A stretch of 64,000 nt of DNA from an uncultured Sulfitobacter sp. (GTDB taxonomy: Bacteria > Pseudomonadota > Alphaproteobacteria > Rhodobacterales > Rhodobacteraceae): NCBI RefSeq assembly GCF_947497275.1, contig NZ_CANMFS010000001.1:620001-684000 (forward strand). Reading direction: 5' to 3'. A model generated the notes under the pieces. The model was not told where the DNA came from. It searched no databases and saw nothing but the letters and a program-made list of their open reading frames with translations. The translations under genes were made by a program, and so were the position numbers. Positions 1 through 64,000 of the stretch are shown here, one piece after another (within the stretch, counting starts at the first letter, position 1; every line of letters begins with the position of its first letter).

Positions 1-686
1 GTGTCCTGGATCGCGGCGGTGTAGGCGTCCCACAGATGCAGCCCCTGCACGTCGATACGGCTCAGCTTCCACTGCTTGAGCGGGTCGCTCTCGCGCGACA
101 GCATTCGGCGCAATTGCTCCGCACGCCCGACGTTGAGCCAGAACTTGAACAGGTGCACGCCGCTTTCTACGATCATCTGCTCGAATGGCTGAACCTGATT
201 GAAAAACCGCGTGTTCTGGTCGGGCGTGCAAAAGCCGAATACCGGCTCGACCACGGCGCGGTTATACCATGAGCGGTCAAAGAAGATCATATCACCGGCG
301 GCGGGCAAATGTTTCACATACCGTTGAAAATACCATTGGCTTGCTTCCGACTCGGTGGGTTTTGACAGCGCCACGATACGCGCGTTTCGCGGATTGAGAT
401 TGGTTCGGAACCGCTCGATCGTGCCGCCTTTGCCGGCGGCGTCACGGCCTTCGAACACCATTGCGATGCGGGTGCCGGTTTCGCGGACCCAGGCCTGAAG
501 CTTGACCATTTCGATCTGTAACAGCGCCATTTGTGCGGTGTAGGACTTGCGCCCGAGATGCCGGTCGTGCGGATAGGTCGAGAATAGAATCGTGTGTTTC
601 TTGCCGCCTGCGACAGCCGCGCGTATTTCTTCCGGGGCGTCGTTCTCGTAGTAGGCGCTGATTGCACCGTCAAAGGGCAGCTCCAT
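1..686 (-). CDS. ppk2: Polyphosphate kinase 2 (PPK2) family protein, C-terminus off window
   Basis: This family moves phosphate between polyphosphate and nucleotides in the cytoplasm. The frame is open from an ATG at 684-686 to the window edge, so 228 codons are visible and the C-terminus is missing. The P-loop GRDAAGKGG, the LNPRNARIVAL segment, QWYFQRYV, the Walker B-like FDRSWYNRA and the DPLKQWKLS block follow in the order normal for single-domain PPK2 enzymes. A long helix of LQIEMVKLQAW type precedes the P-loop, also as expected. No partner gene is visible. Family assignment is firm. Whether it favours polyphosphate synthesis or use cannot be told from these residues. Confidence 0.9.
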   Translation of the reverse strand, partial: MELPFDGAISAYYENDAPEEIRAAVAGGKKHTILFSTYPHDRHLGRKSYTAQMALLQIEMVKLQAWVRETGTRIAMVFEGRDAAGKGGTIERFRTNLNPRNARIVALSKPTESEASQWYFQRYVKHLPAAGDMIFFDRSWYNRAVVEPVFGFCTPDQNTRFFNQVQPFEQMIVESGVHLFKFWLNVGRAEQLRRMLSRESDPLKQWKLSRIDVQGLHLWDAYTAAIQD

Positions 687-726
687 CTCGGGTCTCCGGG
701 CACTAGGTCTGATGCAATATGCGATG

Positions 727-1722
727 TTAAGGAGCTTTACGCAAACCAGCACGCGCGGCGGCGCGGTCGATCGCGGCGATGGTGGCGTCGGCGGCGACAT
801 GATGCGGCATATGGCCGATCCCCGGCAATACCGTCAGCCGCGCCCCGCGTACCTGCTGCGACAGGGGCCTTGAATGGACGTCCACCGGAACGATAGTGTC
901 TGCGTCGCCGTGCACTATTTCGAGGGGTATTTCCAGATCTGCGTACCGCTTGGACATCTTGACGATATGCGGGCGCAGGTGGTTCACCTGCTGCGCATTC
1001 GCGCGCATGCTTTCGCGCCGCAGGGCCAATATGTCACCCACATGCTCCACATAGCCGCGCGGTGCGGGCTGCGGCGAAAAGATGCTTTTTACGCTGCTGT
1101 CGACGTAGGACTGCGGCACGAACGCAGAGGCCGCGGGCACCACGAGCGCACCGCCTGCCGCAGAGCCCAGCAACGTGTACGTCCATCCCAGATCACCGGG
1201 CCAGGGGTTTGAAACCCCCGCCAACATCACGATTCCGGCGGTCCGGTCGGGACGCCCCAGCGCCCATGCCATCGCGACGGCTCCGCCGAATGAATGCCCC
1301 AAGACAAGCGGATTGGACACGCCGAGGACATCGGCGGCTTTTTGCAACAACGCCGCCTGTTCCATCGGCGTTTCCGAGCGGCTGTTCCATGGTCCATTTT
1401 TCCCCGGCAACCGACCCGTCCAGCCCAGACCGGGCCGGTCGAACATGATCACACGGTAGCGGTCGCTCAGCCGGTCGGCAAAACCGAAGGTCCAGTCGCG
1501 CACGTTGCCGCTGGCGCCGTGGATCAACACCAGGTCCGGTCCCGCACCTTGCGTGAGCACATGCACCGGCGTGCCTTCGATATCCAGGATACGGCCCTGC
1601 GGAGGATAGTTTTTCGCAGCTGTCGCCTCGCGTGCGGATGCCCGCCATTGAACCGCGACAATGACGGCCAACGCCATCAGAACGAGGACGAGCATGCTAA
1701 GTGCCGATTTTCGAAATGTCAT
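727..1722 (-). CDS. Membrane-anchored alpha/beta hydrolase
   Basis: 331 residues. A hydrophobic segment at about 8-26 looks like an N-terminal anchor or uncleaved signal, so the enzyme probably sits outside the cytoplasmic membrane. The alpha/beta-hydrolase core shows the oxyanion motif HGASGN, the nucleophile elbow GHSFGG, a late acid in [11 protein letters not shown] and the catalytic histidine in GIGHMPHH. The complete triad argues for an active esterase- or lipase-like hydrolase. The substrate is unknown. The gene starts inside the end of the upstream homoserine acyltransferase gene (26 bp overlap), suggesting co-transcription, although no metabolic link is obvious. Confidence 0.85.
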
Positions 1723-2614
1723 AAGGCGTCGATTGATAGATTTCCTGAATCCAGTTGCCGTACAGCAGGTGCGCGTGACTGCGCCAGCGGTTCAGCGGCG
1801 GCAACGCGGGGTCGTCGTCGGTATAGTAATTTAGCGGCACGTTGATCGGTGCCCCTGCCGCGACATCACGGTCGTATTCCTGCTTCAGGGTTTCGCGGTC
1901 ATATTCGAAGTGACTGAAGATATAAAGCGCGCGGTGGGCCGGGTCCTCGACAAGGCAAGGGCCGACCTCGTCGCTGCCCAGAAGTGTGCGCAATCCGTTG
2001 GTCGCATCTATTTCAGACTGGCGAATTTCGGTCCAGCGGGACGTGGGAATCACGCAATCATCCGAAAATCCGTTAAGATAGGGCGAGGCCGGTGCGAGGT
2101 TCTGATGGCGAAAGCAGCCAAAGGTCTTCGCGTCCAGCAGGTGCTTTCTTACTCCGTGAAAATGATTGATCATCGCCATCCCACCCCAGCAGACGCCCAT
2201 GGTGGATTGCACATTGGTTTGGGTCCAGTCCATTACCCGCACCAGTTCGTCCCAATAGTTTACTTCTTCGAACGCCAAATGCTCGATCGGCGCACCGGTG
2301 ATGATCAGGCCGTCGAACTTCTCGTTCCACGCGTCCGACACGGGGCGGTAGAAGCTTTGCATGTGGTCGGCGGCCGTGTTGCGCGTCTCATGGTTTGTCA
2401 TCCGCAACAGCGACAGCTCGATCTGCAGGGGCGTGGCTCCGATCAGGCGGGCAAACTGGTTTTCCGTCTGAATTTTTTTCGGCATCAGATTCAGGAGCGC
2501 GATCCGCAAGGGGCGGATGTCCTGACGGGCGGCCTGATCTTCGTCCATAACACTGACGCCCTCGCGGGTCAGGACGTCATAGGCGGGCAGGGCGGCTGGA
2601 ATCTTGATGGGCAT
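1697..2614 (-). CDS. metAA: Homoserine O-acetyltransferase (MetA family)
   Basis: Activates homoserine by O-acylation, the first committed step of methionine synthesis. 305 residues, the usual length. Catalytic Cys142 lies in GVCWGG, and His235 and Glu237 lie in SHFEYD. Residue 111 is glutamate (API-E-HLAF). In the MetA family, Glu at this position goes with acetyl-CoA use and Gly (as in E. coli) with succinyl-CoA. I therefore infer acetyltransferase activity despite the frequent database name homoserine O-succinyltransferase. The next gene downstream overlaps it. No other methionine gene is in view. Confidence 0.93.
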
Positions 2615-2675
2615 GTTTTCGGTTCGATCTTTTGGGCATCCGGGACAGCACAGATAGGCTGAATGGTCAGGTCTC

Positions 2676-3539
2676 TCAAGGTGCCGCAGAGGTTAGCTTG
2701 GTGGCGATGAGGTCTTCGAAGTCTTGCGGTCCGCCGATCTGGCGGCAGTCGTCCGGTGTCAGCGTCACACCATGGCGCGCCATCGCGCTATAGCGGGGCT
2801 GCCGGTGCGCCAGCGCCTGTGCATAGGTCCAGCGGATGAAAGCGTCCGGATCGACGTCCGCTGCATTGCAGTTGTTTTCGCGCAGGTAATCCACCCAGAC
2901 ACGGGCGAGGAAATCGGGCTGATATGCCATCGGTTTGGGGGCTAGGTCGAACCGGCGTACCAGCTCTTGCGTATGCGCCTCATTGCCCTTGATCCAGACC
3001 AAAAGGCACTGTTGCGAGAGTGCTGCGAGCAACGGATCGTCCGGGTCTTGGGGATCGACCCATTCGCAGATCGACCCGCCGGTATCGCAGATGAAATGCG
3101 CCAGACCGTAGAGCCGTTCGGCGCGTTCGCGGAAATGGGCCGTGTCGTTCAGCGCGGCCACTTCGGCGGCCCTGAACTGCAACTGCCGGCGGGTGTATTC
3201 CGCCATCTCCAGGCCGCCTTTGGCCGGATTGCCCGGTTTGCCCAGATAGGCAGCGACCGCGCGCAGATCATGATCATGTATATTGGGTTCGAGATAGATC
3301 AGATCGGCGCGCAACATCTCGGCCAGAAAGGGTTCGCGCATTGCGTGGGCAATCAGGTTGTCCTTGATGTGCGGGTACATCCCGGCCGTGCCGATGCGGT
3401 AGTCGATGGAATAGTGAAACCAATCGCCTTCCTGCACCAGCAGCTTGGAAATATGGGTTTTTCCTAGGCCCGACATGCCGAAGAACAGCACCGATTTGCG
3501 CGGGGCTTGGCGCCAGCTTTCGGCGTCGGGATACAGCAT
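2676..3539 (-). CDS. P-loop ATPase of unknown function
   Basis: 287 residues, soluble. A Walker A motif GMSGLGKT lies at about 21-28 after a short strand (SVLFF). The segment after it ([13 protein letters not shown]) resembles the substrate-binding part of small-molecule kinases and nucleotide-dependent enzymes, so a kinase-like fold is possible. I recognise it as a conserved roseobacter ATPase but know of no assigned role. It lies between the MetA-family gene and two EamA exporters, all on the same strand. No transmembrane segment is evident. Confidence 0.8.
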
Positions 3540-3568
3540 GGGCAGGCTCCTGTCAGGGTTCGCTCTTG

Positions 3569-4504
3569 CTAGCGCGCCCGCCTGCGCGGGTCAATCAGCG
3601 CCAGCGCGCGCCCGTCGATCACCAGAAGCCCGAGCGCCAGCAATGCAAACCCGCCATAGGCCGCGGGACGCAGCGCCTCGCCCAGGACGATGGCGCCCAG
3701 AACGATGGCAATCGGAGCCACCAGCAACGTCACCAGCATCAGATTGCCGCTGCCCGCCAGCGCCAGAACGCGGTAATAGAGCAGATAGGCCAGCGCCGTC
3801 GCCGCGAGCGCGTAATATGCGATCGCAATCATCGTGCGTGGTGCGAGATCGAGGCTGATCGGACCGTCGACCATCCACGCAAGCGGGACCATGACCATCG
3901 TAGAGGCGCTCAGCATACCGGCGGCGGCGGTTTGCGGTGCAAGCCCAACCAGCATCTTGCGCGCCCAGACCCCGGCAAGCGCGTAGGAAACAGTGCCTCC
4001 AAGCACGGCCAGTTGCGCCAGCGCACCCAGGTCGAAGGCGCGCAGGTTCTCCAGTCCGATGGCTGTAGCTACACCGACAAAGCCAATCAGCACACCTGTC
4101 GCCCTGCGCGGGCTCAGCCGTTCATCGCTGAGCAGAAGGGATGCGACAAGCACCCCGAAAATGGCCGTCGATGCGTTGAGAATCGAGGTCAGACCGGTCG
4201 GGATGTAAAGTTGTCCCCAGGCCATCAGGCTGAACGGGATGGCATTGTTCAAAAGCCCCATCCCCGCAAACCCAATCCAGACCCGCCAGCCCCGTGGCAC
4301 GGGCAGACCGGTGCCAAGTACCACAGCCCAAAGGACAACGGCAGCCCATCCGACCCGGTGCGCCACCGATGTCAGGACCGGCACTTCGTCGAGCGCAACA
4401 CGAACCGACAGAAATGAGGCCCCCCACAGGAGCGCCAACGCAAACAGCAAAAGCCAGGCCCGGCCGGAGATGGAACGTTCGGAAGTCATGGCGCCATGTT
4501 GCAT
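3569..4504 (-). CDS. EamA/DMT-family transporter
   Basis: 311 residues with about ten hydrophobic helices arranged as two five-helix EamA repeats, typical of the drug/metabolite transporter superfamily in the cytoplasmic membrane. The first repeat starts with LLFALALLWGASFLSVRVAL, and the WGA-SF pattern is characteristic. The second begins near VSYALAGVWARKM. Substrates of these exporters are rarely predictable. A second, only distantly similar EamA protein lies next upstream on the same strand. The short basic tail (DPRRRAR) is a normal cytoplasmic end. Confidence 0.88.
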   Translation of the reverse strand: MQHGAMTSERSISGRAWLLLFALALLWGASFLSVRVALDEVPVLTSVAHRVGWAAVVLWAVVLGTGLPVPRGWRVWIGFAGMGLLNNAIPFSLMAWGQLYIPTGLTSILNASTAIFGVLVASLLLSDERLSPRRATGVLIGFVGVATAIGLENLRAFDLGALAQLAVLGGTVSYALAGVWARKMLVGLAPQTAAAGMLSASTMVMVPLAWMVDGPISLDLAPRTMIAIAYYALAATALAYLLYYRVLALAGSGNLMLVTLLVAPIAIVLGAIVLGEALRPAAYGGFALLALGLLVIDGRALALIDPRRRAR

Positions 4505-4542
4505 GGCGCGCGCACGCAGGCGACCCGTTTCGTGCGGTTATC

Positions 4543-5406
4543 TCAGGTGCGGTTGCGGGTTTCCGACCAGATATTCAGATAATTGGCGATGAATATGATG
4601 ATAGCACCGACGAAGACCCATACCTCCAGCGGTTCGCCGTAAAGCGCCATCGCGACGATGGCGATCACCGGCAGGCGCGCGAAATCAAGCGGTACGACGA
4701 TTGTGGCGGGGGCGATGGACAGCGCCTTGGTGAGGCAAAAATGCGCCAGCAGCCCCGCCAATCCGACAAGCACAAGGTAGGGCAGACTTTGGACCGTTGG
4801 CCCGGCCACGTCACCGTCATATCCTGCGGCCAACGCTCCGAACAGCAACTGAAGCGTTGTCAGAAAAAACAGGATCGAGGTGATTGTGTTGTCGCGGGTC
4901 AACCGCTTTGTCATCATGTTGGTCAGCGCAAAGAACAGCGCCGCCGCCGCTGCTGTGAGCAGACCGATCTGGAACGTATCGACACTGGGGCGTGCGACGA
5001 CCAGGATGCCGACGAATCCCAACAGTGCTGCCACAGCCCGTATCCGTGTCATGCGCTCGCCCAGCAACACCGGTGCAAGCACAGCGACCCAGAGCGGCGA
5101 GGTGAATTCAAGCGCGAAGACCTGTGCGAGAGGCACAACCGCGACCGCGTAGAACCACAGGTTCTGACCGGTGAAATGCAGCAGATTGCGCAGTAGATGA
5201 CGGCCCATCTGGTCAAACCGGATTTCGCTCCAGCGACCGCCGAGCGCGATGAGCCCGACCACGACGATGACGCCAACGGCACTGCGATAAAGCATGATTT
5301 CGAAGGTATCGTAGGCACTGGCGAGTTCGCGGCCCGCGATAGCCATGCACGAAAACGATGCAATTGCGCCTGTCATCCACAGGGCCGCCCGCACGAGGAC
5401 GTTCAC
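4543..5406 (-). CDS. EamA/DMT-family transporter
   Basis: 287 residues and about ten transmembrane helices in two EamA repeats. The start at 5406 gives a good first helix (AALWMTGAIASFSCMAIAG). The end of repeat one carries TGQNLWFYAVAVVPLAQVFAL followed by TSPLWVA, the usual EamA pattern. It probably exports a small metabolite or amino acid, but the substrate cannot be inferred. The protein is not a close copy of the neighbouring EamA protein, so the pair is not a recent duplication. Confidence 0.87.
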   Translation of the reverse strand: MNVLVRAALWMTGAIASFSCMAIAGRELASAYDTFEIMLYRSAVGVIVVVGLIALGGRWSEIRFDQMGRHLLRNLLHFTGQNLWFYAVAVVPLAQVFALEFTSPLWVAVLAPVLLGERMTRIRAVAALLGFVGILVVARPSVDTFQIGLLTAAAAALFFALTNMMTKRLTRDNTITSILFFLTTLQLLFGALAAGYDGDVAGPTVQSLPYLVLVGLAGLLAHFCLTKALSIAPATIVVPLDFARLPVIAIVAMALYGEPLEVWVFVGAIIIFIANYLNIWSETRNRT

Positions 5407-5796
5407 GCGGGTCCTTCCGCAATCACATACATACGCAGATCGTCCTGTTTTGAGGGAGTATCGTGATCATCGGATAAATCAAACTTCGTTTATGGTCGCG
5501 TCCGTTGGGCGCGCGCGCACCGTAAGGTTGCGAAGCCACGGGAGGCAATACGGTTTCTCGCAGATCAGCCCTGCGCGAGCAATGGCGTGGCATACGCCGC
5601 CTTGCCGTACGCGACGGGCAAATCATTCAACAATGGCGCGGATCTGGTCCGACCGCGTTGGCAAAAACCAGACCATGCTGCATGTGCAAAGCGGACTCGA
5701 CCCCACAGGCAGGTATCCAATAGAAGAGAAGTTCAGGGGTTTGGATTCCGTCATTGCTCTTCTGACGACCCCCATCCGAATGGGAATCAATAGCGT
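5407..5796. other. Gene-poor stretch between EamA exporter and P-type ATPase
   Basis: 390 bp between two divergent genes. It must contain both promoters. Short open frames exist on both strands but none has a convincing ribosome binding site or a recognisable product. I found no FNR palindrome and no clear hairpin terminator. Confidence 0.5.
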
Positions 5797-7659
5797 ATGG
5801 GACATGCAAACGCCGATCGGTTGAAACAACTTCTGCTGTCGATTGCCTTATTGGGCCTGCTGGCTGGGTCCGGTCTTTATCTGGCCGGAAGGGACCAGCT
5901 GGCCGATACCGTGTGGTTTGTCGGGGTGATACCCGTGCTGGCCGCCCTGTTGGTCGAGATTATCCGCAGCCTTCAGCGGGGCGATGTCGGGCTCGATATC
6001 GTTGCGGCACTGTCGATGACGGCGGCGCTCGCGTTCGGGGAAACGCTGGCGGCGGCTGTCGTTGCGGTGATGTACTCGGGCGGTACCTTTCTGGAGAACT
6101 TCGCCGAAGGGCGCGCACGCCGTGAAATGCACGATCTGCTGTCGCGGGTGCCGCGAACCGCGACACGGCACCGGAACGGTGGCCTTGAAGAAGTGCCGCT
6201 GGATGAAATAGAACCCGGCGACCTGCTGCTGATCCGGCAGGGCGATGTCGCCCCGGTGGACGGGACGATCGCATCCGATGAGGCGTTTCTCGACACATCC
6301 GCATTGACCGGTGAATCGTTGCCCGTGCAGCTGTCGCGCGGGGCCGAAGCGATGAGCGGGTCCACCAACGCCGGCGCGCCATTCGATCTGATCGCCACCC
6401 GCCCTGCGGCCCAGAGCACCTATGCGGGAATAGTGCGTCTGGTCGAAGAGGCGCAACGATCGAAGGCACCGATGGCGCGGTTGGCGGACCGCTGGTCACT
6501 GGGTTTCCTGGCGGTGACGGTGTTGATCGCGACTGCCGCATGGTGGTTCACCGGTGATCCGATCCGGGCCGTTGCGGTCCTTGTGGTGGCAACGCCCTGT
6601 CCGCTGATCCTGGCGGTTCCCGTGGCCCTGGTCGCCGGGTTGTCGCGGGCCGCGCATTACGGCGTCCTGATCAAGGGGGCCGGACCGCTGGAGACGATGG
6701 CGCGGGTTCAGACCCTGATCCTCGACAAGACCGGCACGCTGACGGACGGGCGTCCGCAGATCGTCGAAATCGACTGCGCTGCGCGTTGGAAAGCAGACGA
6801 TATTCTGCGCTTCGCGGCCGCCCTGGACCAAGCATCGAAACATCCCGTCGCGCAGGCTGTCGTCGCCGCTGCGCAGACGCGGGATCTGACGCTGCCGGTC
6901 CCTTCGCAGGTGGTCGAGTTCGCGGGCGAGGGCGTTTGCGGATCCGTCGACGGGCACGATGTGGTCGTGGGCGGCGAGGACTTCGTACGCGCGCGTGTGG
7001 CACCTGCTGCAGACGCACCACCGACCCGCACCGCGGGCGCGGTACTGGTGGCCGTGGCGGTCGACGGACAGTGGGCGGGACATCTCGTCATGGTCGATCC
7101 GCTGCGCCTTGGCACGAGAGAGATGCTGGGGGCTCTGCGCAAAGGCGGGATCGCCAGAATACTGTTGGCAACCGGCGACCGCGCGGATGTCGCCGAGCGG
7201 GTCACCGCAGGTCTTGGCCTGGACGGTTTGCGTTCCGGGCTGACACCGGATCAAAAGGTGCTTTTGGTGTTGAGCGAGCGCAAGAACGGACCCGTGATGA
7301 TGGTCGGAGACGGTGTCAACGATGCGCCGGCGCTTGCTGCGGCGGATGTGGGCGTGGCGATGGGCGCACGGGGTGCGGCGGCCTCCGCCGAGGCGGCGGA
7401 TGTTGTGCTGTTGGTCGACCGCGTTGACCGGCTTGGTCCGGGGATCGAGATCGCGCGGCGCGCCCGGGCCATCGCCGTGCAAAGCGTCGTGGCTGGCATC
7501 GGTCTGTCCGTCGCCGGTATGATCGCTGCGGCTTTCGGATACCTGACCCCGGTTCAAGGCGCGCTGGCGCAGGAAATCATCGACGTGGCGGTTATCCTGA
7601 ACGCCCTGCGCGCCCTGCGCATCGCCCCCGACGATCCCGACGCGCGGGAACCCAGTTGA
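5797..7659 (+). CDS. Heavy-metal-type (P1B-like) P-type ATPase
   Basis: 620 residues. An ATP-driven cation pump of the cytoplasmic membrane. It has the actuator motif TGES at 171-174, the phosphorylation site DKTGT with Asp310, an HP motif (SKHPVAQAV) and GDGVNDAPA in the hinge. The membrane metal-site motif is TPCP at 266-269 instead of the CPC of copper and zinc pumps, and there is no N-terminal heavy-metal-associated domain. This is a separate P1B-like group whose metal is not established. Members often sit near stress proteins and FtsH, as here. The ribosome binding site is weak. Downstream lie the UspA remnant and ftsH. Confidence 0.92.
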   Translation: MGHANADRLKQLLLSIALLGLLAGSGLYLAGRDQLADTVWFVGVIPVLAALLVEIIRSLQRGDVGLDIVAALSMTAALAFGETLAAAVVAVMYSGGTFLENFAEGRARREMHDLLSRVPRTATRHRNGGLEEVPLDEIEPGDLLLIRQGDVAPVDGTIASDEAFLDTSALTGESLPVQLSRGAEAMSGSTNAGAPFDLIATRPAAQSTYAGIVRLVEEAQRSKAPMARLADRWSLGFLAVTVLIATAAWWFTGDPIRAVAVLVVATPCPLILAVPVALVAGLSRAAHYGVLIKGAGPLETMARVQTLILDKTGTLTDGRPQIVEIDCAARWKADDILRFAAALDQASKHPVAQAVVAAAQTRDLTLPVPSQVVEFAGEGVCGSVDGHDVVVGGEDFVRARVAPAADAPPTRTAGAVLVAVAVDGQWAGHLVMVDPLRLGTREMLGALRKGGIARILLATGDRADVAERVTAGLGLDGLRSGLTPDQKVLLVLSERKNGPVMMVGDGVNDAPALAAADVGVAMGARGAAASAEAADVVLLVDRVDRLGPGIEIARRARAIAVQSVVAGIGLSVAGMIAAAFGYLTPVQGALAQEIIDVAVILNALRALRIAPDDPDAREPS

Positions 7660-7679
7660 CGACGTCGGTCTGGGGCAGC

Positions 7680-8274
7680 GGAGCGATGCGCCGGTCTGTG
7701 AGTGACGCCACCAAGCACCGGCAAATCGGACCCTTGATCAACGGCAGCACTTAGAATGGCCCGTGCCGAAGTGCGCTTGTCAGCGTGCAGTATACGTACA
7801 TCGGCATCCGGGCCGTGAAGGGAAAGATAGCCGGCAAGGGTCTCACAGCCCAGTTCGGTCACGTCTTTCTCGCTAGCGATGATGGTGGTCGCGGCCTTCG
7901 GACGCGCCATCAGAGGCAATGCCGCCGCCACTGCGCGCGCGGAGGCGGCGGAATTTTTCCATGGCAAGGTGATATTGGTGGCCGATGTCTTCAGCGGATC
8001 TATTGGTGACACGACCGAAAGTCGCCTGTGTGTGTGTGATGCCTGTCTCCAAGCTGTTGCATCTTCGCAAACAAAACTTCCACGCCATAGCTCCGAAGGC
8101 TGTCCAGGCAGACAACCCGGGTGCCGCCGGCTCTGTCACACAGAGTACTTCCACCAGCGCCCTGAAGGCTTCTGCGTAACTCAGCGCAACGCCAAATACC
8201 GGTCCGTCAAGGTTCCCCGGATCGTGAGGGTCGTATCGGCCGCTCATCGGGACGCCGATCTTGCGCAGTTTCAT
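7680..8274 (-). pseudogene. Broken two-domain universal stress protein (UspA)
   Basis: Reading leftward from an ATG at 8272-8274, the first 80 or so residues open like a two-domain UspA (MKLRKIGVPMSGRYDPHDP, then a VEVLCV strand) and run into unrelated sequence. From about 7960 down to 7680 another frame continues with a UspA C-terminal domain (ARAVAAALPLMARP, then TSARAILSAAVDQGSDLPVLGG and THRPAH). The middle, about 100 residues in intact relatives, is missing, and the frame after THRPAH reads into nonsense. So the gene has an internal deletion plus a frameshift. It lies antisense between the ATPase and ftsH, and its intact form would share the FNR-box region at 8329-8342. Confidence 0.75.
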
Positions 8275-8328
8275 CGGATGTTGCTTCTTGTCGATAATCC
8301 TTTCGGCAATGAACCGGCACGGTGCGCG

Positions 8329-8342
8329 TTGATTTGCATCAA
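8329..8342. promoter_or_regulatory. FNR/FnrL operator (perfect palindrome)
   Basis: TTGAT-TTGC-ATCAA matches the FNR consensus TTGAT-N4-ATCAA at all ten defined positions. It lies in the gap between the start of the broken UspA gene (8274, leftward) and the ftsH start (8441, rightward), 98 bp before the ftsH ATG. Oxygen-responsive control by FnrL of ftsH, and formerly of the usp gene, is inferred. Confidence 0.7.
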
Positions 8343-8440
8343 GGCGCTCGAATGCGATCGGGTGCAGGTTCCACGGTGTGGATGCCCGGTCCGCTGTGGC
8401 TATCGAACGGCGGCGGGTGTTCCGAGCACGGAGAGCAGAC

Positions 8441-10336
8441 ATGAGCAATCAATCCGATCCGGCGGGCCCGCAGAAGTTCGAGAGGTATTTGGTGCCCCTG
8501 CTGATCGGTCTTGCAGTTTTCATTTTTCTGTCCTCGCAGTTCCCGATTGGCGCAAATGATCCCCGAACGGTGACCTACACCGAAGTCAAATCCCGCATCG
8601 AGCGTGGTGATGTCAGCGCAGCGACGCTAGAGACAAACGCGATTGTCGTCGAGTTGCGCAATCCAACCGATACCGGGCAGGACAGGCTGCGCGCCATCAC
8701 ACCGCAGCAAACCGATCCTGAGCTGTTGCCGCTTCTCGAAGAGGCGGGTGTCACCATCACCGCCGAAGAGCCGCAATCCCCGTCCGTGCTGCTCGCGTTC
8801 CTGCCGTGGATTGCGATCGTTGCCTTCTATCTCTGGCTCAGCCGTCGGATGACGGGCGGCGGAATGGGCGGCGGCCTGCCGGGAGGCCTGGGTGATTTCA
8901 TGGACGGGCGCGCATCAAAGCCTACGGAACCCACCCGCAAGATCACCTTTGCGGACGTTGCCGGGCAGGACACAGCCAAACGCGAGGTGTCCGAACTGGT
9001 GGAATTCCTGCGCGATCCCGACCGGTTCCAGCGTGTCGGCGCGACGGTGCCGCACGGGGTGCTGCTGATGGGGCCACCGGGTACCGGCAAGACATTACTC
9101 GCGCGCGCGCTGGCAGGCGAGGCGGATGTGCCGTTCTTTTCCACCTCCGGATCAGAGTTCATCGAGGTATTCGTTGGCGTCGGCGCGGGCCGCGTACGCA
9201 AAATGTTCGAGGAGGCGCGCAAGAAGGCCCCAGCCATCATCTTTATCGACGAGTTGGACAGCATCGGACGCACCCGCGGCACCGGTCTGGGCGGTGGCCA
9301 CGACGAGCGCGAACAGACCCTTAATCAGATTCTCGCTGAACTCGACGGCTTTACCGCCCGCGAAGCGGTCGTGGTGCTGGCCGCGACCAACCGTCCGGAT
9401 GTTCTGGACCCGGCGCTGCTGCGGCCCGGGCGATTCGACCGGCACGTTACGCTGTCCTTGCCCGACAAGGTGGCGCGGAGGGCCATCCTTGATGTTCACG
9501 CCAAGAACCTGCCAATGTGTGCGGATGTCGATCTGGATCAGGTTGCGGCCGGCACGCCCGGATTTTCCGGCGCGGACCTGAAAAACCTGTTGAACGAGGC
9601 GGCAATTACAGCCGCGCGGCGGTCGGGGTCCGATATCGCCCCCGCCGATCTGGATGAAGCGCGCGACAAGGTGATGATGGGCACCCTGCGTACACTCGCG
9701 ATACAGCCCGACGAAAAGCACCGTCTTGCCGTGCACGAGGCAGGCCACACCGCTGCGGCGTATTATGATCCCGATGCAGATCCGCTTTACAAGGTCACAA
9801 TCATACCGCGAGGCCGTAGCCTTGGCAGCACCCATACGCTGCCGGAAAATGAACGCCATACGCTGCCCGAAGCTTATCTGCGGGGCCAGCTGACCACCCT
9901 GTTGGCGGGGCGGGCCGCCGAAAAACGGCTGCTGGGATCTGTCAGTTCCGGAGCCGATGACGATATTCGTCGGGCTACTGCATTGGCGCGCTCGATGGTG
10001 GCACGCTGGGGGATGGATCCCGATATCGGCCCGGTGGACCTGCGCGACAGTGACGAACACCCTTTTCTGGGGCAACAGATGGCCCAGCCTCGCGGGTTCG
10101 CCGACGAGACCGCCGGCCGTGTTGACCGGTCGGTCATGGCCTTGTTGCAGGCTGCGGAAACACAGGCCACTGCTTTGATCGACGCCCACCGCGACCAGAT
10201 CCGAATGCTGGTTGCGCGGCTGGAAGCCGAAGAAACACTGGATCTGGTCCAGATCAGGGAATGTCTGGACGAGGACCGGAAAGTACGGCCCTTCGTGGCA
10301 CCGGGCAAAGCCGCCGATCCCGAGACGGCCAGGTGA
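8441..10336 (+). CDS. ftsH: ATP-dependent zinc metalloprotease, FtsH family (accessory type)
   Basis: 631 residues from the ATG at 8441, chosen because GGAGAG precedes it at normal spacing. An upstream in-frame ATG at 8378 has no such site. Two membrane helices (about 16-33 and 117-134) flank a periplasmic segment. The AAA module shows Walker A GPPGTGKT (211-218), Walker B IIFIDELD (266-273) and the second region of homology ending in RPGRFDR. The zinc site HEAGH is at 432-436, and the third ligand is probably in the GADDDI segment. It degrades membrane and cytosolic proteins. The context (metal pump, Usp remnant, FNR operator) suggests an extra stress-linked FtsH rather than the main housekeeping copy. 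Confidence 0.93.
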
Positions 10337-10430
10337 TACAGCCCGCGGTGGGGCCGGTTTGGGCGGGGGTCCGTTGACCATGGCGCGTACTGTCCCGGAA
10401 CCGTAGCAGCACCTTTGCGAAAGGCTGATC

Positions 10431-10709
10431 ATGCCAAACCCCGGCCTCAGTTTTCACAGCGCTGCCCGGTCCGTTGCAGGTTCCTGTTTTCGGCTGGAGA
10501 CGGATCACGGTCAGATTCTGATCAATCGCGATGGATTCCAGGGGGCGAAAAGTGAAGAGGAGTTGTACTTGCACGCTTTTTCCTTTGATCCGCAGAAGGA
10601 AACGGCAATAGATTCTCAGCCTGCGTACATCGACTATTCCGCTCTGTTGCCCAGACGAATGCGTGAAAGCTTCCCGGACCGCGTCGATTCAGGGGGTGCC
10701 GAGAAATGA
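10431..10709 (+). pseudogene. Truncated MBL-fold metallohydrolase (N-terminal remnant)
   Basis: The 92-residue frame begins like the RNA-processing/CPSF-type MBL-fold hydrolases: LSFHSAARSVAGSCFRLET, then DHGQILIN, DGFQGAKSEEEL and a LLPRRMRESFPD-like piece. Where the metal-binding HAHIDHSG motif should be, it reads PAYIDYSA, so the zinc ligands are lost. It then stops after about one fifth of the normal length (usually about 450 residues). This is a dead fragment following ftsH. Relatives of this hydrolase commonly accompany FtsH and P-type ATPase genes in such islands. Confidence 0.7.
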
Positions 10710-11348
10710 TTTTGCCGGTGTAGTGCTCCCCGACTGCGTCCATATTCAGTTAATCTAGGTCGTGCAATAGAGGCGCCATAGAGCTTGTCGACTGCCTCAA
10801 CGCCCGCCGGCCGCTGCGCCGCGACTGGGTGCTATCCTCGACGTGGCCAAAGTGTGCCGACCGATTCTTGATGAGAGTTTCGAGTTGACCGCGCATGGTG
10901 CGAACCATCTTTCCATTCCGACGCCGCCCCGCCCGTCGGCGGACCGGGTGGTCAGGTTGGACTGGCACAACGACGGTCGTTCGACTTCAACGAAGCGTTG
11001 CTCAGCAGCGCCGATGAAAAATTACGTGACTTACTGAAGCGCAGGCTGAACGACGAGCAGGACACGGGACGCCGCCGCTACAAGACGGTGCGGTATCGTC
11101 GTCTCTGGCTCGAGGTATGCTGATTGCAGCGCCTAAAGCCGCACGATGATTTAAGGCGATTCTCGACGGATCTACTATAAATTCGGTAATCATAGACTGA
11201 GATTTTCAGCCGGATTACAGTCAAAGAGCTCTTAGGTGGTCTAAACTATTGAGATCATGTCGATCTTCATACGGTGGCCACCACTGCAAGTGGATATTCG
11301 TCCCCCCATCTGCGCGGGTCTCGGAGAGATAACCCTTGCGTCATATCT
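10710..11348. other. Gene-poor stretch after the stress island
   Basis: 639 bp without a gene I can support. One plus-strand frame ending at 11123 codes for a highly charged segment (DEKLRDLLKRRLNDEQDTG) and may be the tail of a lost gene, but it has no start and I do not recognise it. Local base composition becomes AT-richer from about 11140. Confidence 0.45.
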
Positions 11349-12299
11349 TTACGGGTTCTCAGCATCTGTCGGCTGTTCATCTGTCTTCGAACCGCGAGAT
11401 TTTGCCGCAGATCCGGCGGAGCCCGGGATGATCTGGCTTATCGAGGCCAGAACCGAAAAGATGACTGCCATCGCCAGCAGCAAAGGGCTGGAAATCGCCA
11501 CGTCGACCCAATCGGGTTCAATCAAAACAGGTTGATCCAGGCCGAAATGACGGACCGACAGAGCCGTATTCCCAAGCTCAGAGATCATCGTAACTGCAAA
11601 ACCACCTTGCTCGGCGGGAATGACATGGCCGTAGACTTTCGCGGGCGTTCCGTCCGCGACGATCGCGACTTTGGATCCGGTCGAAAGCTCACCTGACTTC
11701 ACCACTTCGGTCAGCGACCGAAAGAAAGAAGTAACGACACCGGCCTCCCGTGCCTCCCACCGGCCATCATGCAGGAAATTCGCAGTACCCACCTGCATGT
11801 CCTGTCCGACAATGACCGATGCCCGAAAGGTCAAGGCGCCGGTATCGCGCCAGGCGGCCCTGGACATGATGAGCACACCATTCGGCGCGTTTGCCATCCC
11901 GCCGGGTTCGACAATAGCGATCTCAAGACCTCCGTCATCGCGGCTGTAGAGATTGACAACGGTATTTTCTGACCAGTTCAGGATCCACTCGCGCGCGGAG
12001 CCTTTCGGCGAAGACGCCTGACCGCAGGTCGCATCAGGTATCAGAGACGGTGCATCCAGCGGTTCGCACAGGAGAGCATTCGGCAATCGCCATATGTTCT
12101 GTCCTTCACTGAATGAAATCTGCATCCCACCGGTCCGGGCTTCGACCAGAAAACTCCGGCTCGAGCCAAAGATGATCAGGGACAAGAACAAGGTGACGAC
12201 GATCAGAACGAAAAACGGCAGCGACCGGCGATACAAATACGTGCGGCCGTGCGCCAGAAACCTCATGTTCTTGATCCCGTCCCCGAATTGCCCATGCAT
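11349..12299 (-). CDS. Membrane protein of unknown function with large extracytoplasmic domain
   Basis: 316 residues that I do not recognise. A basic N-terminus is followed by a transmembrane helix at about 28-46, roughly 220 residues of beta-rich, probably periplasmic sequence, and a second helix at about 267-290 with a polar cytoplasmic tail. It starts 6 bp after the preceding minus-strand secreted-protein gene, so the two form a likely operon. An internal ATG at 12266 is preceded by a better GGGA site, so the true protein may be 11 residues shorter. Its helix-domain-helix layout would suit a membrane partner or sensor for the neighbouring secreted proteins. Confidence 0.7.
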   Translation of the reverse strand: MHGQFGDGIKNMRFLAHGRTYLYRRSLPFFVLIVVTLFLSLIIFGSSRSFLVEARTGGMQISFSEGQNIWRLPNALLCEPLDAPSLIPDATCGQASSPKGSAREWILNWSENTVVNLYSRDDGGLEIAIVEPGGMANAPNGVLIMSRAAWRDTGALTFRASVIVGQDMQVGTANFLHDGRWEAREAGVVTSFFRSLTEVVKSGELSTGSKVAIVADGTPAKVYGHVIPAEQGGFAVTMISELGNTALSVRHFGLDQPVLIEPDWVDVAISSPLLLAMAVIFSVLASISQIIPGSAGSAAKSRGSKTDEQPTDAENP

Positions 12300-12305
12300 C
12301 TGCGA

Positions 12306-12992
12306 TCAGTCGCCAGGAAACCAGAGGATGATCGAAGTCGGCGGCACAGCCTTGCCTTTGACGATCCGCAATAATTGAACCTCGGTCGCACCGGCGGCGT
12401 GCACGTTTGCAAGCGGGCATCGGGTGTCGTAGGCGGATCGCCCATCGAGCGTCACTGGATCGCAGCGAACCGGTATCGTTGAATCCCCCACATAGGCGAA
12501 CACCGCGTCCGCCTGGAACGAGTTGACCAGAATGGCGGCGGATGCGCCATCTCCTCTGTTCCACCGGGCCATTGCGGCCTCTTCAGCCTGATGATCGCAA
12601 CCGCCCCGCGACAGGCGGACTCCGATCGCGTCTTGCCGGACCTGCCGAAGTTTGTCGTTGTACCGTGTAGGATAGGGCAATTCGGCCTGCCCACCCTGCC
12701 AATCACCGGAGACCTGATACTCATTTGTCGCTTCATAAAGCCCGTCCACCGCGACGACCCGCGCACAGACGGTTTCTCCGGCCCAGGCTGACGGTATGTG
12801 GGCTTCCATTGTAATCGCATCCGCCGAAAGCCCCTGTTGCTGGACACCGGTGATCAGGCTTCCGGAAATTCGAGCCGACGGAAGCACTTCTTCATGAAAC
12901 GGATCAGTTGCAAGCCGAAGCGTTTCCGCCTTCAATGGCGCGGCGGACAGAACAGCCAAGAGAAGAATTGTGCCGATGAAACGACGAAACAT
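12306..12992 (-). CDS. Secreted protein of unknown function
   Basis: 228 residues with a clean signal peptide (residues 1-22, ending PLKA). I chose the ATG at 12992 because AAGGA precedes it by 7 bases and because longer starts put the signal peptide inside the protein. The mature part has four cysteines (76, 132, 177, 192), which could form two disulphides in the periplasm. No known domain is recognised. The gene is divergent to the trypsin-like gene at 12976, and their first 17 bp overlap head to head. It is followed after 6 bp by the membrane protein gene ending at 11349. Confidence 0.75.
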   Translation of the reverse strand: MFRRFIGTILLLAVLSAAPLKAETLRLATDPFHEEVLPSARISGSLITGVQQQGLSADAITMEAHIPSAWAGETVCARVVAVDGLYEATNEYQVSGDWQGGQAELPYPTRYNDKLRQVRQDAIGVRLSRGGCDHQAEEAAMARWNRGDGASAAILVNSFQADAVFAYVGDSTIPVRCDPVTLDGRSAYDTRCPLANVHAAGATEVQLLRIVKGKAVPPTSIILWFPGD

Positions 12993-14052
12993 TCTGAAAA
13001 TCCTTTTCTGCATTCTTACTTTATCGACAATCTCCGGAATTTCCAGTCTCGCGACTGCGCAATCTGTCCGTATCCAGAACGGTTTGGGACAGTGGGGATA
13101 CGGTTGGATGTTCAATCACGCCGGAAACTGTTACGTGGCCCTCCCCGCCCATGTAGCCGGTCCGTTGCCAAAAGTCACAGTCGCGACGGCTGCTCCGGTA
13201 GTCAGTGATCAGGCAACTGTCCAGAAACCGTTCTGGGAAGGGGTCGACCTGGCTGTCGCGGTCATGGATCGCGGTGCGCTGAGCGAACGGTGCACCGCAT
13301 CGCTGAGCGATTTGGAGCCCACGCGACGGACGCGCGGTGCCGCAGAAGCGCTGCTACTGCGCATCACGCCCCTGGGCGAGGAAGAACGTCTGCCGGTCCG
13401 CGTGCTCGAACGGGGCTATCTTTCATTTACCGGCGAGATTGCTGATGGGGGAGACGTGATCGGGCAGGGGACGTCGGGCGCGTTTGCCTTTTCCGGCGCC
13501 AGGCCAATCGGCATGGCAATCACCTCCGACGACCCGTCGCGCGCGCTGTTCATGCGGGCCGAGGAAATCGCCATCAACCTCGGACGCTACCTCTCGGATC
13601 AGGGGAATGCCTTTCGCGTCGCACAACCTGCTGCCAATGTCCCGATCCGGGCCTCCGAAGGGCTGCCGATCCGACAGGTTATCGCCAATTCGCCCCCGAC
13701 GCTGCCGCAGTTTGCGCCCGAAAACCTGCTTGGTGACGGGTTCTATGTCACGCGACCCTCGGGCATGATCGAGATCACGCTGAGGTTGGGGGGCGCAGGC
13801 CCGAATGCTGTTCACCGCGTACGGCTGACCGCCCCCACGGAGGGATACGCGATACCGCGGGCCATTGCCGTGTACCTCGATGCGGGAGAAGACGGCGACC
13901 GGTTCAGGTTCTGGACCCAGGGTCAAATGACCCCTGACGGCGCGTTCGATACCGGGCCGCTAGCACCGCGCAACGCGAGATGGGTGCGTCTGGTCCTGCG
14001 CAGCGCCTGGAGCGAAGGGGATGTTGGGCTCGACAGTCTCACTGTAGAATAA
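12976..14052 (+). CDS. Secreted trypsin-like serine protease with C-terminal discoidin-like domain
   Basis: 358 residues with a signal peptide at about 1-29. The first half looks like a trypsin-fold protease. A candidate catalytic His59 lies in ALPAHV (TAAHV in classical members), Asp91 in GVDLAV and Ser167 in GQGTSGA, followed by a PIGMAI strand as in the usual GDSGG-to-VGI region. The second half (about 235-358) is a beta-sandwich of F5/8-C or discoidin type (ENLLGDGFY at its start, RWVRLVLRSAW near the end), usually a ligand-binding module. The AAGAGAAG site precedes ATG 12976; an in-frame GTG at 12970 is an alternative. Function is inferred from the motifs. It could be an inactive homologue. 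Confidence 0.7.
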   Translation: MKRRNILKILFCILTLSTISGISSLATAQSVRIQNGLGQWGYGWMFNHAGNCYVALPAHVAGPLPKVTVATAAPVVSDQATVQKPFWEGVDLAVAVMDRGALSERCTASLSDLEPTRRTRGAAEALLLRITPLGEEERLPVRVLERGYLSFTGEIADGGDVIGQGTSGAFAFSGARPIGMAITSDDPSRALFMRAEEIAINLGRYLSDQGNAFRVAQPAANVPIRASEGLPIRQVIANSPPTLPQFAPENLLGDGFYVTRPSGMIEITLRLGGAGPNAVHRVRLTAPTEGYAIPRAIAVYLDAGEDGDRFRFWTQGQMTPDGAFDTGPLAPRNARWVRLVLRSAWSEGDVGLDSLTVE

Positions 14053-14054
14053 GG

Positions 14055-14687
14055 TCAGTCGCTCAGCCTCAGCGTTGTCGGAAAGCTTCCAGTCACATTT
14101 GCGACGGAAGTTGCGCCGGTCAGCGACCCATCTTCGGAGAAAAAAAGGTTGCTGCGGGTGAAGTAATTCTTGTTGCTCTCATTGACTTTCGTGATCGAGA
14201 GGCCGGTCGGGCTGACGTCAATGGCACACCGTTCCGAACCTGTCCGAAGAAAGCAGTTCTGATCTGGATCGAACGTGCCGACATTTACTGAATACGTCGC
14301 AGCTCCGTTCGGTAACACGGTGCCACTTGTCGCATATCTGAAATACTCCTCGAACTTCTCGTCCGCGCCTTGAGAGGCATCAACCTTTAGCAGCAGGGTG
14401 GGCCGGGACCGCAAAAACCCCAGAACGGCCGTACGCCGTATTTCCGGCATCGCCGACTGCAAACCGAAATCCACCGCACTCTGCATCAGATGCGGCTCGC
14501 CACTCTCGATCATCAACTCCATCGCCGCCATCGACCGAACCGGGTCGGGATCGTTCAACAAGGCCTGAATGGGATCAAACGCCGCTGCACGCTTGTCGAC
14601 GAGCGCTTTCAACTCATTCGGTGTCAGCGCCACGGCAGACGTACCGATACTCAGCGCGGCCAAAACGGGTAACAATCTTTTCATCAT
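14055..14687 (-). CDS. Secreted protein, tandem paralogue 1 (HEAT-like N-terminal region)
   Basis: 210 residues from ATG 14687, preceded by AAAGGA. A second ATG directly follows. There is a signal peptide at about 1-20. The mature protein opens with an alpha-helical stretch containing LLNDPDPVRSMAAMELMIES, similar to a HEAT-like repeat, then a beta-rich C-terminal half with a cysteine pair (CFL and CAIDV) and the conserved end SEDGSLTG. It shares this whole plan with the next gene upstream (14720-15337), so the two are a duplicated pair. Function unknown. It converges on the protease gene with a 2 bp gap. Confidence 0.75.
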   Translation of the reverse strand: MMKRLLPVLAALSIGTSAVALTPNELKALVDKRAAAFDPIQALLNDPDPVRSMAAMELMIESGEPHLMQSAVDFGLQSAMPEIRRTAVLGFLRSRPTLLLKVDASQGADEKFEEYFRYATSGTVLPNGAATYSVNVGTFDPDQNCFLRTGSERCAIDVSPTGLSITKVNESNKNYFTRSNLFFSEDGSLTGATSVANVTGSFPTTLRLSD

Positions 14688-14719
14688 CGTATTCCTTTGT
14701 TTTCCAACATCGCAGTCGC

Positions 14720-15337
14720 TCAGTCGAGCAGCTGAATCCTGATCGGATAGCGGTCGTTGCTGACAAGAACGCTGCCGATCAAATTGCCGTCTTCCGATAC
14801 GGTTACCGCGCCACGAAAAGAATAGTTGAAGTCGCCGTGCAGGAAGATGCCGTTTGCATTCACCGTGGCCGCGCACTCATCCTTGTCGGCCATCAAGGTG
14901 CACTCCTTGGCGTCGTCATACTGTCCGAGCTGCCAACGCGCATGGATCATCCCATCGTCGGTAAATGTGCCGCCCATTCTTCTGCCGATATCCTTCATAC
15001 CGGGAGAAAGACCGTCGGAACCATCGAAAGTAACAAGCAGGCGCGGGGACGTGCGCAGGTATGCTTCAAACGCCGCGGTCCGCACCGCCTCATTCGCGGA
15101 CAGCAGCCCATGCTCTAGCGCGATGTCGATCAGCTCCCTGTCTCCACTTTCCATCATGATACGCATTGCGCCGACGCTGCGGGCAGGATCGGGGTCGTTC
15201 AACAGGCTGGCATAGGGATTGGGCGTCGCCGCCTGTTCGTCGAGCATCCTTGCGATGTCTTCGGGTGACAGCGATTGCGCATGTGCGAAGACAGGCAAGA
15301 TGAAGACGGCAAGTGCCGAGATGAAATTAGGTCTCAT
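14720..15337 (-). CDS. Secreted protein, tandem paralogue 2 (HEAT-like N-terminal region)
   Basis: 205 residues with a signal peptide ending at AHA (about residue 20). It is clearly homologous along its length to the protein encoded at 14055-14687. Both have LLNDPDP-RS, AM--M-ESG, a DxSxG loop, a two-cysteine segment (here CTL and CAATV), SEDG-L-G and a final L-D. The divergence between the copies indicates an old duplication. I know of no function. The shared cysteines and the signal peptide place it in the periplasm or outside the cell. Confidence 0.75.
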   Translation of the reverse strand: MRPNFISALAVFILPVFAHAQSLSPEDIARMLDEQAATPNPYASLLNDPDPARSVGAMRIMMESGDRELIDIALEHGLLSANEAVRTAAFEAYLRTSPRLLVTFDGSDGLSPGMKDIGRRMGGTFTDDGMIHARWQLGQYDDAKECTLMADKDECAATVNANGIFLHGDFNYSFRGAVTVSEDGNLIGSVLVSNDRYPIRIQLLD

Positions 15338-15353
15338 GGGGTCTTTCCCTCAA

Positions 15354-15590
15354 TTAATTGATTGTCTCTATGATTTTAGGCGAAGACGCGGCCAGCCGGT
15401 AAACAGTAGCCTGTTCCGGGACGGAGCCGCCTTCGCCAATCTGTAAATTTGCTTTCATAAATATCGGATCAGCAGTCTGGATGAAGTCACTTTCTGTATT
15501 CACGATGATCGCGCATTGTGCTTCGAAACTAGGAGACCGCGCCCCAGCGGGCAAAGCGAGGCAGGCAAGAACGGCGATAAAACGATACAC
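15354..15590 (-). CDS. Small secreted protein of unknown function
   Basis: 78 residues. The N-terminus (MYRFIAVLACLALPAGA) is a good signal peptide, leaving a mature protein of about 60 residues with one cysteine. It lies 16 bp upstream of the tandem secreted paralogues on the same strand and is probably the first gene of that group. No domain is recognised. It is supported only by the signal peptide and the context. Confidence 0.55.
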   Translation of the reverse strand: MYRFIAVLACLALPAGARSPSFEAQCAIIVNTESDFIQTADPIFMKANLQIGEGGSVPEQATVYRLAASSPKIIETIN

Positions 15591-16635
15591 GATTATTCCT
15601 CTGGATGCTTAGGAAGGATGTCTCGACATGTTTGCTACGGTCAACATGAAAATACTTACGCGACAACAATGCTTCATAATGCACAGTTGGCCCTCTCTGT
15701 GATGATCTGAGAGACTTTGGACGCGGCATTCGCAGAGAACAGAACCTCCACGACGCGGGTCCGGCCTTGTGTAAAACCTGTTCAGAAGGGTTTTCCGATG
15801 GTCCCTGAAACTGGTGGAGAGAGGACCACGTATGCGGGGCGATTCGTCACAACGTGGCACGGCCGGACCTGTTTTCACCTCCAGTGCAGTGGTTCAGGCA
15901 AGATTGTTTCAGCTCCGTGACGGCAGAAACCGAAGAATTCCTGCCGGGCCGGACCGTGGCTCGCGCTCGCGTCGCGGGCCACATTGTTGCAATTGTAGAA
16001 ACAGTTTAAGCGCGCGATTCAACCATGCCGAGAAGCCGTTAGTGCGAGTACCATGATTCATGGATGCGCCGAAGATGCATCCGAAAAGGTATTGGAAACA
16101 ATGGCCTCACACCAAGGCGTTCGGAATTGCGAACTGCTAGTACGGTAAACGGGAGCTTTCATAAGCTGTGACACTTTTTTGCCATTTTTCCCTTTGTCTG
16201 GTGCAGTTGCTTGGCTATCTATGGTTTTGCCCACTGGGGGGCGACGATTAATGGTCTCGGGGGCGGCCGCACAAGGACTGCATCGGCGGATGCGGAAGAG
16301 GTGTATGGGCCGCATGTTTGCGACTGATACGATAGAAATGCGGCGCGCAAAACGCGTTTCGCAGTGCGGCATCCAATGCCGTTTTCTCTTTCTCTCCAGA
16401 ATTTCGCCGTGCTGCGTGCGCGCCGCTTCGTGCCTGTTTGGGTGTCGCTGCGCGGGGATGAACGAATTTTTACGGAGACGACCAGTTGAAACCAGTCAGG
16501 AACGGCAGCACACCGATTTGTACCGACGTGACAAGACCCTTTCGCGTGCACCGCGGCCCGGATTACCCAGTTTCCATCTCTTCGAAATCGGCCGCAGTAC
16601 GCGCCGCAGGCAACGGCGCATAGGAGCCTTTCAGG
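15591..16635. other. Gene-poor stretch before the large RTX gene
   Basis: 1045 bp with only short, low-quality open frames on both strands, none with a domain I know. There is a small palindrome around 16050 (CATGATTCATG). Composition is less GC-rich and more irregular than in the flanking genes, as expected for a region of past insertion or gene loss. The RTX promoter must lie near its right end. GGAG lies 8 bases before the ATG at 16636. Confidence 0.5.
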
Positions 16636-19600
16636 ATGATCAGAACAATCGATTTCAACGCGCTTGTCACGGGCGAGACAGTCACCGATCAGTACCGGGC
16701 CGAAGGCGTGCGCATTTCAGCCGTCGCGAACGGAGCCGGCACAGATACGGCGATGGTGTTCGACACCAACGCACCCTCTGGAGGGGATGACGATCTCGCC
16801 ACGCGCAATCTCGACAACGTGCTTATCATCTCCGGGGACGCAGATGCCGGCGACCCGGACAGCAATGAGACGGGCGGCACGGTTACATTCGATTTCACCG
16901 GGCTGGTCACGGTCAAGTCGCTGACTTTCCTCGATCTTGATGAGCCTGCGCGTTTGTTTTTTTACGGCGCGGACGGATCCGTCATCAACGAGCAATTCGT
17001 GCCCGCAAACGGCAATAATGGCCAGAGCGTCGTTCAGCTTTCGGTCGAGGGGGTCGACCGCATGAAGGTCGTCACCACGGACTCCGCCGCACTCGACAAT
17101 CTGGTGTTCCGCGATGATGCGGTCGAGCCACCCGTCGGTAACGGGATCGTATCGAGCGATGATGATGACGATTTCATCGATCTGGGGTATACCGGCGATC
17201 CTGAAGGCGACCGGATAGACAACGGCGACGCGCTGATCGCGGGCGAGGCGCCCGACGATGACATCGTGGATGCCAATGGCGGCGATGATACCGTGTTCGC
17301 ACTTGACGGGGACGATGATGTCTACGCCGGAGCGGGCGACGACCTTGTCCATGGCGGCAACGGCGATGACCTGATTTATGGCGACCGCACGCTGGCCGAT
17401 GGTGACACGCCCGGCGAGTCCGTGCGCGAAAGTTTCAACTGGAGCGAGGAAGGCTTTGCCGACGGAGAGACCGTAACCGGATTTATTCAGAACACCGGTA
17501 CGACGAATGTGACGTTCTCGACACTGGGCGCCACGCCCAAGGCCTCGACGACCTATGCCACAGAAGTGACCAAGGTAGATGGGATCGACGGCGGCACAGA
17601 GACGGTGAGCAGCACAAGCTCTCTTGAGAGCGAAACGCGCCTTGACGGGCAAAACGCAAGCTATGCGCTGGCTTTCGATAGCGCCGTCTACGATGTCGCG
17701 TTCAACGTCAGTGACGTAGACGGGGACAGCAATGTGCGTGTTTCCGCCTTCGACGCAGACGGCAACTCTGCCGAAGTATCGCTGACTGCCGGTGGCGGCC
17801 TGACGCTGAGCGATAGCGACAGTGTGGCCGGCACTGAGACCGCAAACAGCGACGGCGGCTACGCCGATGCGTACAGCCCATTCTATGCGGTTGGCGTCGC
17901 CATCGCGGGACCGGTCTCGCGGGTCGTGATCGAGCATGCGCAGGACGGTACCGGCAATACGAACATCAATATTTCGGACGTTTTCTTTACAACCGGCGGT
18001 GACGATGCCTTCCCGGGCGGCAATGACGCGCTTTCCGGCGAGGCGGGTGACGACAGCATCTATGGTGAAGGCGGAAACGACACGATCACCGGCGGCGTGG
18101 GCGACGACCTGTTGTCGGGCGGCACCGGAAGCGATTCCATTACCGGCGGCGCAGGCGCGGACGCCATCAGTGGCGGCGCGGATGCGGACACGATCCTCGG
18201 TGGCACGGACGGTGACGTCGTGGACGGCGGCACGGACGGTATTGATCTCGACACGCTCGACCTCTCCGGCAGCGGTCCGCTGCGCGTCGTGAATGAGACG
18301 ACGGATGCGGACGGCGATTCGACGTCCGGCACCATCGAATTCCTCGACAGCGCCGGCGGCGGCGCAGGGTCGATGACCTTCGCCGAGATCGAAAACCTGA
18401 TCCTGCCCGAAAATGCGGCGCCAGTGGCCGAAGACGACACGGCCCGCACCGACGAAGAGACTGAAGTGACAATTTCCGTGCTGGCAAACGACAGCGACCC
18501 GGAGGGTGATCCGCTCAGCGTGACGGGGGCGAGCAGTGCGAATGGCGAGGCGGTTGTCAACGCCGACGGCACCGTGACCTTCACGCCCGCCGCAGGCTTC
18601 AACGGCGATGCGGTGATCAACTACACGATCACAGACGGCAACGGCGGGTTCGACGATGCAGTCGTGAACGTGACCGTTGATCCTGCCGCATCCGGCAACA
18701 CACCGCCCGTCACTACGAACGATACGGCGATCACCAACCAGGGCGCTCCGGTGGTGATTGAGGTTCTGGCCAACGACAGCGATCCGGACGGCGACACGCT
18801 GACCGTGCACACCGCGACCAGCCCGGACGGCGATGTCGCCCTCAATGACGATGGGACGATCACCTTTACACCGGCGGCGGACTTCAACGGATCTGCTGAG
18901 ATCACCTATGCCGCGTCGGACGGAAACGGCGGCGAGACACCGGGCACGGTAACCGTGACCGTCCGCGACGGGATCGTTTCCGGTACGAACGATGGCGATC
19001 TGATCGATGCGGATTATACGGGCGATCCCGAAGGAGATGTCGTCGATGGCGAAGACGCATTTCTTCCCGGTGAGGCACCGAACGACGATATCATTCAGGC
19101 GGGCGGTGGCAATGATACCGTTGTCGCAGGAGACGGAAACGACGATGTCACCGGCGGTGCGGGCGATGATCTGATCGAGACCGGAAATGGCGACGTGCTG
19201 CCTGATATCGGGTATCCCGGCGCGTTCGACCCCGATCCAACCCCGGATGACGACCGCGACAGCGTTGATGGCGGGGCGGGCAACGACACGATCCGCACCG
19301 GCAATGACCGCGACACCGTCGCCGGTGGCGAAGGGGATGACGAGATTAACGCAGGTATCGACGATGACGACGTGCAGGGCAACGGTGGCGACGACCGCAT
19401 CGTCGGCGGCGAAGGCAACGACAGCATCCTTGGTGGTGCGGGTGCCGATACGATCTATGCGGGCAACGATCCCGAAGAGATTCCCGACGGCCTCGACATC
19501 GAGAACGACGGTTCCGACCCGCTCGGCGCCGATCTGCGTCCTGGCAACGGTCGCGATTCCGTCAACGGCGGTGCGGGGGACGATGTCGTCTTCGGTGCCG

Positions 19601-20772
19601 ATGACGACGATCTGTTGACGGGCGGGTCGGGCAATGACTTCATCGATGGCGAGATCGACAATGACACTATCCTGGGTGGTTTGGGTGCCGACACGCTGAT
19701 CGGCGGTCAGGGTAATGACAGCCTCGAAGGCGGTCTTGGCACCGACATGCTGGAAGGGGGCATCGGCAACGATACGCTGCGCGGGAACCGTGACGACGAT
19801 ACGCTGCACGGCGGCGACGGCGATGATCTGCTCGACGGTGGCGGCCAGAACGACAGCCTGTCAGGTGATGACGGCAACGATACGCTTGAAGGCGCGACCG
19901 GCAACGACACGCTGGACGGGGGCGCGGGCAACGACGAGATGATCGGCGGTGCCGACCGCGACTTATTTTTGGGCGTCAATGCGGGTGACGTCGTGGACGG
20001 GTCCGAGACCGGGGACGACTTTGACTGCCTTGATCTCACAGGGTCCAAGCCTGACGGAGGACAGCTTGAGATCCTGCCGGATCCGGCGGAACCGTCGAAC
20101 CCGGAGAACGGGATCGTCCAGTATTTCAACGCGGACGGGTCAGATGCGGGCCAGCTGATCTTCTCGAACATCGAGAAAGTCATTCCTTGCTTCACGCCCG
20201 GCACACATATCGCAACAGCCAAGGGCGAGGTGAAGGTCGAAAACCTCAAGGTCGGCGACCGGATCATCACCCGCGACAACGGCATGCAACAGATCCGCTG
20301 GATCGGCGCGCGAGAAATGTCCGGCACTGAACTGGCGGCGAAAGCGCACTTGCGCCCGGTCCTGATCCGCGCGGGCGCGCTTGGAAACGGGTTGCCGGAG
20401 CGGGACATGATGGTATCGCCGAACCACCGCGTTCTGGTGGCGAATGACAAGACGGCGCTCTATTTCGAAGAGCGCGAGGTTCTGGTCGCGGCGAAGCATC
20501 TGACCGATGTTGAGGGAATCGACGTTGTTGACGTGTCGCACACCACCTACATTCACATCATGTTCGACCAGCATGAGGTAATCCTGTCGGACGGCACATG
20601 GAGCGAGAGCTTTCAGCCGGGCGACATGTCACTGGCAGGTGTCGGCGATGGGCAACGTGACGAGATCCTGGAATTGTTTCCCGAGCTTGCCACGCGCGAA
20701 GGCGTTGATGCCTACGCGGCCGCGCGCCGGTCCCTGAAGAAACACGAGGCCAAGCTGATTGTGAAGAAATGA
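16636..20772 (+). CDS. Large RTX calcium-binding protein with Ig/cadherin-like repeats and C-terminal Hint domain
   Basis: 1378 residues, very acidic, no Sec signal. The order is: a beta-rich N-terminal domain (about 1-155), RTX nonapeptide clusters of the GGxGxDxxx type (about 170-255), another beta domain, more RTX, two tandem cadherin/Ig-like repeats (starting near 593 and 688, each with VLANDSDP), a long RTX array (about 780-1120), then a Hint_2 domain starting at Cys1185 (CFTPGT, GDRIITRDNG, SPNHRVLV). RTX proteins are normally exported by type I secretion and fold on binding calcium. The Hint domain resembles hedgehog/intein self-processing domains. No type I exporter is encoded nearby. 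A second protein with the same end lies downstream. Confidence 0.9.
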   Translation: MIRTIDFNALVTGETVTDQYRAEGVRISAVANGAGTDTAMVFDTNAPSGGDDDLATRNLDNVLIISGDADAGDPDSNETGGTVTFDFTGLVTVKSLTFLDLDEPARLFFYGADGSVINEQFVPANGNNGQSVVQLSVEGVDRMKVVTTDSAALDNLVFRDDAVEPPVGNGIVSSDDDDDFIDLGYTGDPEGDRIDNGDALIAGEAPDDDIVDANGGDDTVFALDGDDDVYAGAGDDLVHGGNGDDLIYGDRTLADGDTPGESVRESFNWSEEGFADGETVTGFIQNTGTTNVTFSTLGATPKASTTYATEVTKVDGIDGGTETVSSTSSLESETRLDGQNASYALAFDSAVYDVAFNVSDVDGDSNVRVSAFDADGNSAEVSLTAGGGLTLSDSDSVAGTETANSDGGYADAYSPFYAVGVAIAGPVSRVVIEHAQDGTGNTNINISDVFFTTGGDDAFPGGNDALSGEAGDDSIYGEGGNDTITGGVGDDLLSGGTGSDSITGGAGADAISGGADADTILGGTDGDVVDGGTDGIDLDTLDLSGSGPLRVVNETTDADGDSTSGTIEFLDSAGGGAGSMTFAEIENLILPENAAPVAEDDTARTDEETEVTISVLANDSDPEGDPLSVTGASSANGEAVVNADGTVTFTPAAGFNGDAVINYTITDGNGGFDDAVVNVTVDPAASGNTPPVTTNDTAITNQGAPVVIEVLANDSDPDGDTLTVHTATSPDGDVALNDDGTITFTPAADFNGSAEITYAASDGNGGETPGTVTVTVRDGIVSGTNDGDLIDADYTGDPEGDVVDGEDAFLPGEAPNDDIIQAGGGNDTVVAGDGNDDVTGGAGDDLIETGNGDVLPDIGYPGAFDPDPTPDDDRDSVDGGAGNDTIRTGNDRDTVAGGEGDDEINAGIDDDDVQGNGGDDRIVGGEGNDSILGGAGADTIYAGNDPEEIPDGLDIENDGSDPLGADLRPGNGRDSVNGGAGDDVVFGADDDDLLTGGSGNDFIDGEIDNDTILGGLGADTLIGGQGNDSLEGGLGTDMLEGGIGNDTLRGNRDDDTLHGGDGDDLLDGGGQNDSLSGDDGNDTLEGATGNDTLDGGAGNDEMIGGADRDLFLGVNAGDVVDGSETGDDFDCLDLTGSKPDGGQLEILPDPAEPSNPENGIVQYFNADGSDAGQLIFSNIEKVIPCFTPGTHIATAKGEVKVENLKVGDRIITRDNGMQQIRWIGAREMSGTELAAKAHLRPVLIRAGALGNGLPERDMMVSPNHRVLVANDKTALYFEEREVLVAAKHLTDVEGIDVVDVSHTTYIHIMFDQHEVILSDGTWSESFQPGDMSLAGVGDGQRDEILELFPELATREGVDAYAAARRSLKKHEAKLIVKK

Positions 20773-21094
20773 GCGGGCCACATCTTTCAAGAATTGGCCT
20801 CTGCGGACGCCGCGTGATGACTACGAAGTGTCTTTGCAACCAAACGGAATATGCGGCGCATCCGGGGCTAGTGATCGTGGATGACAAGGAAAGCGAAGCC
20901 TATGAAGGCATCACTTTTTCATCTATTGTCGCAAAAACGGACCCAATCTACGAATCTATTGCAGATTGTCCGTAAGTTCATGAATTTTAAGGCTAATTTA
21001 AGACATTTCTTGGCCCTCATGAATTATGGTGCTATAAACTTAACGAGTCTCTTACCCACGCACTGACCCTGCGTTTATACCCGGAGCTGGCAAA
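20773..21094. other. Intergenic stretch between the two RTX-Hint genes
   Basis: 322 bp without a credible gene. It becomes AT-rich toward the right, where a promoter for the second RTX gene can be read. No clear intrinsic terminator for the first RTX gene was found. Confidence 0.5.
21010..21038 (+). promoter_or_regulatory. Candidate sigma-70-type promoter for the small RTX-Hint gene
   Basis: TTGGCC, 17 bases, then TATAAA, within an AT-rich stretch. The expected transcript start is about 50 bases before the ATG at 21095, which has GGAG 8 bases upstream. This rests on sequence match alone. Confidence 0.4.
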
Positions 21095-22153
21095 ATGGCG
21101 AATTTGAACGGTACTGATGACGGCGATGACATTCGCGGAACTGACGAAGATGATGTAATTGCTACTGGCGCCGGAAACGATACGATTTCCGCCGGTGCCG
21201 GTGACGACGATATCTTTGGCGGCGATGGCGACGATGTGATCGACGGCGGTGATGGAAACGATCTGATCAATGGCGGGGCAGGTGCCGACACCATGTCCGG
21301 TGGCGCTGGCGCGGACATCTTCTATAACCTCACACCCGGAGACGTCGTCGACGGGGGCGAAGGCGGCCCGGTTGATTATGACAGTCTGAATCCCATGAAA
21401 TCCAACTCGCCGGGTGGCCGGTACGAGGTCGTTCTCGACAGCGACAATCCCGAGAATGGCACTGTCGATTATTTCGGTGCCGACGGTGAAGACGAAGGCA
21501 GCGTTACCTTCAAAAACATCGAAATGATCGTCGAGGAAAGAGGCGAGCCCGAAAAGCCGCCGGTTGTGCCCTGTTTCACCCCCGGTACGCGGATCGCGAC
21601 GCCGCGTGGCGAAGTCAACGTGGAGGATCTCAAGGTTGGGGACCGGGTCATCACCCGCGACAACGGGCTGCAGACGATTCGCTGGATCGGTGCGCGCACG
21701 ATGTCGGTCGCCGAACTTGCGCAGAACCTGCATCTGGCCCCGGTCCGCATCCGGCAAGGCGCGCTTGGCAACGATCTGCCGGAGCGTGATATGATGGTAT
21801 CTCCGAACCACCGGATGCTCGTCGCCAACGACAAGACCGCGCTTTATTTCGAAGAGCGCGAGGTTCTCGTCGCGGCAAAGCACCTGACAGGCTTGGCTGG
21901 CGTTGATGTGGTCGAAACGGTGGAAACCACATATATCCACCTGATGTTCGACCAACACGAGGTTATCCTGTCCGACGGCACCTGGAGCGAAAGCTTTCAG
22001 CCCGGTCTGCAGACCCTTGCGGGAATTGGTAATGCGCAGCGGACAGAAATATTCGAGCTTTTCCCGGAGCTTGCAACGGAAGAAGGCGTCGAGCGCTACG
22101 CGGCCGCGCGCCGCAGCATGAAGCGGCACGAGGCGGCCTTGCTGCTCAAGTAA
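21095..22153 (+). CDS. RTX protein with C-terminal Hint domain (short paralogue)
   Basis: 352 residues, acidic, without a Sec signal. RTX nonapeptide repeats fill residues 5-85 (GAGNDTISAGAGDDDIFGG and similar), followed by a linker and a Hint_2 domain starting at Cys160 (CFTPGTRIATPRGEV, GDRVITRDNG, SPNHRMLVAND). The Hint region and tail match those of the 1378-residue protein upstream almost block for block, so the two genes share a recently duplicated C-terminus on unrelated N-terminal architecture. It is probably secreted by a type I system encoded elsewhere. It converges with the MobA-like gene, overlapping its stop by 8 bp. Confidence 0.9.
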   Translation: MANLNGTDDGDDIRGTDEDDVIATGAGNDTISAGAGDDDIFGGDGDDVIDGGDGNDLINGGAGADTMSGGAGADIFYNLTPGDVVDGGEGGPVDYDSLNPMKSNSPGGRYEVVLDSDNPENGTVDYFGADGEDEGSVTFKNIEMIVEERGEPEKPPVVPCFTPGTRIATPRGEVNVEDLKVGDRVITRDNGLQTIRWIGARTMSVAELAQNLHLAPVRIRQGALGNDLPERDMMVSPNHRMLVANDKTALYFEEREVLVAAKHLTGLAGVDVVETVETTYIHLMFDQHEVILSDGTWSESFQPGLQTLAGIGNAQRTEIFELFPELATEEGVERYAAARRSMKRHEAALLLK

Positions 22154-22751
22154 AACGCCGGTTCGCGCGCCACGCGGCCCATGCTTCGGGCGTGTCGAGA
22201 TCGGTGCGTGCATGATTGCCGGGCAGCGGGACCCAGACGGTCTGCGACCGCAGTTGCCTGACAATGTCGCGCGCGCCGGTGTCGCCCCGCAGGGCACGCA
22301 GATGGGGCCAGATGTCCGATCTGAAGACGATCGGATGGCCGGGTTCGCCGGTCGCTGTGGTCGCGCGCCAGATTTTCGAGTCTGTGTTCAGGTCGACAGC
22401 GTCAAGGACGCGGCGCAAATCCGCCCGCGTCAGGTCTGGCATATCGGCAAGCACGATCATCACCGCGTGCGCGGTGGCAGGAAGTGCGCCGAGCCCTGCC
22501 GCGATACTCGCATTCATCCCGCTCGCGGCGTCGGGGACCTCCACGATCCTTGCATTCAGATCGGCAATGGCCCCGGCGCGCGGATGCGGGCAGGGTGGAA
22601 GGGTTACAAAGACGGGCGCTTGGGTCACGGCCAGCGCATTCTGAACGGTGCGCCGCAACAAGGCCGTACCGTCCACATCTTCCAACAATTTGTCGCGCCC
22701 CTGCATCCGGCGGGCTGAGCCGGCTGCAAGGATAAGGATCGGAACCATCAT
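22146..22751 (-). CDS. MobA-like nucleotidyltransferase (NTP_transf_3 / MocA type)
   Basis: 201 residues from ATG 22751 (a second ATG directly follows). A longer frame upstream lacks family similarity. The signature LAAGSARRMQGRDKLL at the N-terminus is the nucleotide-binding loop of MobA/MocA-type transferases, and LADMPDLT carries the metal-binding aspartate. GEPGHPIVF and GDTGARDIV are typical further blocks. Such proteins attach CMP or GMP to molybdopterin, or act on other small substrates. The MocA type seems most likely. No molybdoenzyme is encoded nearby, so the substrate is open. Confidence 0.85.
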   Translation of the reverse strand: MMVPILILAAGSARRMQGRDKLLEDVDGTALLRRTVQNALAVTQAPVFVTLPPCPHPRAGAIADLNARIVEVPDAASGMNASIAAGLGALPATAHAVMIVLADMPDLTRADLRRVLDAVDLNTDSKIWRATTATGEPGHPIVFRSDIWPHLRALRGDTGARDIVRQLRSQTVWVPLPGNHARTDLDTPEAWAAWRANRRFT

Positions 22752-22755
22752 AGCG

Positions 22756-23388
22756 CTAACCTCGCACGCGCGCGCCGTCCGCGTCAAAAGGCGGGTGTGT
22801 GATCAGCCTTGCGGGCCGCCTTTTACCCAGGATTTCGATTGCAACCATCAGCCCATCGTTGGCCAAACATAGGGGGTACCCTGGCGCAGTGGATTTACCG
22901 CTGTGGTGCGATAATCGGCCCGACCTGCAGAAGCCTACGACCACTCCGTCGTGCCAGACCGGCTCGTAGCCCAGTGCTCTAGCGTCCAACGCCGCGACCC
23001 CGAACTTTGCAAGGTTGCGTGCCGGACCGTTTGCGCGCTCCTGCTCTGCGGCGTTGCGTCCGATGAACGCAGTCGTTTTGCTGGAACAGATAAATCGGTC
23101 CAGACCCGTTTCGTTGGCGGTATCGTTGGGGGCGTAGTCCAGCAGCCAAGCGCCGAAGAATTTGGCGAGACACAGTGACATCATCCTCCCCATCCCGAAC
23201 GGGCTGAGACCAACGGACAGTCCGGTCTTCCATGAGGACTTCCAGAGCAGTCTTTGCGCCATCGCGTCACAGTAAATCCCGCACCCCGGATCGTCGGTAT
23301 AGCAGAGCCGACAGATCAGACGTTTCACCGGCCCTACGTCCATCCGCTGGCGCACACCGTCTTTGAGGAACCGGGTAAACCACCGCAT
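22756..23388 (-). pseudogene. Decayed GcvT/dimethylglycine dehydrogenase-like gene, C-terminal fragment
   Basis: The open frame (210 codons) matches only the C-terminal folate-binding part of FAD-dependent dimethylglycine/sarcosine dehydrogenases: a SYTGDLGYEIYCD-like segment (here LCYTDDPGCGIYCD), PFGM-MMSL, TANETGLDRFI, TAFIGRNAAEQE, HDGVVVGFCRSG, SHHSGKS and a final ILGKRRPARLI. Intact relatives have about 800 residues with an N-terminal FAD domain, absent here. Several invariant glycines and charged residues are substituted, and the part before GPVKRL looks joined across a deletion. I therefore call it a remnant, although the surviving frame could still be translated. Confidence 0.72.
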
Positions 23389-23795
23389 AGGCAGACAATT
23401 CTTTGTTTTCCATAGCTCTCGATCACTTTCCGCAGCCTATAGTCCGGGCCGAATTTTGTCGAAATCATCGGGGCGTTCCGATAGCATTACGTCGCGCTAC
23501 CCCAGTTTGCACGCGTGGTTGTATTCATGGCGGCTCATGATCCTTGCACCGGGCATCGGCAAGTGCCTGCGACAGGGCAAGCCGGAAAAGGTCAGGACAT
23601 GTCGCGAAGATTTATGTGCGACCGGCTCGCCGTCTCTTTTGCGTGCCGGTCATTCCGGATCGTGGCGCGATGTGCGCCCTCGCTTTAAGGGGGCATACGA
23701 CAATCTTCGTGCAGGGCCGTTTGACGGAAATCGCGGTTCATTAAAAGGTGTCAAATTTCCATTTTCGAAACAGGAATTTATGCTATCAGCGGCGA
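23389..23795. other. Gene-poor stretch between dehydrogenase remnant and DUF2254 gene
   Basis: 407 bp. Possibly contains further decayed upstream parts of the dehydrogenase remnant, but I could not align them. In-frame GTG 23748 is an alternative start for the downstream gene. Confidence 0.4.
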
Positions 23796-25091
23796 ATGGA
23801 ATTTATCTACAATCTATTCAGTTCAATCCCGACGACCGTTCTGCGCAAGGCACGACAGTATACCCGCAAACTTTGGGTGCGCGTTCTGTTGATGGGGTTG
23901 CTCGCAATCGTCGCCGTGGGGATCAGCCAGCTGATCGAATTTCTCATTCCGGACGAGCTGGCACAAAGCGTCGGTGGATCTTCTGCGGACCGTCTGTTGA
24001 ACGTCATCGCCAGCGCGATGCTGTCCGTAACGATCTTCTCGATCACGGTGATGGTATCGGTCTATCAGTCTTCATCGACACAGTGGACCCCGCGCATTCA
24101 CCGTTTGATCATGCAAGATCGCGTGACGCAGAACACGCTCGCGGTGTTCATCGGCGCCTACGTCTATGCACTCCTCGGGATCATGTTGCGCGAACTTGGG
24201 ACCTACAAAGATGAACACGCTTTCGTACTGTTCTGGATGACAGTCTTGGTACTGGTGGTAATTGTCGTCTATCTGATCCGCTGGGTGCTGCACCTTCAGG
24301 GGTTCGGACAGCTGATCGATATTACCCGGCAGATTGAACAGGTTACCCGCGACCAGTTCAAGGAGCGGCTGTCGCTGCCCTGTCTCGGGGCGATACCGCT
24401 GACCGGTGACGTTCCAGAGGACTGCCGACCGCTCAGGGCGTGGCAAAGCGGCTATATCCAGCACATCTATCCCGAGGCTCTCAACGCGCTGGCCGAAGAA
24501 TACGAGACGGATTTGTATCTGACCGAGAACATCGGGAGTTTCGTTTTTCTTGATGCGCCCGTTCTGCATGTCGTGCAAAAGGGCGCCGATCTGGACTGGG
24601 ACGCGCTGTGCGAGGAAGTGCGGGGCTGTTTGATACTTGGCGATCTGCGTACCTACGACCAAGATCCGCGTTTCGGCCTGATCGTCATGGGAGAGGTCGG
24701 ATCAAAGGCGCTCTCGCCCGGTGTGAACGACCCCGGAACGGCAATCGACGTGATCACGCGCATCGGTCGGATCCTGTCGGACTACAAGGACGAGACGGAA
24801 ACGACCCCGGACGAAAAGCTTGAGCACATTCACGTACGGCCGCTGGATCCCGCCGATCTGCTGCGGGACGGCTTCGGCGCGCTGTCGCGGGACGGCGCGG
24901 GATCGCTGGAGGTGCAGCAACGTTTGCAACAAACGTTGAGCGGGCTGATGCAGCACCCCGACGAGGGGCTGCGGATCGCGGCCAGAAAAATGGCGAAGAA
25001 CGAACTGCAACGCGCGTTTCAGGCGCTCAGCTTTGAACCGGACCGCGCGGCGCTACGGTTGTCGGCGGATGATTCGGTCGAACTCGACTGA
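23796..25091 (+). CDS. DUF2254 family membrane protein
   Basis: 431 residues from ATG 23796. A GTG at 23748 would add 16 residues. Four transmembrane helices lie in the first 185 residues, with the conserved block between helices two and three: VTIFSITVMVSVYQSSSTQWTPR. The rest is cytosolic, with the typical EVGSKALSPGVNDPGTA motif. This matches the DUF2254 family, whose function is not known, although the fold resembles channel-like or sensor proteins. It stands alone on the plus strand. Confidence 0.85.
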   Translation: MEFIYNLFSSIPTTVLRKARQYTRKLWVRVLLMGLLAIVAVGISQLIEFLIPDELAQSVGGSSADRLLNVIASAMLSVTIFSITVMVSVYQSSSTQWTPRIHRLIMQDRVTQNTLAVFIGAYVYALLGIMLRELGTYKDEHAFVLFWMTVLVLVVIVVYLIRWVLHLQGFGQLIDITRQIEQVTRDQFKERLSLPCLGAIPLTGDVPEDCRPLRAWQSGYIQHIYPEALNALAEEYETDLYLTENIGSFVFLDAPVLHVVQKGADLDWDALCEEVRGCLILGDLRTYDQDPRFGLIVMGEVGSKALSPGVNDPGTAIDVITRIGRILSDYKDETETTPDEKLEHIHVRPLDPADLLRDGFGALSRDGAGSLEVQQRLQQTLSGLMQHPDEGLRIAARKMAKNELQRAFQALSFEPDRAALRLSADDSVELD

Positions 25092-25191
25092 ATAGGCCGC
25101 CGCCGCTGCCGGTGCGGCGCATCATGACCAGTGCAAGGCCCGGATGTGACGGTTGATCTCGCAATTGGACCATCTGAGCATCCCGGCGCAG

Positions 25192-26514
25192 TTAGTCCTC
25201 GCTGTCGGCAAGCTTACGGATCTTCAGCTGAGTGACGCGATTGCCCAGTCGTTCGAGCACTTCGAAGCGGAAGCCGTGAAATGAAAACACCTGTCCCCGT
25301 GTCGGTATCATCTGCGCCTCGTGGATGACCAACCCTGCGACGGTGTTGGCCTCGTCATCGGGCAGGTTCCAGTCGTTGGCACGGTTTAGGTCGCGGATGG
25401 TCATGGCGCCATCGACGATGAACTGCCCGTCACCCGCCGTCTTAACCGGATGATCGGCAAGAGGGTCGAACTCGTCTGTGATTTCGCCCACGATCTCTTC
25501 GAGAATATCTTCGAGTGTGATCAATCCCTGAAGCGAGCCGTATTCGTCAACCACCAGCGCGAAATGCGTCCGCCGGTGCAGGAACTGTCTCATCTGTTCG
25601 TCCAGCGTCGATGTCTCGGGGACAAAATAGGGCTCCATCGCGACATCGGAGATATCGAAATTCTTGAGCGCTGCGGCCTCGCCCTCGGGACCTCCGATCA
25701 ACTTGTACATGGCGCGCAGCAGATCCTTGGCATGAATCACGCCCACGATATTTTCGGGATCGTCGCGAAACACCGGCAGCCGCGTGTGATTGGAGCGCAG
25801 ACATTGCCCAAGGATCGCCTCTGGCGCGTCGGAAGCGTCAATCATCTCGATCCCCGAACGGTGAAGCATGATTTCCTCGACCGCGCGTTCGCGCAGGTCG
25901 AGCGCGCCGAGAATGCGGTCGCGGTCTTCCTTTTCGACAACACCTTCGGAGTGACCCAGTTGCAGTGCCCCCGCGATTTCCTCGCGTACGGCAAGAATGT
26001 TGCTGTCGGGGTCGACCGTCACACCCAGCAGGCGCAGGATACCGCGCACGAAAAACCGCACCGCCATCACCACCGGCGCAAATACCAGCACCACAAGCCC
26101 GATGGGTCGAGACACAAGTGCCGCAGCGGTTTCCGCATTCGTGATGGCGTAGGTCTTGGGGAGGACTTCGGCAAAGACAAGCACCAGCAGTGTCATCACC
26201 AAAGTTGCCAGCGCCACGCCGCTTTCCCCGAAAAGGGTGGTGAACAGCGAGGTCGCCAGCGAGGCCGCGAGGATGTTGACGAGGTTGTTGCCCAGCAGCA
26301 CCGATCCGATCAGGCGCTCATTGTCCTCGGTGATCGCCAGCGCACGCTGCGCGCCGCCCGATCCCTTGTCGGCCTGCGCGCGCAGCTTGCCGCGCGACGC
26401 GGCGGTAAGCGCTGTTTCAGAGCCTGAAAAGAACCCCGACAGAACGAGCAAGAACACGATGATCGCGATCGAAAACCAGATGGCCGTATCCGGCGTTGCC
26501 TGCGGCAAGTCCAT
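25192..26514 (-). CDS. CNNM/CorC-type membrane protein (hemolysin-C family)
   Basis: 440 residues. An N-terminal DUF21/CNNM membrane domain with three to four helices (FLLVLSGFFSGSETALTAAS carries the usual GSETA motif) is followed by two CBS motifs (about 220-340, with TRLPVFRDD and VVDEYGSLQGLITLEDILEE) and a C-terminal CorC/HlyC domain. Such proteins are linked to magnesium or cobalt efflux and not to haemolysis, despite the old name. It is transcribed divergently from the metallophosphoesterase gene, with the two promoters sharing about 70 bp. Confidence 0.9.
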   Translation of the reverse strand: MDLPQATPDTAIWFSIAIIVFLLVLSGFFSGSETALTAASRGKLRAQADKGSGGAQRALAITEDNERLIGSVLLGNNLVNILAASLATSLFTTLFGESGVALATLVMTLLVLVFAEVLPKTYAITNAETAAALVSRPIGLVVLVFAPVVMAVRFFVRGILRLLGVTVDPDSNILAVREEIAGALQLGHSEGVVEKEDRDRILGALDLRERAVEEIMLHRSGIEMIDASDAPEAILGQCLRSNHTRLPVFRDDPENIVGVIHAKDLLRAMYKLIGGPEGEAAALKNFDISDVAMEPYFVPETSTLDEQMRQFLHRRTHFALVVDEYGSLQGLITLEDILEEIVGEITDEFDPLADHPVKTAGDGQFIVDGAMTIRDLNRANDWNLPDDEANTVAGLVIHEAQMIPTRGQVFSFHGFRFEVLERLGNRVTQLKIRKLADSED

Positions 26515-26586
26515 GTGGGAAACCTTTCAGCATGATACAGCTGTGTTATGGTGGTATCGGGACATGCATTCAAGGTGGAGCGGAAC

Positions 26587-27405
26587 ATGAAACATCGCGA
26601 TTTGGGCGATCTGGACGGCGATATCGTCTTGTTTGGTGGGCCTTATTCGAATGTTCAGGCGCTCGAAGCATTGTTTGAATGGGCGCGCGATGCGGGCGTG
26701 ACGCCCGATCGCATGATCTGTACCGGCGACGTCGTGGGGTATTGCGGCGCAGCCGCCGCGTGCGTCGAGGCAGTGCGCGCATCGGGCTGTACGCTGGTGG
26801 CCGGCAACTGCGAGATCCAGCTTGCGACAGACGCGGCCGACTGTGGCTGCGGGTTTTCCGAAGGATCGGTCTGCGACACGCTGAGCAGCGCATGGTTCAC
26901 CCACGCCCGATCAGAGCTGAACGCGGACCAGAAGGCGTGGCTTGGCGGTGCGCACGACGTCGTTACCTTCAACCACGGTGCAAAACGCTACGCGGTGCTG
27001 CACGGCGGAAGCACGGATGTGTCGCGTTTCATATGGGAAAGCGACGAGGAGGCACTGTTTGTGCGCGAATGGGCGGCGCTGGAAAAACATACGGGTCCGG
27101 TCGACTCAATTGTTGCCGGGCACGGCGGGCTGCCGTTCCTGCGGCTGACCGCGCGGGGTCCGTGGATCAATACCGGTGTGATCGGAATACCGCCCAATGA
27201 CGGCGCCCCGCAAACCCGGTTTGGTTTTCTCAGCGGTGGACAGTTGCGGATCGAACACCTGACCTATGACGTCGATGCTGCAATGCGCGACATGTCGGAT
27301 GCGGGCTTGCCCGAGGCCTGCCGCACTGCGTTGAAGTCAGGGTATTGGCCGTCGCAGGATCACTTGCCCGAATCCTTGCGGGTGGCCGAGGCCGACAAGG
27401 GATGA
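26587..27405 (+). CDS. Metallophosphoesterase-like protein with altered metal motifs
   Basis: 272 residues from ATG 26587 (GGAG 6 bases upstream). The fold is that of calcineurin-like phosphoesterases: the second block GDVVGYCG at 47-54 and late GHGGLPF and WINTGVIGIP blocks are present. The first block, normally DxH, reads GGPYSN at 17-22, and the GNHD/E block reads GNCE at 73-76. Two usual metal ligands are thus replaced, so the enzyme may bind one metal only or act on an unusual substrate. This variant is conserved among roseobacter relatives I know of. The stop lies 46 bp inside the convergent xerD gene. Confidence 0.8.
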   Translation: MKHRDLGDLDGDIVLFGGPYSNVQALEALFEWARDAGVTPDRMICTGDVVGYCGAAAACVEAVRASGCTLVAGNCEIQLATDAADCGCGFSEGSVCDTLSSAWFTHARSELNADQKAWLGGAHDVVTFNHGAKRYAVLHGGSTDVSRFIWESDEEALFVREWAALEKHTGPVDSIVAGHGGLPFLRLTARGPWINTGVIGIPPNDGAPQTRFGFLSGGQLRIEHLTYDVDAAMRDMSDAGLPEACRTALKSGYWPSQDHLPESLRVAEADKG

Positions 27406-28319
27406 TGCTCCAGCACCAGTTCTGACAGCCGCGCTTCGAGGACGTGGGTGTAGATTTCGGTCGTGGCTACATCCGCATGACCCAACATCGTCTGGATCGC
27501 GCGCAGATCGGCACCTCCGGCCAGCAGATGTGTCGCAAAAGCATGGCGCAGGGTATGCGGCGTCACCTTCGCCGGATCCACCCCGGCATCCACTGCAATC
27601 TCCTTGATCAGCAGATAGAAGCGGTGGCGGGTAAGGTGCCCTTGCTTGCCGCGCGAGGGAAACAGGAACTTCGACGCAGGCAGCTTCTTGGTCGCACGGT
27701 CCGCCTCGTGCGCATCACGCAGGCCGATCCACGCTGCGAGAGCGGCGCGCGCGTCCGGCGACAGCGGTACCATCCGCTCCTTGCCGCCCTTGCCGAGGAT
27801 CAACAGCAACCTCGGATCACCGCGCGTCGCAGCGACCGGGAGGCCGACCAGCTCGGTCACACGCATTCCCGTGGCATAGAGCAGCTCCATCAGGCAGGTG
27901 TTGCGCACCCTGTCTGCGTCGGTGCGCCCGGTTTCACGAGCGGCCCCAAGCAGACGGTCCACTTCTTCGACGGACAGGATCCTGGGCAGGCGTTTGTCCT
28001 GGCCCGGCCCGCTGATCTGGATTGCGGGGTTGTCGGTGCGCAGCCCTTCCTCGAATGTGAACCGGTACAGCTGTTTGATCGCCGACAACCGTCGCGCCCG
28101 GGTCGATTTCGCCAATCCCTGTGCCGCGCAGTGAACCAGGTAATTTTCCACATCGTCCCTGCCGGCATCTTCGAAACCACTGCCGCGGTGCGCGAGCCAG
28201 CTGTCAAAATCCTTGAGATCGCGGCCATAGGCCAACAGGGTGTTGGTCGCGGCGCCCAGCTCTGCCGACTGCGCTTCGAGAAACATCGAGATCCACGAGG
28301 ACGGCGCGCGCAGGGTCAT
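27360..28319 (-). CDS. xerD: Tyrosine recombinase XerD
   Basis: 319 residues. Resolves chromosome dimers at dif with XerC. It has an N-terminal SAM-like core-binding domain and a catalytic domain with Arg153 (GMR), Lys180 in LGKGGKER, His255 and Arg258 in TPHTLRH, His281 and nucleophile Tyr290 in TTEIYTHV. It has the complete set and normal length, so this is a chromosomal Xer and not an element integrase. Its ATG overlaps the stop of the upstream gene (ATGA), and the end overlaps the phosphoesterase gene by 46 bp on the opposite strand. Confidence 0.93.
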   Translation of the reverse strand: MTLRAPSSWISMFLEAQSAELGAATNTLLAYGRDLKDFDSWLAHRGSGFEDAGRDDVENYLVHCAAQGLAKSTRARRLSAIKQLYRFTFEEGLRTDNPAIQISGPGQDKRLPRILSVEEVDRLLGAARETGRTDADRVRNTCLMELLYATGMRVTELVGLPVAATRGDPRLLLILGKGGKERMVPLSPDARAALAAWIGLRDAHEADRATKKLPASKFLFPSRGKQGHLTRHRFYLLIKEIAVDAGVDPAKVTPHTLRHAFATHLLAGGADLRAIQTMLGHADVATTEIYTHVLEARLSELVLEHHPLSASATRKDSGK

Positions 28320-29914
28320 CGCGGGGCCTGCGCCAGAAGGATCTGCAGGGCGGCCCGGCGCGCAGTGTCTTCGAGGCCGAGCGCGCGCAATGTGCCGAGC
28401 GCACCACGCAACGCGCCCGTGTCGCCCCGCGCCCCGGCGCGCAACGCGTCCAGCGTGTGCAGCAATGCCTCGCCAAGCCTTCCGGCGCGGACCATGGCCA
28501 CCAGATCCGGTTTCGCTGTGTCCCCAGCGAAAACATCGTGAACCGCCCGCGCCAGCGCATCCTCCGGCGCCCTGTCCGCGGCGGTACCGGTGGCCGTGGC
28601 CAGTATGACATCCGTGTGCGGACCAAGCGGCACCTGAGCGCCGGCCAGAGCCGCCAGTTCATAATCGGGTGACAGCAGCCCGATTTCAAGCTGTGTGCGG
28701 CGCGCCCGTCCTGTCAGCGGTATCTTGGCCAGCCGGTCGTGAAATGCAGCGGCAAAGCTCACTTCGAGCCCTGCATCCCGCATGGCCCTCCACGCTTGTG
28801 GCATGGTTTTCGCGACCGCTTCCGCGCTGCGCGTGTTGAGCGCCGTATCGAACCGTTGGACTGCGTCGACACGGTCCCAGATACCACCCGATGCCGCCGG
28901 TTTACGCTCCGTGTAAAGGCCGAGCAGGCGATTGTCCGGCAGAGCACCTGCGCGGGTCAGACGCTCCGCTGCCTGCAACTGCGATTTCCAACCTCTCAGG
29001 TCGCGCAGATCAGCCACCGCATAGGCGCGCGGCAGCGGTCCCGACGGCAGTGGCTCGCCGATGGTTTCGAACAATCGAAAGGTAAGCGGGTCGATCCGGC
29101 GCGGCACGGGCAGGGGGGCCGCATCCTCGAAAAGATCGGGATTCAGAAACCGGTCGAGCACATCCAGCGTCTCATTCGGCAACAGTGCCAGCGCCTTCGC
29201 CGAACCGAGCGTCAGCGCCGCAGTATCCCAATCGCCGCTCCGCGCCGCACAGAATATGCGCAATCCGATATTCCGGCTCAGATAAGGCGCGCGCGCAAGC
29301 ACCGTACAGACGGCATCTTCGGTGCCCGCGAGCAGGCTCAGGTCGGCCCAGAGATCGAAAAGCGCCGGGTCGTCCCGGCCACCCGCCTGTTCCACCAGCG
29401 CCAGACCGGGATCGACCGCGCCGAGTTGCAAAAGTTTGTGTACCCGCGCACGGGTAAGCGCATCCTGCGCGCGATCATCCACAACAGTGGCGTTGGCCAG
29501 CAGGACAGTGAACAAAAGCGCATTCGCCGCCGGAAGTTCGAGATCGTCGAGGTCGGTGATCAAATCGACAAGAACGCCGGTCTCGCTCGCGCGCCACAAA
29601 TCCGGTGCGATGCCGGTCATCGTCTCGGGGACCAGACCCACCGTGCGCGGCGCGGCCCCGTCGAGCGGGCGGATGGTGATCCGGGGTGCACTGCCGGTGG
29701 AGGCCACCGACGGCTCGTCGATCTTCGCGCCGGGGCCTGGCGCGGTCTGTGGCGCACGCGGCAGCCGGGCCAACGGCAGAGGCTTGTCCAGCCAATCAAT
29801 GGCGGAGAGGGGCGCGGACGTGTCGTTCTGCGCGTGCGCGGGGTGCGGCATGAATACGCCGATCACCGCCGCGCAAACCCCCAGGTGCCGCCACCCGAAC
29901 ACCCGTCTATTCAT
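28316..29914 (-). CDS. Secreted protein of unknown function upstream of xerD
   Basis: 532 residues with a signal peptide at 1-28 (ends PHPAHA). The remainder is rich in Ala, Leu, Asp and Arg and mostly helical by appearance, possibly of TPR-like repeats, but I recognise no motif. It overlaps xerD by 4 bp and the 50-residue membrane gene upstream by 8 bp, so three genes are translated together. This gene order is conserved in roseobacters as far as I recall. A link to chromosome or cell-division functions is only inferred from context. Confidence 0.8.
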   Translation of the reverse strand: MNRRVFGWRHLGVCAAVIGVFMPHPAHAQNDTSAPLSAIDWLDKPLPLARLPRAPQTAPGPGAKIDEPSVASTGSAPRITIRPLDGAAPRTVGLVPETMTGIAPDLWRASETGVLVDLITDLDDLELPAANALLFTVLLANATVVDDRAQDALTRARVHKLLQLGAVDPGLALVEQAGGRDDPALFDLWADLSLLAGTEDAVCTVLARAPYLSRNIGLRIFCAARSGDWDTAALTLGSAKALALLPNETLDVLDRFLNPDLFEDAAPLPVPRRIDPLTFRLFETIGEPLPSGPLPRAYAVADLRDLRGWKSQLQAAERLTRAGALPDNRLLGLYTERKPAASGGIWDRVDAVQRFDTALNTRSAEAVAKTMPQAWRAMRDAGLEVSFAAAFHDRLAKIPLTGRARRTQLEIGLLSPDYELAALAGAQVPLGPHTDVILATATGTAADRAPEDALARAVHDVFAGDTAKPDLVAMVRAGRLGEALLHTLDALRAGARGDTGALRGALGTLRALGLEDTARRAALQILLAQAPR

Positions 29915-30059
29915 CCTGCAAGGTTACAGGTGCCCGAATCTCGTTTTTCGGCGGTGCGAAGTCGACACCGAAAAACGGAGCGATATAGGCAAAGCCGACA
30001 AGCCCGATAAATCCGAGGATCAATAGGATTATCAGTAACTTGAAGAGTTTTCCTAACAT
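29907..30059 (-). CDS. Small single-helix membrane protein
   Basis: 50 residues. One hydrophobic helix covers residues 6-25 (KLLIILLILGFIGLVGFAY) and is followed by a short polar, probably periplasmic tail (PPKNEIRAPVTLQDE). The start is ATG 30057-30059, and the stop TAG at 29907-29909 overlaps the next gene start by 8 bp. The tight coupling and sensible membrane topology support it as a real gene. It is divergent from aroK, so its promoter lies in the AT-rich 30060-30136 stretch. Function unknown. Confidence 0.7.
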   Translation of the reverse strand: MLGKLFKLLIILLILGFIGLVGFAYIAPFFGVDFAPPKNEIRAPVTLQDE

Positions 30060-30136
30060 GTATGCCTGCCTTTTTCGCCTGTATTTTTGGAAACTATATA
30101 TGGCCTTTTCGGCAAGATCACGTCATTCAGGCAAAG

Positions 30137-30733
30137 ATGAGCGAAATTGAGCAGACCACGGCTGACATCCGCCGACCGAAAGGTGGCTACCTCTTGAAAA
30201 AGACGGTGGCGCTGGTGGGTATGATGGGGGCAGGCAAAACCGCCGTTGGACGGGCGGTTGCGCTCAAGCTTGATGTGCCTTTCCTCGACAGCGATGCCGA
30301 GATCGAAGCCGCCGCGAACCTGTCGGTGCCCGAGATATTCCAGCGCGACGGCGAAACGTTCTTTCGCAAGCGCGAAGCGGAGGTGGTCAGCCGCCTGCTC
30401 AACACTCAGATCGGTATTCTGTCGACGGGTGGCGGGGTCTATCTGTCGGAGACGAACCGGGACAATATCGCGCGCAAGGGCGTGGCGCTCTGGCTGGATG
30501 CGGACCTTGAGTTGCTGTGGAGCAGGGTACGGAACAAGGACACGCGACCGCTGTTGCGGACCGCCGACCCCCGCGCGACCCTCGCGGCGCTTCTGGAGGC
30601 GCGCAAGCCTGCTTATGAACGCGCCGGGCTGTCGGTGCGGTGCCGCGCGCATCTGTCGGTGGATGCGATGGCGCTGCGCGTGATCGATACATTGCTGACC
30701 CGACCGGACGTATTGGAGAAAACGGATGCGTGA
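30137..30733 (+). CDS. aroK: Shikimate kinase
   Basis: 198 residues from ATG 30137; the upstream frame has no family match. Phosphorylates shikimate in aromatic amino acid synthesis. P-loop GMMGAGKT at 28-35, LDSDAEIE for substrate and metal, FRKREAEV, and STGGGVYL are in place. The C-terminus overlaps aroB by 8 bp, giving the standard aroK-aroB pair. The last residues (LEKTDA) fall into that overlap. Confidence 0.95.
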   Translation: MSEIEQTTADIRRPKGGYLLKKTVALVGMMGAGKTAVGRAVALKLDVPFLDSDAEIEAAANLSVPEIFQRDGETFFRKREAEVVSRLLNTQIGILSTGGGVYLSETNRDNIARKGVALWLDADLELLWSRVRNKDTRPLLRTADPRATLAALLEARKPAYERAGLSVRCRAHLSVDAMALRVIDTLLTRPDVLEKTDA

Positions 30734-31838
30734 AATCGTTCATGTTGATCTGCCGGGGCGTGCCTACGATGTTCACATCGGTCCCGGTCTGCTTGCGGAA
30801 GCAGGTGCGCACATCGCGCCGTTGCTGCGCCGGCCGCGTGTCGCGGTGATCAGCGATGAAACCGTGGCGGCGCTGCACGTTGAAAGCCTGCGCGCGGGAT
30901 TGGCCCGCGACGGGATCGAGATGAAGGTGCTTGCACTGCCGCCGGGCGAGGCCACGAAGAGCTGGCAACAGCTGCAAACCTGCCTTGACTGGTTGCTCGA
31001 CCTGCAGGTCGAACGCGGCGATATCGTCGTGGCGTTCGGCGGTGGTGTAATCGGCGATCTTGCAGGGTTCGCCGCAGCAATCTTGCTGCGCGGAGTGCGT
31101 TTTGTGCAGGTGCCGACATCATTGCTGGCGCAGGTCGACAGCTCTGTCGGCGGCAAGACGGGGATCAACACGCGCCACGGCAAGAATCTGGTGGGCGCGT
31201 TCCATCAACCCAGTCTCGTCCTTGCCGATACCGCCGTTCTGGGCACGCTAGAGCCGCGCGATTTTCTTGCGGGCTATGGTGAGGTCGTGAAATACGGGCT
31301 GCTGGGTGATGCATCCTTTTTCGATTGGCTTGAGGAAAACGGCCCCGCGCTGGCGCAGGGCGACGGACCCGCGCGGGTGGAGGCGGTGCGCCGCTCGGTC
31401 CGGATGAAGGCCGATATCGTTACCCGCGACGAGACTGAGCAAGGCGAACGGGCGCTTCTTAACCTTGGCCACACTTTCTGTCACGCGCTGGAGGCCGCAA
31501 CGGGATATTCCGACCGGCTGCTTCACGGCGAGGGCGTGGCGATCGGCTGCGCGTTGGCGTTTGGATTGTCGGCGCGCATGGGATTGTGCGCACAGGAAGA
31601 TCCGAGCCGCGTACGCGCGCACCTGCATGAAATGGGGATGAAAAAAGATCTGCGCGACATCGCGGGCGCGCTTCCGGACGCGCAGGCGCTGGTGGCGCTG
31701 ATGGGGCAGGACAAGAAGGTCGTGGACGGGCAGTTGCGCTTCATTCTTGCCCGCGGGATCGGCCAGGCGTTCGTAGCATCGGAGGTGGACGGGGCCGATG
31801 TGGTCGCGGTATTGGAAGAGGCGCTCGCGCTGTCCTGA
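30726..31838 (+). CDS. aroB: 3-dehydroquinate synthase
   Basis: 370 residues. Converts DAHP to 3-dehydroquinate with NAD and a metal in the shikimate pathway. GGGVIGDLAGF binds NAD, followed by SSVGGKTGIN and the metal histidines in LNLGHTFCHALE and LLHGEGVAIG. Length and motifs are standard. Its start overlaps aroK by 8 bp, and its stop lies 4 bp from the converging small membrane gene. Confidence 0.96.
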   Translation: MREIVHVDLPGRAYDVHIGPGLLAEAGAHIAPLLRRPRVAVISDETVAALHVESLRAGLARDGIEMKVLALPPGEATKSWQQLQTCLDWLLDLQVERGDIVVAFGGGVIGDLAGFAAAILLRGVRFVQVPTSLLAQVDSSVGGKTGINTRHGKNLVGAFHQPSLVLADTAVLGTLEPRDFLAGYGEVVKYGLLGDASFFDWLEENGPALAQGDGPARVEAVRRSVRMKADIVTRDETEQGERALLNLGHTFCHALEAATGYSDRLLHGEGVAIGCALAFGLSARMGLCAQEDPSRVRAHLHEMGMKKDLRDIAGALPDAQALVALMGQDKKVVDGQLRFILARGIGQAFVASEVDGADVVAVLEEALALS

Positions 31839-31842
31839 ACTT

Positions 31843-32148
31843 TCAGGAGCCGTCGTGCGGCCCCCGCGGATCGATATCCCAGCGCTTGCAGAACCACCAG
31901 AACAGCGGCGCTTCGATTACCGTGGCAGCAACGAGGGTGAACACCCACCACGGCACATCCACACCAGGCAATCTCAACGAAATGCCCCCGTAAGCGAAGC
32001 CGACGCAGATCAGCATGAAAACCGTGAGGCCTGCGTCGATCAGAAGCATCCTGCCGATCGTCTTTCGCGAAAGGCGCGGATAGACGGCGACATAGGCAAA
32101 GCCCAGAGTCGCCGCCACGAATATCAGGACTTTAAGCTCCGCTTGCAC
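31843..32148 (-). CDS. Small membrane protein of unknown function
   Basis: 101 residues with three hydrophobic helices (about 6-22, 33-54 and 67-84) and a basic C-terminus (KRWDIDPRGPHDGS). It follows ssb by 9 bp on the same strand and is probably co-transcribed with it. I have no function to offer. The ssb link alone does not imply a DNA role. Well-formed helices and conserved context make it a probable gene. Confidence 0.7.
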   Translation of the reverse strand: MQAELKVLIFVAATLGFAYVAVYPRLSRKTIGRMLLIDAGLTVFMLICVGFAYGGISLRLPGVDVPWWVFTLVAATVIEAPLFWWFCKRWDIDPRGPHDGS

Positions 32149-32157
32149 CGCGCCGGA

Positions 32158-32616
32158 TCAGAACGGGATTTCGTCGTCCAGATCGCGCGACCCGCCGCCG
32201 CCGCCGCCCGAAGACTGGCCGCCACCGTATCCGCCGCCCTGGTCGTAGCCGCCGCCGCCGCTGTCACGCCCATCGAGCATGGTCAGCGTGCCACCGTAAT
32301 TGCGCAGGACGACTTCGGTGGAATAACGGTCCGCGCCGGACTGGTCCTGCCATTTGCGGGTTTCGAGCTGCCCCTCGATATAGACCTTGGACCCTTTCCG
32401 CAGATATTGCTCGGCGATGCGCACGAGACCTTCGTTAAATATGGCAACGGTGTGCCATTCGGTCTTTTCGCGACGCTCGCCGGTGTTGCGGTCCTTCCAG
32501 TTCTCCGAGGTGGCGATGCGCAGGTTGCACACCTTGCCCCCATTCTGAAAACTGCGGACTTCCGGGTCGCGACCCAGGTTGCCGATAAGGATCACTTTGT
32601 TCACTGAGCCGGCCAT
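32158..32616 (-). CDS. ssb: Single-stranded DNA-binding protein
   Basis: 152 residues. Coats single-stranded DNA in replication and repair. An OB-fold begins with [18 protein letters not shown]. The Gly-rich linker (residues about 115-142) leads to the acidic tip DLDDEIPF that docks partner proteins. No alphaproteobacterial LexA box (GTTC-N7-GTTC) is visible upstream. It is divergent from the lytic transglycosylase gene. Confidence 0.96.
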
Positions 32617-32835
32617 GCGGGTCTCCCTCTTTTGTCAAATCTCGACGTAAAGTCGTGGGCGCGCGCCGAATCCGGGCCGCCCGTCGTCAGCCGTCGTTAT
32701 AACGCGATCGGCTGACAGGGACACGCAGTTTTCCGCCCTTTTTGTGCTGTCCGGCCCGGCCCGATTTGGGACTGGTACGAAAGGCCTCCTTTGGTATAGT
32801 GCGCCCTAATCGAGATGCAGCGGGCAGGGGGCGTG

Positions 32836-33432
32836 ATGCGCATAGCTTTGGTGGCAATCATCGTGGGAAGCCTCGTGACCGGCGCGCCCGCATCGGCCGA
32901 CATCTTCTCGTCGAAAAGCCGAAGCAAGCTTTTCAGCGCCCAGAAGAAGCTCTTGGACAGCCGCGCCTCGAAGCAATATCACAGCTCCGCCCGCCTTCAG
33001 CCGCCCAAGGTCGTGACGCCAACCAAGTGGGATGACGAGACGTCCGTGCGCAAATATCGCGGTCGCTATAAGGGACCGTTCCTGAACATGGCGCGCGAAG
33101 CCGCGCGCAAACATGGCGTGCCCGAAGATCTGTTCCTGCGTCTGGTGCAGCAGGAGAGCGGCTGGAACCACAAGGCGCTGTCGCACAAGGGCGCGATGGG
33201 CCTTGCCCAACTGATGCCCGGCACGGCGGCACGGCTGCGTGTCGATCCCGCCGTTCCGGCGCAGAACCTCGAAGGCGGCGCGCGCTATCTGATGCAGCAA
33301 TACCGTGCATTCGGTTCATGGCGGCTGGCCCTTGCCGCCTACAATGCCGGTCCCGGTGCCGTTAAGAAGTACGGCGGAATTCCGCCCTACAACGAGACCA
33401 AAAACTACGTGCGCATCATCGCCGGCAGCTAG
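32836..33432 (+). CDS. Lytic transglycosylase (SLT domain), secreted
   Basis: 198 residues from ATG 32836, with a signal peptide of about 22 residues (ends ASA). The SLT domain occupies about 80-195. The catalytic glutamate is Glu107 in QQESGWNH, followed by [14 protein letters not shown] and [13 protein letters not shown], the classical Slt70-type blocks. It cleaves peptidoglycan glycan strands in the periplasm without hydrolysis. It stands as a single gene, and no cell-wall operon is attached. An in-frame ATG at 32815 would add 7 residues before the signal. Confidence 0.9.
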
Positions 33433-33593
33433 GCGCACGGTCCTTGGCGCGCCGCGTGTGCCGTGCACGACTTCGGACACCCGGGTTTGACCACAAGCAC
33501 TACGTCGCCCCAATGACTTCGCGTGCATGCCGCAATCTCGCCCCAATCATTGTCGATACCGTTAACTGTAACGAGCAGACAGTGAGTGACACA

Positions 33594-34010
33594 ATGAGCA
33601 GCCACAGCACATTTCAGGACCGCATCGCCCGTATCAACGATCACAACGGTCGCGGCAGCGAAGCGATGGCGGGCGGTGAGGGCACGGCCACATCCAGGTT
33701 CAGCTCTCCGGTGGATGCCACGGCGCCGTCGGCCCGGCGCAATTACCAGCCGCTTCTCATGGGGCTGGTCTTGGGCATGATCGTCGGTGCCATCGCCGCG
33801 GGCCTTGAAAATCCAGAAATGCCATGGGGGCCCGGGTTTGAATACAATGCAATGATCGTTCTGCCGACGCTTCTGGCGCTGATGGCCGGGCCCGCGATGG
33901 TGATCGCCGGTTGCGTGATGCGCCACAGGTTCCCCACATTCTTCTTCTTCGCCGCCGCCTACTTCCCCGCCGTCATCGCAACAGCAATGGTCGATCTGCC
34001 GCTGTTCTGA
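33594..34010 (+). CDS. Small membrane protein of unknown function
   Basis: 138 residues from ATG 33594. GTG 33582 is also possible. A polar N-terminus (TFQDRIARIN) is followed by three hydrophobic helices (about 53-72, 84-104 and 115-133). I do not recognise the family, though similar proteins are found in roseobacters. It lies alone, with the ABC transporter operon converging from the right. Confidence 0.65.
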   Translation: MSSHSTFQDRIARINDHNGRGSEAMAGGEGTATSRFSSPVDATAPSARRNYQPLLMGLVLGMIVGAIAAGLENPEMPWGPGFEYNAMIVLPTLLALMAGPAMVIAGCVMRHRFPTFFFFAAAYFPAVIATAMVDLPLF

Positions 34011-34080
34011 CACCGGCAGGTTCACAAATGACAAAAGGCAGCTCCCACAAAGCCGCCCTTGGTCGTTCTACGTGTACGCT

Positions 34081-36174
34081 CTATTCGGCGGCAAGCTCGC
34101 CCAGATCGATCACCTGCTCCATTCCATCGAACTCTTTCTGGTCCAGATGGCATTTGATCTGGTGATCTCCGCCCATCATCCGCATCGGCGGCACTTCGGT
34201 TTCGCACAGATTACCGCGCACCTTGGATTTCCAATTGCACCGCGTCTGAAACGGACAGCCCGAGGGCGGATTCATCGCCGACGGAATTTCACCCTCAAGA
34301 ACAATGTGCTTTTTCTTCACCCGCGTATCGGCAATCGGAACGGCCGACAGAAGGGCCTCGGTGTAGGGGTGATAGGGCGGTGAAAACACCTGCGGCGTGG
34401 TCCCCAACTCGACGACGTGACCAAGGTACATCACCATGACGCGGTCCGCGAGATAGCGCACGATGCTCAGATCGTGGCTGATAAACAACAGCGTGGTCTT
34501 CTGCTCGCGCTGGATCTCCATCAGCAGATCCGTTACCGCCGCCTGCACCGACACGTCCAGCGCCGACACCGGCTCGTCCGCCACCACGATGCGCGCATCC
34601 CCTGCGAACGCCCGCGCGATCCCGACGCGTTGCTTTTGCCCACCCGAAAGCTGACGCGGCATCCGGTCGGCAAATTCGCGCGGCAGCTTTACCAGATCCA
34701 GCAGTTCAAGCATGCGGACCCGGCGTTCCTTCTCGTTCCTGCCAATCCTGAAAATCTCGAGCGCGCGAATGATCTGCCGGCCTACCGTCATCGACGGGTT
34801 CAGCGTATCGAAGGGGTTCTGGAAAACCATCTGAACATCGGCGACATTCTGGGTGGTACGTTCCTCGATAGGCACGTCGCCGATGCTCTGGTTGTCAAGC
34901 AGAATCTGCCCGTCGGTCGCCGTCTCGAGCCCCATCAGAACCTTGGCGAACGTCGACTTCCCGCAGCCCGATTCGCCCACGATAGCCAAAGTCTCGGACT
35001 CGCGCGCCTCGAAGGTCAGTGTTTCGTTGGCTTTCACCACCTTCTTATTGCCGCCGCCGAACATGGCATTGGCCGCAACCTGATAATATTTCTTTAGGTT
35101 GTCGATCTTGAGAACGACATCCCCCACATCTCCCTTGGTCTTGATTTCAGCGAGCCCCAGCGTGGCGGACCAATCTATTTCGTTGTGGCGCAGACACCGT
35201 GTCGCGTGCCTGTCGTTTCCCGGCACACTCTCCATCGCGATGGCTCGCTGGTCACAGCGACCCTTTTCGAAATAATCGCACCGGGGTCCAAAGTTACATC
35301 CCTTCGGGCGCTCGTGCGGCAGTGGAAAATTACCCGGTATTGCGACGAGCGGGCGCGCGTTCTTGTCTGCACCGGGCAATGGGATGGACCGGAAAAGCGC
35401 CTGCGTATAAGGATGACGCATCTCGTCGAACACGTCTTCGATCGATCCGCGCTCGACGGCCTCGCCGGAATACATCACGCAAATCCGGTCGCACGTCTCA
35501 AGCACCAGACCAAGATTGTGCGATATGAACAGCATCGATGTTCCGTATTTCTTGCCCAGATCCCTGACCAACTCGACCACGGCCGCTTCCACCGTGACAT
35601 CCAGTGCGGTCGTCGGCTCATCGAGGATCAACAAGGACGGCTCACTCATCAGCGCCATCGCGATCACGATCCGCTGCTGCTGCCCGCCCGAAAGCTGGTG
35701 CGGATAAGCTTCCAAAATCCGCTTGGGATCCGGCAGCTTCACATCCGCCACGACCTGCAGCGCGCGATCATAGGCATCCTTTTCGGACATCCCGGCGTGG
35801 ATCATCGGCACTTCCATCAATTGCTTGCCGATCCGCATCGCCGGATTGAGCGAGGCCATCGGCTCTTGATAGATCATCGCGATCTCCGAGCCCCGGATGT
35901 TGCGCAACTCGCCATCGTTCATATCGGCTAGATTACGCCCCTTGAACTTGATCGAGCCCCCGACGATGCGCCCATTCTTGCCCAGATCCTGCATGACGCC
36001 CAGCGCCACGGTCGACTTGCCGCAGCCACTTTCGCCAACCAGCCCCACAGCCTCGCCTGGCTTCACCGCGACGGAAAAATCCATCACCGCCGGTATCTCG
36101 CGCAATCGCGTGAAGAACGAAATCGAAAGCGCGTCGATTTCGAGGATCGGGCCGTCGTAGGTTTCTTCAGGCAT
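34081..36174 (-). CDS. Peptide-type ABC transporter, fused double ATP-binding protein (DppD-DppF type)
   Basis: 697 residues from ATG 36174 (AGGAG 8 bases before; ATG 36180 is too close to it). Two full ABC ATPase domains are fused. Each has Walker A GESGCGKST, a signature LSGGQ and a D-loop Asp (LILDEPTTALDV, VVADEPVSALDV). Each ends with an oligopeptide-type C-terminal extension with cysteines (GCNFGPRCDYF, GCPFQTRCNW) that are known in DppD/OppF. It powers import of peptides, or of nickel- or sugar-like solutes. It is last of three minus-strand genes after two permeases. Confidence 0.93.
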   Translation of the reverse strand: MPEETYDGPILEIDALSISFFTRLREIPAVMDFSVAVKPGEAVGLVGESGCGKSTVALGVMQDLGKNGRIVGGSIKFKGRNLADMNDGELRNIRGSEIAMIYQEPMASLNPAMRIGKQLMEVPMIHAGMSEKDAYDRALQVVADVKLPDPKRILEAYPHQLSGGQQQRIVIAMALMSEPSLLILDEPTTALDVTVEAAVVELVRDLGKKYGTSMLFISHNLGLVLETCDRICVMYSGEAVERGSIEDVFDEMRHPYTQALFRSIPLPGADKNARPLVAIPGNFPLPHERPKGCNFGPRCDYFEKGRCDQRAIAMESVPGNDRHATRCLRHNEIDWSATLGLAEIKTKGDVGDVVLKIDNLKKYYQVAANAMFGGGNKKVVKANETLTFEARESETLAIVGESGCGKSTFAKVLMGLETATDGQILLDNQSIGDVPIEERTTQNVADVQMVFQNPFDTLNPSMTVGRQIIRALEIFRIGRNEKERRVRMLELLDLVKLPREFADRMPRQLSGGQKQRVGIARAFAGDARIVVADEPVSALDVSVQAAVTDLLMEIQREQKTTLLFISHDLSIVRYLADRVMVMYLGHVVELGTTPQVFSPPYHPYTEALLSAVPIADTRVKKKHIVLEGEIPSAMNPPSGCPFQTRCNWKSKVRGNLCETEVPPMRMMGGDHQIKCHLDQKEFDGMEQVIDLGELAAE

Positions 36175-36279
36175 CGTCATGTCTCCTATCGTGGAGGGCC
36201 TCCGAAACGGCACGCTGTCCATTTCTTTTGGCCGAAAATATCCCGGGGGTCCGGGGGCAGCGCCCCCGTACACCGCCCC

Positions 36280-37746
36280 TTAATCGCGCAGGCTTTCCTC
36301 GCGCAGCCCGTCCGCCAACAGGTTGAGCCCCAAAACAAGCGTCAACAAGGACACCGCAGGCGCAATCGCCGCATGCGGGTATATCGACAACAGCCGACGT
36401 CCCGCGTTGATTGTCGTGCCCCAGTCCGGGCTTTCCGACGAAAGGCCAAGACCGAAGAAACCCAGAGTGCCCAGCAGGATGGTGGTATACCCGATGCGAA
36501 GGCAGAAATCCACGATCAGAGGGCCCCGCGCATTGGGTAGGATCTCCCACAGCATGATATACCACGGTCCCTCGCCCCGGGTCTGTGCAGCGGCGACATA
36601 ATCGCGCGTCTTGATGTCCATCGCGAGGCCACGCACGATCCGGAAGACCGTCGGCGCGTTCACGAACACAACCGATACGAACACCACCAGCAGATTGGGG
36701 TCGATGTCGAACCCGTCGAGAAACGCCGGCAGTCCGGGAATCGAATAGGTCGGTGTCGCGACCACCGCCCCATCGGTGCTGACCAGCGACAGATAGAACC
36801 AGGCACCAAAGCCCAGCACAATGATCAACAGCGGCGTTCGGAAACTCGGTTGCGTGTAATAGCGTGAGTTCAGCAGAACGGCGAGAAAGATCAGCGGAAA
36901 GACGAACAGAACGAGCGCCATGTAGTTCGGGATACCTGTCAGGACGATCTCCGGCGTCACCAGCAGATAAAACAGCAAGATCACCGGGAACGCGAGGATG
37001 AGATTGGCGAGAAACGACAGGAAAGTGTCGAGCTTGCCACCGTAGTACCCCGCCGGCAGGCCCAGTGTGATGCCCACCATGAAGGCAAAGAGCGTCGCGA
37101 ACGGCGCGATCTTGATCACCACCCAGGCACCGTCGAAGAGCCGGCTGAACACGTCACGCGCCAGATTGTCGCCGCCCAGCAGGAACCAAATGTACTCGCC
37201 GTCTTCGCCGCCGCGCAGGGGGGTGCCGGGCGCCTTGTTCTTCATGCCCGAATACTGGCTCAGTGTGTCATGCGTCGTGACCCAGTCAAGCGCACCGCCG
37301 AAAAGCCCTGCGTACACCCAGAACATCACCAGACCGAAACCGATCATGCCCACCGTGCTGTCGAAGAGCTTGCCGTAAAGCCCCAGCTTGCGTTTGAAAG
37401 TGACCGACAGCGCAAAGGTCAGCACCAATGCCAACCAGACGGGGACGAGCTGCTGACTCATCGCGCCCAATATTCCCGCAGTTGTGCCCATCGCTGCGCC
37501 GAGGACGATGTAGATCAACGCGATGCAGACCACCGCGGCGAAGGAGTATCCGACGATCATACCGAGAAAGCCGGAAACACCTTTGTTCGCATCCATCGTG
37601 CCATCCGCATAGACGGCGCGGCCGCCGCTCGACGAAACGATGCCCGCAACGATCTGCGCCAGCGCCGCGATGATCAGCACGGCCGAAGCGAGTGCGAGGA
37701 AAAGATTGAGCGGTGCGAGCGCCCCGGTCCAGGTAAGATGTTCCAT
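36280..37746 (-). CDS. ABC transporter permease, DppC type with long N-terminal extension
   Basis: 488 residues against about 300 in ordinary DppC. The C-terminal part has six helices and the EAA-type motif (VAAAQTRGEGPWYIMLWEILPNARGPLI) that docks the ATPase. The first 150 residues add about four hydrophobic helices, and a loop of about 60 residues follows. Ordinary DppC proteins lack that extension. It lies between the dual ATPase gene and the DppB-type gene. The extension could serve partner binding in the membrane. I have no evidence for a function. Confidence 0.88.
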   Translation of the reverse strand: MEHLTWTGALAPLNLFLALASAVLIIAALAQIVAGIVSSSGGRAVYADGTMDANKGVSGFLGMIVGYSFAAVVCIALIYIVLGAAMGTTAGILGAMSQQLVPVWLALVLTFALSVTFKRKLGLYGKLFDSTVGMIGFGLVMFWVYAGLFGGALDWVTTHDTLSQYSGMKNKAPGTPLRGGEDGEYIWFLLGGDNLARDVFSRLFDGAWVVIKIAPFATLFAFMVGITLGLPAGYYGGKLDTFLSFLANLILAFPVILLFYLLVTPEIVLTGIPNYMALVLFVFPLIFLAVLLNSRYYTQPSFRTPLLIIVLGFGAWFYLSLVSTDGAVVATPTYSIPGLPAFLDGFDIDPNLLVVFVSVVFVNAPTVFRIVRGLAMDIKTRDYVAAAQTRGEGPWYIMLWEILPNARGPLIVDFCLRIGYTTILLGTLGFFGLGLSSESPDWGTTINAGRRLLSIYPHAAIAPAVSLLTLVLGLNLLADGLREESLRD

Positions 37747-37761
37747 GTCCGTCTCCCTCCC

Positions 37762-38808
37762 TTAAGAAATGCGAATGCGTGGATTTAGGAAAACGTAGCC
37801 GATGTCGGATATCAGCTGCGTGAGCAGCACGACAAAGACCGACACGACAGACACCGCGAGCAGAAGCTCGATGTCGTTGTTGCTGGCTGCCTGAACGAGT
37901 ACCCAGCCAAAGCCCTTGTAATTGAACAGCGTCTCGACGATCACCACCCCGTTGAGCAGCCAGGGGATCTGCAACATGATAACAGTGAACGGCGCTATCA
38001 GCGCGTTGCGCAGCGCGTGTTTGATCACGATGTTGCCGAAGCTGACACCCTTGAGCCGTGCTGTGCGGATGTATTGCGCCGTCATCACCTCGGTCATCGA
38101 GGCCCGCGTCATGCGCGCGATATATCCCATCCCGTAAAGCGAGATCGTCAGCACCGGCAGAAAGAAATTCTCGAAGGTGGCGTTTTCCATCGCCGAGGTG
38201 GCGGATCCCTTGAACCATTTGAGCCCGAAGGCAGACGAGGCGAAAACGGCGATAAAGATGACGCCCGACACATATTCCGGCGTGGCCGTCGACATGATCG
38301 AAACGGTCGACAGCGACCGGTCGAGCTTGGACCCTTCGCGCATGCCCGCGAGCACCCCGATGATCAGCGCCATCGGTACCATCAGCACCAGCACCCACAG
38401 CATCAGCTTGCCCGTAAGCGCGAGCCGCGTGGTGACGATCTTACCGACATCCTCGCGGAACACGGTCGAGTATCCCCAATCGCCCTGCAGGACACCGCAG
38501 AAGCTGCGCCGCTCTTCGACGGATGCGTTTTCGGGGAAACAGCGGCCCATAACGGTGCCGTTCTCCAGTTCAGTGACCCATCCCGGGACGACGCCCAGCC
38601 ATTGACCGAATTTGACCGGCAAAGGTTCCAGATAGCCGCGGTTGCCGAGGTAGGACGATACGGCCTCATCGCTCATGCGAAAGTTGCCTTGTGTCTTGGC
38701 AAGCTTTTCGAGGTTCGGATAAAGGTTCGTCAGCCAGAACACGATGAACGTCAGGCACAGGGCCGTGACCAGCATCACGCCCAGACGTCTGAGGATGAAT
38801 AGTCCCAT
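37762..38808 (-). CDS. ABC transporter permease, DppB type
   Basis: 348 residues. It starts with LGVMLVTALCLTFIVFWLTNLYPN, has a periplasmic loop after the first helix (about 35-110) and then five helices with TARLKGVSFGNIVIKHALRNALI as the EAA loop. It belongs to the binding-protein-dependent peptide permeases. It is the first gene of the operon. No solute-binding protein gene is attached, unlike most such systems. Confidence 0.9.
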   Translation of the reverse strand: MGLFILRRLGVMLVTALCLTFIVFWLTNLYPNLEKLAKTQGNFRMSDEAVSSYLGNRGYLEPLPVKFGQWLGVVPGWVTELENGTVMGRCFPENASVEERRSFCGVLQGDWGYSTVFREDVGKIVTTRLALTGKLMLWVLVLMVPMALIIGVLAGMREGSKLDRSLSTVSIMSTATPEYVSGVIFIAVFASSAFGLKWFKGSATSAMENATFENFFLPVLTISLYGMGYIARMTRASMTEVMTAQYIRTARLKGVSFGNIVIKHALRNALIAPFTVIMLQIPWLLNGVVIVETLFNYKGFGWVLVQAASNNDIELLLAVSVVSVFVVLLTQLISDIGYVFLNPRIRIS

Positions 38809-39113
38809 AAAAGATAGTCCCCGTTGGCGGCTTGGCGATGAGAGAATGACCCCCGCCGTTGCTCCGGGCTTGGTGCCCGCTGTCTTTATTCATGTCCGGA
38901 AGATACAGCCTGATACTGCTTGCGCGCGTGCCGATCCGTTCGCTGCACGTCCCTCCCGCACACCGTGGATCCGGTGCGGCGTTGATCGTTTCGGTCGGAT
39001 GCCGAAATTCTGGTTTCACCCATGAGGCACAAGTTTCCAACTCGCGTCAACGGTGTGTGGGTATAAACGTCCGTCATTTGCCCATTAAACCGGGTGGTTG
39101 GCCACCGACGCCG
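38809..39113. other. Intergenic stretch between ABC operon and AraC regulator
   Basis: 305 bp. Holds the promoter of the leftward ABC operon and the end of the araC-type gene. No gene or clear operator recognised, and no substrate-binding protein gene. Confidence 0.45.
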
Positions 39114-39959
39114 CTAAGGTGCGGCGCTCTGCCGCACGCGATGCTCTCGCGGCCCGGATCCGGAGTGCGGTGGTGTGGATCGGTTGCGCAACTGGCTTGG
39201 CGTCTGCCCGGTGTGCTGTTGCATGAAGCGGGTGAAATAGGCGGCGGAGCCAAAACCGAGATGATGCGAGATGTTGCGTGCCGGATGCGGCGTCGTTTCC
39301 AGCAGGGTGCGCGCCGCATGGACCACCCGTTCAGTCAGCAGATCGGCGGCGGTCTTTCCCGTCGCGGCCTTGACCGCGCGGCTGAGATGGGTGGGTGTAA
39401 AGCCGAGGGTTTGCGCGTAGTCGGCCATCGGCGCACCCGAAGCATAGCGCGCGCTTACCAGTTTGGCAAAGTCGCGCGACAACCGCTCTGCGGCGCTTCT
39501 GGGGGCCGGCACATGTTCCTCCTGCGCGATCTGGCGGCGCAACCAGACCGACATCAGCGCGACGTAGGCCTCCATCGCATCCTGGCGCAGCGGGCGCATC
39601 TGGTTCTGTTCGCGCTGCGCCGTTTCGATCAGACCGGCGATTTCGTACTGGACCTGAACGTCGCGCACGCGCAGCTGGCGCGCCATATCTGGCAGGCGCA
39701 ACGGGGTGCCGTCCGGTATCAGAACGGCCTGGCCCATGCCCTGCCGTCCCAGATCGAGCGCGAACAGGGCACCTTTTGGAATGAACACCGCGTTGTGCGT
39801 GCCGACGCCGCGCCGGCGCCCATCCAGCAGCATCCGGCCCTGGCCGCGGGTAATCCAGACGAGCGTGTGATGCGGCCGGTCGTGCGCAAGCCCAAGTCGC
39901 CAGTCCTGTCCGCCGGACACCTGTGCCAGCGTGAGGATTTTCAGATGCGTCTCGCTCAT
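39114..39959 (-). CDS. AraC-family transcriptional regulator
   Basis: 281 residues. The C-terminal two helix-turn-helix motifs (about 175-265) carry APMADYAQTLGFTPTHLSRAVKAATG and NISHHLGFGSAAYFTRFMQQHTGQTPSQLR, typical of AraC/XylS regulators. The N-terminal part (about 1-130) is cupin-like, as in effector-binding members (TLVWITRGQGRMLLDG). The neighbouring dpp-type ABC operon is a natural target candidate but I see no operator shared by both. An inverted repeat lies 30 bp upstream of its start. Confidence 0.88.
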   Translation of the reverse strand: MSETHLKILTLAQVSGGQDWRLGLAHDRPHHTLVWITRGQGRMLLDGRRRGVGTHNAVFIPKGALFALDLGRQGMGQAVLIPDGTPLRLPDMARQLRVRDVQVQYEIAGLIETAQREQNQMRPLRQDAMEAYVALMSVWLRRQIAQEEHVPAPRSAAERLSRDFAKLVSARYASGAPMADYAQTLGFTPTHLSRAVKAATGKTAADLLTERVVHAARTLLETTPHPARNISHHLGFGSAAYFTRFMQQHTGQTPSQLRNRSTPPHSGSGPREHRVRQSAAP

Positions 39960-39988
39960 TGAGGGTAGGGCTCCGTCAGGGGTGGGCA

Positions 39989-40007
39989 GACAGGGCCAAG
40001 CCCTGTC
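39989..40007. repeat. Perfect inverted repeat in the AraC gene promoter region
   Basis: GACAGGGC-CAA-GCCCTGTC, an 8 bp stem with a 3-base loop, 30 bp upstream of the AraC gene start (transcribed leftward). No T-run follows on either strand, so it is not an obvious terminator. It may be an operator or an RNA structure in the leader. Confidence 0.45.
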
Positions 40008-40074
40008 CGCGCAACCTTAACGCGAAGGTCGCTGAAGGCTAGGGCCAATCAACACATCTGGTCCAGTGCCGTTT

Positions 40075-40956
40075 TCACCGCAGGGTCAGCTTTTGCCAGC
40101 CGTACATCTTGCTGCGCTGCCACGTCCGTTGCCTTTTGGCGTAGCGGCGCGTTGCGATCACTGCGGCTTCGCGCGCCGCGTCAGAACTGATTTCGCCACG
40201 CAGATGTGCGACAAGTTCCGGCACACCGATGGCCCGGTGCGCAGGCAGCGCGGGGTCATAGCGGGGCAGGACTTCTGCGACCTCGTCCAACGCACCCTGC
40301 GCCAGCATTGCGTCGAAGCGCCGCGCGATCCGCGCGTTGAGCCATTCGCGCCCGACGTCGAGCGCGATGCGGGTACAGCTTTGCGGCGGCAGAAGCGGCG
40401 CCGGCGTGTCCCGCTGCCATTGCGACAAACCCCGCCCCGTCGCGCGCAGCACCTCCCACGCGCGTTGAACGCGGGCGCGGTTATCAAGATCGATTCCCGC
40501 AGCCGTTTGCCCATCGAGCTGTGAAACAAGGGCATCCATCGTCATCGCATCGGCCATGGACCGTACATCGGGAGGGGTAGCGGGGACCTGCGCGAGCCCT
40601 TCGGTCAACGCCTTGAAATACAGGCCCGTTCCGCCAACGATGATGGGTCGCGCACCATCTTGCAAAATGCCGGCGACCTCGCGCAGCCAGTGGCCGGTGG
40701 AATAGTCCTGGCGCTCCGCCACATGACCGTAGAGAAGATGCGGCGCACGGGCTTCCTCTGACGCATCGGGCCGTGCGGTGAGGACACGCCAGCAGGCGTA
40801 GACCTGGCTGGCATCGGCATTCACGATCACACCGCCACCATGCTGCACTATCTCAAGCGCCAGTGCGGACTTGCCGGACGCGGTCGGCCCCGCAATCAAG
40901 ACAGGCCTGTCGAAGGGGATTTGCGCAATCAAGGCGGCGCGTTCGGTTTCCGACAT
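40075..40956 (-). CDS. miaA: tRNA dimethylallyltransferase
   Basis: 293 residues from ATG 40956 (GGGGA upstream). Longer in-frame starts run into the pyrH promoter region. Adds the dimethylallyl group to A37 of tRNAs reading UNN codons. P-loop [19 protein letters not shown] for the tRNA-binding part, [10 protein letters not shown], and [10 protein letters not shown] are as in the family. It is divergent from pyrH with about 100 bp in between. Confidence 0.94.
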
Positions 40957-41059
40957 TTCTTTTTCCCCAAGCCTGCGCGCTGCATTGAACCTGACCGCTA
41001 TTTGCGACATTTTGCGCGCAGGCGAAAGCCCGACAGCCATAAACCCGAAAGGTGCCCTC

Positions 41060-41785
41060 ATGTCAGACCAGCCCAAAGCCGCTTTCCGCCGTGTCATGTT
41101 GAAAATCTCAGGCGAGGCGTTGATGGGCGATCAGGGCTACGGGTTGCACCCGCCGACGGTCGAGCGGATCGCGCGCGAGGTGAAATCCGTGCACGACATG
41201 GGTGTCGAGATCTGCATGGTCATCGGCGGCGGCAATATCTTTCGCGGATTGCAGGGATCGGCGCAGGGGATGGAACGGACGACCGCCGACTATATGGGCA
41301 TGCTTGCCACCGTCATGAACGCGTTGGCGATGCAATCCTCGCTGGAAGCGCAGGGCATCCACACGCGGGTGATCTCCGCGATTACCATGAACGAAGTGGC
41401 CGAGCCCTACATTCGCCGGCGCGCCGTGCGCCACCTTGAGAAAAAGCGCGTCTGCATCTTCGCCGCCGGGACCGGCAACCCCTATTTCACCACCGATACG
41501 GCGGCGACCCTGCGCGCCAACGAGATGTCCTGCGAGGCCATCTTGAAAGGCACAAAGGTCGACGGCGTTTATGACAAGGATCCGGTAAAGCACACGGACG
41601 CCAAACGCTACGACACCGTCAGCTATGACGACGTCCTGGCCAAACGTCTGGGTGTCATGGATGCCTCTGCGATCGCACTGGCGCGCGACAACAACCTGCC
41701 GATCATCGTCTTTTCGCTCGATGAGCCGGGCGGGTTCAAGGGCATCCTCGCGGGCGAGGGCACCTATACCCGTGTGCAGGGCTAG
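41060..41785 (+). CDS. pyrH: UMP kinase
   Basis: 241 residues from ATG 41060 (AAAGG upstream). Phosphorylates UMP to UDP. The amino-acid-kinase fold shows [22 protein letters not shown], the [16 protein letters not shown] segment and [10 protein letters not shown]. It is typical of the hexameric bacterial enzyme. It opens the pyrH-frr-uppS-cdsA-dxr envelope operon, with about 115 bp to frr. Confidence 0.97.
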
Positions 41786-41900
41786 CGTCGCCCGGGCAAG
41801 TCGAAAGCTGTCCGAGCCGTGAACCGCCCAAAGGCTTCTTTCCTTGTGCTGTCCAATGCTCTAAACCCTGCGGTTAACAAAACTGTACACGGGGCGTTTT

Positions 41901-42464
41901 ATGTCTGAAGATTTCATGTTGGACACCGATGATCTGGAGCGGCGCATGAAGGGCGCGATCGCGTCCTTGCGAACGGAGTTCGCTTCCTTGCGGACCGGGC
42001 GGGCCTCGGCCTCCATGCTTGAGCCGGTGATGGTGGACGCGTACGGGCAGATGACACCGATCAACCAGGTCGGGACCGTCAACGTGCCGGAACCGCGCAT
42101 GGTCACGATCAATGTCTGGGACAAGGGGCTGGTCGGCAAGGTTGAAAAGGCGATCCGCGAAAGCGGTCTTGGCATCAATCCGCAGCTCAACGGCACTATC
42201 ATCATGCTGCCGATCCCCGAGCTGAACGAAGAGCGGCGCACGCAATTGACGAAAGTGGCCGGTAGCTATGCCGAAAACGCCCGCGTCAGCATCCGCAACA
42301 TCCGTCGCGATGGCATGGACCAGATCAAGAAGGCCAAGGCCGACGGCATGTCTGAGGACGATCAGAAAATCTGGGAAGGCGAGGTTCAGGAACTGACCGA
42401 CAAGCAGATCGCCGCCATCGACAGTCTGTTGGAAACGAAACAGGCCGAAATCATGCAGGTCTGA
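41901..42464 (+). CDS. frr: Ribosome recycling factor
   Basis: 187 residues, the normal size. Splits the post-termination ribosome together with [15 protein letters not shown], and [16 protein letters not shown] near the end, are the conserved blocks of the three-helix bundle. It sits between pyrH and uppS as in most alphaproteobacteria. A stem-loop with a T-run lies just downstream. Confidence 0.97.
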
Positions 42465-42476
42465 AAAGACCGCCCT

Positions 42477-42511
42477 GGCCTTCCTGCACCGGGAAGGCCG
42501 TTTTTGTTTTT
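42477..42511 (+). terminator. Intrinsic terminator after frr
   Basis: GGCCTTCC, a 7-base loop, GGAAGGCC, then G and five T, G, four T. A perfect 8 bp stem. It may partly end pyrH-frr transcripts before uppS (start 42556). Confidence 0.75.
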
Positions 42512-42555
42512 GGGCAGCGCCGCGCCCGGATCACAGCATCAGCAAAGCAGGCCTT

Positions 42556-43308
42556 ATGAACGAACGTGCCGAACAGCAGCCCGATACGCTTTCCTCGCAA
42601 ACGCCGGGTGGGCCGCGTCACGTGGCCATCATCATGGACGGCAACGGGCGATGGGCGACGATGCGCGGGCGTCCGCGGCTGTTCGGGCATCACGCCGGCG
42701 CCAAGCGCGTGCGCGAAGTGGTCGAGGCCTGTCCGGACGTCGGCGTCGAATATCTGACTATCTTTGCGTTCTCGACGGAAAACTGGAAGCGGACACAGGT
42801 CGAAGTGGCAGGGCTTATGAGCCTGTTCCGTCGATACATCGCCAAAGAAACCCGCGCGCTGGGAGAAAACGGCGTGCGTGTACGCTTTATCGGCGACCGG
42901 GTGCGTCTGGACGACAAGCTGATCAAACTGATGAACGATCTGGAGACGGCGACGGAACACAACGAGCGGGTGCATCTGACGATCGCACTGAATTACGGCG
43001 GCCGTGACGAGGTGGCGCGTGCCACCAAACGTTTGGCGCAGGATGTCGCGGATGGCAGGCTGGACCCCGTTGATGTGGATGAAGAAACGCTGCCAAGATA
43101 TTTGGACACATACGTTTTGCCCGATCCGGATCTCGTAATACGAACAAGCGGCGAAGCACGGATTTCCAACTTTCTGCTGTGGCAATCGGCCTACGCCGAA
43201 TATGAATTCATCGACACGCTTTGGCCCGATTTCACCCGTGAGGAATTTGCGCGGCTCTGCGCATCTTTCGGCGGCCGCGACCGCCGCTTCGGCGCGGTCA
43301 AGACCTGA
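42556..43308 (+). CDS. uppS: Isoprenyl transferase (undecaprenyl diphosphate synthase)
   Basis: 250 residues. Makes the C55 lipid carrier for peptidoglycan from FPP and IPP. Asp28 in IIMDGNGRWA binds magnesium. TIFAFSTENW, GDR, LNYGGRDEV and a late DLVIRTSGEARISNFLLWQ are family blocks. It is followed after 10 bp by cdsA, so the two are co-expressed. Confidence 0.96.
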   Translation: MNERAEQQPDTLSSQTPGGPRHVAIIMDGNGRWATMRGRPRLFGHHAGAKRVREVVEACPDVGVEYLTIFAFSTENWKRTQVEVAGLMSLFRRYIAKETRALGENGVRVRFIGDRVRLDDKLIKLMNDLETATEHNERVHLTIALNYGGRDEVARATKRLAQDVADGRLDPVDVDEETLPRYLDTYVLPDPDLVIRTSGEARISNFLLWQSAYAEYEFIDTLWPDFTREEFARLCASFGGRDRRFGAVKT

Positions 43309-43318
43309 GGAGACTGAT

Positions 43319-44131
43319 ATGTCTACGGATAGCAAACCGGTTGGCAGGCCCGAAAAATGGTCCGATCTGGCCGCCCGCATGGGGTCCGGTGCCGCGATGG
43401 TTGTCATTGGCGCGCTCGGCATCTGGATGGGGGGGCAGTGGTTCCATGTGCTGGTTGCGCTGATTTGCGGCGCGATGGTGTGGGAGCTCGTCGGGATGCT
43501 ACGGCCGGGTGTGCCGAATGTTCAGGCGCTGCTTGGCGGTCTGACCGGTGGTGCGGTGCTGTTGTCTGTCTACCTTCCGGTTGGCTTTGCGCTGCCAATT
43601 CTCCTGGCACCCGCTCTCATAGGGTTTGGCAGGCTAGAGCGGAACAGGACGCTGTACATGTCCTTCACGGTGATGATTTTGCTCGCCGGTTTCGGCTTGA
43701 TACAAGTGCGTGACGAAATGGGTGTGGGCTGGATGCTCTGGCTCGTACTGGTCGTGGTGGTCACGGACGTGGTGGGATATTTTGCCGGGCGGGCGATCGG
43801 CGGCCCGAAATTCTGGCCCAAGGTCAGCCCCAAGAAAACATGGTCAGGCACCGCCGCAGGTTGGGTCGGTGCGGCCCTCGTCGGGCTGCTGTTTTCGATA
43901 AATACCGGCGCGGGGCTGCAACTGATCGGCATTTCCATCGCGATCTCAATGGCGTCGCAGATGGGCGATATCGCCGAAAGCGGCATGAAGCGCAGACTGG
44001 GTGTCAAGGACAGCTCGAACCTGATCCCGGGCCACGGCGGCTTGATGGATCGCTTCGATGGTATGCTGGGCGGAGCCCTGTTCTTGCTCGTTATCGGACA
44101 GTTCATCGGCTTTCCGCCTGGAGTTGGCTAA
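43319..44131 (+). CDS. cdsA: Phosphatidate cytidylyltransferase
   Basis: 270 residues from ATG 43319 (GAGGAG upstream). Makes CDP-diacylglycerol for phospholipids in the cytoplasmic membrane. About eight helices. The C-terminal signature KRRLGVKDSSNLIPGHGGLMDR and FAGRAIGGPKF are the family marks. The gap to dxr is 3 bp. Confidence 0.95.
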   Translation: MSTDSKPVGRPEKWSDLAARMGSGAAMVVIGALGIWMGGQWFHVLVALICGAMVWELVGMLRPGVPNVQALLGGLTGGAVLLSVYLPVGFALPILLAPALIGFGRLERNRTLYMSFTVMILLAGFGLIQVRDEMGVGWMLWLVLVVVVTDVVGYFAGRAIGGPKFWPKVSPKKTWSGTAAGWVGAALVGLLFSINTGAGLQLIGISIAISMASQMGDIAESGMKRRLGVKDSSNLIPGHGGLMDRFDGMLGGALFLLVIGQFIGFPPGVG

Positions 44132-44134
44132 TCC

Positions 44135-45307
44135 ATGAGGCGGGTCAGCGTTCTGGGCGCAACGGGTTCGATCGGGCAGAACACGATTGACCTGATCAAG
44201 CGCGCACCGAAGGAATACGATGTCGTGGCGCTGACGGGGGCGCGCAACATCGCGCAACTTGCCCGCGATGCGATAGATCTGGACGCCGAGATCGCCGTCA
44301 CTGCGGACGATACCCTGCTGGACGATCTGCGCGCGGCGCTAGAGGGCACGGATATCGGTGCGGCTGCGGGAAGCGATGCCATCGTCGAAGCGGCCTACCG
44401 GCCCGCCGACTGGATCATGTCGGCCATTGTCGGCGCCGCTGGCCTGGCCCCTGGCATGGCGGCGCTGGCCCAAGGCACGACGCTCGCACTCGCCAACAAG
44501 GAATCGCTGGTTTGTGCCGGGGGCTTGCTGTTGCAAACCGGACGGGCGCACAACGCGACGATCTTGCCGGTCGACAGCGAACATTCCGCCGTGTTTCAGG
44601 CATTGGTGGGAGAGCGCATGGAGGCGGTCGAGCGGATCATCATCACCGCGTCGGGCGGGGCCTTCCGGGACTGGCCCATCGAGGATCTGCCGCAAGCGAC
44701 CCTGGCGCAGGCGTCGAACCATCCAAACTGGGACATGGGGCAGCGCATCACGATCGACAGCGCATCCATGTTCAATAAAGCGATGGAAGTCATTGAAACG
44801 CGGGAATTTTTTGGGGTGCCCCCCGAACAGATCGAAGTGCTCGTCCATCCGCAGTCTATGATCCACGCGCTGGTGGGGTTTCATGATGGGGCGCTGATGG
44901 CACACGTCGGCCCGGCGGACATGCGCCACGCAATCGGCTATGCGCTGCACCACCCGCACCGCCGCGATTTGCCGGTCGAGCGGCTTGATCTGGCTGCGAT
45001 CGGGCGTTTGGACTTCCGCGCGCCCGATGACCGACGCTGGCCCGCGCTGCGCATCGCACGCGACGTTATGGCGCGGCGCGGCCTGTCGGGGGCCGTATTC
45101 AACGCCGCCAAGGAAACCGCATTGGACGGATTCATCGCAGGCCATATCGGATTCACTCAAATGTCCGACATCGTGGCCGACACGCTGGAGGCTCTTGAGG
45201 CACAACCGGGCCACATTGATGCCACCATGACCCTTGATAACGTGCTTCATATCGACCATCTCGCACGCAAGGCCGCTCAAGCGGCTATTCAAAAAAGGGC
45301 AGGATAG
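44135..45307 (+). CDS. dxr: 1-deoxy-D-xylulose 5-phosphate reductoisomerase
   Basis: 390 residues, MEP isoprenoid pathway. NADPH site LGATGSIGQNT at the N-terminus, LANKESLVCAG, PVDSEHSAVFQAL with the metal-binding acidic residue, and a helical C-terminal domain. Supplies the precursor for uppS in the same operon. RseP starts 4 bp after its stop. Confidence 0.96.
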   Translation: MRRVSVLGATGSIGQNTIDLIKRAPKEYDVVALTGARNIAQLARDAIDLDAEIAVTADDTLLDDLRAALEGTDIGAAAGSDAIVEAAYRPADWIMSAIVGAAGLAPGMAALAQGTTLALANKESLVCAGGLLLQTGRAHNATILPVDSEHSAVFQALVGERMEAVERIIITASGGAFRDWPIEDLPQATLAQASNHPNWDMGQRITIDSASMFNKAMEVIETREFFGVPPEQIEVLVHPQSMIHALVGFHDGALMAHVGPADMRHAIGYALHHPHRRDLPVERLDLAAIGRLDFRAPDDRRWPALRIARDVMARRGLSGAVFNAAKETALDGFIAGHIGFTQMSDIVADTLEALEAQPGHIDATMTLDNVLHIDHLARKAAQAAIQKRAG

Positions 45308-45311
45308 AGCA

Positions 45312-46664
45312 TTGGATTTCACAACATTGGTTCCGCAGTTCGGCGGTTTCATCTGGACAGTGCTTGCGTTCATCGTCGCCTTGTCGGTGATCGTGGCGAT
45401 CCATGAATACGGCCACTACATCGTCGGACGCTGGTGCGGCATCAAGGCGGATGTCTTTTCGCTGGGGTTCGGTCCGGTCCTGTATTCGCGGCATGACAAG
45501 CACGGTACACGGTGGCAGGTTGCCCTGCTGCCATTCGGCGGTTACGTCAAATTTGCGGGCGATGCCGATGCCGCGTCGGGCAAGGACACCGACGCGATGG
45601 ACGCCGCGGCATCTGACCCCGCACGCTTGCGCGCCACCATGCACGGCGCACCGCTTTGGGCGCGCGCACTGACTGTTGCGGCTGGGCCTGCGTTCAATTT
45701 CGCCCTCTCCATCATCGTTTTCGCAGCCATTGCCATCAGCTTTGGAACAGTGCGCACACCGCTCACCGTGGATACGCTTAAACCGCTGCCGACCCTCGTC
45801 GAGGGGCTTGAGCAGGGTGACGTGATTGATGCGATCGCCGGGCAGCCGATGCCCGATGCGCTCAACGGTGCGGACTATGTCGAGTATCTCGACGCGCTGC
45901 CACTTGATCCGGTGCTCGATTACACCGTGCAGCGCGATGGCACGACGTTGACGGTGCCCGGTCCGTATCCGATGCCGGCGCTGGTCGGGGGCGTCGGCCC
46001 CGAAACCGCCGCCTACGAGGCCGGCTTGCAGTCGGGCGATGTGATCACTGCCATCAACGGCACGCCCACGTTTGCGTTCAAGCAGCTCAAGGATGCTGTC
46101 GAAGGCTCGGGCGGAACCGCTCTCTTGCTGGATGTCTGGCGGGCGGGGGAGACGCTGAAGTTCACGCTGGTGCCGAAATCGACGGACGAACCACAGCCCG
46201 ATGGCAGCTTTCGCAACGTGCTGCGGATCGGCATTTCAAGCGATATGGCGATTACCCCGGCGACCGAGAAGCTCGGTCTGTGGGAGGCCGCGCAAAGCGG
46301 CGTTGCGGGGACGTGGCGGATCATCAAGGGATCCATCTCCGGCATGTGGCACATGGTGACGGGTGCGATCAGCACCTGCAACATGTCCGGCCCCGTAGGC
46401 ATCGCCAAGGTATCGGGTGCTATGGCAAGTCAGGGCACGGCGAGCTTCATTAACTTCATCGCGGTTCTCAGCACCGCAGTTGGTCTGCTCAATCTGTTCC
46501 CGATCCCGGCGCTGGACGGGGGGCATCTGACATTCTACGCCTATGAGGCGGCGACCGGCAAACCACCCAGCGACGCTGCGCTGCGGATCCTGATGAGCAT
46601 CGGGATCACTCTTGTCCTTGGTTTGATGCTTTTTGCACTCGGAAACGATCTGTTCTGCCCGTAA
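45312..46664 (+). CDS. rseP: RIP zinc metalloprotease RseP
   Basis: 450 residues from a TTG at 45312. AGGA lies upstream and the protein then starts DFTTLVPQF as in relatives. An earlier ATG at 45234 runs inside dxr. Site-2 type membrane protease, active site HEYGH at 31-35 and LDGGH in the last membrane segment, with two PDZ domains between. It clears truncated anti-sigma factors and signal peptides in the membrane. It is located before bamA as usual. Confidence 0.92.
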   Translation: MDFTTLVPQFGGFIWTVLAFIVALSVIVAIHEYGHYIVGRWCGIKADVFSLGFGPVLYSRHDKHGTRWQVALLPFGGYVKFAGDADAASGKDTDAMDAAASDPARLRATMHGAPLWARALTVAAGPAFNFALSIIVFAAIAISFGTVRTPLTVDTLKPLPTLVEGLEQGDVIDAIAGQPMPDALNGADYVEYLDALPLDPVLDYTVQRDGTTLTVPGPYPMPALVGGVGPETAAYEAGLQSGDVITAINGTPTFAFKQLKDAVEGSGGTALLLDVWRAGETLKFTLVPKSTDEPQPDGSFRNVLRIGISSDMAITPATEKLGLWEAAQSGVAGTWRIIKGSISGMWHMVTGAISTCNMSGPVGIAKVSGAMASQGTASFINFIAVLSTAVGLLNLFPIPALDGGHLTFYAYEAATGKPPSDAALRILMSIGITLVLGLMLFALGNDLFCP

Positions 46665-46801
46665 CCGTCGCGGAACAGTCGCTGCACACCCGGCAAAGCG
46701 GGGCAAACGCCTTGCTTTCGCCATATTTGGTACCCGCCTTCGCCACATTGCGCCGTTACCCATGCGGTTTGTGGATGAATCGCGGATTAGGGAGTGACCG
46801 A

Positions 46802-46927
46802 ATGCAGACGATTTCAAATGGCTATCGCGGGTTGAGTGTTCTTGTAGATCTCAATTGGGACCGCGCCCTGTATTTCGCGACCATCGCCGTGGCTCTGGCT
46901 GCCGGCGCGTTCATCGGCGGCCTCTGA
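46802..46927 (+). CDS. Small membrane protein between rseP and bamA
   Basis: 41 residues from ATG 46802, with GGAG 7 bases upstream. One hydrophobic segment (about 22-40, ending IGGL) makes it a likely single-pass membrane protein. To my knowledge small proteins of this type occupy the same place in other roseobacters. No function is known. A terminator-like hairpin follows at 46956. Confidence 0.7.
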   Translation: MQTISNGYRGLSVLVDLNWDRALYFATIAVALAAGAFIGGL

Positions 46928-46955
46928 TACCCTTTCCGTTTTCCGACAAATCGAG

Positions 46956-46980
46956 GGTCTGCGCCGTGCGCAGGCCTTTT
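46956..46980 (+). terminator. Hairpin with T-run after the small membrane gene
   Basis: GGTCTGCGC, loop CGT, GCGCAGGCC, then four T: a 9 bp stem with one T-G pair. A weak or partial terminator before bamA. Distal genes could have their own promoter at 46980-47070. Confidence 0.6.
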
Positions 46981-47071
46981 CGCGTTGGAAAAAGGGCAGT
47001 TGGGGTTTTGACAAGCCGGGGCACGACGGGTACTCAGGAAACCAACGGTGTCTATAAGATTGGTAAAAACC

Positions 47072-49429
47072 ATGGGACTGGGGTCAATGCCGCGCCACAC
47101 GCGCGGACACGAGCAGAGCAAGAAAATTTCTACGGGCCTGAAAGGGCTCGCTTTTTCGGTACTGATGTCAACGGCTTGGGTTGCACCTGCGCCGTACGTC
47201 AGTGCGCAGCAGTATCAATTCAATACGGTGCGGATCGACGGCAACCAGAGAATAGGCGACAGCGCCATTCTCAGCCAGGCCGGAATCGCGCGCGGTCAGA
47301 CCGTTTCGGGCGGGCAGCTTAACGATGCCTACCAGCGCCTGAACAACTCGGGGCTGTTCGAAACCGTTGCCATCGTGCCGCAGGGCGGAACGCTGGTTAT
47401 CACGGTGGTCGAGCTTCCGACCATCAACCGGATTTCTTTCGAGGGAAACAGGCGGATCAAGGATGACGCGCTGAGCTCCGTGATCAACTCCACGTCACGG
47501 CGTGTCTTCAACCCCGATCTCGCAGAGCGCGATGCGAACGCCATCGCCGAAGCCTACACCAACGAAGGCCGTCTTTCGGCCCGTGTCCAACCCAAGGTCA
47601 TCAAGCGCAATCAGAACCGCGTCGATCTTGTGTTCGAAATCTTCGAGGGCGACAACGTCGAAATCGAACGGCTCAGCTTTATTGGCAACCGCAAGTACTC
47701 CGACGCGCGTCTGCGTCGTGTTCTGGGGACCAAACAGGCGGGCCTGTTCAGGCGTCTCGTACGCCGCGATACCTTCGTCGAGGATCGCGTAGAGTTCGAC
47801 AAGCAATTGTTGCGCGACTTCTATCTGTCACGCGGCTACGTGGACATGCGGATCAATTCGGTCAACGCACAACTGACAGAAGAACGCGATGGCTACTTCC
47901 TCGGATTCAACATCCAGGAAGGCCAGCAATTTCAATTCGGCGAGATTTCCGTTACGTCCGAGCTTCCCAATGTCGATGGCGACGCCTACGCCCGGATCAT
48001 CAAGGTCAAACCCGGCGTGGTCTATTCGCCTTCGGTGGTCGAAGCCGATATTGCCCGTATCGAACGGCAGGCGATCCGCGACGGCGTCGATTTCATGCGC
48101 GTCGAACCGCGTGTCACCCGCAACGACCGAGATCTGACGCTGGACATCGAGTTCGTCCTGTCCCGCGGCGAGAGAATTTTTGTCGAGCGGATCGATATCG
48201 AGGGCAACACTGCCACGCTGGATCGCGTCGTGCGGCGGCAATTCGACAGTGTCGAAGGCGATCCTTTCAACCCGCGTGAGATCCGGCAATCCGCCGAACG
48301 CATTCGTGCGCTGGGGTATTTCGAAACTGCCGAAGTCAACGCCCGCGAAGGGTCCAGCCCCGAGCAGGTCATCATCGACGTCGATGTTGAGGAAAAGCCG
48401 ACTGGCTCGCTCAGCTTCGGTGGTTCGTTCTCTTCCTCGGACGGGCTTGGTGTCGCCATCAGCTTTGCCGAGGAAAATTTCGTCGGGCGCGGGCAGAGGC
48501 TGTATCTCGATCTGTCGACCGCGTCGGATGCGCGCCGCTATGGCCTGCGCTTTGTCGAGCCGTCGCTTCTCGGTCGGGACGTGGCTTTCAGCTTCGAGCT
48601 CGACTTTGCCGAAACCAGTTCCTCCTACGAGACCTACGATACAGAGCGGCTGGCATTCCAGCCTTCACTGACCTTTCCTGTGAGTGAAAACGGCCGCCTG
48701 CAAGTGCGATATACCGCACAGGAAATCGACGTGATCGAGCGGGATCCGCCCGACAACGGAGCGATCATCCAGAATGACATAGACGCGGGCGCGCTTCTGA
48801 CGTCATCGCTGGGTTACGAGTACAGCTATGATACGCGCCGCACCGGGCTGGACCCGACGTCGGGCGTCCTGTTCCGCTTCAGCCAGGACTTTGCCGGGAT
48901 CGGCGGGGATCAGGAATACATTCGGACCGTAGCCAAGCTCATCGGTGAAAAGAAGGTTTTCAACGAAGAGATTACTCTGCGCGCGTCTTTCGAAGGCGGT
49001 GCCTTGGCTTGGCGCGGCGGCACCAACCGTGCGGTCGACCGGTTCGTTCTGGCGACATCGCAGATGCGCGGGTTCGAGCCGGGCGGTATCGGTCCGCGCG
49101 ATGTGGCGTCGGAAGAAGGCGATACGCTGGGCGGCAACATGTATGTCGTTGGCCGCTTCGAAGCGGTCTTTCCGGTCGGATTGCCGGAGGAATACGGCAT
49201 TCGCGGTGGTGTCTTCTATGATGTAGGCAATCTGTGGGATCTGTCGGATGTCTCCTACGCGGCCGGATCGGTCTCAGGCGAGGGCGGTTCATTTCGTCAT
49301 GTTATCGGGGTCTCGCTGTTCTGGGAGACGCCGGTCGGACCATTGCAATTCAACATCTCCGATGCAATTCGCAAGGAAGAATTCGACCGTGAACAAAGGT
49401 TCGAAGTGACGCTTGAGACGCAATTCTAA
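47072..49429 (+). CDS. bamA: Outer membrane protein assembly factor BamA
   Basis: 785 residues from ATG 47072. GTG 47048 or ATG 47087 are possible too. The signal region ends around PYVSAQQ. Five POTRA domains (e.g. VRIDGNQRIGD, INRISFEGNRRIKDD, IERLSFIGNRKYSD) precede a 16-strand barrel with the TATLETQF-like end (EVTLETQF). It inserts beta-barrel proteins in the outer membrane. It lies ahead of skp and the lipid A genes. Confidence 0.95.
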   Translation: MGLGSMPRHTRGHEQSKKISTGLKGLAFSVLMSTAWVAPAPYVSAQQYQFNTVRIDGNQRIGDSAILSQAGIARGQTVSGGQLNDAYQRLNNSGLFETVAIVPQGGTLVITVVELPTINRISFEGNRRIKDDALSSVINSTSRRVFNPDLAERDANAIAEAYTNEGRLSARVQPKVIKRNQNRVDLVFEIFEGDNVEIERLSFIGNRKYSDARLRRVLGTKQAGLFRRLVRRDTFVEDRVEFDKQLLRDFYLSRGYVDMRINSVNAQLTEERDGYFLGFNIQEGQQFQFGEISVTSELPNVDGDAYARIIKVKPGVVYSPSVVEADIARIERQAIRDGVDFMRVEPRVTRNDRDLTLDIEFVLSRGERIFVERIDIEGNTATLDRVVRRQFDSVEGDPFNPREIRQSAERIRALGYFETAEVNAREGSSPEQVIIDVDVEEKPTGSLSFGGSFSSSDGLGVAISFAEENFVGRGQRLYLDLSTASDARRYGLRFVEPSLLGRDVAFSFELDFAETSSSYETYDTERLAFQPSLTFPVSENGRLQVRYTAQEIDVIERDPPDNGAIIQNDIDAGALLTSSLGYEYSYDTRRTGLDPTSGVLFRFSQDFAGIGGDQEYIRTVAKLIGEKKVFNEEITLRASFEGGALAWRGGTNRAVDRFVLATSQMRGFEPGGIGPRDVASEEGDTLGGNMYVVGRFEAVFPVGLPEEYGIRGGVFYDVGNLWDLSDVSYAAGSVSGEGGSFRHVIGVSLFWETPVGPLQFNISDAIRKEEFDREQRFEVTLETQF

Positions 49430-50038
49430 ATGGTGCGCCGCGCGGTATTCTTTGCCGTGTTTGCCCTCGGGGCGCTCTTGTGGGCGCCCCTCTCAGCACA
49501 GCAAGGTACGATCGTCTCTCCGATCCTGACAATCGACAGCGAGCGGCTTTTCCTCAACAGCGATTTCGGCAAGCGCGTTGCTCGCGAAATCGAGGCGCGC
49601 GGCGGTGAGCTTGCCGCCGAGAACCGGCGGATCGAGGCGGAGCTGGCCGCGCAGGAGCAAAACCTGACGGACAGACGAGCAACGATGACGCCTGAAGAAT
49701 TTCGTCCGCTCGCAGACGCGTTCGACGCCCGTGTACAGGAAACGCGGATGGCCCAAGCCGCGAAATCGCGCGCTTTGGCCGAACGTCTGGACCGCGAACG
49801 GGAGGCATTTCTGGACGCCGCCGCGCCGGTGCTTGAGATGTTGATGGAGGAGGCCGGCGCAACCGTCGTGCTTGAGCGTCGGACTGTTTTCATCAGCGCC
49901 AACAGCAGCGACATCACGGCGGCGGCGGTTGCGCGGCTCAACCGCACCCTCGGCGAGGGAGTGGCAGTCCCGTCGCAGGCGGCACCACCGGCCGACGCCG
50001 CCCCGGACTCGCAACAGGTTGCACCCGCACAAGAATGA
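49430..50038 (+). CDS. OmpH/Skp-family periplasmic chaperone
   Basis: 202 residues with a signal peptide (ends PLSAQQ). The long charged helices (about 60-135: ELAAENRRIEAELAAQEQNL and on) form the two arms of the Skp coiled coil. It carries unfolded outer membrane proteins across the periplasm to BamA. Its ATG directly follows the bamA stop. The C-terminal Ala/Pro-rich tail is longer than in E. coli Skp. Confidence 0.88.
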   Translation: MVRRAVFFAVFALGALLWAPLSAQQGTIVSPILTIDSERLFLNSDFGKRVAREIEARGGELAAENRRIEAELAAQEQNLTDRRATMTPEEFRPLADAFDARVQETRMAQAAKSRALAERLDREREAFLDAAAPVLEMLMEEAGATVVLERRTVFISANSSDITAAAVARLNRTLGEGVAVPSQAAPPADAAPDSQQVAPAQE

Positions 50039-50112
50039 TCGCGCGCGCCTTGCCCGCTTGCGTCTGACTTGATAGCTGTTTGCGTCAAACACTTTACGCC
50101 AAAGGAAAACAC

Positions 50113-50583
50113 ATGGCTCAAGACCTCTTGCGCGCGGACATTCAGATGATCCAGCGGATCTTGCCGCACAGATATCCGTTTCTGCTGGTCGACAAGGTCG
50201 AAGAGATCGACGGAACCGCCTCGGCAGTGGGATTCAAGAACGTCACGATGAACGAGCCGCATTTTCAGGGGCACTTTCCGGGTACTCCCATCATGCCCGG
50301 CGTCACTATTGTCGAGGCGATGGCGCAGACCGCCGGCGTGATGGTCGGTGTGGCGCTCGAACAGATGGACCGCGACATGTTGATCTACTTCATGTCCATC
50401 GACAACTGTAAATTCCGCCGCAAGGTGGTGCCGGGCGACGTTTTGCGGATGGACGTCAAGACCCTGCGTGGCAAGGCTGGCGGAAAGATCTGGAAATTTG
50501 GCGGGGTGGCCACTGTCGAAGGCGAGATGGCGGCTGAGGCCGAATTCATGGCGATGCTGGACCTGCCCAAAGGGAGCGCATGA
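50113..50583 (+). CDS. fabZ: 3-hydroxyacyl-[acyl-carrier-protein] dehydratase
   Basis: 156 residues from ATG 50113 (AAAGGA upstream). Dehydrates 3-hydroxyacyl-ACP in fatty acid synthesis. The hotdog fold has catalytic His54 in [11 protein letters not shown] and Glu68. The stop overlaps the lpxA start (ATGA type). In E. coli lpxD stands between skp and fabZ. It is missing here. Confidence 0.96.
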
Positions 50584-51362
50584 TGGGGGTGCATCCGAGC
50601 GCCGTCGTCGAGGAAGGCGCACAGGTCGACCCGTCTGCTACCGTCGGGCCGTTCTGCCTCGTCGGTCCGCACGTCACGTTGGGGCCGGACGTGGTTCTGA
50701 AATCGCATGTTGTCGTGACCGGACAGACGACCATCGGCGCGGGCACGGTTGTTTTCCCCTTCGCCGTGATCGGCGAAATCCCGCAGGATCTGAAATTCAA
50801 GGGCGAGGCCAGTCGGCTCGAGATCGGCAAACGCAACCGCATCCGCGAACATGTCACGATGAACTGCGGCACCGAAGGCGGCGGCGGTGTCACCAGCGTG
50901 GGCGACGACGGTCTGTTCATGGCCGGGTGTCACATCGCCCACGATGCGCAGGTCGGCAACAATGTCATCGTTGTCAACAACGCCGCCGTGGCGGGGCATT
51001 GCGTGATCGAAGATGAGGTGATCATCGGCGGCCTTTCGGGGATCCACCAATGGGTGCGCATCGGGCGTGGCGCGATCATCGGAGCCGTCACGATGGTCAC
51101 TAACGATGTGATCCCCCATGGTCTGGTGCAGGCCTCGCGCGGCGAATTGGATGGGCTCAACCTTGTCGGCCTCAAACGGCGTGGCGTGGCGCGCGGCGAT
51201 ATCACTGCGCTGAGGGCGGCGTTCCAGATGCTGGCGCAGGGCGAAGGTACGTTTCACGACCGTGCGGAGCGTCTCGCCGCCGAAACGGAAAGCGCCTACG
51301 TGCGCGAGATCGCGGATTTCGTGCTTGCGGAATCGGGTCGTCATTTCCTCACGCCGCGCTGA
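50580..51362 (+). CDS. lpxA: UDP-N-acetylglucosamine acyltransferase
   Basis: 260 residues, first step of lipid A. Left-handed beta-helix of hexapeptide repeats ([17 protein letters not shown] and on), with the catalytic histidine likely in [11 protein letters not shown]. Two ATGs stand at the start (50580, 50583). Its stop overlaps the start of lpxI. Confidence 0.96.
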
Positions 51363-52153
51363 TGCTGGCGCTGATTGCAGGCCGTGGCGATTTGCCGGCA
51401 CTGGTGGCGGCAGCGGCACCGGAACCTCCCGTTGTCTGCGGGTACGCGGGCGTCGAGGTGAGCGGTCTGGACGTGGACCTGACCTTTCGCATCGAAACGC
51501 TCGGCTCTCTCCTGGTGGCGTTGGAAGAGCGCGGCGTGAGGGAGGTTTGCTTTGCGGGCGGGATCGACAGGCCCCGGATTGATCCGGCCAGACTGGATAC
51601 GGAGACCAAACCGTTGGTGCCACTGTTCATGGAGGCGCTGAAGGCGGGCGACGACGGCGCGTTGCGGGTGGTTGCCGAGCTGTTCGAGCGGACTGGTTTC
51701 AAGACGCGCGGCGCCCATGAGATTGCGCCGGGACTTCTGGCCAAGAGTGGGGTCTATGGCGCGCACGGGCCGGACCCGCGAATGCGCCAGGATGTCGCCG
51801 TTGCCGCCGCGCATATTCTGGCGCTGTCACCGCAGGATATCGGCCAGGCCTGTGTCGTTGCGGGCGGCCATGTCCTGGCGATGGAGGATGCGCAGGGGAC
51901 CGATGCCATGCTGGGCCGCGTCACAGCGGCGGCGCAAGGGTCGTCCGCGATCCTGTTCAAAGGGCCAAAACAAGGGCAATCCATGAAAATCGATATGCCA
52001 ACTGTCGGACCGGATACATTCAAGGCGGGCCATGCCGCAGGGCTTGCGGGTGTGGTCGTTGATGCGGAGAATGTTCTGGTGCTGCACGCAGCGCGGTGTA
52101 TAGAATTGGCCAATCGCTATGGCATCGTCTTCTGGGCGCGGACGGACGCATGA
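51362..52153 (+). CDS. lpxI: UDP-2,3-diacylglucosamine pyrophosphatase LpxI
   Basis: 263 residues. Removes UMP in lipid A synthesis, as LpxH does in E. coli. LpxI is the alphaproteobacterial form. LALIAGRGDLPALVA starts it, AGGIDRPRID and late VVDAENVLVLHA are family blocks. The stop overlaps the lpxB ATG. Confidence 0.93.
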   Translation: MLALIAGRGDLPALVAAAAPEPPVVCGYAGVEVSGLDVDLTFRIETLGSLLVALEERGVREVCFAGGIDRPRIDPARLDTETKPLVPLFMEALKAGDDGALRVVAELFERTGFKTRGAHEIAPGLLAKSGVYGAHGPDPRMRQDVAVAAAHILALSPQDIGQACVVAGGHVLAMEDAQGTDAMLGRVTAAAQGSSAILFKGPKQGQSMKIDMPTVGPDTFKAGHAAGLAGVVVDAENVLVLHAARCIELANRYGIVFWARTDA

Positions 52154-53322
52154 GCGCGGGTCTGCGCGTCTTTATCATTGCGGGCGAGCCGTCTGGCGAC
52201 AAACTGGGCGGCGCCCTGATGGCGGGACTGAAAAAGCTGCGTCCCGATACCGCATTCGAAGGCATCGGCGGTATCGAGATGCAGGCTGAGGGCTTGCACA
52301 GCCGGTTCGACATGAGCGAGTTGAGCGTGATGGGATTGGCGGAGATCCTGCCGAAGTACCGCCATCTCAAGCGCCGCATCGCTCAGACAGCGCAGGCCGT
52401 GGTCGCCGCACAGCCGGACGTTCTCGTGACCATAGACAGCCCAGACTTTTCGTTGCGCGTGGCCAAGCTGGTCAGGGCGCGCAGTGCCGTGCGCACCGTC
52501 CACTACGTCGCGCCGACGGTTTGGGCGTGGCGGCCTGGCCGCGCGGCGAAGATGGCGAGTCACATCGATCAAGTACTCGCGCTTTTCCCGTTCGAGCCGC
52601 CCTACATGCAGGCGGCAGGCATGCGCTGTGATTTCGTCGGTCATCCCGTGGTGTCGGAACCCGTGACGAGCGCCGCGCAGGCGCAGGAGTTTCGCACGGA
52701 ACACGGGCTGGGGGAGGCGCCGGTGCTCCTGATCCTGCCCGGTTCGCGCCGCTCTGAGGTCGCGCGCCTTGGGGAAACCTTCGGTGCCGCTATCTCGGGT
52801 GTCTTGACGGACCGGCCCGCAACCCGCGTCGTTGTCCCCGCCGCAGCGTCCGTGGCCGATATGGTGGCCGCGATGTGCGAGAACTGGCCCGGATCGCCCA
52901 TCGTGCTGGACCCAAGGTCGGGGGATCACGCAAAGGCGATGCGGGACAAGCGTGCAGCTTTTCGTGCTGCCAACGTGGCGTTGGCCGCATCGGGCACTGT
53001 CTCGCTCGAACTGGCTGCTGCGGACACGCCTATGGTGATTGCCTACGATATGAACTGGCTCAGCCGGGTGATCATCGGGCGCATGCTCGAGATCGACACG
53101 GTTACGCTGGTCAATCTGGTGTCCGAGACGCGCGTTGTACCGGAATTCATCGGCAAACGATGCCGTCCGGACCTGATCACCGGTGGACTCGCCGATGTTC
53201 TGGCGGATCCCGGCGCGCAGCACGCAGCAATGGCCTTGACAATGCAGCGATTGGGGCAAGGCGGTGACGCCCCCGGGCTTCGTGCCGCCCGCGCCGTTCT
53301 GGACGGGATCGCCGCGCGTTAG
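52150..53322 (+). CDS. lpxB: Lipid-A-disaccharide synthase
   Basis: 390 residues from ATG 52150 (overlaps the lpxI stop). A glycosyltransferase of family GT19. [14 protein letters not shown] at the N-terminus, [11 protein letters not shown], and [12 protein letters not shown] are characteristic. It ends the operon. The last codons overlap those of convergent mnmA by 4 bp. Confidence 0.95.
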
Positions 53323-54461
53323 CCGCGGTGAATCCAGCCGCCGCCAAAGATTCGGCTGCTGTCCGGATCGTAGAAAACACAGGCTTGACCGGGGCTGATG
53401 CCTTCCTCGGGCGACAAGAGTTCGACCTCTGCGGTCGTGTCTGACAACGGGCGCAGGATCGCATCCGCCGGTGGTCGGGTGGACCGCACACGCACTGCGA
53501 TGTGACGTTCCTTTTGATCGGTAAAGGCATCGTCGCCCAGCCAATTGACTTCTTTGACCGGAATGGTGCGCGTGGCCAGCAAGTGCTTGGGCCCCACGAC
53601 CACTTGCCGCCGGTCCGCATCCAGTTTGACGACATAAAGCGGCTCCGTCAGCCCGCCAATACCAAGTCCGCGGCGTTGTCCGATGGTAAAATTGATCACA
53701 CCGTCGTGTTGCGCCAGCACACGGCCCTCGTGAGTGACGATATCGCCGGGCGCATCCGCTTCGGGACGCAGCTTGCGGATCACCGAGGCATAATCGCCAT
53801 CGGGCACAAAGCAGATGTCCTGGCTGTCGGGTTTCATCGCCACGCGCAGGCCGTATTTCTCGGCCAAGGCACGGGTCGCGTCCTTGGACGGCAGATGGCC
53901 AAGCGGAAAGCGCAGATAGTCGAGCTGTTCAGGCGTGGTCGAGAACAGGAAATAACTTTGATCGCGATTTGCGTCTGCCGCCGCGTGCAACTCGGCTCCG
54001 CGCGGTCCCGCCATGCGCTGGATGTAATGGCCTGTAGCCATGCAGTCGGCATCCAGATCCCTGGCCGTTTCCAACAGATCCTTGAACTTCACCCGCTCGT
54101 TGCAGCGGATGCAAGGCACCGGCGTCGCACCGCCCAGATAGCTGTCGGCGAATTCGTCGATGACCGCGTCCTTGAACACATTCTCGTAGTCCAGAACATA
54201 GTGCGGAAAGCCCATGTCCTCGGCCACGCGGCGCGCGTCGTGAATGTCGATCCCGGCACAGCACGCGCCCTTTTTCGCGAGCGCCGCGCCATGATCGTAG
54301 AGTTGGAGTGTGACGCCGATCACGTCGTAGCCTTCTTCGGCCAGCATCGCCGCGACGACAGAGCTGTCGACACCGCCCGACATCGCCACCACGACGCGGG
54401 TGTCGGCGGGCGCCTTGGCAAAGCCAAGCGAATTGAGCGGCGGTGTGTGATCGAGGGGCAT
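53319..54461 (-). CDS. mnmA: tRNA 2-thiouridylase MnmA
   Basis: 380 residues. Thiolates U34 of tRNAs for Lys, Glu and Gln. PP-loop [12 protein letters not shown], catalytic cysteines Cys117/Cys120 in PVPCIRC and Cys217 in DICFVP, ATGHYIQ. The N-terminus (about 20 residues before the loop) is longer than in E. coli. A single gene, convergent with lpxB. Confidence 0.96.
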
Positions 54462-54589
54462 GGGTTTTGCTCCGGGCTATGGTTTACTGCGGAATATAGG
54501 AAAATGTGAGCTACTCACAAGGGCGCGGTTTCACCTGTCTTTAAGTCTGCCACGGCAATCTGCCTGAACAAACAAGAGTGGTGGTGAAT

Positions 54590-54868
54590 ATGTATCTTAA
54601 GAAGGTGGATGGTCCGCGCGCGGTGACGCTCGCGGATGGAACGGTAATGACGGTTGCGGATCTGCCCGCACCCGATACGCGGCGCTGGGTGGCATCGCGC
54701 AAGGCAGCGGTGGTGCGCGGGGTGGTATATGGCCTGATCGGCAAGGATGACGCGCTCCGGCGCTACAGATTGAGCGAGGACGAGTTCATCGAATGGGTGA
54801 AAGCGGTCTCGACGCATGGCGAGGCGGCGCTGAAAACGACGATGGTGCAAAAATATAGACAACTTTAA
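54590..54868 (+). CDS. sciP: CtrA inhibitor SciP (DUF1153)
   Basis: 92 residues (93 in Caulobacter). A small helix-turn-helix-like protein that binds CtrA and blocks its transcriptional activity. ATG 54590 is preferred; an in-frame GTG at 54578 is an alternative. TLADGTVMTVADLPAP and VRGVVYGLIGKDDALRRY are the family blocks. It stands directly upstream of ctrA, its target, with 103 bp between. Confidence 0.92.
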   Translation: MYLKKVDGPRAVTLADGTVMTVADLPAPDTRRWVASRKAAVVRGVVYGLIGKDDALRRYRLSEDEFIEWVKAVSTHGEAALKTTMVQKYRQL

Positions 54869-54883
54869 GTTGTCGCCATAGTA

Positions 54884-54912
54884 TTAACACCATCGTTTAC
54901 GGGTGGTTAACC
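54884..54912. promoter_or_regulatory. Candidate CtrA-binding half-sites upstream of ctrA
   Basis: TTAAC at 54884 and TTAACC at 54907, inside the palindrome GGTTAACC, in the sciP-ctrA gap. The CtrA consensus is TTAA-N7-TTAA with TTAACCAT half-sites, so this is partial. Feedback control of ctrA is inferred. Confidence 0.4.
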
Positions 54913-54971
54913 TTTCTTCGTCACGATCAGGTGAGAAATGAAGGCCCCTTTATCCTGCGGAGATGATTGAA

Positions 54972-59994
<5,023 letters not shown>

Positions 59995-60002
59995 TCCCGG
60001 AC

Positions 60003-60037
60003 GTTCCAAAAAGTTCACAAATGTTCCGCTAAAGTTC
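60003..60037 (+). promoter_or_regulatory. Phased GTTC array with LexA-type box (GTTC-N7-GTTC)
   Basis: GTTC occurs at 60003, 60013, 60023 and 60034, i.e. every 10-11 bases. The last pair is exactly GTTC-N7-GTTC, the alphaproteobacterial LexA (SOS) operator. A TTCACA -35-like and TTTACT -10-like pair 18 bp apart lies across it. It is upstream of the 42-residue gene at 60094. Confidence 0.5.
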
Positions 60038-60093
60038 TTTACTAATGGTTAACGATGTGAGAACAAAGGGGCAACAGGAACGGGAGGACGCCA

Positions 60094-60222
60094 ATGACAA
60101 CTTACCGAACAGTTAAAGCCATCGCTGCACGCGCGCAGCACACGTTGTTGCAAGATGCAGCAGGGGCTGCCGCGCTGGTCATCATGTTGGTTGTTGGGCT
60201 GCATCTGCCCGGACTTGTCTGA
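60094..60222 (+). CDS. Small membrane peptide, possibly SOS-controlled
   Basis: 42 residues. ATG 60094 has the strong ribosome site GGGAGG. A basic helix (TVKAIAARAQHTLLQDAAG) is followed by a hydrophobic stretch (AALVIMLVVGLHL). To my knowledge it is similar to small roseobacter proteins of no known function. The LexA-type box 57 bp upstream recalls small SOS membrane peptides such as Caulobacter SidA or E. coli TisB, although there is no sequence similarity to either. Confidence 0.7.
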   Translation: MTTYRTVKAIAARAQHTLLQDAAGAAALVIMLVVGLHLPGLV

Positions 60223-60376
60223 ATTACTGCCTGCGCTCCTGTGCCGGAGCCGGTTTCGATACATTTGTCCCAAATGGATGTATCTTGCACATCGGAACTG
60301 CCTGTCCTGACGTGTCTCCTAGGGTTTGCCTGCCCTGAACCGGTCTTTGGGTCCCACATGGGAAACGCTTTTCCTG

Positions 60377-60410
60377 CGCCGCCATCCTTTCGGATGTGCG
60401 GCGTTTTTTT
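60377..60410 (+). terminator. Intrinsic terminator
   Basis: CGCCGC-CATCC, loop TTTC, GGATG-T-GCGGCG, then seven T: an 11 bp stem with a one-base bulge. It closes plus-strand transcripts from the 42-residue gene and borders the stop of the convergent NifU-like gene. Confidence 0.85.
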
Positions 60411-60865
60411 CAAGACGCGGTCGCGCCGATTTGCGCTTCTGCCACGGCCTGCGCCAGTGCCTCGATGCTCAGCAAAATGGAGGCGTGGCGATTCTTGTAG
60501 GCGACGGCGGGGGTCAACACTTCGAAATCACCAAAAGGGGCGTCCGGTACGCCGCCTTTGCCTTTCAGCATGGCTTTGAGTTGATCACGACCGGTTTCGA
60601 GCGTTTCCAAGGACGCGCCCTGGGCTGCGCTGGCGGTGATCGCGGCAGCGGCTTGGCCCAATGCACAGGCCTTGACGTCCTGCGCAAGGTCAATCAGCCG
60701 ACCGTCTGCAACTTTCACATCGACGGTCACACTGGATCCGCACAGCGGAGACCGACGGGTTACGGTAGCATCGGGATCGTCGAGCCTGCCCAGATGCGGA
60801 ATGTCCGCTGCGAGTGCGAGAATACGCTGAGAATAGAGTTTGATCAGATCGCTGTCGTTCGACAT
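60410..60865 (-). CDS. NifU/IscU-like iron-sulfur scaffold protein
   Basis: 151 residues from ATG 60865 (AAAGGA upstream). The SufU/IscU-type fold has RRSPLCGSSVTVDVKV and KACALGQAAAA carrying two of the three cluster cysteines. The third position (often C-R/K-C late) is unclear here, as the C-terminus has no cysteine. It may be a divergent scaffold or carrier. It is divergent from hisI. No suf genes are next to it. Confidence 0.8.
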   Translation of the reverse strand: MSNDSDLIKLYSQRILALAADIPHLGRLDDPDATVTRRSPLCGSSVTVDVKVADGRLIDLAQDVKACALGQAAAAITASAAQGASLETLETGRDQLKAMLKGKGGVPDAPFGDFEVLTPAVAYKNRHASILLSIEALAQAVAEAQIGATAS

Positions 60866-60945
60866 GACTTTTCCTTTTGCACCCGATTCACTACATAAGC
60901 GCATCCGGACAGGATGCAAATTTTTCTGAAGCGAGGCTATCCCAC

Positions 60946-61302
60946 ATGTCTTTTGACCCGACCACCCTGACCTTCAACGACTCGGGGCTTATCCCCGCTA
61001 TCGCACAAGACCACCGGACGGGTGAGGTTCTGATGATGGCGTGGATGAACGCCGAAAGCATCTCCCGCACGCTCGAAACCGGACAGGTCACTTATTGGAG
61101 CCGTTCGCGCGGCGAATTCTGGGCCAAGGGTGCGACGTCGGGCAACGTGCAGACCCTCAAGGAAATGCGGGTGGATTGTGACCGTGATTGCATTCTGATG
61201 CAGGTCGCACAGATCGGTCCCGCCTGCCACACCGGCCGCCGCAGCTGTTTTTTTACTGGCGTTGATGCACACGGCGAAACGGATCTGTCTGCCGACAGCT
61301 AG
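60946..61302 (+). CDS. hisI: Phosphoribosyl-AMP cyclohydrolase
   Basis: 118 residues from ATG 60946. Opens the purine ring in histidine synthesis. [30 protein letters not shown] and a [10 protein letters not shown] end supply metal ligands. Monofunctional, as usual for alphaproteobacteria (no HisE domain). The stop overlaps that of convergent gluQ by 4 bp. Confidence 0.95.
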
Positions 61303-62180
61303 GGCGCGAGCCCGACCATCTTGCGGATTTCGGCGGGTGATGCGCCCTCCGTGCGAAACAGATGGATCGCGCGCGCGTCGTCGCGTTTTGCCAACCGCTT
61401 GCCGGTGGCATCCCGCACAAGCGGATGGTGACGATAGACGGGTGTGTGCAGATCGAGAAGACGTTGGAGGATGACATGTATTCCGGTCGCCTCGAAAAGA
61501 TCCTCTCCCCTGACCACATCCGTAATTCCTTGGTCAGCGTCATCGACAACCACCGAGAGGTGATAGGATGTCGCCATGTCGCGCCGCGACAGGATGACGT
61601 CGCCAACTTCGTGAACAAGCATGTTCCGGGTCAAAGTGATCCGCCCCGTCTCGCCCTGCGGACCTGCGCCTTTCTCCGTAAACGTGATAAGATCGTCGGC
61701 CACTTGCAGTCCCGCGTGATCACACGCGCGACGCATATCCAGTCTGAGGGGTATGTGCTGCGGGCGCGGTCCGGTGATGGGGGTGAAAGGACGGCACGTT
61801 CCGGGATAAACAATGCCGTCGGGGCCAAGCGATACACCTTCTTGCGGCGCGGACGCGGCGGCTGCGATATCGGCGCGCCGACAGGCGCATGGATAGAGCA
61901 ACCCCCGCGCCCACAGATGGTCGAGCGTGTCGGAGTAGGCGGCGCGGCGGTCGGACTGTCGCATGACCGGCTCGGGCCAAGACACTCCGAGCCAGGAAAG
62001 GTCCTCGTAAATCTGCGCCTCCCAGGCAGGTCGGGCGCGAGACAGATCGATGTCCTCTATGCGCAGCAGAAAGACGCCACCCGCCGACTGTGCGAGGTCA
62101 TAGGCGCGCAGGGCGGAATACGCATGACCAAGATGCAATGGCCCCGTTGGCGAAGGGGCGAAACGGGTGATCAAAGTCAT
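61299..62180 (-). CDS. gluQ: Glutamyl-Q tRNA(Asp) synthetase
   Basis: 293 residues. Attaches glutamate to queuosine 34 of tRNA-Asp. Class I motifs: HLGH in [15 protein letters not shown] and KRLAKRDDA (KMSKS-like). Zinc site CAC in [11 protein letters not shown] and a later cysteine in YPGTCR. It lacks the anticodon domain of GltX. It follows a methyltransferase gene (4 bp overlap). Confidence 0.95.
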
Positions 62181-62776
62181 GCTTTTTCAATAACGTAGAC
62201 GTTGGCCTTCACCTGGAGTTCAGGTAGATGGTCGCCGTATTCGACGAATAGTAGCCGTGCGGCACCACAGTCCAGCCACTCGTTCATGCCAGAGATACTG
62301 ACAGGATCGGCGAGGGCGCGGTCGTCGAGCGAAAATACCAGTTTTCCCCCCCGGTTGAGCGCACGCAGAAGCCTGTCAAAAACCGCCATCGGTGCCGCGC
62401 TGGACCCAATGATATCAACCGCTGCGATAGCGTCGTAGCCGCCGCTGATGTGAGGTTCGCTGTCTAACTGTGTCAGAGAGCGATAGATCTGTTTGTCTGC
62501 GGCCCGTGCAAGCATATCCGGCGACAGGTCGGCCCCGTCGATGCACGCGAACCCCGCCTGCTTGAGCGCAGCGCCGGACAGCCCGGTGCCGCAGCCGAAG
62601 TCCAGAACAGTCGACGCATGGCTGAATCGGGCCAACGCAGCCGCGCAGCGCACCGGTGTCGCATATCCGGCTGCGGCGGCTTCGGTGTCGAAAGTCGCGG
62701 CCCATGCATCGCGGAAGGCGCGGGTTTCATCGGCTGTGCGGGCGGCATAGGCCCGGTCGAAAAAAAAATTACTCAT
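62177..62776 (-). CDS. SAM-dependent methyltransferase, class I
   Basis: 199 residues. Motif I VLDFGCGTGLSG, motif II area GADLSPDMLARA, DAIAAVDI and GGKLVFSLDD identify a Rossmann-type methyltransferase. The substrate is unknown. It overlaps the gluQ start by 4 bp, so a tRNA or translation link is possible but only inferred. Confidence 0.85.
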   Translation of the reverse strand: MSNFFFDRAYAARTADETRAFRDAWAATFDTEAAAAGYATPVRCAAALARFSHASTVLDFGCGTGLSGAALKQAGFACIDGADLSPDMLARAADKQIYRSLTQLDSEPHISGGYDAIAAVDIIGSSAAPMAVFDRLLRALNRGGKLVFSLDDRALADPVSISGMNEWLDCGAARLLFVEYGDHLPELQVKANVYVIEKA

Positions 62777-62815
62777 GATGATACAGAGTAAAGCCGCACG
62801 CTCTGCTGTCCAGTG

Positions 62816-64000
62816 TTAACCCTTGAGCCAGTCCTGCCAATCGACCTTAGCACGATCTGTATAGGCCTTGTAACGGTCCTTGCGCCCCCGCCGACCGCTT
62901 TTCAGCCCTTCGACGGCTGGGAAAAGCCCGAAATTCACGTTCATCGGCTGAAAGGTTTTCGCCTCCGCTCCGCCCGAGATATGCGTGATCAACGCACCGC
63001 TCGCGGTTGTCGCAGGTGGCGTCGACAGCGCAGTGCCGGTCATTTCCGCCGCCGCCAACCGTCCGGCAAGCAGACCCATCGCCGCCGATTCGACGTAGCC
63101 TTCGACGCCGGTGATCTGGCCCGCGAACCGGATATGAGGTTGGCTGCGCAGGCGCATCTGCCCGTCCAGCAAGGTTGGCGAGTTAAGGAATGTGTTGCGG
63201 TGAATGCCGCCCAATCTCGCAAAGCTGGCATTTTCCAAACCAGGAATCCGTCTGAAAACATCCGTTTGCGCGCCATACTTCATCTTGGTCTGGAAGCCGA
63301 CGATATTATAAAGTGTACCCAGTTTGTTGTCGCGGCGTAGCTGCACGACGGCGTAGGGTTTGACATCCGGCTGGTGCGGGTTGGTCAGGCCCACCGGTTT
63401 CATGGGACCGAACCGCAGCGTCTCGCGCCCGCGCTCCGCCATCACCTCTATGGGCAGGCAGCCGTCGAAATAGCCGGCCGTCTCACCTTCGTGAAACTCG
63501 GTTTTCTCAGCCGCATCCAACGCGTCGATGAACGCCTCGTACTGCGCCTTGTCCATCGGGCAGTTGAGGTATGCGGTACGCTCCTCTTCGGTTTCGCCCT
63601 TGTCATAGCGCGACTGCATCCATGCTTTCGACATATCGATGCTGTCGAAATAGACGATGGGGGCGATTGCATCGAAGAAAGCCAGCGCGTCCGCTCCGGT
63701 TTCGGCAGCGATCGACGCCCCCAGCGCGGTGGACGTGAGCGGACCGGTTGCAATGATCCAATGTCCGTCACGCGGCAACTCGGTGATCTCTTCGTAATCG
63801 ACACGCACGTTGGGCAGCGCCAGAAGCGCGTCCGTCACCGATTGCGCGAAGGGATCGCGGTCAACGGCAAGCGCACCGCCGGCCGGCAGTCGATGTTTTT
63901 GCGCTGTTTGCATGATGAGTCCGTTAGCCGCGCGCATTTCCCAGTGCAGGAGACCCACTGCGTTCTGCTCGCTGTCGTCCGAACGGAACGAATTCGAGCA
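62816..64000 (-). CDS. trmFO: TrmFO, folate-dependent tRNA (uracil-54-C5)-methyltransferase, N-terminus off window
   Basis: 394 codons visible, frame open to the window edge (full length is about 450). Makes T54 in tRNA with methylene-THF and [12 protein letters not shown] and VGLLHWEMR near the edge, a cysteine in [12 protein letters not shown] and [15 protein letters not shown] are typical. The FAD-binding GxGxxG start is beyond the edge. The cysteine of NCPM is likely the catalytic one, by analogy with B. subtilis. Confidence 0.93.

What the first reader, a model, noticed from the sequence alone, without database searches (positions are those of the whole stretch)
11349..14052. Candidate new envelope system: trypsin-like/discoidin protein with a divergent secreted protein and two-helix membrane protein
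Three proteins of extracytoplasmic type stand together: a putative protease with His59, Asp91 and Ser167, a four-cysteine secreted protein and a membrane protein with a large outer domain. This looks like a protease, substrate or inhibitor, and membrane receptor set. I know no named system with this composition.
Basis: inference. Interest (0 to 1): 0.7.

Follow-up and report, generated by a model that had tools for sequence, protein, structure and literature searches.

The report
Four-gene envelope protease cassette
Four kinds of gene, found side by side at all 36 places examined in several families of alphaproteobacteria, likely build a protein-cutting device of the cell envelope: one is predicted to be an active protease with a possible sugar-binding arm, one is predicted to sit in the membrane, and two are predicted to be secreted partners whose roles are still unknown.

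Summary
A (12976-14052 +) models as a trypsin/HtrA-type fold followed by a discoidin/CBM32-type domain; His59, Asp91 and Ser167 are invariant in 47 of 47 homologues and in 36 of 36 cassettes (mean pairwise identity 30%). B (12306-12992 -) is a predicted secreted four-cysteine protein. C (11349-12299 -) has two predicted membrane helices around a beta ectodomain without a good match in the PDB. A fourth family was missed: D, predicted secreted, HEAT-like, here in two copies (14055-14684 and 14720-15337 -).

All 36 A loci examined hold A, B, C and D, in different gene orders. Separate profile searches of 394 genomes found A in 17, B in 14 and C in 11 (all A genomes), D in 18 (16 of them A genomes). 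The cassette looks horizontally transferred and occurs on plasmids, one of them in the laboratory strain Cereibacter sphaeroides 2.4.1. In 21 of 31 scorable divergent loci the inferred A and B genes overlap head to head.

Best reading: a membrane-tethered periplasmic protease module working like DegS/HtrA, with a discoidin domain where PDZ would be.

The parts
12976..14052 (+). Gene A: predicted secreted trypsin-fold serine protease (residues 24-210) with a C-terminal discoidin/CBM32-type domain (residues about 230-357)
   Evidence: triad invariant in 47 of 47 and 36 of 36
13150..13152 (+). Codon of His59 (catalytic triad)
   Evidence: Invariant
13246..13248 (+). Codon of Asp91 (catalytic triad)
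   Evidence: Invariant
13474..13476 (+). Codon of Ser167 (catalytic triad, G-T-S-G motif)
   Evidence: Invariant
12306..12992 (-). Gene B: predicted secreted protein with four invariant cysteines; start at 12992 preceded by AAGGA, alternative start 13013
   Evidence: four cysteines in 36 of 36 loci
11349..12299 (-). Gene C: membrane protein with two predicted helices around a beta ectodomain; alternative start 12266
14055..14684 (-). Gene D, copy next to A: predicted secreted HEAT-like protein with a two-cysteine C-terminal half
14720..15337 (-). Gene D, second copy
12976..12992 (.). 17-base head-to-head overlap of the inferred starts of A and B

Best explanation
It is a four-family gene cassette (A, B, C, D) found complete at all 36 loci examined, and it likely works as a membrane-tethered periplasmic protease module: A is predicted to be an active trypsin-fold serine protease whose discoidin domain would take the place of the PDZ domain of DegS/HtrA, C is predicted to anchor the assembly in the inner membrane, and B and D are predicted secreted partners that would control or feed the protease. 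Shown by the calls: the genes and their linkage, the invariant triad of A and cysteines of B, the different gene orders. Predicted: the folds of A, the topology of C, signal peptides on A, B and D, the HEAT-like half of D, the start codons. Inferred and untested: that the proteins meet, that a glycan or other envelope ligand on the discoidin domain switches A on, and that B, the ectodomain of C, or D is what A cuts or what holds A in check.
Against: No contact, activity or expression data. A does not reach the Pfam trypsin model (1 of 47 homologues, at E 0.33; absent from the 7 Trypsin_2 hits of this genome) and the geometry of the triad was not measured. C shows no sizeable cytoplasmic part (first helix from residue 9, last helix ends at 290 of 316), so a DegS-RseA style signal across the membrane is not obvious. 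D occurs without A in G164 and G166 and as an extra copy on another contig of G402, so D is not tied to A alone. Over the 36 loci the cysteines of D are kept in 32 and one of the two of C in 32. B and D were not modelled. Discoidin-type domains also bind proteins and lipids (recalled), so a glycan ligand is a guess.
Confidence: 0.45

Rival explanations
1. Secreted antagonist with protection: A would be a protease weapon aimed at other cells by its discoidin domain, D (and perhaps B) the immunity protein, and C a membrane receptor or export partner.
For: D is repeated in tandem in some loci (2 copies in the window, L069, L070, L072, 3 in L073) and occurs without A in G164 and G166, as extra and orphan immunity genes often do (recalled). 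One genome holds two distant complete cassettes (L081, L084). The distribution is patchy (17 of 394 genomes).
Against: A is not more variable than B and C (mean identities A 0.30, B 0.26, C 0.24, D 0.30). Dedicated secretion genes are not part of the conserved set (only the 25 commonest of 115 Pfam families were shown). C is as constant a companion as D.
Confidence: 0.2
2. Signal transduction: A would cut the ectodomain of C after ligand binding, and C would pass a signal to the cytoplasm or open a path through the membrane.
For: DegS works by cutting a membrane partner after its regulatory domain binds a signal (PMC6815195, passages). C has two helices around a large ectodomain. In the layout search the first rows for C are two-helix PAC/ASOR channels.
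Confidence: 0.15
3. Defence against phage or other invading elements at the envelope.
For: Patchy spread, plasmid carriage and transfer between orders.
Against: No PADLOC match for the window proteins; among 116 of 139 listed neighbours 5 PADLOC families with one member each at E 1e-15, so the loci do not look like defence islands; no match in phage records.
Confidence: 0.1
4. Nutrient scavenging: A would be a digestive protease held on glycoproteins or cell walls by its binding domain.
For: CBM32-type domains are frequent in carbohydrate-degrading extracellular enzymes (rows).
Against: A digestive enzyme would not need three partner families, one a membrane protein, at 36 of 36 loci.
Confidence: 0.1

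Closest known systems
DegS/DegP/DegQ (HtrA, S1C) envelope proteases
   Different: Discoidin/CBM32-type domain where PDZ would be; far in sequence, not found by the Pfam Trypsin_2 model; obligatory partner genes B, C, D
DegS-RseA-RseB envelope stress cascade
   Same: Periplasmic protease plus a membrane partner and a soluble periplasmic partner
   Different: C has two helices and no sizeable cytoplasmic domain; no sigma factor in the conserved set
CBM32/discoidin domains, e.g. chitosan-binding module 4zxe and alginate-lyase CBM32 7d2a
   Same: Fold of the last 130 residues of A (TM-score by target length 0.83 and 0.79)
   Different: Fused to a protease; sequence similarity not significant (best E 0.071); ligand unknown
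LypABC CARD-NLR-like system of Caulobacter crescentus (PMC13236601, passages only)
   Same: Trypsin-like peptidases at the centre of a multigene system in an alphaproteobacterium
   Different: LypA and LypB have ATPase domains and LypC an endonuclease domain (passages); nothing of that kind in this set
HEAT-repeat proteins (for D)
   Same: First half of D: Pfam HEAT_2 in 11 of 35 members, best E 1.2e-4; PDB synthetic repeat chains, best E 2.4e-5, alphaRep E 2.6e-4
   Different: Short, predicted secreted, with a second half holding two cysteines

Membership tests
HtrA/DegS (S1C) proteases, gene A | Trypsin-type fold | tested here: met
HtrA/DegS (S1C) proteases, gene A | His-Asp-Ser triad | tested here: met
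   47 of 47, 36 of 36; geometry not measured
HtrA/DegS (S1C) proteases, gene A | One or more C-terminal PDZ domains | tested here: not met
   The C-terminal domain matches discoidin/CBM32 chains; no PDZ model in Pfam scans of A and its relatives
HtrA/DegS (S1C) proteases, gene A | Sequence match to Pfam Trypsin_2 | tested here: not met
   Window A no match; 1 of 47 relatives at E 0.33; not among 7 hits in this genome
CBM32/discoidin, C-terminal half of A | Discoidin-type beta sandwich | tested here: met
   TM-score by target length up to 0.83 at 2.1 A
CBM32/discoidin, C-terminal half of A | Binding of a carbohydrate | not testable with these tools
   Needs a binding assay
DegS-RseA-RseB cascade | Membrane anti-sigma factor with a cytoplasmic domain, and its sigma factor | tested here: not met
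   C has about 8-25 residues before and about 25 after its helices; no sigma factor in the conserved set
HEAT repeats, gene D | Match to HEAT models | tested here: inconclusive
   11 of 35 members to HEAT_2, best E 1.2e-4; neither copy of the window by itself
PAC/ASOR two-helix channels, gene C | Same ectodomain fold between two helices | tested here: inconclusive
Known anti-phage systems | Match to PADLOC models | tested here: not met
   0 families for A, B, C and both D at E up to 1
Toxin-immunity pairs | Toxicity of A relieved by D or B | not testable with these tools
   Needs an experiment

The most novel reading that the evidence does not exclude
A categorically new, transferable envelope surveillance system: a glycan-reading periplasmic protease cuts the ectodomain of a two-helix membrane protein of unmatched fold, with the four-cysteine protein B and the HEAT-like protein D as lock and adaptor, and with protease and lock written head to head so that their start codons overlap and their expression is set against each other.
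Probability: 0.22. Interest if true: 0.82.

Novelty: new variant of a known kind. Interest (0 to 1): 0.56.

Why it matters
If right, alphaproteobacteria own a self-contained envelope protease module that none of the curated libraries used here names and that moves between orders as one unit. A copy lies on plasmid pC of Cereibacter (Rhodobacter) sphaeroides 2.4.1, a laboratory strain, so its function can be tested directly. B and C would add two uncharacterised protein families, and the overlap of the A and B starts would be a compact natural case of opposed gene expression.

Tried and rejected
Family scans: weak rows such as PsbI for C and GCV_T_C for A were set aside. GCV_T_C touches 10 of 47 A homologues (best E 6.8e-4) but lies over the Ser167 loop (residues 155-186), where the model has a trypsin fold; I take it as chance.

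Defence-island neighbourhood: of the 139 neighbours listed (31 loci, open frames of 140 aa or more, up to three on one side and two on the other; my own gene calling) 116 were scanned. At E 1e-8 no Pfam family is in more than 4 of 116; only the first 25 of 115 families were shown, so single mobile-element genes are not excluded. PADLOC gave 5 families with one member each, among them TniQ and IetA. A caspase-family gene follows C in C. sphaeroides; in the clustering it grouped with no gene of another locus, so I did not count it as a part.

Promoter and terminator consensus scans gave nothing above the shuffles.

Papers: the searches (listings) showed no description of the cassette; I saw passages of PMC13236601 and PMC6815195, and no whole paper. 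The library holds open-licence papers only.

L127-L129 are annotated stretches of plasmids, not added to the 36. Seven further plasmid hits (H3, H5-H10) were not opened; of the Cereibacter ones two have no annotated feature under the match and one has two, so some may be broken. L110-L112 were chosen through D and are not in the 36. In one search, L016 gave no B start, and L078-L080 and L118 have A and B on one strand.

Full report
What is in the window. A carries His59, Asp91 and Ser167, invariant in 47 of 47 aligned homologues, with Cys52 and Cys106. B carries four cysteines, invariant in 39 of 39 rows. C has two hydrophobic stretches with the charge bias of an N-in/C-in protein. A, B and both D proteins start with one hydrophobic stretch of the signal-peptide kind; this is a hydropathy reading, not the result of a signal-peptide program.

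A fourth family. When neighbourhoods of relatives were compared, a cluster of small proteins (about 205 residues) turned up in 32 of the 35 loci of that script, which include one duplicate (L065 = L009); the other three hold a divergent form. In the window it has two copies, 14055-14684 and 14720-15337, both on the minus strand and facing A. Eleven of 35 members match the Pfam HEAT_2 model (best E 1.2e-4), and synthetic repeat proteins are the best PDB sequences (E 2.4e-5; alphaRep 2.6e-4). The second half holds two cysteines, invariant in 35 aligned rows. I call it D.

Linkage. A script that searched the open frames of 36 distinct loci (window, L006-L019, L066-L084, L117, L118) found A, B, C and D in 36 of 36. 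These loci were all chosen through A. The less biased test is the search of the same 394 genomes with each profile: A in 17, B in 14, C in 11, D in 18. All 14 B genomes and all 11 C genomes are A genomes, with the genes beside A by their coordinates; chance would give about 0.6 for B (14 x 17 / 394). Of the 18 D genomes 16 are A genomes; G164 and G166 have D without A, and G402 has an extra D on another contig. G148, an A genome, shows no D but has the divergent D' beside A. With the script all 17 A genomes show B, C or C', and D or D'. In the window's genus the first search found A in the window's own genome and in G001 and G011, and in no other of the 24 genomes of the genus listed. In the class draw A is in 5 of 289 genomes: the window's own, G038, G447, G456 and G672. 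A profile of the divergent form matched 2 of 90 genomes of the phylum draw, the window's own and G456, both of this class.

Gene orders. In 31 loci B and C run one way and A the other, with D facing A, except in L071, where D lies beyond C; L016 has the same layout. In L078, L079, L080 and L118 the order is B, C', A' on one strand, with D' facing A'. A', C' and D' are homologous to A, C and D by profile comparison (99.1, 97.7 and 98.8% probability), and A' keeps the triad. Linkage thus survives a change of order and deep divergence, which is the strongest sign of a functional unit. Identity matrices of the four families correlate (r 0.76-0.91 over 36 loci, 0.70-0.89 over the 32 core loci); there is no species-tree control for this.

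Conservation against the reading. Over the 36 loci the triad of A and the four cysteines of B are complete, but one of the two cysteines of C is kept in 32 and the other in 36, and those of D in 32 and 32. The four missing rows were not named by that script.

Movement. In a tree of the 36 A proteins the Tistrella copy (Geminicoccaceae, order Geminicoccales) and G447 sit inside a supported group (98/96) with Rhodobacterales copies, and the three Roseovarius copies fall in three places. Ten plasmid records hold A: Cereibacter 7, Paracoccus 2, Tistrella 1; three were opened. No phage record matched. G001 holds two different complete cassettes (L081, L084). Neighbouring genes, 116 of 139 scanned, share no common family.

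Head-to-head starts. With the start codons that leave a signal-peptide-like N-terminus, 21 of 31 scorable divergent loci have overlapping A and B genes, 7 of them by exactly the two bases of a shared CATG, and 10 have a gap of 1 to 58 bases. All 21 overlaps have the same reading phase. In the window the overlap is 17 bases, with AAGGA before the B start. If the starts are right, each gene's ribosome site, and likely its promoter, lies inside the other gene. The choice of starts was by my own scoring; the largest overlap, L006 at 101 bases, is probably a wrong start. Annotators of C. sphaeroides pC leave a gap of 22 bases where I have the CATG overlap (L068), and those of Tistrella pTM2 have a 2-base overlap where I have 23 (L019).

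How it likely works. The parts point to an assembly in the periplasm: a protease with a ligand-reading domain, a membrane anchor and two secreted partners. The nearest working model is DegS, in which a PDZ domain binds a signal and the protease then cuts a membrane protein (PMC6815195, passages). Here a discoidin-type domain stands where PDZ would be. I commit to a membrane-tethered, ligand-switched protease module at 0.45; the rivals are antagonist with immunity (0.2), signalling through C (0.15), defence (0.1) and scavenging (0.1).

Known or new. A has the fold and triad of HtrA but fails its PDZ feature, so I do not file it as HtrA. The window proteins reached no curated family cut-off and nothing in PADLOC or PHROGs better than E 0.35; only relatives of D touch a HEAT model. 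The paper searches showed no description. I rate it a new variant of a known kind, envelope proteases with partner proteins, with a categorically new system not excluded.

Noticed in passing
window 12976-12992; L008, L015, L017, L018, L068, L081, L082: The inferred start codons of A and B overlap head to head; in the seven named loci they share one CATG, and all 21 overlaps found have the same phase.
   Followed up: partly
L110 2586-3398, L111 8070-8714, L112 7914-8540: D-like genes with no A, B or C in the stretch examined.
   Followed up: partly
L068 12211-14656; L128 2425-4870: On the Cereibacter sphaeroides plasmid, B and C are followed on the same strand by a 130-aa protein, a 193-aa protein and a caspase-family protein with an N-terminal hydrophobic stretch.
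   Followed up: partly
L067 around 6544-8787 (G154:C14:8650-8772): Between A and D a second short stretch resembles the end of the discoidin domain of A (E 5.8e-8), perhaps a remnant of a duplication.
   Followed up: no
L081 and L084 (genome G001): A genome of the window's genus holds two complete, distantly related cassettes.
   Followed up: partly
window 16636-20772 +: A 1378-aa protein with RTX repeats, cadherin/Ig-like domains and a C-terminal Hint domain lies next to the cassette.
   Followed up: no
window 5797-10336 +; L070 5996-7882 -: A metal-type P-ATPase (Pfam) and, by its sequence as I read it, an FtsH-like protease precede the cassette; the latter clusters with a gene next to the cassette in L070.
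   Followed up: no
window 38007-38185 +: Match to Rfam Cis52_sRNA, 121.3 bits.
   Followed up: no
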